Virus record (IMG/VR): IMGVR_UViG_3300020472_000139
Span: 1 to 27,705 of that record
Strand: one strand, 5' to 3'
From: a virus
Length of the DNA stretch: 27,705 nucleotides
Below the pieces are notes generated by a model. The model searched no databases. It was not told where the DNA came from and was given only the letters and a program-made list of their open reading frames with translations. Numbering within the stretch: the stretch's first letter is position 1; the number at the start of each line of letters is the position of its first letter. The position numbers and the translations under genes were made by a program. Below are positions 1 through 27,705 of this stretch, piece by piece.

Positions 1-674
1 GAAGGAACATGAGTTGCACTATCTGAAGCCATATTGTCTTCATCTTTTAATGCATTTGTTATTCTCGCATCAGCTCTCGCATTTGTAAAGTATAAATTAC
101 TTGATCCTTCACTAATATCATCTGTGTCTACACCCGTATAGTTTCTTGTATTTGTAACAATTTGATTTCCCATTAAACCGTGGGAAGAGCATTGATAGTG
201 TAATACTAAGGGTGTGGCGTCAGATACTACAATTTGTGTATATGCTCCGGATGACCCAGGAGTACCACTAGTTGTTACTCCAGTAGAGTAAGCAGTAGTT
301 TTTGCAGATTCATAGTAAAAAAGAAGTGGATGACCACTATTTGAACTATCTGCTTGGTCAAACTTATATGTATTTCCAGGAGCAAGTATAAGTGTTGGAG
401 AAAACGATCCATCTATCTTATACCCAGAACTTGAACCAGATCCATTATATCTATGAGTCGCATCTTTTGTAGCTACTGTGACTGTAAAAGTAACCGCAGA
501 ACTTTCATGACGAATTCCTCCGGCTTCTCCAACAGTAATAATATCTCCATTGGCATCACGGACAAAAATTCGTTGATCTTTCGCATTAAGTGCAATCTCG
601 CCAACAGCTATATCACTTGACGTAGGTTTAGAAAGAGCTGTTTCACTCTTTTTTACTTTAATTACTACTGGCAT
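1..674 (-). CDS. Tail fibre / virion surface protein with cupredoxin-like domain (3' end cut by window)
   Basis: The reading frame runs from ATG at 674 off the left edge, giving about 224 residues without a stop. AGGA lies 8 bases before the ATG. The N-terminus (VIKVKKSETALSKPTSSDI, then VGEIALNAKDQRIFVRD) resembles that of the upstream fibre gene, suggesting a shared virion-anchor module. Residues about 70-172 look like a cupredoxin-type beta sandwich: FDQADSSNSGHPLLFYY, then HYQCSSHGLMGNQ. His115, Cys162, His165 and Met168 sit where plastocyanin-type proteins place the four ligands of a type I copper site. Next comes LYFTNARADARI (194-205), a short motif I know from marine phage fibres. What is seen: the residues and their order. 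What is inferred: cupredoxin fold and metal binding. It is the last gene of the P3 unit in the window and probably a receptor-side or surface-exposed component. Confidence 0.8.
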   Translation of the reverse strand, partial: MPVVIKVKKSETALSKPTSSDIAVGEIALNAKDQRIFVRDANGDIITVGEAGGIRHESSAVTFTVTVATKDATHRYNGSGSSSGYKIDGSFSPTLILAPGNTYKFDQADSSNSGHPLLFYYESAKTTAYSTGVTTSGTPGSSGAYTQIVVSDATPLVLHYQCSSHGLMGNQIVTNTRNYTGVDTDDISEGSSNLYFTNARADARITNALKDEDNMASDSATHVP

Positions 675-686
675 AGTGTTGTCCTA

Positions 687-1802
687 TTAGCTATAAGTGC
701 CGCCGTCTAAAGTTGTTGTCCACGAGATTGTATCAGATGATGATGTATATAAAAGTACTCCATCTGCTGATCCACCGCCATCTAAGGCTGAAAGTGTATT
801 TGCTGAGTTTGCTACAAGTACTGAACCTTTTGCAACTGCTGAAAGTCCTGTTCCACCATCTGCAACTGCTAAGTCTGTAATTCCTGTTATTGATCCGCCT
901 GTAATTGCTACACTGGAATCTTCGAGATGCGCAACAAGAGTTGCTACAGCATATCCGGTTCCGCCAGTGCTGACTGTAGTAGTAGGCTCTGATTGTAAAT
1001 TTTTAAATAATTTCCATTTTTGATCACCTGCGTCACGGAAAAGACCTGTGTATTCATCTTGAGATCCAGAATCATCATATAATCCATAAAAACCAATATC
1101 AACGGCATCACTAGAATTATTACCGGTAGCAAGTGATAGCATTGAATCCGCAACATTTACAGTTGTGGAGGAAACAGTAGTAGTTGTACCTGAGACTGTT
1201 AAATTTCCAGAAATTGTTACGTTATTTGGTAGTCCAATAGTAATTTTATTATCTGCTACTGTAGTTTCAATTTCATTCGTAGTACCTTCAAAAGTAAGAG
1301 TATCAGTACCAATACTAACAGTATCATTTGAACCGCTATCAGCAGCTATTGTTAAAGTAGTTGATAAGGCTGCCCAACTAAGTACACCGGCACCATTAGT
1401 TTGTAAGTAATACCCATTAGTGGCGGTTGCCGGGAGAGTATATGCTAAGTCAGCTCCAACTGTTGCAGGTGCTTTTAGAGAAATATAATTCGTACCATTG
1501 GCAGTTGCTTCATAAAGTTTTAATTCACCCTGAGCTTTTAATTTAAGCTCATCAATATACGAATTAGAATCTGTAATTATAGCACTACTTGCAGTAAGAT
1601 TTCCTGCTGTATGGTCAAGCATATCCATGAAATGCTTACCACCAATAATCTCTGGAGTATTTCCACCACCGCTTTCGTTTCCTATTGCAAGGCGCTTTCC
1701 ATATGTTCCATTATCCCCATAGGCATAAAATAGCTCCCCTTGCGCAACACTAGTAGGTTTGCCAGTTCCCGTAGTTCTTTTAATTTGAATTGTTTGAGCC
1801 AT
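687..1802 (-). CDS. Tail fibre-like structural protein
   Basis: This 371-residue protein is rich in Thr, Ser, Gly and Asn with alternating beta-strand patterns, as in trimeric phage fibres. The N-terminus (MAQTIQIKRTTGTGKPTS, then AQGELFYAY) parallels that of the next gene. A central stretch, ISGNLTVSGTTTTVSSTTV followed by a segment with GFYGLYDD and GLFRDAGDQKWKLF, is a pattern common in marine phage fibre and structural proteins. The C-terminus ends DGGTYS, similar to the DAGSY end of the preceding gene product. GGAG lies about 10 bases before the ATG. No enzymatic motif is visible. By position after the gpJ-like tip gene it is probably a side fibre or a virion decoration; which one cannot be told from sequence. 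Confidence 0.8.
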   Translation of the reverse strand: MAQTIQIKRTTGTGKPTSVAQGELFYAYGDNGTYGKRLAIGNESGGGNTPEIIGGKHFMDMLDHTAGNLTASSAIITDSNSYIDELKLKAQGELKLYEATANGTNYISLKAPATVGADLAYTLPATATNGYYLQTNGAGVLSWAALSTTLTIAADSGSNDTVSIGTDTLTFEGTTNEIETTVADNKITIGLPNNVTISGNLTVSGTTTTVSSTTVNVADSMLSLATGNNSSDAVDIGFYGLYDDSGSQDEYTGLFRDAGDQKWKLFKNLQSEPTTTVSTGGTGYAVATLVAHLEDSSVAITGGSITGITDLAVADGGTGLSAVAKGSVLVANSANTLSALDGGGSADGVLLYTSSSDTISWTTTLDGGTYS

Positions 1803-1823
1803 TTATAAAACTCCGAATTATCC

Positions 1824-2231
1824 CTAATAGGATCCTGCGTCTATTGTATCAGAATCGCCTGCAGCTGCGCCCACTATTATGGGAACCCACTGAAATGTGC
1901 CTGAACTTGTTTCTCTATAGACTTTGAATTGTTCATCGTCGGTATCATACCATGTGTCTCCCTCTGAGACAGTTGACCCCGTAGGGGCGGATGCACCTCT
2001 AAAATCTTGATCTGCTAATTGTTTGAGAGCAGTCTCTAGATCCGTTGCTGTTAATGTATTATATGGAGTAGTAACTACATTACTTGCGGCCATTGTGCCA
2101 GGAACAGTAGTTGAAATAGCTAAATGAGATAAAGTTAACTGAGTCTTATCATCAGTAATCTCGACAGTAATATCATCCCCTGTAGCGGTTATTTCAGTAA
2201 CATCTTCTGTTATTTCTATTGTTGTACTCAT
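1824..2231 (-). CDS. Small fibre-associated structural protein, function unknown
   Basis: A 135-residue protein whose ATG overlaps the stop of the upstream gene by 4 bases, indicating translational coupling. The first half is built of short Thr/Ile/Asp-rich beta strands (ITEDVTEITATGDDITVEI). The middle has an amphipathic segment, TATDLETALKQLADQDF. The second half contains GDTWYDTDDEQFKVYRE, a pattern seen in phage fibre and baseplate accessory proteins where a short strand pair displays W and Y. It ends DTIDAGSY, echoing the C-terminus of the next gene product. There is no membrane segment or enzymatic motif. Its place between the Ig-like protein and the long fibre suggests a linker, chaperone or small fibre subunit; this is inference. 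Confidence 0.65.
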   Translation of the reverse strand: MSTTIEITEDVTEITATGDDITVEITDDKTQLTLSHLAISTTVPGTMAASNVVTTPYNTLTATDLETALKQLADQDFRGASAPTGSTVSEGDTWYDTDDEQFKVYRETSSGTFQWVPIIVGAAAGDSDTIDAGSY

Positions 2232-2566
2232 CTTGTTACTTCAGGGGTTAGAGTGACATCTCCTTGTAAAAGTCGTTTAACTATAGCATCGCCAGAAGTA
2301 TAAATTTCTAAATCATATACGTATTGTCCTGCCGATATTCCTGAACTAGTTGCAGCAGCTAACGTCATTTTTAGTTTTCCTGCGGCAGCATCTGTTTTAG
2401 TCACTGTAAAGCTAGCAGAGGCTGAACTTGCAGTAACTGATGTACGCAGCTGTGCCCTACCTGAATAATTAGTCAGATTTAGAGCCGTTCCTGATTCCTT
2501 AACAACCAGGTCTAAAGCAAAGTCGGAACCTTGGTCAATTACTAAGTTATATGTTGCTGCGCTCAT
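2228..2566 (-). CDS. Small Ig-like / BppU N-terminal-like tail protein
   Basis: This 112-residue protein has the look of a single beta-sandwich domain: NLVIDQGSDFALDLVV, then LTNYSGRAQLRTSV, then GQYVYDLEIY and KRLLQGDVTLTPEVTR. The order 'IDQGSDF ... GRAQLR ... G.YVYDLE ... RLLQG.VTLTPEVT' matches small proteins of marine phages and resembles the N-terminal domain of BppU-type baseplate upper proteins. It is the first gene of the unit driven by promoter P3. GGAGA with a 6-base gap precedes the ATG. It probably decorates or links the tail tip and fibres; the exact role is not shown by the sequence. Confidence 0.7.
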   Translation of the reverse strand: MSAATYNLVIDQGSDFALDLVVKESGTALNLTNYSGRAQLRTSVTASSASASFTVTKTDAAAGKLKMTLAAATSSGISAGQYVYDLEIYTSGDAIVKRLLQGDVTLTPEVTR

Positions 2567-2586
2567 TTACATTTCTCCATGCTGAA

Positions 2587-2626
2587 ATTATATCCCAAAG
2601 GACATATTTAGTCAAGTTTTATTTTT
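2587..2626 (-). promoter_or_regulatory. Promoter P3 (sigma70-like with upstream A-rich element)
   Basis: On the minus strand TTGACT (2615-2610) is followed after exactly 17 bases by TATAAT (2592-2587). Upstream of the -35, AAAAATAAA (2626-2618) sits 2 bases away, the same arrangement as in P1 and P2. The A-rich element begins within the stop codon of the gpJ-like gene. The start point should lie near 2580, giving a very short leader before the ATG at 2566. It would drive the Ig-like protein and the fibre genes separately from the tail operon. Confidence 0.8.
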
Positions 2627-5600
2627 AACTAGGTACAGATGACCCCAGCCAGCCCAGAATTACACGATTATTCTGTGAATTATCACGAATTAAAATACGT
2701 TGAAAATGTGAATCTAGGGTAATATTTGCATAGGTTTCGCCTGCACTTGTATTTGCAGAAAAATGTGTGCCTCCTCCATTAAGATGAGATCCACTTATAT
2801 TCCATCCTGTTGCAGTGGATGGTCCGATATACCCTGCACTAGCCTTAATTGTTCCATTAAACTCTGCATTACCACTACTATCTACTTTAAAGTTTTTTGT
2901 TGCTATTGCTCCAGTAGATAGATTAAAGTAAGCATATCCAGTTCCGCCTGAACCTGTTGCAAACGCAGTTCCAATAGGATTATTTGAGTTTTCTGTTAAA
3001 GTAGTTCCAACGGATCGAAGAATACCAGTAGTAATACTACTTCCATCTATTGTGGTTATATCGCTTCCACCATCTTGTAGTAAACCAGTGCCACTATCAA
3101 ATGTTACTACCCCGCTAAAGTTTGTGTAGCGTACTATATTTGAATAAGTTACTTCTACTGTACTGGCGGTAGCTAGAGATTCACCAAAATATCTAACTGT
3201 ATAATGTATATTTGAAGAAGTTGGATCTTGAGTTCTTGGTTCATTTGTCCACTTATCTACTGCAGAACTATCCGATAGTCCAAGAACTTCTGTTGCCCCA
3301 GACCCTCCATTAATATCCCCACTACTAAAGGTATAAGTGGCCTCGCCAGGAGCACTAGGAGGAGTTCCTGGAGTGGTTTGTTTTTCATAATAAAGGTAAC
3401 CTTGAACAGTTCGTGTTCCAGAATCTCCGTCTGTGCCTTGCTCTCCTTGCTTAACTTTTGGTATAGATACAACAGTAGTAGTTTCCCAAGTTGTATCATC
3501 TTGTTGTTTTTCTCTGACTGCTACAGTAAAGACCTGAGCAGTCCCTGAACCGTAGGCTACTGCTGCGTTTGTATTATGAACAATTTTTGTATATTTATTA
3601 CCAGAAGTAGGGTCTTTAAAAGAACTGTCTGCTTTTCCTGCCTCTGTAGAGTTATTAGGATTAGCATTAGTTGCAAAATCTCCTGTAACTTTAAAAATAG
3701 GACTGTCATACCCGATAGCATCCGCATATAACTGTATATTACTATAAGACGTGCTTAAGGTACCATCTGCTGCATAATTAAGCATATCTGGCTGAAGATA
3801 GGCTGTAGCTGCACGACCTGTAAAAGCTACATTAATTCTTAAATCATTTTGTACATTATAGGTATTACCACTTCTCTTAACAGTTGCTATAACAGAATCT
3901 TTTATATAGTCTGGTCTGAAAGCTTGTCTTGCTACCGTTTTATTAGTACTATTTGCTGTTACTGCAAAAGCGGCACTAGTATCATTCAGTTTTGACTCAG
4001 TATAAAGTATATCGTCCGAAATTATAGCTGCGACTTTTGCTCCATAAAAATCAGAACCAACTTTTAGACGAATAATATCACCAAGTTGAAATACAGAAGT
4101 AAATCCATCACCGCCAGTTCTTATTACTTTATTCGAATACCTTCCGGTAGCAACAGATACATTAGAATTTACATGAGTCCATCTATTATTTTCAACTCCA
4201 CCACTATTATTCGGAGCAAAATCATTTATATCATATATAATATTTTCTACTACTGAATTTTTAAATTCTACCTGAGTACTTCCGATTAATCTTAAATAGT
4301 CATTAGTAGTGTCCGGAGTATGATCAAATAGTATATATGCCAAAAGAACTGCGGGAAAATCACTATTAGTATATGTCATAGCAACCATATCTTGAGTAAA
4401 AGTACTAGCAGTTGTCGGGGAGGGGTTAGTAAGAGGATCCTCCTCTATAGCTCCAAGACTTCTCAGTTTCCAAGCATCTTTCATTATTTTAAAAGTAGTA
4501 CCATCAACAACATGTTTATCGGTATTAGACTCAGCACCTCTAGGTACTCCGAATACTCGGAAACCTGAATAACTTCCATAAGGATCTTGAACTTCAAATG
4601 TTGTATACGTAAACTTACTTCGTCTATCTGAAGTTACTGCCCTAACTCCTACCTTATATACTCCATCATTTAAACCAGTCATTGAGTACTGAAACGATAA
4701 AGGATTTCCTACAGATAATACTGGTGCGTCGGGATTAGTTTGTATTTCAAAACCTGTAACAGGCTCATATACTGTGCCATCATCGTTTAAGGGAGTTTCC
4801 CATTGAACAATAACTTCCTCTTTTAAAGTTCTTTCAGTAGAAGCCCGTAATACATATACAGCGGGAGGTGCCGGACAAGTATCTTTTTCAAGTATATAAA
4901 TAGATTCAGGAGTATCTAATTCAAATTCTCTATCAACAGCGTCGAACTTAGAGTTATAAAATTCTACAGCTGTAATACCAATATTTCCTGTATCTTCTTC
5001 AGTAATTCCTAAAATTTGATATTCTTTATAAGAGTATGCTTGAGTTTTATCGTCTTTTTGCTCTTTTATAGCCCAGATAGAGTCACTCGTAACTAAATCT
5101 CCGCTAAATTTTCCAGTACATTTAATTACTGTCTTACCTGCCACCACAGATACATTACTACTAGTAAAAGGAAGTGTTTCGATTGCTGTAGTATTAACAA
5201 GTTGTAATAAAAGATCATTGCCGTTCTCGGCATCTCTAGCAATCGCAATCTGCTTTCTAACATTATCATCAGTTTCGGTAGTATCAATAGTGGTTGAAGC
5301 ATAATCATAAGGAGAGCTAGAAGCGGGTAAAAATGCCGTTTGAATCTCATCTCCTCTATTATAAGTTGTACCACTAATAATGGCTGTATCTTGAGATAGT
5401 ATTACTTTTCTGACATTAACCAAAGCTGCTATAGTATATGTCGATGAGGAAGAAAAAGTGTATGAAGATACTTCTGTACCTCCACCGTCAACTTGGACAC
5501 CTCCTGACTCGACAGAAACATCTCTATCTAATGTTAATTGAGAGTTTGTATTAGTATCTACTACTGTGTGTGCAGAAACTCTACCACTAAATTGCATGCC

Positions 5601-8102
5601 ATAAAGATCTGGTTGTTGTACATTAATTACATCTCCTGGAGTTAGAAAAGCAGCAGTAAGACTTGTTTCAAAAGAGATTACTTCTTTTTGTTTTGTTGAT
5701 GTCCATAGCTTCCATTTACCATAACGTAGTGCTTGCCCTTCTGAAGTACACCCAAAAGCTTGAGCCTCAGTTTTTATAATTTTACCTGTTTCTAAAATAT
5801 TTTCTCTATCTTCTACAATTATAGGCTCTAGTCTAAATTGAGAATCGGGATTATTCCATGTAACAATTATTTGATTAGCTCTTGTTTTACTACCTGTACT
5901 TTCTGATTTTATATCACCATTAATAATATTAGCAGGACCAAAATTATAAACTGGAGCGGATGGAGAATCTTGAACAGTTAGCATTTGACCATCTAACCAA
6001 TACAACATTCCTCTAAAAACAGTGCTCATATCTTTCAAAACTTTATAGCAATCAGTAGCTTTTGTTAAGTATATATTTGCTCTAAATCGAGGTTCGGTTC
6101 CTCCCTTACCATCGGGAACAAGTTCATCACAATACTTTGCAATTTTGTAAAGAGCAAATTTATCAATATCTATTTCATCCAAGAAACCCCCGAGACCGTA
6201 TCTATCATTAGAAAGAATATCATAAAAAACCCAAGCAGGATTATCAGAATATTTTAAAACTGATTGAAAAGTACCGTCCCAAAGACCTTGATATTGAGCT
6301 ATACCATTTGTAAGGTCTTCTTCCCTAGTCTTATAGTTGCTAGGAAGTTTAATTTTCTTTCCTAAAACATCATATGTGCGAACAGGGTTTGCACTATAGT
6401 CTCTTGAACTAAAAGTTACCGCTGCCAAAGCAGTAAAAGGATAATTTAACTTTTCTTTTATAATTGCAACAACACTTGCAACTGCTGATGCATCTGCTGC
6501 AGTAGGATTATTATCATCCGCCTTCCCACTCCATTTTTTTAATTTAACTCTATTAGGATACGCACCTGGTCCTGGAGGACCGGTAACTGAAGTCTCATAC
6601 TCACTATCACTGTTAGGATTGTCTGTGGCTGTAGGAGTGAGTCTAGTTACCTGAAGACATATATCTTCGTAAGGTTGGTATTTTTCTGTAAAAACTTTAT
6701 AATCCCTACTAAAGGCAGCTTTGGTACCACTATAAGAGTGTACTATCATGTTATTCTCAACATGAACCATTCCTTTATCTAGCATCCACTCTCCATCTCG
6801 TTTAAACCATACATGCATTTGGTGAGCTACTGCGTGTCCATATTGATTACCATTTTGACCCATGTGAAATAACCCAGTAGGAAATCTGAGTTGCACACGA
6901 ATTTCATCAATCTCTGAAACCTGACTTTCTGACATTCCTTGATTAGTAAACGTAATACTTTTTGTTTGAAGAGTTATACGAGGAGAATAAATATTTCCTT
7001 TTAAAGTATCATTTGCACCTGCGTCATGATCATCTTTAAAATTTTCAGTATATGCGGTGGGGGAGGCTCCAATATTATTAAACTCCTCTCTCCAATAAAC
7101 AGTACTACCTGGGTCAAAATCTGTTGAAGCCCTCCAATGATTACCATCTACAACAAATAAACTTTTATCAGTATCGGCTAAATTTACATTAATACTTGAG
7201 GTACCTGTACCTGCTAATTGAAATAAAGGCTCTTGATTCTCTGTTCCTCTTCTGAATTGGACATTACTATCTTTTGTTGAGGCTTCTTCTCCTGACGAAT
7301 CAGCAACTGCACTTAATCCAAATTGTTTATTGCTAAAAGAAGTTGCACCTGCATAATTATTATCTACTTTTATATATCTATTACCGCTTGCAGTCTCTAT
7401 AACCGCACTTAAAGCTAGATCACCTTTTAGAGATAAAATTGTACCATTACTAACATCATCTTGATTAAAAAAAGAAAGCGCGTACATAGCGTAAGTTGCA
7501 CGAGCTCTAAGTCTTGCTTGATTACCATCAGCGCTGGTAGTTATTGTACCATTATTTAAAATTGTACTTATATAAAAATCTGTAAAAAAAATACCCTTTG
7601 AATCGTATACTCTAAAATTAAAAGCACCATTAGCAATAGCTTGTCCATTTTTATATATTTGTTTAAAAGGAGTTCCACTAGTAGCTTCAATGTCTATGTA
7701 ACCAGACTCACTCTGCATAGGGTTTGGAGAAACTATCGTAATAATTTTAGCACTTATATCAGCATAGTCAAAAACAAAAAGAAATCTTTTATGCTCGTCA
7801 TCAGTCTCATCTATATGGTTTATCGCTGTAAGATCAGATAAAGTAGTAGTTACTCCCGCTCCCGTACTACCCGAAATAGTTAGTTTATCATTAAAAAAAG
7901 AAGATTCATTAGCAGCATCATAAATTGGATCGCCATCCAAAAATACAGAATTTTCTGCATTACTTAATCCTTGTACTGGGCCTTCACATAATAAATCTGT
8001 AACAGAAATAGTTTGTTCTTTTGCATTGAAAGCCCCTCTTGCCCATGCATTTGCAAGAGAAAATCTTCTACGATCTCTAGCGGTTATTGAACCTTGTGCC
8101 AT
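2625..8102 (-). CDS. Tail tip attachment / host specificity protein, lambda gpJ-like
   Basis: This 1825-residue protein is the central tail tip protein that contacts the host receptor. The N-terminal portion to about residue 1050 carries gpJ-family signatures: the start (SLANAWARGAFNAKEQTIS, then VTDLLCEGPVQGL), FTEKYQPYEDICLQVTRLTP, NPVRTYDVLGKKIKLP (about 570), WVFYDILSNDRYGLGG (about 625) and YWLDGQMLTVQD. A fibronectin type III-like domain follows at about 1078-1170 (VIVQWETPL, then DGVYKVGVRAVTSDRRS). The distal half is fibre-like, with a short collagen-like run, KQGEQGTDGDSG, near 1553, and ends with a beta-rich tip (GNAEFNGTIKASAGYIGP, then a Gly/Ser-rich end). It is much longer than lambda gpJ (about 1130 residues); the extra length lies in the C-terminal fibre-like part. 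AAGGAGA precedes the ATG, 10 bases after the gpI-like gene. Confidence 0.92.
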   Translation of the reverse strand: MAQGSITARDRRRFSLANAWARGAFNAKEQTISVTDLLCEGPVQGLSNAENSVFLDGDPIYDAANESSFFNDKLTISGSTGAGVTTTLSDLTAINHIDETDDEHKRFLFVFDYADISAKIITIVSPNPMQSESGYIDIEATSGTPFKQIYKNGQAIANGAFNFRVYDSKGIFFTDFYISTILNNGTITTSADGNQARLRARATYAMYALSFFNQDDVSNGTILSLKGDLALSAVIETASGNRYIKVDNNYAGATSFSNKQFGLSAVADSSGEEASTKDSNVQFRRGTENQEPLFQLAGTGTSSINVNLADTDKSLFVVDGNHWRASTDFDPGSTVYWREEFNNIGASPTAYTENFKDDHDAGANDTLKGNIYSPRITLQTKSITFTNQGMSESQVSEIDEIRVQLRFPTGLFHMGQNGNQYGHAVAHQMHVWFKRDGEWMLDKGMVHVENNMIVHSYSGTKAAFSRDYKVFTEKYQPYEDICLQVTRLTPTATDNPNSDSEYETSVTGPPGPGAYPNRVKLKKWSGKADDNNPTAADASAVASVVAIIKEKLNYPFTALAAVTFSSRDYSANPVRTYDVLGKKIKLPSNYKTREEDLTNGIAQYQGLWDGTFQSVLKYSDNPAWVFYDILSNDRYGLGGFLDEIDIDKFALYKIAKYCDELVPDGKGGTEPRFRANIYLTKATDCYKVLKDMSTVFRGMLYWLDGQMLTVQDSPSAPVYNFGPANIINGDIKSESTGSKTRANQIIVTWNNPDSQFRLEPIIVEDRENILETGKIIKTEAQAFGCTSEGQALRYGKWKLWTSTKQKEVISFETSLTAAFLTPGDVINVQQPDLYGMQFSGRVSAHTVVDTNTNSQLTLDRDVSVESGGVQVDGGGTEVSSYTFSSSSTYTIAALVNVRKVILSQDTAIISGTTYNRGDEIQTAFLPASSSPYDYASTTIDTTETDDNVRKQIAIARDAENGNDLLLQLVNTTAIETLPFTSSNVSVVAGKTVIKCTGKFSGDLVTSDSIWAIKEQKDDKTQAYSYKEYQILGITEEDTGNIGITAVEFYNSKFDAVDREFELDTPESIYILEKDTCPAPPAVYVLRASTERTLKEEVIVQWETPLNDDGTVYEPVTGFEIQTNPDAPVLSVGNPLSFQYSMTGLNDGVYKVGVRAVTSDRRSKFTYTTFEVQDPYGSYSGFRVFGVPRGAESNTDKHVVDGTTFKIMKDAWKLRSLGAIEEDPLTNPSPTTASTFTQDMVAMTYTNSDFPAVLLAYILFDHTPDTTNDYLRLIGSTQVEFKNSVVENIIYDINDFAPNNSGGVENNRWTHVNSNVSVATGRYSNKVIRTGGDGFTSVFQLGDIIRLKVGSDFYGAKVAAIISDDILYTESKLNDTSAAFAVTANSTNKTVARQAFRPDYIKDSVIATVKRSGNTYNVQNDLRINVAFTGRAATAYLQPDMLNYAADGTLSTSYSNIQLYADAIGYDSPIFKVTGDFATNANPNNSTEAGKADSSFKDPTSGNKYTKIVHNTNAAVAYGSGTAQVFTVAVREKQQDDTTWETTTVVSIPKVKQGEQGTDGDSGTRTVQGYLYYEKQTTPGTPPSAPGEATYTFSSGDINGGSGATEVLGLSDSSAVDKWTNEPRTQDPTSSNIHYTVRYFGESLATASTVEVTYSNIVRYTNFSGVVTFDSGTGLLQDGGSDITTIDGSSITTGILRSVGTTLTENSNNPIGTAFATGSGGTGYAYFNLSTGAIATKNFKVDSSGNAEFNGTIKASAGYIGPSTATGWNISGSHLNGGGTHFSANTSAGETYANITLDSHFQRILIRDNSQNNRVILGWLGSSVPS

Positions 8103-8112
8103 CTATTTCTCC

Positions 8113-8877
8113 TTATGCAGCGTCGACCGTCGTTGGGTTATTATTTATTTCTTGTTCTGGAGTCATCCATCCTATATTACGTTGTTTTTGTTTTTGACCA
8201 GTTATTGCATCAAAAGAAATAGGCTGACCAGGTATTCTAAGATTTCCATAAAGAACGGGTACAGGGTCTCCTTCAATAACATTTTGCTCCGCTCCATTAA
8301 ACATATAAGAAGATTCTTGATCTCCATCTGTCGCAGGGTCAGGAGCCATCATTTCCGCTATACCAGTCATTGCTAAGTTAATAGCTAATCCTGCTGCTAG
8401 TAGACCCATAGTTCCTGATGCAGCGAATCCTGCAGCAAGTGCGCCTCCCAAACTACTTGCAGAAACAGCAGAAGCAAAACTTCCTGTAGTTAGAGTACCA
8501 CTTATTGCGGCTGTTCCCATTCCGGCTGTCTGAACTGTCACCATCCCCATAGCATAAGGAGCCATTACAACAACAGCTAAAATAGCCATTGCTGCAAGTA
8601 TTTTTCCCATACCTTTTGATCCAGCAGGTACAGGAGTAATTGTTATGTCGCCTGATTTAATAGGTAGTAAGAGTTGCATATCTTCCTCAACTTTTATATC
8701 AGCAACATCAATAATAAACCCAATATCATTCTCATGGCAATCCATTAAATGTTTTTTAAACCCAGAAAAATTTACATCAGCACAACGTACTACGTCTTGT
8801 AGTGTTTTTGCTTCTACAGTAAAACTGCTTATAAACTTTTGTCCAAGCTCTCCTTCTAAGTATACTTTACGTAGCAT
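8113..8877 (-). CDS. Tail assembly protein, lambda gpI-like
   Basis: A 254-residue protein starting 11 bases inside the end of the gpK-like gene. The N-terminal about 85 residues (MLRKVYLEGELGQKFISSF through MQLLLPIKSGDITITPVP) look like the small alpha/beta ubiquitin-like fold reported for gpI-family proteins. The middle (about 95-175) is a long Ala/Gly/Met-rich hydrophobic stretch with possible membrane-active helices. The C-terminus, NVIEGDPVPVLYGNLRIPGQP, is typical of this family in phages with lambda-like tails. It lies between gpK- and gpJ-like genes exactly as in lambda. In lambda, gpI is needed for tip assembly but is reported absent from finished tails; whether that holds here is unknown. 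Confidence 0.85.
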   Translation of the reverse strand: MLRKVYLEGELGQKFISSFTVEAKTLQDVVRCADVNFSGFKKHLMDCHENDIGFIIDVADIKVEEDMQLLLPIKSGDITITPVPAGSKGMGKILAAMAILAVVVMAPYAMGMVTVQTAGMGTAAISGTLTTGSFASAVSASSLGGALAAGFAASGTMGLLAAGLAINLAMTGIAEMMAPDPATDGDQESSYMFNGAEQNVIEGDPVPVLYGNLRIPGQPISFDAITGQKQKQRNIGWMTPEQEINNNPTTVDAA

Positions 8878-9565
8878 ATCTATACACTCCTGTTATAGAT
8901 TTGTACCATACTGGGTACAAACTTTCTCTACATGATAATCGATTATAAGCATGGTGATAAAAAATATCATCTCCAATATACACACCACAATGATTATTAA
9001 CCTTTGCCATTAGTTTAAAAATTAAAACATCATTAGGTTGTATATCTTCTAACTTAACTGGTACATGATTCCAATCTTTTATAATTTCTTCTGTAAAATA
9101 ATCTAAATCTTTATCCCACCAATCATCTTCAAACATAGCTCTTGGAGGAATTATAATATTTTGTTCTGATAAATAATCTCTTAACGCTTCAAAACAGTCC
9201 ATCTCTCCAAATTTATAGTCGCGTCCATATAAATCTGTTAAATCTTTTTTCGGAGATACTATATTTAGTTCCATATCAGGATAACTAAATATATAATAAG
9301 GTATTCCTAAAGCATTGCAATACTTTATGTCATTGTCGCTTGGCTCATTAGTAACATCTGGATGACTATGTACTATTGCTGTAATATCTGTGGTACGTAA
9401 TATTTTTAAATATTCTTGTGAATCAATAATAAAATCATCCCCCTGCTCTGCAATATTTGTACAAGGAAACCACTTTTTTTGTCCTTTTACAACTGCTAAT
9501 ATTCCACAGCCTTCTCTTGGATATTCTTTTTCAAAATGTTCTTGAATTTCTTCTAAATACTGCAC
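8867..9565 (-). CDS. Tail tip assembly peptidase, lambda gpK-like (JAMM + NlpC/P60)
   Basis: This 232-residue protein starts with GTG in a TAGTG overlap with the stop of the gpL-like gene. The first half is a JAB/MPN domain with an intact metalloprotease motif: Glu18 (PREGCG), then His66-Ser-His68 and Ser76-x2-Asp79, with the canonical seven residues between His68 and Ser76. The second half is NlpC/P60-like: Cys124 (GEMDCFEALRDYL), His192 (NNHCGVYIGDD) and a His pair at 204-205 as candidate triad residues. This two-domain layout is that of lambda gpK. The established family role is tail tip assembly, with the NlpC/P60 half a plausible peptidoglycan endopeptidase for entry. Both active sites look complete, so both activities may be real. 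Confidence 0.92.
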   Translation of the reverse strand: MQYLEEIQEHFEKEYPREGCGILAVVKGQKKWFPCTNIAEQGDDFIIDSQEYLKILRTTDITAIVHSHPDVTNEPSDNDIKYCNALGIPYYIFSYPDMELNIVSPKKDLTDLYGRDYKFGEMDCFEALRDYLSEQNIIIPPRAMFEDDWWDKDLDYFTEEIIKDWNHVPVKLEDIQPNDVLIFKLMAKVNNHCGVYIGDDIFYHHAYNRLSCRESLYPVWYKSITGVYRYAT

Positions 9566-11706
9566 TACCTGAACTTCCTACTTCCGGGGAATCCTCCAAA
9601 GGGTAATAATGCGGCAGTGTTCCGTTCGGAGTTTGGAACAGTATCTTTGCCCATAGCTTCTTGAACGTCCGCTACAAACTGATACCGTTTTTTACAAGAC
9701 ATTAATAATTTACCACAAACATCCCCAGGCGTCCAAAATAAAGAATCTGAAGCAGGCCTCTCTCCACTACTTGCAGATAAAGCTGTAGAATTTCTCCAAA
9801 TAGTAGACGTTTCCACAAAATCAATAGTACCTTGATTACTGTCGCTAGTCATAGGATACAAAACATAACTATTTCTTAAAGCATCCGTAGTATTGATAGT
9901 ATACGCTCTATCTGTCCAGCCATCATAGTGATGAACTAATTGCCATACAGAACTATTTCTAGAGGGCATTGTTGTTACAGTACCTGTTGCTCCAGTATAT
10001 AGCCAAAATATCTCATCACCACTATCCGTAGTATAAAGTATATCTCCCGTGACTAAACTCATGTTATTACTACCATTTAAGATGGAAGCTATTGGTATAA
10101 TTGCTGCTCCTGGTCGATCAAAAGTTACTGTTGCATTATCGGCTACATATCCTGTTCCTGCTGATGTTATACTTACACCTGTTACTGCACCGCCACTGAC
10201 TGTAGCTGTTGCGACTGCTCCTGTTCCTCTTGTTCCCCCAAAAGTAACTAATGGAGGAGTGGAAGAATATCCAGCACCTCCTGCTGTTATTGAAATAGCT
10301 GTAATTTTACCAGCGTCGGCACCAGTTCCTACAGTTACTGTACCCGTAGCTCTAGAGTAAGCACTACCTGTTCTCTTTTGCCATGCAGTACCACTTAAAG
10401 TGTGTGTTATTCCAAAAAATATAATAGGTTCATCATTTATAGTGTAATAAACTTTATTGCTAGTTGTGGCTGTTTGTTCGTAACTACCATTTAATTCCCA
10501 ACTACATGCACCTTTTTTTCTACGAACAACTTTTGCAAAAGGAAGAGGTCCGGGTTCTGTTCCTGAACTAGCACTTCCTCCACTAGTAGTAATTATAGGC
10601 AAAGCTTTTCCAACTGTTAATTGACTCTTTTTTACATCATCATTTGCAGTTCCTATATTAGTTACTGTTCTAATATATTTACCATCAATTATGATTTCGT
10701 CCCCGATTGAAATCTCTTCAGTAAAGTCTGTAGTCCAGTTACTTGCACTACCAGTTCCACGTAGTGTAGTTGTTGTTCCAGAAGTTACATGCACTGTGCC
10801 ACTTAAAGCTGTAGTTGTAAACTCTTTTTTACCTTTGTATATCCAGCTACAGTATTTACCTACTACTTCTCTTCTAGGTACTCGTAAACCTGATAAATCA
10901 AAGGGAGAAGCTAATTCCATAGTTACCATTATATTAGTTTTGGAACTAATTCTATCAATAATAAAAACGGACTTAGGTAGTTCAATAATATCTGTTGCAG
11001 AAGCTGCATCTGTAGCTCTTCCGGAACTAACTTTTAAATACTTTTCTAATGTTCTACGTCGTGTAACTTTTTTTCCGACTAAATTATCTAGTTTAAAATC
11101 TGGTAAGCCACTTCCTGTGGCTCCGGCAGCTTCTGCTCTTTGAGAATCAAAAGCATTTTGAAACGTAGAACTAGTTCTAAGTAAAGATTCTACATTTGCT
11201 ATAGTTAGTGTTGGCCGGCTATGTGCGCCATCATTACTAATATCTATTCCGTCTATTCCTATAGGAAATCCATAATAAACATTTTTATTAAAAACTACTT
11301 CACCGTAGGCATCCGTTCTAATATCAGTTCCAGTTACTTCCATTCCTACTTCAGGAACCGCTGGCCATCCAGTAACAGCTGTTGTAGCCCCAGTTTTATT
11401 ATCTATTGTAACAGACTGTGAATCAACAGTTGCTCCATTTACTAGAGCATTTATTGAGGCTGCTACTCCTGTAGACTTATTAAGTCCTGTAAGAACCAAA
11501 GAAGAATCATCTGATAAAGTCTGAGGAGTATTTAATGTTATAGTATTATAATCAGCACTTACTTTTAATATTCTTGGAACTGTAGATACTCCTGAATGAA
11601 AATAAAGAGTTGTTGTAGGACTATACTCTAATTCAAATAAGTCAACAATAGCTTCAGAAACTTCTAAACTTTGAATATCAGTTGAAATTAAATTATCTTG
11701 TGTCAT
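9565..11706 (-). CDS. Minor tail tip protein, lambda gpL-like, with large insertions
   Basis: A 713-residue protein, about three times the length of lambda gpL (232). N-terminal gpL-like features include SLEVSEAIVDLFELEYSP, YGFPIGIDGIDIS and RPTLTIANVESLLR. The protein contains only four cysteines: 286 (KYCSWIYKGKKEF), 401 (GACSWELNGSYE), 664 and 671 (PGDVCGKLLMSCKKRYQF). In the gpL family four conserved cysteines bind an iron-sulfur cluster, with the last pair seven residues apart; that spacing is kept here. Between Cys1 and Cys2 lies a 114-residue insert, and between Cys2 and Cys3 a 262-residue insert containing two glycine-rich repeats. The order M-L-K around it matches lambda. The start overlaps the gpM-like stop as ATGA. 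The inserts are probably exposed domains looped out of the core. Confidence 0.88.
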   Translation of the reverse strand: MTQDNLISTDIQSLEVSEAIVDLFELEYSPTTTLYFHSGVSTVPRILKVSADYNTITLNTPQTLSDDSSLVLTGLNKSTGVAASINALVNGATVDSQSVTIDNKTGATTAVTGWPAVPEVGMEVTGTDIRTDAYGEVVFNKNVYYGFPIGIDGIDISNDGAHSRPTLTIANVESLLRTSSTFQNAFDSQRAEAAGATGSGLPDFKLDNLVGKKVTRRRTLEKYLKVSSGRATDAASATDIIELPKSVFIIDRISSKTNIMVTMELASPFDLSGLRVPRREVVGKYCSWIYKGKKEFTTTALSGTVHVTSGTTTTLRGTGSASNWTTDFTEEISIGDEIIIDGKYIRTVTNIGTANDDVKKSQLTVGKALPIITTSGGSASSGTEPGPLPFAKVVRRKKGACSWELNGSYEQTATTSNKVYYTINDEPIIFFGITHTLSGTAWQKRTGSAYSRATGTVTVGTGADAGKITAISITAGGAGYSSTPPLVTFGGTRGTGAVATATVSGGAVTGVSITSAGTGYVADNATVTFDRPGAAIIPIASILNGSNNMSLVTGDILYTTDSGDEIFWLYTGATGTVTTMPSRNSSVWQLVHHYDGWTDRAYTINTTDALRNSYVLYPMTSDSNQGTIDFVETSTIWRNSTALSASSGERPASDSLFWTPGDVCGKLLMSCKKRYQFVADVQEAMGKDTVPNSERNTAALLPFGGFPGSRKFR
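10111..10308 (-). repeat. Two diverged beta repeats inside the gpL-like protein
   Basis: Residues about 467-491 (KITAISITAGGAGYSSTPP, then LVTFGG) and 507-532 (AVTGVSITSAGTGYVADNA, then TVTFDRP) are two copies of a unit 'Thr-x-Ile/Val-Ser-Ile-Thr-x-x-Gly-x-Gly-Tyr ... Val-Thr-Phe'. Such repeats occur in tail and fibre proteins and probably form a small beta structure. They lie wholly in the insert between the second and third cysteines. Confidence 0.75.
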
Positions 11707-12095
11707 GGTTGGTAAATACGTTCAAAGCTTGCCGACATTGAATAATGATCACTATTAGAATACTGAGTACTCCATTCGGAACAAACTACACGTATTGTTT
11801 TCTCTCCTGTGGTTGTTGTATTATCAGTATCAGGAATAGTAAAATTAAAACTAGTTACTCCTGCTTTATCGTCAAAAAATTTATTAAGATCATCAATAGT
11901 TGCTTTGGTTCTGTTTACAAAATTAAGTGTAAAAGTTTCATCAATAGAATTAAGACCTGATTTAGCACGTTGTTCGTAGCCATCTCCAAATTTTGCACTC
12001 CGTACTCTTGGAGAAGAACTACGAGCTAAAGTTTTGTCAGGAATTATTGTTGCGGTAGTAATACTTGTACCTGAAATTTGAAACCCAATAGCCAT
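11703..12095 (-). CDS. Minor tail protein, lambda gpM-like
   Basis: A 130-residue protein between the tape measure and the gpL-like gene, the position of gpM in lambda. Family features: RVRSAKFGDGYEQRAKSGLN, then ETFTLNFVNRTKATIDDLNK, FFDDKAGVTSFNF, and a C-terminal strand pair with CSEW and SASFERIY. gpM-type proteins sit in the tail tip and help join it to the tube; this homology is recognised by eye. The start overlaps the tape measure stop as TAATG and its own stop overlaps the next start as ATGA, so translation is coupled on both sides. Confidence 0.88.
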   Translation of the reverse strand: MAIGFQISGTSITTATIIPDKTLARSSSPRVRSAKFGDGYEQRAKSGLNSIDETFTLNFVNRTKATIDDLNKFFDDKAGVTSFNFTIPDTDNTTTTGEKTIRVVCSEWSTQYSNSDHYSMSASFERIYQP

Positions 12096-15000
12096 TATGC
12101 TGCTCCATAAGGATTAAGAATACCACCAGAACGTTTCTGATATTGTAATTCTTCTTGTACTGCTTTCGCAACTACTTTTCCTAAATCTTGTCCCATTCCT
12201 TGACCTTGTGACTCACTACTTGCATTTCCATTATTATCAACATTTACATTGACTGTAACATTATTTGTACCGCCACCTAAGCCGGTTCCTTGTACTGGAA
12301 TAGCACCTCCACTAGGCAAGGGAACAACTGCTTCATTTCCGTGTAAAGTAGCTTGATACCCAGAACTAGGACCTCTGGCTACGCCTCCTACGGTATAACT
12401 TCGTCCCTTAAGTTTAGGAGTAATACCTCCATCTGCAAAACCTAAAGCTCCGAGAGCTTTTAGCATTAGACGTTTTGCAATAATTTTTGCAAGTTCTGCT
12501 AGCATAGCTTTTGCCATACTTGCGAAGGCTTCTTTCGCGCTCATTGCACCCGTAATCATACCCGCAAATGCATCTTCCATACTTTGTTGTATAGTACCAT
12601 ATAATTGTTGCGTTTGCTCTAGTTGTAGATTTAAGTCAAAAGTTGCGCCTGCAGCGTCTATTGCCTTCTTTTTTTGTTCGTCGGTTGCATTCTCATCTAA
12701 TCTACCTAACGCTCTCTTTTGAGCTTCCTTTCTTGGGTCGAGTGATAGCTCTCCTAATGCTTTGGCTGCATCTGCTTGCTCGTTTTCCATAGCGTTAACT
12801 TGGATTTGATTAAACTCTTTTGCGATATGTAATTGATCCTCTAGAACCTGTAATTTCTCTTTCTCCATTACTAATGCACGGTGAGCTGTTTCTATCTGAA
12901 GAGCAGTCCCCGTAGCCAGCGCTTTTCCGTAGTTTACCTCTGCTATATTTTCCGCTTCTTTCTGCTGTGCTATTTTTCCATTTGCTCCTTCTAGTGCTTG
13001 TATTGTCCTTAGTCTTTTTTCTAATCCTAACTGTACTTTATTCCTTCCTCCACCACCATCCAGGCCAGCGTCCTCTCTTCTTCTTCGAGAGTTTTCCGCT
13101 ATTTCTGCCTTCACCATAGCTGTTTGTTTAGCAGTAATAGCTGCCTGAGCCCGTGCAAACTGCAGTCTTATTCTGTCAATGGTTTCTTTTTCTCGAGCTA
13201 ATCTGACTTGTTCTTTGTCTAGGTCTACTTTATGCTGTGCGAATCTAACGGCATTTTTAGCATTATCAAGTTGTTCCTTATCTACTGCTAGTCCTGTTTT
13301 GTCATGTATTGCTTGTTTTGTGGCTTCTAGACCTTTGGCTCGTATTAGGTCTTCGGTTAATTTCATAGATTTGGCTTGTCTTCCTAACGCAGCCGCCTCA
13401 AGATTTGATAATTTGTCTTCAAAGGTTATTCCAAGTTTTTTGTTTTGCAACGCTCTCTTTTCTTTTATAAGCCGCTCTTCTATCTTAGGCAATAGCTCTT
13501 CAGAAAGATCATTCAAACCTTGCTGAGTTATTCTAAGTCTAGTTGCTTCTATTCTAGCGTTCTCTATCGTTTGCTTTCCCTCGTTGATCTTCGCTGTCCA
13601 ATCGTCTGAAGTAGTTTTGGCATCTGCTAATTCTTCATTTATCTTTTTCCACTCTTTTGCTAGTTCACCAGTGGGGTCTTGTTGGTTTAATATCTCGGGG
13701 GTCACAGTCTTCATACCACTACGAAAAGACCCTTTACCATACTCTTTACGAAAGTCCCACGATTTTGCCTGGGCATCTAACATCTTTTGGAAGTCTCTGT
13801 TTGATAATTTTATATTTTTCTTCTGCGTTTCCTCCAGACCTAAAACTGCATCTTTTTGAAGGTCTATGGCTTTTGCTCCAGCCCGACGTGCTGCAACAGT
13901 TGGATCTAGTTCGAGTCCATCTCCCATTAAGTTTTTTAGTTCATCATTGAATTCTTTAACTGCATCTTTGGCCTTACTCACGCCTATTCCATAATTAATC
14001 CACTTCTGTTCTAAGGCTGCAAACTGTTTAGTCTCTTCTTTAGACAAGCGACCATTTTCTTCAAATAAAGTTACAAATTTATCCAGTTCGGGATTTAATT
14101 TTGCAAGAGTCTTTAACATTACTAAAAAACTATCCTCTAACTCTTTAAAAGGCTCTTCCCCTTTTGAAGCCATACCTTCGAATTTTTCCTGTAAGAGGTC
14201 AAGGGCTTTACTAAGTACTGGTATGTCTTTCAGATTATTGTCAATAAACCTATTTAAAGTAGAGTCTTCCGCGCCACCTAGCCACCTATCTAAATCTATC
14301 ATAGATTGGGCAAACTCTTTAGTCAATTCTTCACCCTTAGTTAACTGGGGAGCAGGCCCGCTTTGAAGAGCTTGAAGTTCCGCCAGTTTAGCAATTATAT
14401 TAGTACTTGTGAAAGCTTGACCTAGTTGTTGCACTTCCATTGCTAGAGTTAGAAAGGGCTGGATCTCTGTCATTTTCTGAAGCTCTTCATTTAGTGTTTT
14501 ATTGGAGTTTTCAAGATTTTTTATTTTTTCTCTTAATTTCTCCGCCTCTTCTCCAATAGGATAAAGTTTATTTACCCAACCAAGTAGTATCTCACCAACT
14601 ATAGCTCCTAAACTCACCCACATTCCTATTGAAAATAATTTTGCTAGGTGCGTTCCTATATTACCTACAAATGAAACCATAGCGGTTCCAACCGACATTA
14701 TTGCTAGTTTGGCCTCTTGTGCCCAGAATTTTACATGCAGACCTAACTTTTTCCAAGAATTACCGTGTTCTATTTCATGTTTTTTTAGAAGAGCTTTTCT
14801 TTGTGCATAATTAGTTTCTAATATTGCTAATTGTTCTGCCGTAGCACCTGCTAAGTAACCTGTTAATACCATATTGTGCTCTTTCATTTGTGCCTTAGCA
14901 TTATCAAGAATTTTTCTAGCATTATTTTGAGCCGCTTTAGTATCAGAAGTGCCTAATAAAAATGCAGCACCTGATCCTTTTGCTGCGGATGTCGTATCTT

Positions 15001-16084
15001 TTCCTAATGAACCGAGAACACCCGCAGAACTTCGTCCTATATCGGCAGAGTCCCTTCCCATCATTGCAATAGCATCTTTTGTTTTATTTATTTGACCTCT
15101 ATAATCCTTTAAACTAGTTCTTTGCTTCTCTAGACTTTCACCTACTTTCTTTCCCCAGTTTTCGAAGGAAGGAATAAGGCTCTTAATAATAGGAAGTGCC
15201 ATTAAACTTAAAGCTGCAGTTAAAGCTCTGGTATTTCCAGCAAGAAAATCAAAAACAGGACGTATTCCTTTCATAGCCCCGGTTTTTATAGAATTCATTA
15301 AATTATCAAAACTAACAAGAAACTTATTCAAAGAAGCGGCGGAAGGATCCATTATCTCGGCAATGGCTCCAAATTTATCTTCCGCCTGACCTAAAGTTTC
15401 ATTTGCAACCGCTTGGCTTTTCTGAAAAGTGGTTAGATTGGCTGCATCAAGTCCTAAACTATCGGCATACTTTTTTGTAGCATCGTCTAGTCTAAGAATA
15501 ATACCTAATTCGTCTAATAGTTCTGGTTCTGCTTTAGTAATACCACGAACTAAACGATTAAAAGAATCTGTTAAATCTCGCCCTAAAGCATGGGACACAT
15601 TTTTAGCTGCCGCTCCCAATCGGTTTAATTGATCGGGGCTTAACCCCGCTGCTGTACCAATAGCGGCTGCTTTTGCAGCATCAGCATAAGCTATCTGCCC
15701 TCCGGTTGCTTCTTTAATACTTGCTGTAATTGTTTTATAGGCGACACCCGACACAGCTCCTAAGGCTTCTTGCCCGGCTATAAGGTTGACAACATCGCTT
15801 GCGCTTTTTAGGAATTGAAATGCAGCAGATACAGCAAATACTTGAGCAGCTAACGTTGCATAAACACCAACTAAGCCTCCCACTCCTTGCTGCATTTTTG
15901 AAAAGCTTTTTACACCACGATTAGTCATGTCTGCGGCACCGCCCATATTTCTACGAGCGTTATGAGAAGACGTACCTAAATCCTCCATGCCCTTGGCGGC
16001 TTTTTTAGATTCTACTCCTACTTTCTTTAGAGTACCATCATCATCCGCATGTACATCTATTTCAATTTTATTCTTTTTTGCCAT
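12095..16084 (-). CDS. Tail tape measure protein
   Basis: This 1329-residue protein fixes tail length, scaffolds tube assembly around itself and is ejected at infection. The N-terminus is basic and followed by a hydrophobic Ala/Gly segment (about 67-92). Further hydrophobic stretches lie near 290-305 and 465-505 (VSLGAIVGEILLGWV). Residues about 505-1160 are long charged helices, likely coiled coil. The C-terminal region (about 1171-1220: AFAGMITGAMSAKEAFASMA, then LGFADGG) and the following Gly-rich NEAVVPLPSGGAIPVQG segment are typical of tape measures. Using the usual 1.5 angstroms per residue, a tail of roughly 190-200 nm would be expected (inference). Its start overlaps the frameshifted chaperone stop as TAATG. 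No lytic domain was recognised. Confidence 0.95.
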   Translation of the reverse strand: MAKKNKIEIDVHADDDGTLKKVGVESKKAAKGMEDLGTSSHNARRNMGGAADMTNRGVKSFSKMQQGVGGLVGVYATLAAQVFAVSAAFQFLKSASDVVNLIAGQEALGAVSGVAYKTITASIKEATGGQIAYADAAKAAAIGTAAGLSPDQLNRLGAAAKNVSHALGRDLTDSFNRLVRGITKAEPELLDELGIILRLDDATKKYADSLGLDAANLTTFQKSQAVANETLGQAEDKFGAIAEIMDPSAASLNKFLVSFDNLMNSIKTGAMKGIRPVFDFLAGNTRALTAALSLMALPIIKSLIPSFENWGKKVGESLEKQRTSLKDYRGQINKTKDAIAMMGRDSADIGRSSAGVLGSLGKDTTSAAKGSGAAFLLGTSDTKAAQNNARKILDNAKAQMKEHNMVLTGYLAGATAEQLAILETNYAQRKALLKKHEIEHGNSWKKLGLHVKFWAQEAKLAIMSVGTAMVSFVGNIGTHLAKLFSIGMWVSLGAIVGEILLGWVNKLYPIGEEAEKLREKIKNLENSNKTLNEELQKMTEIQPFLTLAMEVQQLGQAFTSTNIIAKLAELQALQSGPAPQLTKGEELTKEFAQSMIDLDRWLGGAEDSTLNRFIDNNLKDIPVLSKALDLLQEKFEGMASKGEEPFKELEDSFLVMLKTLAKLNPELDKFVTLFEENGRLSKEETKQFAALEQKWINYGIGVSKAKDAVKEFNDELKNLMGDGLELDPTVAARRAGAKAIDLQKDAVLGLEETQKKNIKLSNRDFQKMLDAQAKSWDFRKEYGKGSFRSGMKTVTPEILNQQDPTGELAKEWKKINEELADAKTTSDDWTAKINEGKQTIENARIEATRLRITQQGLNDLSEELLPKIEERLIKEKRALQNKKLGITFEDKLSNLEAAALGRQAKSMKLTEDLIRAKGLEATKQAIHDKTGLAVDKEQLDNAKNAVRFAQHKVDLDKEQVRLAREKETIDRIRLQFARAQAAITAKQTAMVKAEIAENSRRRREDAGLDGGGGRNKVQLGLEKRLRTIQALEGANGKIAQQKEAENIAEVNYGKALATGTALQIETAHRALVMEKEKLQVLEDQLHIAKEFNQIQVNAMENEQADAAKALGELSLDPRKEAQKRALGRLDENATDEQKKKAIDAAGATFDLNLQLEQTQQLYGTIQQSMEDAFAGMITGAMSAKEAFASMAKAMLAELAKIIAKRLMLKALGALGFADGGITPKLKGRSYTVGGVARGPSSGYQATLHGNEAVVPLPSGGAIPVQGTGLGGGTNNVTVNVNVDNNGNASSESQGQGMGQDLGKVVAKAVQEELQYQKRSGGILNPYGAA

Positions 16085-16512
16085 TATCCTTTAACATTAT
16101 GGGTGTATGTTTTTCCACCGCCTGTTTTAGATTTGCGTTCTTCTTGCTTACGTTTTCGTTCCGCTTCATCAGCTGCATTTTTTACTACAATTCTTTCGAT
16201 TAATTTCATGAAATAAACAGTTACTTTTCGATCTTCTATTCCATGTAAGTCTAGAAAAAACTCGCACGAAGACCATTCTTTTCCTAAATATGTTCCCGAC
16301 ATTCCATCAAAACTATCTTTTAATTGCCCAAAAATAAAAAATGCCACTTGAACCTCCTCAGGGTAGAAGGTTTCCTGTGGCATTCTTCTGGGGTCAGGTT
16401 CTTCACCTGTTTGTTCACATATTTTTAAATATGTTTCAAGATCAATTTTACTTGAAGAATTTTGTGTGTCTGCAACAAGCAGCCTCTCTATTTCAGCTAC
16501 TTGTTCTTCGTA
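16084..16512 (-). CDS. Frameshifted C-terminal part of tail assembly chaperone (gpT of gpGT)
   Basis: This frame lies -1 relative to the gpG-like gene and is open from the slippery site to the stop that overlaps the tape measure start. After the shift the product continues YEEQVAEIERLLVADTQ and adds 142 residues, giving a fusion of about 284. The C-terminus is charged (AADEAERKRKQEERKSK, then a Gly/Lys/Thr-rich end). An ATG occurs inside at 16383, but it has no convincing ribosome binding site, and the frame is open for 43 codons before it, so I take that ATG to be internal. In lambda the equivalent gpGT binds the tape measure through gpG and recruits tube subunits through T. Translation rests on frameshifting, which is inferred from the sequence signal. 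Confidence 0.85.
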   Translation of the reverse strand, partial: YEEQVAEIERLLVADTQNSSSKIDLETYLKICEQTGEEPDPRRMPQETFYPEEVQVAFFIFGQLKDSFDGMSGTYLGKEWSSCEFFLDLHGIEDRKVTVYFMKLIERIVVKNAADEAERKRKQEERKSKTGGGKTYTHNVKG

Positions 16513-16518
16513 AAATTT
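16474..16518 (-). promoter_or_regulatory. Programmed -1 ribosomal frameshift signal
   Basis: On the minus strand the heptamer A AAT TTT (16518-16512), read in the gpG frame, fits X XXY YYZ and re-pairs as AAA TTT after a -1 slip. After a 6-base spacer (16511-16506), AACAAGTAGC (16505-16496) can pair with GCTGCTTGTT (16483-16474): ten base pairs, one of them U-G, around a 12-base loop. The gpG stop codon TAG (16499-16497) lies inside the 5' arm. The shift joins residue 142 (Phe) of the gpG-like protein to the downstream frame. Confidence 0.88.
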
Positions 16519-16937
16519 TCAAGGTCACCTACAGTTTCTGTTACCCATGTATCGAAGTCATTCGCATTTTTCATGAGCATTTCCGCATTATCCGAAGTGT
16601 AAGGCAAACAATCATCAGGGTCAAAAGCCGAAACATCTACCAAAAGAAGCTCTTCTAGGTAACGATACTTTAGGCCACTCCATCCCTTAATAATGGCTTT
16701 GCAATATTCTACTAAGAATTTATCATCGTCCAGATCTTCTTCGGGTTGGCGAGTTTTCTTATTCCACTTTGTACTTAAACAACGCTTCCGAAGTTTAACT
16801 AATTCTTCTCTTGCTAGATAACAAAGGCTTACAGTCATTCCTTCGTAACCCGGATAATCAAGAGTTAGAGTTTTACTAGGAGTCATTAGACTCGCAAGTG
16901 ATACAGGTTCTTTTTTAGTATTAGTTTGGTCTGGCAT
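16497..16937 (-). CDS. Tail assembly chaperone (gpG-like), short form
   Basis: A 146-residue protein between the tail tube and tape measure genes, the universal site of tail assembly chaperones in siphoviruses. It is mixed alpha/beta, with a strand-rich start (KTLTLDYPGYEGMTVSLCY) and helical middle (REELVKLRKRC, then DKFLVEYCKAIIKGW). Most ribosomes should read the complete 146 residues; a minority should shift at Phe142 to make the long form. AAGGA with an 8-base gap precedes the ATG. It is the first gene of the unit driven by promoter P2. Recognition rests on position, size and the frameshift signal rather than on strong sequence identity to lambda gpG. Confidence 0.88.
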   Translation of the reverse strand: MPDQTNTKKEPVSLASLMTPSKTLTLDYPGYEGMTVSLCYLAREELVKLRKRCLSTKWNKKTRQPEEDLDDDKFLVEYCKAIIKGWSGLKYRYLEELLLVDVSAFDPDDCLPYTSDNAEMLMKNANDFDTWVTETVGDLENFTKNK

Positions 16938-16968
16938 TACATCAATCCTTATTAAAATTTATAGAGAT

Positions 16969-17008
16969 AGTATAATTCAAAAGACAAGAAATGTCAAGAA
17001 TTATTTTT
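16969..17008 (-). promoter_or_regulatory. Promoter P2 (sigma70-like with upstream A-rich element)
   Basis: On the minus strand TTGACA (16997-16992) is followed after 17 bases by TATACT (16974-16969). AAAAATAAT (17008-17000) lies 2 bases upstream of the -35 box, as in P1. It follows directly after the terminator of the tube gene, so the tail chaperone, tape measure and tip genes form a separate transcription unit. The predicted start near 16962 leaves a leader of about 25 bases. Confidence 0.85.
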
Positions 17009-17020
17009 GGAGGGTGGAAT

Positions 17021-17044
17021 AAAAAAAGGGACCGAAGTCCCTTT
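17021..17044 (-). terminator. Rho-independent terminator after the tail tube gene
   Basis: On the minus strand AAAGGGAC (17044-17037), loop TTCG, GTCCCTTT (17032-17025) form a perfect 8-bp stem with the extra-stable C(UUCG)G loop, followed by a T run (7 consecutive T counting the stem end). It lies 9 bases after the stop codon of the tube gene and just before promoter P2. Confidence 0.92.
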
Positions 17045-17052
17045 GTAAGCAT

Positions 17053-18783
17053 TTAGTATGAAGAAGGCGGGAAATAAGTAATTGTTTCAATTTCATCCGC
17101 ATCACCCAAACTAGTTGGCAGAGCCTGCATATTAGTTTCTAGTGATATGATATCTTCAATTGAGTGAGTAGGTACTTCAATGTGTGCTGCAGGTAGTATA
17201 AGCTGAAACCCAGCATCAGTACCGGTAGAAACACAAGCTGCGCTTCCTCCGATATCCATTGTTACCTTAAACTTATTCACAACTTTTGCTAATGCATTGG
17301 TGCCTACCATATCGGTAAAGAATTGTCGTGAAGTTCCGTTCATTCCCACTTCACCAGCAGCATCGTCAAGAGTCAGATAACAAGTGGCTGCAGCAGTTGC
17401 AGTTCTTGTACCTGTTACGTGCTCTAGTGGCTTGTTAATTACTCCTAATTCCTCAGGAACTAGATAAGTAACGTTGTTGGCGATTGTAAAACTTCCGCCT
17501 GTCAGCGTTAAGCTGTATTTACCATTAGCAACCGTTCCTGTATTTGCATCATAAGAACCTGTGCCAATAGCTACAAGACCTGTTGCGTTACCTAGATTTT
17601 CTGCTTGAGCTTTTGTACCGAATAATGCGAACTCTGTAGTAGCATTTGTACCACCATTATAAGTACTTGTTTCATCGCCTACTCTAACAAAGTGATGAGT
17701 ACCATTTAGGTCGGTGTTGCCTGTACAGCCAGTAATATATACCTGATCCCCAGTTGTTAGATTATGAGGAGTACTTGTAGTAAGAACCTCATTGGTTGTA
17801 TCAATCGCACTAATAGTAGCGAAAGCACCTGGGAAAGTACCAGTAACTTTATCTGCAGCAGTTGCTGCTTCAATACCCACCGATGTTAAGCGGTTACGAA
17901 TAAAGTTTTTAGTACTAGATATTGCTTCATCAATTGCTTGGGTCGCAGTATGAGTACCGCTAGTATTTACCGCAGTTATCCAATGCACAGATCTACTATT
18001 CAAAGTATTAATCCATAGGTCTCCTATTACGGGATCTCCACCGGAATCAACTCTATCGGTAGCTCCTGCTAAAGCTGAAGGTGACGAAGTATTTCCGTCT
18101 GCAATACAAACATTATCTGAAACATCATTAATTTCTTTTGCAAATCCTGACCAGTTTAGTGTTGCAATACCGTCAACATCAAAATCAATACTAACCTCAT
18201 TAACAACAGCTTCTGGAAGCCTATATACTAGTGGATTAGTGGCATCTGTATCAATCATAAACCAGAACACTAAACTATTTAAAGCAGAGCGATTAGATTC
18301 TGTACTTACTATTGCCATAGTATCAGTTCCAGGAGTTAGTACTGCTCCGGAAACGGCATCCGCTGCCCTAGTAAATCCACCGGTTAGTGAATAAGCGTCT
18401 GCTCCGAACATGTGTGCCCAAAGTACTTCTTCAACACCATGACCTTCAGATGCAGAGTCTGCTCTTTTAACGCCTACTCCACTTGATAAAGAGGGCGATG
18501 TACTTTCGAAGGGACGAATATAAGTACTAAACGACCATTCTGCAGGAGCCAGTGAGTCCGTAAACATACGACGTCCTCTACGTGATATACCTGCCGTACT
18601 TTCCATTTCTGCGAGTGTTATCTCAGAAGTGTTTGTTGTTTGAGAAAAGCTGTAGCCATCTAAGATCGGAATCTCCCAAAAAGCTCCCTTACCTAAATCT
18701 GCAGCTAGCTCAGTATTATCCGCTGTGGCTCGAAATTGTACGAAAAATCGAGTATCACGGCTAAAATATAGCTGATCTGCCAT
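17053..18783 (-). CDS. Major tail tube protein
   Basis: A 576-residue protein, long for a tube subunit (lambda gpV has 246). The N-terminus (RDTRFFVQFRATADNTELA, then GYSFSQTTNTSEITLAEME) and TDSLAPAEWSFSTYIRPFES resemble tube proteins of marine siphoviruses. An inserted module at about 318-410 (VLTTSTPHNLTTGDQVYITG, then TDLNGTHHFVRV) matches a beta module found in many viral virion proteins and often labelled FCCH-like, probably displayed on the tube surface. The C-terminus returns to a tube-like pattern with IEVPTHSIEDIISLETN. The gene follows the tail terminator gene, ends at a strong terminator and is preceded by AGGAGA. The identification rests on context and pattern. Confidence 0.85.
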   Translation of the reverse strand: MADQLYFSRDTRFFVQFRATADNTELAADLGKGAFWEIPILDGYSFSQTTNTSEITLAEMESTAGISRRGRRMFTDSLAPAEWSFSTYIRPFESTSPSLSSGVGVKRADSASEGHGVEEVLWAHMFGADAYSLTGGFTRAADAVSGAVLTPGTDTMAIVSTESNRSALNSLVFWFMIDTDATNPLVYRLPEAVVNEVSIDFDVDGIATLNWSGFAKEINDVSDNVCIADGNTSSPSALAGATDRVDSGGDPVIGDLWINTLNSRSVHWITAVNTSGTHTATQAIDEAISSTKNFIRNRLTSVGIEAATAADKVTGTFPGAFATISAIDTTNEVLTTSTPHNLTTGDQVYITGCTGNTDLNGTHHFVRVGDETSTYNGGTNATTEFALFGTKAQAENLGNATGLVAIGTGSYDANTGTVANGKYSLTLTGGSFTIANNVTYLVPEELGVINKPLEHVTGTRTATAAATCYLTLDDAAGEVGMNGTSRQFFTDMVGTNALAKVVNKFKVTMDIGGSAACVSTGTDAGFQLILPAAHIEVPTHSIEDIISLETNMQALPTSLGDADEIETITYFPPSSY

Positions 18784-18845
18784 AAATTATCTCCTATCTA
18801 TCTTGAAAAGACTGGGTCGTGAACCTTTGTTCGTGCCAGAATTTT

Positions 18846-19298
18846 CTAATATCGAACCTCTATTAGGATTTCTCCTACTCCTAGAGGATCTAACACACCT
18901 TCGTCAGTATCAATACTGAGTATTGTGATTTGTTGAGTCGTTTGTGTAGTTCCATTTCGGTCTTTATACTGCAAACGACTATTATCTTCTAATGCAGTCT
19001 CCACATCTTCTAATAAATTGTCTAATGCTTCTACTGACTCTTCCTCATTCACATAACAGCGTACTGTTATATTTAAAAATCTATTTTTATACCCACCTGT
19101 TTGGTATTCCCTACTTTCGGAACCCGCGTTCAAGTGTATGGCTGGGAACTCTTCAACTTCATCCCAAAATTTTAGCCGAGCACTTGTTTCTGCAACTGAT
19201 GACCTAAATAAACCCCGCCCATCTATTTCTGCGAGTTTATCAGCTAGTGCTTTTGTGATTCCTGATCTACGAGAAGTATAGGTTCTATTTGTGACCAT
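18846..19298 (-). CDS. Tail terminator / tail completion protein candidate
   Basis: A 150-residue protein with a layout typical of tail terminators: an N-terminal helix (SGITKALADKLAEIDGRGLF), strands around EEFPAIHLNAGSESREY, then NRFLNITVRCYVNEEE, a long helix (VEALDNLLEDVETALED), and a final strand segment with TILSIDTDEGVLDPLGVGEI. The helix plus beta-sheet order resembles gpU/HK97 gp10-type proteins that cap the tube and join it to the neck. It lies between the neck candidate and the tube gene, where such genes normally sit. The start overlaps the upstream stop as TAATG. No direct family identity can be proven by eye. Confidence 0.75.
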   Translation of the reverse strand: MVTNRTYTSRRSGITKALADKLAEIDGRGLFRSSVAETSARLKFWDEVEEFPAIHLNAGSESREYQTGGYKNRFLNITVRCYVNEEESVEALDNLLEDVETALEDNSRLQYKDRNGTTQTTQQITILSIDTDEGVLDPLGVGEILIEVRY

Positions 19299-20683
19299 TA
19301 TACTCTCCTAGTATAAAATCTTCCTAATGCTAAGTTAGCTGCGATTTCTCGTATTGATGCATCAATTAATTGTCTAGGGTCTCTTTGTCCGTCTTCCCAT
19401 GGCGCTTTTCCCACGCCTGATTCATATACCTGATAAGGATCTTTAGCATACGTATATCCAAAACTTGGAAAGCCTTGAGCCGTCCTAGTTACTTCTGTTA
19501 TTTTAGCACTATTTGCAAATCTACCTGTTCTATTCTCTAGTCTAGGGGATATCATATTTTTCCTAACAGTCTGTGGTAATTTCTGGTTTATCATTGCCAT
19601 AATACTAAACAGAGACTGTTGATTTGAGCCGCCTTTTACAGTAGATTGTTTAACCCTACGCTTACGTATAGATACTGCATTATTTGTTTTTACAGTGTTT
19701 TTTCTCTTTTTGTCTAACTTGGACGGTTTTTTATTATCATCAATTTTTAGATCTTCAGTAGTAACCCGAGCCCCTTTTATTTTCTTGAAGGGATCCATTA
19801 TCTTTTTTACTACTTTTTTTCTTGTTGCACCCGCCAGAGAATCAGACCCTTTTAGATTAGGAATATCTAATTTTTCTAATGCATTTTTTAGTGCTTTTCT
19901 TATTCCTTTCTCAACTTTTCCGGCTTGTTCTAGATTTTCTAGGGCGGAACCAAGGGATACATGTACAGTTCCTTTTTCTAAATCTTTTATAACCTCTAAC
20001 TCTGTTTTTATTTCTTTTAACGCCGCTCTGTTTTTCTTACTCAACTTGGAAAAGTTACCCCCAGGCATCGCACCTTGTTTAGTTAAAGAATCATGTATTG
20101 CATCATTTATCTGGTGTGCAATATTAGCACCAATATGTTCTAAATTGAAGACAGCCCCCGCCCTCTCTGCGTCCACATAGCCTCTTCTTTTTGATTTTCT
20201 AATAGGTGTGGCGCCTAATGCTTCTACAATCTTATTGTAAAAAGTATTTAATTCTGTCTGATACAGGTTAGTGATTGATTTATAAATATTCTTAGTGCCG
20301 CCCTCTTTTTGTGATACTGTAGCAACAATTGAGGTCTTGGTTCTAGTATCTATTTTTACGCCGCTACCTTCTTTGGCAGCGGCATTAGTAAATCTTTTCT
20401 TTACATCTGCAGTTAGGGTATTCAATGCTGTATTAAATGTGTTTCTAAACTCACCCATATCAATACCGGATGTTTCCGCATGCGCTAGGTTTGTTGGCGA
20501 GTCGTCTTCGCCGCCCCTTTTACTATGTAATAGAGTATTCATTACGCGTCTAATTTCTTTACTATCAAAATAGAAAACATGTGTTTCTAAATTATTAGTA
20601 AGTTCTCTATAAGAGGGATCAGGGTCTTTCTGCATCTCCGCATCGAGTTTTAATAAAAAAGCTTGTAATCTAGGTGATGCCAT
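19298..20683 (-). CDS. Neck / head-tail joining candidate, large basic protein
   Basis: This 461-residue protein is strongly basic and mostly helical. The middle (about 200-370) has many Lys-rich helices (KLSKKNRAALKEIKTELEVI, KKVVKKIMDPFKKIKG) and a low-complexity linker (DDNKKPSKLDKKRKNTVK). The C-terminal about 100 residues (MISPRLENRTGRFANSAKI, then GFPSFGYTYAKDPYQVYESG) look like the part of HK97-gp10-like minor proteins that follows a Thr-Gly-Arg-Phe motif. No separate head-closure gene is visible between connector and tail terminator, so this protein may fill that role with a long N-terminal addition. Stop of the connector gene and this ATG are adjacent. Function is inferred from position only. 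Confidence 0.65.
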   Translation of the reverse strand: MASPRLQAFLLKLDAEMQKDPDPSYRELTNNLETHVFYFDSKEIRRVMNTLLHSKRGGEDDSPTNLAHAETSGIDMGEFRNTFNTALNTLTADVKKRFTNAAAKEGSGVKIDTRTKTSIVATVSQKEGGTKNIYKSITNLYQTELNTFYNKIVEALGATPIRKSKRRGYVDAERAGAVFNLEHIGANIAHQINDAIHDSLTKQGAMPGGNFSKLSKKNRAALKEIKTELEVIKDLEKGTVHVSLGSALENLEQAGKVEKGIRKALKNALEKLDIPNLKGSDSLAGATRKKVVKKIMDPFKKIKGARVTTEDLKIDDNKKPSKLDKKRKNTVKTNNAVSIRKRRVKQSTVKGGSNQQSLFSIMAMINQKLPQTVRKNMISPRLENRTGRFANSAKITEVTRTAQGFPSFGYTYAKDPYQVYESGVGKAPWEDGQRDPRQLIDASIREIAANLALGRFYTRRV

Positions 20684-21271
20684 TTAAAAATTCTTATATA
20701 AGTCTAAGACTCTCTTAATATGATCTGGAAAAGAGACATTATTTTTTTGACTTGTACTAGCTTGGTTCTGCATTGTAGCGCCTGCTATAGATTGCCTTTG
20801 CTTATGCTCGTCCTTTAGATAATAAGTAACAAGATCCAGCACTGCGAGCTTAAGATCAGAAGGCACCGCACTATAGCCGGCCGTATAAACTACTTTTACA
20901 GCCCCTACTCCAGTTTTCCAGGGTGTGTAACCACTGGCAGTTGTTCGAAGAAGACTATCTGTAGTAGTATCTAAGTAATATTCATTGTCACCAGTTGTAA
21001 GGGTGGCATAAGCACTACTGTAGTCATCTCGTTCCTGTACACTTGTGAGTGTATTTACAGGACTCTCTGTTAATTGGATAACATGCGTTGTCCAATCAAT
21101 AGTAATATATTCTGTTTTTGCCGAAGAATAATAGTCGACAATACTATTACCACAATAAGTTTTTACTAGTTGACTTACTGAAGGAATGATGACATTAAGC
21201 CGAGCATCCTCTTTTGGTTGAGTGATACCCTCAGCAGTTTTATATTCTTGTAAAGTTATTAAATCAGCCAT
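20684..21271 (-). CDS. Head-tail connector (HK97 gp6-like adaptor)
   Basis: A 195-residue protein of the gp6/gp15 adaptor type that forms a ring under the portal. Typical features: N-terminal helices with LITLQEYKTAEGITQPKED and LNVIIPSVSQLVKTYCG, a central strand region around the predicted beta part (VIQLTESPVNTLTSVQE), then GVGAVKVVYTAGYSAVPSDL followed by LKLAVLDLVTYYLKDEHKQR. The 'VVYTAGY..VPSDLKLAV.DLV.YY' block is the family hallmark. It follows the capsid gene, from which it is separated by a terminator; no new promoter was found in between, so its level probably depends on read-through. Confidence 0.9.
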   Translation of the reverse strand: MADLITLQEYKTAEGITQPKEDARLNVIIPSVSQLVKTYCGNSIVDYYSSAKTEYITIDWTTHVIQLTESPVNTLTSVQERDDYSSAYATLTTGDNEYYLDTTTDSLLRTTASGYTPWKTGVGAVKVVYTAGYSAVPSDLKLAVLDLVTYYLKDEHKQRQSIAGATMQNQASTSQKNNVSFPDHIKRVLDLYKNF

Positions 21272-21281
21272 AAATTATTTA

Positions 21282-21313
21282 GTAAAAACTTGGGGGAGGG
21301 ATCTCCTCCCCCA
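21282..21313 (-). terminator. Rho-independent terminator after the capsid gene
   Basis: On the minus strand TGGGGGAGG (21313-21305), loop AGATC, CCTCCCCCA (21299-21291) form a perfect 9-bp GC-rich stem, followed by AGTTTTTACT. It lies 11 bases before the ATG of the connector gene, with no space for a separate promoter, so it should act as a partial block that leaves capsid transcripts in excess over connector and neck transcripts. Confidence 0.82.
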
Positions 21314-21320
21314 GATTCTA

Positions 21321-21340
21321 AAGATTACCGAAGTAATCTT
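21321..21340 (-). other. C(UUCG)G hairpin between capsid stop and terminator
   Basis: On the minus strand AAGATTAC, loop TTCG, GTAATCTT form a perfect 8-bp stem with the stable C(UUCG)G loop, 8 bases after the capsid stop codon. There is no T run, so it is not a terminator alone; it may protect the capsid transcript end from 3' exonucleases or aid the terminator next to it. GTAATCTTAC also recurs in the plus strand at 21360-21369. Confidence 0.75.
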
Positions 21341-21348
21341 ACTCGCTA

Positions 21349-22779
21349 TTAGGAGTAAGGTAATCTTACAGAAGGCACATCTGTACCGGAAGCTGCATAC
21401 AGTTCGGCGAAGCCGAGAGACTGTGCTGCAACGATCACATTCTGCTGATCTTTCACGCTATACTCTGTTTCAATGCTAACGCCCTTCAATCGGGGTATAA
21501 CATAGTTGTCTACGTTAACAGCCATGGCTGCTGTTGTAGCAGGAGTACCACTTGAAGCTAGGTTGTTAGCTAACTGGTTAGTTGCGACTACGGGAGACCC
21601 GAAGACTGAACCAACTATACCGATACGCTTAGTAGCAAGGTCGTTTCCAACTTCGCTCACGTCGGTGAATCCAGAAGCATCAATTAGCTCGTAGTAAACG
21701 TCATTAGGAACAATGAACGCTACCTTTGCGGGATCCATGCCATACTTGCCCATATCCTTTCGCATTGCGAGAAGACCGGCAGGTGTAACTTCAGCGGAGC
21801 CAGAAGCATCAATGGTAGTTGAACCAGTTTGTGCATCTCCATAACCACCACCATCATCAGCACCGTTATCACCACATAGGCCTTTTGAAATTGTACCAGA
21901 AGAAGCACCAACAAGGATAGCCTTGTCAAGCGCAACTGCGTGTGCACGTGCTAGTGCGGAAGTAACAATAGGTAGCAATGTTACAACTACTTGCTCGTCG
22001 GTATCATTCGAGATATAAGTACCAGCGATCAATCTGTGAGCCTGTAAAATTACTTGGCTAACAGTATAGTTGTTGTCACCTGCGTCAGAGAGTTGGTTAG
22101 ATGAATCACCTACACCAGCTGCACTGAACGTTGCTGCTCCTGCGTCTGGGGCCAAAGGTAGTACAGTGGCACCGGAAGCAACTTGGATATCACGGAAAAG
22201 AGGTGCAACCTTCATTTCTTGACGTACTTCGTTCTCAAACTGAGTTGAAACGATTACATCGATACCTGCTGAGGTAGTAGATGTATAATCCACTCCAGCT
22301 TTTTGCATGACATTTTTTCCGAAAACGGTATCCATACCTTTTCCAGTAATTTTACCAAGAACAGTTGCTTCGAGAAGCTCTCGACCGTGTGCCTGAAGAT
22401 CGCTCTTCTGACGTCCAGAGAAGTCACGCTTACTGTTTTGAATTGCTTCAAGTTCAGCTTGCTTCTCTTCTAGGTCTTTCTTATACTTCTCCATAACTTC
22501 CGCAGCATTCACTTTCTCGTCTTCGAATTCTTTACGGATGTCTTCCATCAAGCGCTCTGCACCTGACTCTACGCCAGTTTTTATTGCAGACTTGACTTCT
22601 TCTTCCTGCTGGGCCTTAGCTTCTGCGTCAGCAGTAGCTTTCTCCTCAGCGTCTTTTTGCACAGCCTCTTCGGCTGCTTTTTGCTCGGCTTGCTTCATTG
22701 CGATTTTAGCAGCAGTTTCCTCAGCTACCTTTTTAGCAAAAGCTTCCAAGTCAACGGGTTGTTGTGTCTCTTCAGACAT
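21349..22779 (-). CDS. Nested in-frame start: scaffold plus major capsid protein
   Basis: An ATG at 22779 inside the fused gene would yield a 476-residue protein beginning MSEETQQPVDLEAFAKKV. It is preceded by AAGGAG with a 6-base gap, the best ribosome binding site in the head region. The start lies exactly between the protease domain and the coiled-coil scaffold, and the product has the layout of HK97 gp5 (scaffolding delta domain followed by capsid). This would let capsid be made in large excess over the protease fusion. It resembles the in-frame nesting of the scaffold gene in the lambda protease gene C. Use of this start is inferred. Confidence 0.7.
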   Translation of the reverse strand: MSEETQQPVDLEAFAKKVAEETAAKIAMKQAEQKAAEEAVQKDAEEKATADAEAKAQQEEEVKSAIKTGVESGAERLMEDIRKEFEDEKVNAAEVMEKYKKDLEEKQAELEAIQNSKRDFSGRQKSDLQAHGRELLEATVLGKITGKGMDTVFGKNVMQKAGVDYTSTTSAGIDVIVSTQFENEVRQEMKVAPLFRDIQVASGATVLPLAPDAGAATFSAAGVGDSSNQLSDAGDNNYTVSQVILQAHRLIAGTYISNDTDEQVVVTLLPIVTSALARAHAVALDKAILVGASSGTISKGLCGDNGADDGGGYGDAQTGSTTIDASGSAEVTPAGLLAMRKDMGKYGMDPAKVAFIVPNDVYYELIDASGFTDVSEVGNDLATKRIGIVGSVFGSPVVATNQLANNLASSGTPATTAAMAVNVDNYVIPRLKGVSIETEYSVKDQQNVIVAAQSLGFAELYAASGTDVPSVRLPYS

Positions 22780-23316
22780 CGTTATCTCCTTTTGGACTTG
22801 CGCCCCGTCACTATTAGTGAAAGTTTTCTTGAAATCTTCGTACTCTGCCATAGAGTCGAAGGACTTCGCCAGTGAAAAAGTAGCTGTTTGGTTACAAGGT
22901 ACTGAAACCACTGATACCTCAAACAACTCAGCGTCCTTTATTCTTAATCCGTCGGTTTCCTCTATATAATCAGCATCCTTGACTCGGAAACCAACAGAAA
23001 AGGCTCCAAGGACACCGTCTTTAACTAAGTCCACAACATCTTTGGCGGCTTTACTAATCTTAGCCTCCATCTCTAGTCCATTGTCAGTAGCTTTCAGTCC
23101 AATCGCTCTTCCAATAGGTCTATCATAGTTATGGTTAAAAAGAATTATGGGATTCTTTTCAAAATTTTTCAATCCACCTTTAGTCCATGCATCTGCTGAA
23201 ATAGAGTCGCCCGCGCGATCAAAATCAGTGGTGCTAGCCATACCTCGAATTTTGACACTACCGTCTTCATCAGTATGTGACTTAAAAGTAGAGGTCAGAT
23301 TAAATATCTTCTCCAT
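21349..23316 (-). CDS. Fused prohead protease - scaffold - major capsid protein (HK97 type)
   Basis: One uninterrupted frame of about 655 residues combines three parts. Numbering from the upstream TTG at 23343 (664 residues): S78-type prohead protease, about 11-160, with His71 (ILFNHNYDRPIGRA), Ser116 (LGAFSVGFRV) and Glu142 (LFEVSVVSVPCN) as candidate triad; an Ala/Glu/Lys-rich coiled-coil scaffold, about 190-310; and an HK97-fold capsid protein to the end (GIDVIVSTQFENEVRQEM, APLFRDIQVASGATVLPLAP). I prefer the ATG at 23316, which has GAGG 6 bases upstream; ATGs at 23331, 23328 and 23319 and the TTG at 23343 are less likely. It overlaps the upstream gene by 17 bases. The protease should cleave the scaffold during maturation. 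A separate capsid start lies within the ORF. Confidence 0.93.
   Translation of the reverse strand: MEKIFNLTSTFKSHTDEDGSVKIRGMASTTDFDRAGDSISADAWTKGGLKNFEKNPIILFNHNYDRPIGRAIGLKATDNGLEMEAKISKAAKDVVDLVKDGVLGAFSVGFRVKDADYIEETDGLRIKDAELFEVSVVSVPCNQTATFSLAKSFDSMAEYEDFKKTFTNSDGAQVQKEITMSEETQQPVDLEAFAKKVAEETAAKIAMKQAEQKAAEEAVQKDAEEKATADAEAKAQQEEEVKSAIKTGVESGAERLMEDIRKEFEDEKVNAAEVMEKYKKDLEEKQAELEAIQNSKRDFSGRQKSDLQAHGRELLEATVLGKITGKGMDTVFGKNVMQKAGVDYTSTTSAGIDVIVSTQFENEVRQEMKVAPLFRDIQVASGATVLPLAPDAGAATFSAAGVGDSSNQLSDAGDNNYTVSQVILQAHRLIAGTYISNDTDEQVVVTLLPIVTSALARAHAVALDKAILVGASSGTISKGLCGDNGADDGGGYGDAQTGSTTIDASGSAEVTPAGLLAMRKDMGKYGMDPAKVAFIVPNDVYYELIDASGFTDVSEVGNDLATKRIGIVGSVFGSPVVATNQLANNLASSGTPATTAAMAVNVDNYVIPRLKGVSIETEYSVKDQQNVIVAAQSLGFAELYAASGTDVPSVRLPYS
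22786..22791 (-). promoter_or_regulatory. Internal ribosome binding site for the nested capsid start
   Basis: AAGGAG on the minus strand, within AAAAGGAGATAACG, lies 6 bases before an in-frame ATG at 22779. It is stronger than the site of the long ORF, which argues that it is used. Confidence 0.75.
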
Positions 23317-23617
23317 CATCCCCCTCATCATCCGCTTTAACAACGGTCTTTGCCTTTTCCATCTTTGATTCTATGGTAGGCTTTTCTTCTTCGGGGACTT
23401 TATTAGAAAGTTCCCATAATTTGGGATGTTCTTTTTCTAGCATTTTTAACATTCTAGTCCAAGTCCCAAAAACTTTATCAACCTCTTTTACATCTAAAAA
23501 CTTAGGTCGATTAGGCAGCCTAGAATAGTCTTTTCGATCAGGAATCTTTCCTAATTCTGAAAAGAACATTCCGAGCTGGCCTGCAATTTTTACTCTTTTA
23601 GCGTGTGTTGCTGCCAT
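23300..23617 (-). CDS. Small protein between portal and protease, function unknown
   Basis: A 105-residue protein that starts in a TAATG overlap with the portal stop. The first half is helical and basic (MAATHAKRVKIAGQLGMFF, then GKIPDRKDYSRLPNRP). The region VKEVDKVFGTWTRMLKMLEK is an amphipathic helix, followed by EHPKLWEL. The C-terminus is strongly acidic (ADDEGDDGEDI). I do not recognise a family. The tight coupling to portal and capsid suggests a head-assembly accessory role such as a portal-binding or scaffold-like protein, but nothing in the sequence proves it. Confidence 0.75.
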   Translation of the reverse strand: MAATHAKRVKIAGQLGMFFSELGKIPDRKDYSRLPNRPKFLDVKEVDKVFGTWTRMLKMLEKEHPKLWELSNKVPEEEKPTIESKMEKAKTVVKADDEGDDGEDI

Positions 23618-24801
23618 TAGTCTTCTTCCTCTTCTACGGGTCTTCCACCCTCGTCTGGGTTAGCGGCACTTCCTGCAATATTGGCAGGAATTCTTACATC
23701 ATCTTGTCCTTCTAACTGCTCAAAACCTAACTGCTCTCTTGCTTCATTTACACTTATGATACCACCATTAACAAGAGAAGTATAATATTGAGACTGGTCT
23801 CTTAACTCTGGCTGTAAAGCTGGTATATCAGTAACATCTTCTTTTATCTCAAAACCAAAAAATCTACTCAAGCCAAAATTCATTTTTCTAACAATAGGTA
23901 GTATAGTCTCTAAGTAGTAAAGTCGCATATTTGGGCGTATGTTAGCATTATTACCTGAATCTAACATAATAGGAGGAACCCCGATTGCTTTTAATATAAT
24001 CTTTTCATTTTCTTGAATGGCAGATTGAAAATCTAAATCTTTGAAACTAACATCTGAAATCTTATCAATCTCTATTCCACCATCAAGAATAAGAGGTCTT
24101 CTGCCTCCAGTGTCTGGACGATATCTCATCTGCCAAGATTGCATCATTCTTTCTTTTATTTTTTCAGATAATGTATTTGGAGATTTAAGTACTAATCCAG
24201 GCACTGCTCCATTTTGAAAAAAGTTGTCCTGAAAGTTACGCATATACGACATAATTTGCATAGTACGTACTGCTGGCTTTAATCTAGAAACTCCTCTATA
24301 AATATCATGAAAAGAGTTCTCTTTAATATGTATCATTTCGCTTGGCTTATAATCAACCTCATTATAAGTATACCTTTCTATATAAGTTTTAGAATCGCCA
24401 TGTATACTTACAGTATCTGCTGGAACATGATATAAATGTACTCCATCATAGTAGATAAACATATTTCCATCTAAAAGATAGTCTGTGATTAGGTTTCTTT
24501 TGAAAGTACTTATATCTTGGAAGGGATTGGGCTCTTTATTTAATAATGTATCTACTTTTGCCCGTTTTATTCCTTTAATAACTCCAGGAACGGAAACTCT
24601 ATCTACTACAGAAGGTATTTCGGCGGCGTCGTCTACAACCATATTCACAGCACGGTTTACGACTTCTAAATTTTCATAATAAGTTTCATACTTATCAGTA
24701 AACTCTCTAGAAGTTTGAGTACCTACTCCAAGGTAGGATTGAATAGGGTTTAATTTTTCCTCTATTTCCTCGTTTCTAAAGAATCTGTCATACCATGCCA
24801 T
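23617..24801 (-). CDS. Portal protein (HK97 type)
   Basis: A 394-residue protein of the HK97-type portal family, which forms the dodecameric ring for DNA packaging and exit. Seen features: N-terminal WYDRFFRNEEIEEKLNPIQ, clip/stem region, YLLDGNMFIYYDGVHLYHVP, then the wing helix segments (VRTMQIMSYMRNFQDNFFQN, GAVPGLVLKSPN), and AIGVPPIMLDSGNNANIRPN, which corresponds to the well-conserved 'GVPP.MLG....' block. The C-terminal segment NGGIISVNEAREQLGFEQLE is also typical. The C-terminus is very acidic (VEEEED). The gene begins 14 bases before the end of the HNH gene. Confidence 0.95.
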   Translation of the reverse strand: MAWYDRFFRNEEIEEKLNPIQSYLGVGTQTSREFTDKYETYYENLEVVNRAVNMVVDDAAEIPSVVDRVSVPGVIKGIKRAKVDTLLNKEPNPFQDISTFKRNLITDYLLDGNMFIYYDGVHLYHVPADTVSIHGDSKTYIERYTYNEVDYKPSEMIHIKENSFHDIYRGVSRLKPAVRTMQIMSYMRNFQDNFFQNGAVPGLVLKSPNTLSEKIKERMMQSWQMRYRPDTGGRRPLILDGGIEIDKISDVSFKDLDFQSAIQENEKIILKAIGVPPIMLDSGNNANIRPNMRLYYLETILPIVRKMNFGLSRFFGFEIKEDVTDIPALQPELRDQSQYYTSLVNGGIISVNEAREQLGFEQLEGQDDVRIPANIAGSAANPDEGGRPVEEEED

Positions 24802-25153
24802 GTTTATCTCTTTGAAGCTGTACCCAGCGCATTTGTTTCTTTGCTGTTGTTAATGCGGGATTGCGGCCATATACTTTGTGTAATTGTCTGTGGTGTCCGT
24901 AGCATAAAGTAACAGTGTGTTCGTATAACTCCGCCCAATGTTCTTCTATAAAATCATCTCGAATTGCAAGAATATATTTTGGATCGTGTCCAGTCTTTTT
25001 TATCCAGTTATGGATAAGAGGTGCTAAACTGTAATAATGGTGAAAATCGAGTTTAACGTCAGCACCACAGATATAGCATTCCGAGCCCTTTTCGTACTTA
25101 TTCTTCGCTCTATCTCGGATATATTTTACTATATCTCGTTTTAATTCGGCCAT
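24788..25153 (-). CDS. HNH nuclease next to terminase
   Basis: A 121-residue HNH protein. Zinc-type and active site residues are visible: Cys26-x2-Cys29 (CYICG), His38-His39 (LDFHHYYSL), Cys84-x2-His87-His88 (LCYGHHRQLH) and His92. The C-C, H-H, C-H-H-LH order fits the HNH fold with a structural zinc. In cos-type phages such as HK97 an HNH protein coded beside the terminase is required for terminase cleavage, and this gene lies directly between large terminase and portal. It is the first gene after promoter P1. A role in packaging is therefore more likely than homing. Confidence 0.9.
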   Translation of the reverse strand: MAELKRDIVKYIRDRAKNKYEKGSECYICGADVKLDFHHYYSLAPLIHNWIKKTGHDPKYILAIRDDFIEEHWAELYEHTVTLCYGHHRQLHKVYGRNPALTTAKKQMRWVQLQRDKHGMV

Positions 25154-25186
25154 TGGGTTTTAAAACTTCTATTTTTCAATATCAGA

Positions 25187-25226
25187 ATTATATCGAGTTT
25201 GAGATACTATGTCAAACATTATTTTT
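25187..25226 (-). promoter_or_regulatory. Promoter P1 (full-consensus sigma70-like)
   Basis: On the minus strand TTGACA (25215-25210) and TATAAT (25192-25187) are both perfect and 17 bases apart. AAAAATAAT (25226-25218) lies 2 bases upstream of the -35 box, like an UP element. The predicted start near 25180 gives a leader of about 27 bases before the HNH gene. It should start the head gene operon after the terminase gene. Confidence 0.9.
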
Positions 25227-25236
25227 CAGAGGTCTC

Positions 25237-26541
25237 TTAAAAACTTGTTGCAGAGGTTTCAAATGAATACAAAGCATATCGAAGTGCATCTGACATATGC
25301 GAAGCACGATTATGTTTCGGTTTCTCACGAGCTAGATTTGGATTAGGATCCCACTGATACTGATCTAAAGCTGCTAAAGACTCTGCACATGTCTGTTCTA
25401 TAAGTAAATTATCGTTATCTACTATTCCTGCGACATGCGCTATTCCATCAAGTACACTTTTCTTTGCATTTATAGTAGAAATATCATAATTCTGAGCAAA
25501 ATCAAAACGAGTTTGCTGAGCTGCTGAGTCAATATAGATATAATCTATATTCCATTTTTCTATTTTTGTTTGAATTTCGAGAGCGTGTTGCTCAGTAGTT
25601 TTTTCAGCGTCTAAATACTCGTCTACTAAGTAGTATTTTTCTTCATCCCAGTCGTAGCCAATTACACAAAATGCTGTAGGATCTCGATAACCTACGTCAA
25701 GACCCGCAAACATATCCATTTTAGAAGTATCTAGTTCACTAAAGTTAGCTATACACTCTTCGTGATTGAAGTTCCAGATCTGACCTTCATAAGTATTAAA
25801 GTCAGCTTCATATTCTTGTCTAAATTCGGCGTCGGACATAGACTTTCTAGCTTCCGCAATATCATTTTCAGACATGCGAGGATTATCCTTATAAGTTGCT
25901 CGTATAGATGCCCACTCTTCAAATTCATCTTGAAATCCTCTATAGAAAAACTCGGAGAACCAGTTGTTCTTCCCTCTAGGTGTACTTATAAAGATGGCTT
26001 TTGAGTTATCTTTATCGAGTGTCGGGCGAAGGGCAACATTGAAGGCGTCTCTTCCATCAGCCAAAGCGGCCTCATCAAAGATGATAAGGTCGTAACTCCT
26101 ACCGACACAACTATCAACTTGATTAACAGAACCCATGCGTATTGTTGAACCGTTTGTAAGTTCAATAACTTTGTCTTTTGCATTATCTTTTGAAACCTCT
26201 AAATCGAAATGCTTGATCAGATTTCTTTGAAGATCAAAAGAAATCTGAGACAAGGCATAGTTGGGGGACATTATAAGTATGTTAGAATTGGGCACTAGAG
26301 AAACTAGTTGCCCAATTATGTTTGCGATATAGGTTTTACCCTGTCTCCTTGAAACTGCCGCACATACAAAACGGTATTTCGGATTATTTATCGCGTTTAT
26401 GATAGCCTTTTGCGATGCAAGAGGCTCTACGCCGAGTAGCTCCAAATACGGGTCTACTGGTAATTTAAGAAACCTTGCCTCAGATTGTAAATCTAAAATT
26501 TTTTCGGACGTTACATCTCTCCGACTTACTTCTATTGCCAT
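25237..26541 (-). CDS. terL: Terminase large subunit
   Basis: A 434-residue packaging motor and nuclease. ATPase: Walker A SRRQGKT (64-70), Walker B LIIFDEA (152-158) with Glu157, and coupling motif ISTPRG (185-190). Nuclease (RNase H-like): Asp282 (FAGLDVGYRDPTA), Asp338 (YIYIDSAAQQ) and Asp418 (SHMSDALRYALY). All key residues are present and the length is close to the family norm. AGAGGT lies 5 bases before the ATG. No small terminase gene was recognised in the window; it may lie to the right of it. Promoter P1 follows the stop by 11 bases, so head genes are transcribed separately. Confidence 0.96.
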   Translation of the reverse strand: MAIEVSRRDVTSEKILDLQSEARFLKLPVDPYLELLGVEPLASQKAIINAINNPKYRFVCAAVSRRQGKTYIANIIGQLVSLVPNSNILIMSPNYALSQISFDLQRNLIKHFDLEVSKDNAKDKVIELTNGSTIRMGSVNQVDSCVGRSYDLIIFDEAALADGRDAFNVALRPTLDKDNSKAIFISTPRGKNNWFSEFFYRGFQDEFEEWASIRATYKDNPRMSENDIAEARKSMSDAEFRQEYEADFNTYEGQIWNFNHEECIANFSELDTSKMDMFAGLDVGYRDPTAFCVIGYDWDEEKYYLVDEYLDAEKTTEQHALEIQTKIEKWNIDYIYIDSAAQQTRFDFAQNYDISTINAKKSVLDGIAHVAGIVDNDNLLIEQTCAESLAALDQYQWDPNPNLAREKPKHNRASHMSDALRYALYSFETSATSF

Positions 26542-26551
26542 TTTCTACCTC

Positions 26552-26923
26552 TTAATGGTCTGTTTTTCCTTTACTAGTTCCAGCATATAAACCAAACCAA
26601 GCAGCACCGGCACCTACAATTACTGATATAAGCCCTGATTGCTCAAGGTTGGGTTCTGGTAAATCCATAAACCACATTGTACTGTAATAAAGTAGGAAAA
26701 TATATACACTTAAAAATACTCGTGGGAATATTCTCCATGCGTCTACGGCTTGAGCCATAAAAATGACTTTTTGCCAAGGATTGGTATTAGAGAGATCTTC
26801 TAGTTCTCGAATACGATCCTTTAGTGCAGACTTTTCTTGGAGAAGCTCCATAAATTTATTAAGGTCTAACTCAACCTCATTACGGCTCATGTCTCCTGAG
26901 AATCTACTGTCGAACTCACTCAT
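26552..26923 (-). CDS. Two-helix membrane protein, holin candidate
   Basis: A 123-residue protein. Residues about 20-50 form a charged helix (NKFMELLQEKSALKDRIREL), followed by membrane helix 1 near 70-90 (RVFLSVYIFLLYYSTMWFM) and helix 2 near 98-115 (GLISVIVGAGAAWFGLYAG), with a short basic C-terminus. Two hydrophobic helices and a size near 120 residues fit holin-type proteins; the 'ISVIVGAGAAWFGLY' helix recurs in small membrane proteins of marine phages upstream of terminase. The lysis role is inference, since no endolysin gene is visible beside it. Its start lies inside the end of the preceding small gene. Confidence 0.75.
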   Translation of the reverse strand: MSEFDSRFSGDMSRNEVELDLNKFMELLQEKSALKDRIRELEDLSNTNPWQKVIFMAQAVDAWRIFPRVFLSVYIFLLYYSTMWFMDLPEPNLEQSGLISVIVGAGAAWFGLYAGTSKGKTDH

Positions 26924-27092
26924 ACGTTCCTCCTTCCATATAGCAATTACGTCTATACTTCTTATTCATGGCTTGCTCGGCCCAGTCTAATTCTTGAATT
27001 AACCGAGTGTACCACTGCTTATCGTAGTCTTTCGAAGCTTTGTCACGATCTTCTGCGAGTTGCTCCTTTCTCATTACGATGTAATTTACCAT
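26916..27092 (-). CDS. Small charged helical protein, unknown function
   Basis: A 58-residue protein. I prefer the ATG at 27092, which has AAGG 4 bases upstream and overlaps the preceding stop; the frame stays open upstream to a TTG at 27110. The sequence MVNYIVMRKEQLAEDRDK, then WYTRLIQELDWAEQAMNK is a likely amphipathic helix or coiled coil, ending in a Gly/Tyr-rich tail. No family is recognised. It is coupled to both neighbours by overlaps. Confidence 0.65.
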   Translation of the reverse strand: MVNYIVMRKEQLAEDRDKASKDYDKQWYTRLIQELDWAEQAMNKKYRRNCYMEGGTYE

Positions 27093-27376
27093 TTTACCTT
27101 GTTTGCCCAATATGCTGCACTCATTTTACCTTTTGCAATGTTCTTACGGTGGCGGGCTTTAAAAGACCGTCGCTTTGCTTTTATTCTTGCAGATTCGCCT
27201 GCTTTTGGTTTACCTGCAGTTTTAGCGCCTTGCTGTCCAAAACGAATAGTCTTTATTTTAGTGCCTACCTTGGCTACTACAATGTGGGACTTCTTCGCAT
27301 GACCAGGTGTGCGCTTTGGTTTGTTAAAACCTTTAACGCCTGCTCTTTTTAGTCTTGGATCTTTTTTTCGTGCCAT
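27086..27376 (-). CDS. Small basic protein of a conserved phage family (DUF6321-like)
   Basis: A 96-residue, very Lys/Arg-rich protein. Segments GFNKPKRTPGHAKKSHIVVA, IKTIRFGQQGAKTAGKPKAG, and FKARHRKNIAKGKMSAAYWA followed by NKVKW match a family I know from marine phages, where it is annotated as DUF6321 (from memory; should be confirmed). No biochemical role is established. The strong positive charge suggests nucleic acid or virion DNA binding. It overlaps the upstream gene by 44 bases and its stop overlaps the next start. Confidence 0.85.
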   Translation of the reverse strand: MARKKDPRLKRAGVKGFNKPKRTPGHAKKSHIVVAKVGTKIKTIRFGQQGAKTAGKPKAGESARIKAKRRSFKARHRKNIAKGKMSAAYWANKVKW

Positions 27377-27587
27377 TACTTTTTCCCAAAGCTATTCGTT
27401 GTTTGATTAACGATCTTGGGACAGTTTTGCCCGCTTTATATAGTCTTGCAATCCTTTTTATTACAGACGCAAGCTGAGTTCTCTTTGAGCCCTTTGTTCC
27501 AGATAAGTACTTCTTTGGAACTTTGCTCTTTTTATCTTTTGGTACGGCTTTTCGTTTTCGTGGCACGTTTCTTTCTCTTGATGTCAT
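27333..27587 (-). CDS. Small Lys/Arg-rich protein, possible DNA-binding virion or neck protein
   Basis: An 84-residue protein with Lys and Arg clustered at both ends (VPRKRKAVPKDKKSKVPKK and KKRSKTKKSRR). The centre, VPKKYLSGTKGSKRTQLAS, then VIKRIARLYKAGKTVPRSL, is a helical block that I also know from small proteins of large marine phages. The overlap with both neighbouring genes, its length and the ordered centre support a real gene. Function is unknown; nucleic acid binding is a reasonable guess. Confidence 0.72.
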   Translation of the reverse strand: MTSRERNVPRKRKAVPKDKKSKVPKKYLSGTKGSKRTQLASVIKRIARLYKAGKTVPRSLIKQRIALGKSNGTKKRSKTKKSRR

Positions 27588-27705
27588 TGTCTTGTGAGTG
27601 GCCGCCTCGCATAAATGAGTTTACACGTCCAAATGCCCACTGTGACATTGATACTCCAGGTCTAGATCCGGAACTGAGAAAAGCTCCTTGCCCTCGTCTA
27701 TAGAC
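27532..27705 (-). CDS. C-terminal part of a small phage protein (5' end beyond window)
   Basis: The frame enters at the right edge and ends at 27532, giving about 57 residues. GVSMSQWAFGRVNSFMRGG, followed by a polar end, resembles a short conserved phage protein with a 'WAFGRVNSF' core that I recall from marine phages. The last 18 residues, in the overlap with the next gene, are mostly Lys and Arg. No function is known. Alternative frames here give no better protein. Confidence 0.5.
   Translation of the reverse strand, partial: VYRRGQGAFLSSGSRPGVSMSQWAFGRVNSFMRGGHSQDNDIKRKKRATKTKSRTKR

Follow-up and report, generated by a model that had tools for sequence, protein, structure and literature searches.

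A predicted cupredoxin domain with a putative type-1-like copper site in the tail fibres of marine phages

A tail-fibre gene at one end of a 27,705-base record of an uncultured ocean virus (the window) encodes a domain, residues 57-180, for which structure modelling supports a cupredoxin fold. We propose that this domain, set between an N-terminal segment and a repetitive shaft, probably holds a type-1-like mononuclear copper site formed by His115, Cys162, His165 and an axial Met168, which would make it a stable module locked by copper. The domain is widespread and has no curated name; it links phage fibres with giant surface proteins of marine Flavobacteria and with CHRD proteins. Neither the fold nor the type of site is new, but in the open-access text searched there appears to be no description of them as a module that recurs in marine phage fibres.

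Results and discussion

The domain lies in a truncated tail-fibre gene

The tail-fibre frame runs on the minus strand from position 674 down to 3, begins with ATG and encodes 224 amino acids (table 1). The contig ends before any stop codon is reached, and the protein is therefore incomplete. The encoded part contains six histidines, three methionines and one cysteine, Cys162. When the codons were read from the sequence, all four proposed ligands stood exactly where a previous sequence-only reading had put them: H115 in GHPLLF, and C162, H165 and M168 in QCSSHGLMG. The same reading had called the protein a tail fibre, and the comparisons agreed. The family phrog_30742 (tail fiber) covers query residues 44-177 (E 1.2e-50), and homologues are annotated as tail fibre in phages Melnitz, Bellamy and P-SSM2. 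As expected of a phage tail fibre, the gene sits among tail genes, with the J gene and other fibre genes adjoining, and leads into a repetitive shaft. A near-identical complete homologue, L001 (635 residues, 98.7% identity over 223 aa), has an N-terminal segment, then the domain, then repeats such as SEGSSNLYFTNARADARI.

Table 1. Features of the fibre gene and its neighbours (window positions).
Feature	Position	Strand	Basis
Tail-fibre gene, 5' part (224 aa)	3..674	-	phrog_30742 tail fiber E 1.2e-50; L001/L002/L003 96-99% identical
N-terminal segment, residues 1-53, common to long-tail-fibre distal subunits	516..674	-	phrog_1699, phrog_35830 and phrog_19966 match residues 5-61
Predicted cupredoxin domain, residues 57-180	135..506	-	AlphaFold2 pLDDT 91.4, pTM 0.84; copper proteins matched by Foldseek and VIA; copies aligned in sets of 38 to 339
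His115, putative first copper ligand, just before model strand 64-67	330..332	-	Invariant in 204 non-redundant copies
Cys162, putative thiolate ligand, end of model strand 104-109	189..191	-	98.5% of 204 copies
His165, putative second histidine ligand	180..182	-	98.5% of 204 copies; lost only along with Cys162
Met168, putative axial ligand	171..173	-	99% of 204 copies; one natural Gln in L117
Start of fibre shaft, residues 181-224, repeat kind SEGSSNLYFTNARADARI	3..134	-	Repeats recur in L001 and Melnitz, both complete homologues
Adjacent upstream fibre-like gene, 371 aa	687..1802	-	phrog_15769 E 9e-25; weak baseplate/structural matches
Gene related to L-shaped tail fibre assembly proteins	2228..2566	-	phrog_3304 E 4e-20
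Central tail fibre J / host specificity protein, 1825 aa	2625..8102	-	phrog_31 E 1e-130

Structure prediction places the domain among copper proteins

We modelled residues 57-180 with AlphaFold2 from an alignment of 38 related sequences (alignment A1). The model has nine strands at a pLDDT of 91.4 and a pTM of 0.84, and forms the Greek-key beta-sandwich that characterizes the cupredoxin superfamily (7-8 strands). In cupredoxins, the first histidine lies just before a middle strand, and the cysteine, second histidine and methionine fall between the last two strands. His115 and Cys162 correspond to model residues 62 and 109, and His165 and Met168 are in the loop ahead of the last strand. The ligands thus follow the cupredoxin order and place, which supports the cupredoxin reading. 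By sequence position in the model, the residues match the ligand set and order of type 1 copper proteins (two histidines, a cysteine and an axial Met or Gln, with the cysteine, second histidine and Met in the loop before the last strand), and 200 of 204 copies of the domain keep all four.

All of the best 50 Foldseek matches in the PDB were copper proteins, rusticyanin being first (E 3.5e-4, probability 1.00), and this outcome bears out the fold that had been proposed from the sequence. The best structural matches comprise rusticyanin, the extra blue-copper domain of Hyphomicrobium nitrite reductase and laccases. With VIA, the top match was the N-terminal cupredoxin domain of the same nitrite reductase (2dv6; Z 9.1, 103 residues, rmsd 3.8). 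Since the Foldseek TM-scores are only about 0.5, at a sequence identity of about 15%, the match is one of fold and not of close relatives. The cellular form of the domain, modelled from a separate alignment of 25 sequences, reached a pLDDT of 91.5 and again matched copper proteins best, including pseudoazurin and amicyanin.

A similar fold was also seen in giant viruses related to Pithovirus and Marseillevirus (LCPAC/LCMAC), in three BFVD entries named 'beta-sandwich proteins' (A0A481Z7Q7, A0A481Z6J5 and A0A481YWX9).

The putative ligands are retained and lost in concert

Conservation was assessed in 204 copies at below 90% identity among the matches listed; most of these had been gathered by scan patterns free of any ligand residue, and two later scans did include some. 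The His-Cys-His-Met set is intact in 200/204. Three copies (L072/L313, L195 and the first copy of L117) have lost the cysteine and the second histidine jointly, yet still keep the first histidine and core residues such as G140. Loss of the cysteine alone or of the second histidine alone was seen in none of the 204. If the losses were independent, their coincidence in all three cases would have a probability of about 7e-7, a figure that ignores kinship and neighbourhood. A single copy, the second in L117, has Gln instead of Met; Gln is a known axial ligand, as in stellacyanin. Free loss of ligands among homologues had been named beforehand as refuting the copper proposal, and the loss turned out not to be free. 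When sequences of equal composition were shuffled 20,000 times, H-x(25-60)-C-x(2-4)-H-x(2-4)-M arose in 28 cases, and its conservation over 200 diverged copies shows that the four residues are no chance pattern. On the alignments, purifying selection on a ligand set that is lost in concert is supported.

The same copies allow a different explanation to be weighed, namely that the domain is an ordinary beta-sandwich decoration with a cupredoxin fold, whose four residues serve only for packing or hold another metal such as zinc. Four non-ligand residues (G140, G169, N112 and F105) are conserved about as strongly as the ligands, so conservation alone is weaker evidence and could be structural. 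Phage fibres bear many Ig-like decorations, and their abundance also speaks for such a role. However, the joint loss of Cys and His from copies that keep their core residues fits a type 1 copper site, as does the change of Met to Gln, which is not a random replacement, and remote cellular relatives keep the tetrad. We consider this explanation quite improbable.

An inter-chain disulfide as the reason for Cys162 is argued against by its co-loss with His165. The protein on the Prochlorococcus single-cell contig L117 (L117:3393-9035) has the axial Met to Gln change in residues 1502-1632 and another copy that has lost Cys, His and Met. Elsewhere in the domain, a further histidine, His74 (window 453-455), lies in a loop that follows the first strand; where the phage form has it, its conservation is about 95%.

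Relation to known copper proteins and phage systems

Single-query searches of Pfam, NCBIfam and PDB sequences returned no match covering the query, and PF00127 (Copper-bind) had no hit at E<=1 in either the query or the 38 relatives. Weak Pfam matches to SpaA_3, DUF3439 and NrdI were taken as chance. With PF25489 the query has no hit, 7 of the 38 members match weakly, and one multi-copy phage protein (L052) passes the cut-off at full length (29.6 versus 27 bits). Two places in Bacteroidetes were found with PF25489 and independently with the A2 profile; the cellular relatives found by both profiles are CHRD proteins, whereas the query domain belongs to a fibre. Two of the three Bacteroidetes CHRD proteins L342, L343 and L344 link the domain to PF25489 (At5g54830-like), which suggests that PF25489 is a cupredoxin family. 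In these three proteins, CHRD domains are paired with a distant version of the cupredoxin domain.

The fibre domain shares with rusticyanin, pseudoazurin, amicyanin and plastocyanin its predicted fold, the order His...Cys-x2-His-x2-Met and a PG[DN]T motif before the first ligand. It differs from these blue copper proteins in having its first ligand in GHP, where theirs is in PHN, in being embedded in a fibre, where they are free soluble carriers, and in its lack of a significant sequence-family match. The site had been described as plastocyanin-like, which holds for the type I ligand set but not for the loop: plastocyanin has C-x2-H-x4-M, and the C-x2-H-x2-M found here is the amicyanin loop length. 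This length is compatible with a copper site, because a solved azurin (3fsa) carries CAAHAAM in its metal-binding loop. When a global profile alignment against cyanobacterial plastocyanins was forced, all four ligands and the PG[DN]T motif superposed, with a local P of only 0.006. An origin from phage petE is not supported, the profile similarity to plastocyanins being too weak.

Cyanophage petE encodes plastocyanin as an auxiliary metabolic gene (PMC2984593). Both petE and the fibre domain, as predicted, would be phage-encoded cupredoxins, but the petE product is homologous to an electron carrier of the host, whereas the fibre domain is part of the virion. Metal sites on phage fibres have a precedent in the HxH sites that bind iron in T4 gp37 (seven Fe ions) and in Alteromonas phage R22Y (PMC11705849). 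The fibre domain resembles these in its predicted metal site on a fibre; theirs hold octahedral Fe in a trimeric fibre, whereas here one chain would provide a putative His2CysMet site within a globular domain. The PHROG tail family that matches the domain, phrog_30742, is not annotated as a copper protein or cupredoxin in the collection consulted. No paper in the open-access text searched joined cupredoxin, plastocyanin-like or 'type 1 copper' with tail fibre. The one paper there that combines cyanophage, copper-binding and tail fiber (PMC8115048) concerns nirK, not fibres, and the Melnitz paper gives only low-confidence structure predictions for the tail-assembly region (PMC9004378).

The domain recurs in marine phages and Bacteroidetes

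The best named relatives are tail fibres: that of OM43 phage Melnitz (75.6% over 205 aa) and those of Synechococcus phage Bellamy, Pelagibacter phage Mosig and Prochlorococcus phages P-SSM2 and P-TIM68. Tail genes surround the relatives in all three neighbourhoods inspected (Melnitz, Bellamy and P-SSM2). Among phages, the domain sits in fibre and tail proteins of cyanophages, pelagiphages and OM43 phages, and the domain is abundant, since each of two virus-contig scans gave at least 600 matches. The GHPL...C..H..M pattern had been expected in other marine phage and bacterial proteins, and the scans found it there. The domain is a modular and repeated unit, with up to three copies per protein. 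Of 204 complete frames, 85 have its start inside the first 80 residues, 80 have it between residues 80 and 300, and 39 have it further on.

In marine Flavobacteria, the domain occurs near C-type lectin, DUF7507 and DUF11 repeats in proteins of giant size, one open frame reaching 9,219 aa. The flavobacterial giant surface proteins and the CHRD proteins retain the ligand tetrad in these foreign contexts, and distant secreted Bacteroidetes proteins with CHRD repeats keep GHP...C..H..M. Flavobacterial loci with the domain include L341 (G001:C1:1357031-1357363), L102, L105, L107 and L111.

A proposed copper-locked fibre module

From the model and the alignments we infer that the fibre domain probably binds copper, which would be the metal held by His115, Cys162, His165 and Met168. 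The site could instead hold another soft metal or zinc. Bacterial cytoplasm contains almost no free copper, which is why we place copper loading after lysis: the domain would fold empty in the copper-poor host cytoplasm and would be filled from the lysate or from seawater after release. The bound ion would then lock the Cys/His/Met loop to the His115 strand, and the locked domain may act as a stable, surface-exposed adhesion or spacer module by which the fibre is stiffened or tuned.

The main role is unlikely to be electron transfer, since no redox partner was seen. The ligand set is that of electron-transfer cupredoxins, and the related PF25489 is named for a plant protein, At5g54830, which carries cytochrome b561, DOMON and DM13 redox domains. 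Both points would suit a module that, at the cell surface, switches between Cu(I) and Cu(II), whether as a cue to the environment or in reaction with host electron-transfer proteins. Heme, flavin and other redox domains were not matched in the fibre proteins, however, and we hold such switching to be very unlikely.

The loaded domain might also serve as a copper Trojan horse, recognized by host surface proteins for copper or metal uptake. The domain is found on fibres of phages with open-ocean hosts, which suits this idea. Its position does not: the domain is near the N-terminus here and starts within the first 80 aa in the 85 of 204 frames counted above, which speaks against a receptor-binding tip. 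In trimeric fibres, the N-terminus is normally the virion-attached end. There is, moreover, no known receptor, and the hosts are unrelated. We regard this use of copper as unlikely, even with the Ferrojan/Trojan horse hypothesis and the precedent of iron-bearing HxH sites in T4 gp37 and in marine phages (PMC11705849).

Hundreds of related ocean-virus sequences have retained the four residues, so the fibres of many marine viruses probably bear a metal ion, which is most likely copper. Virions that bind copper would be carriers of protein-bound copper in seawater and would present a redox-active metal where the virus makes contact with the cell, in parallel to what has been proposed for iron in tail fibres. 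A broader picture, in which the fibres of marine phages of many families bear several type 1 copper centres in each virion, virions form a pool of copper-binding ligands in seawater, and copper occupancy or redox state controls adsorption, seems to us rather doubtful. The copper reading is directly testable with the cultured phages Melnitz, Bellamy and P-SSM2.

Other frames in the window

Megablast of the whole window against phage records found no close relative. By eye, a 664-aa frame on the minus strand (window 21349-23343) apparently joins a prohead protease to a major capsid protein. Two small overlapping frames, also on the minus strand (window 27086-27587), encode very basic products rich in Lys and Arg.
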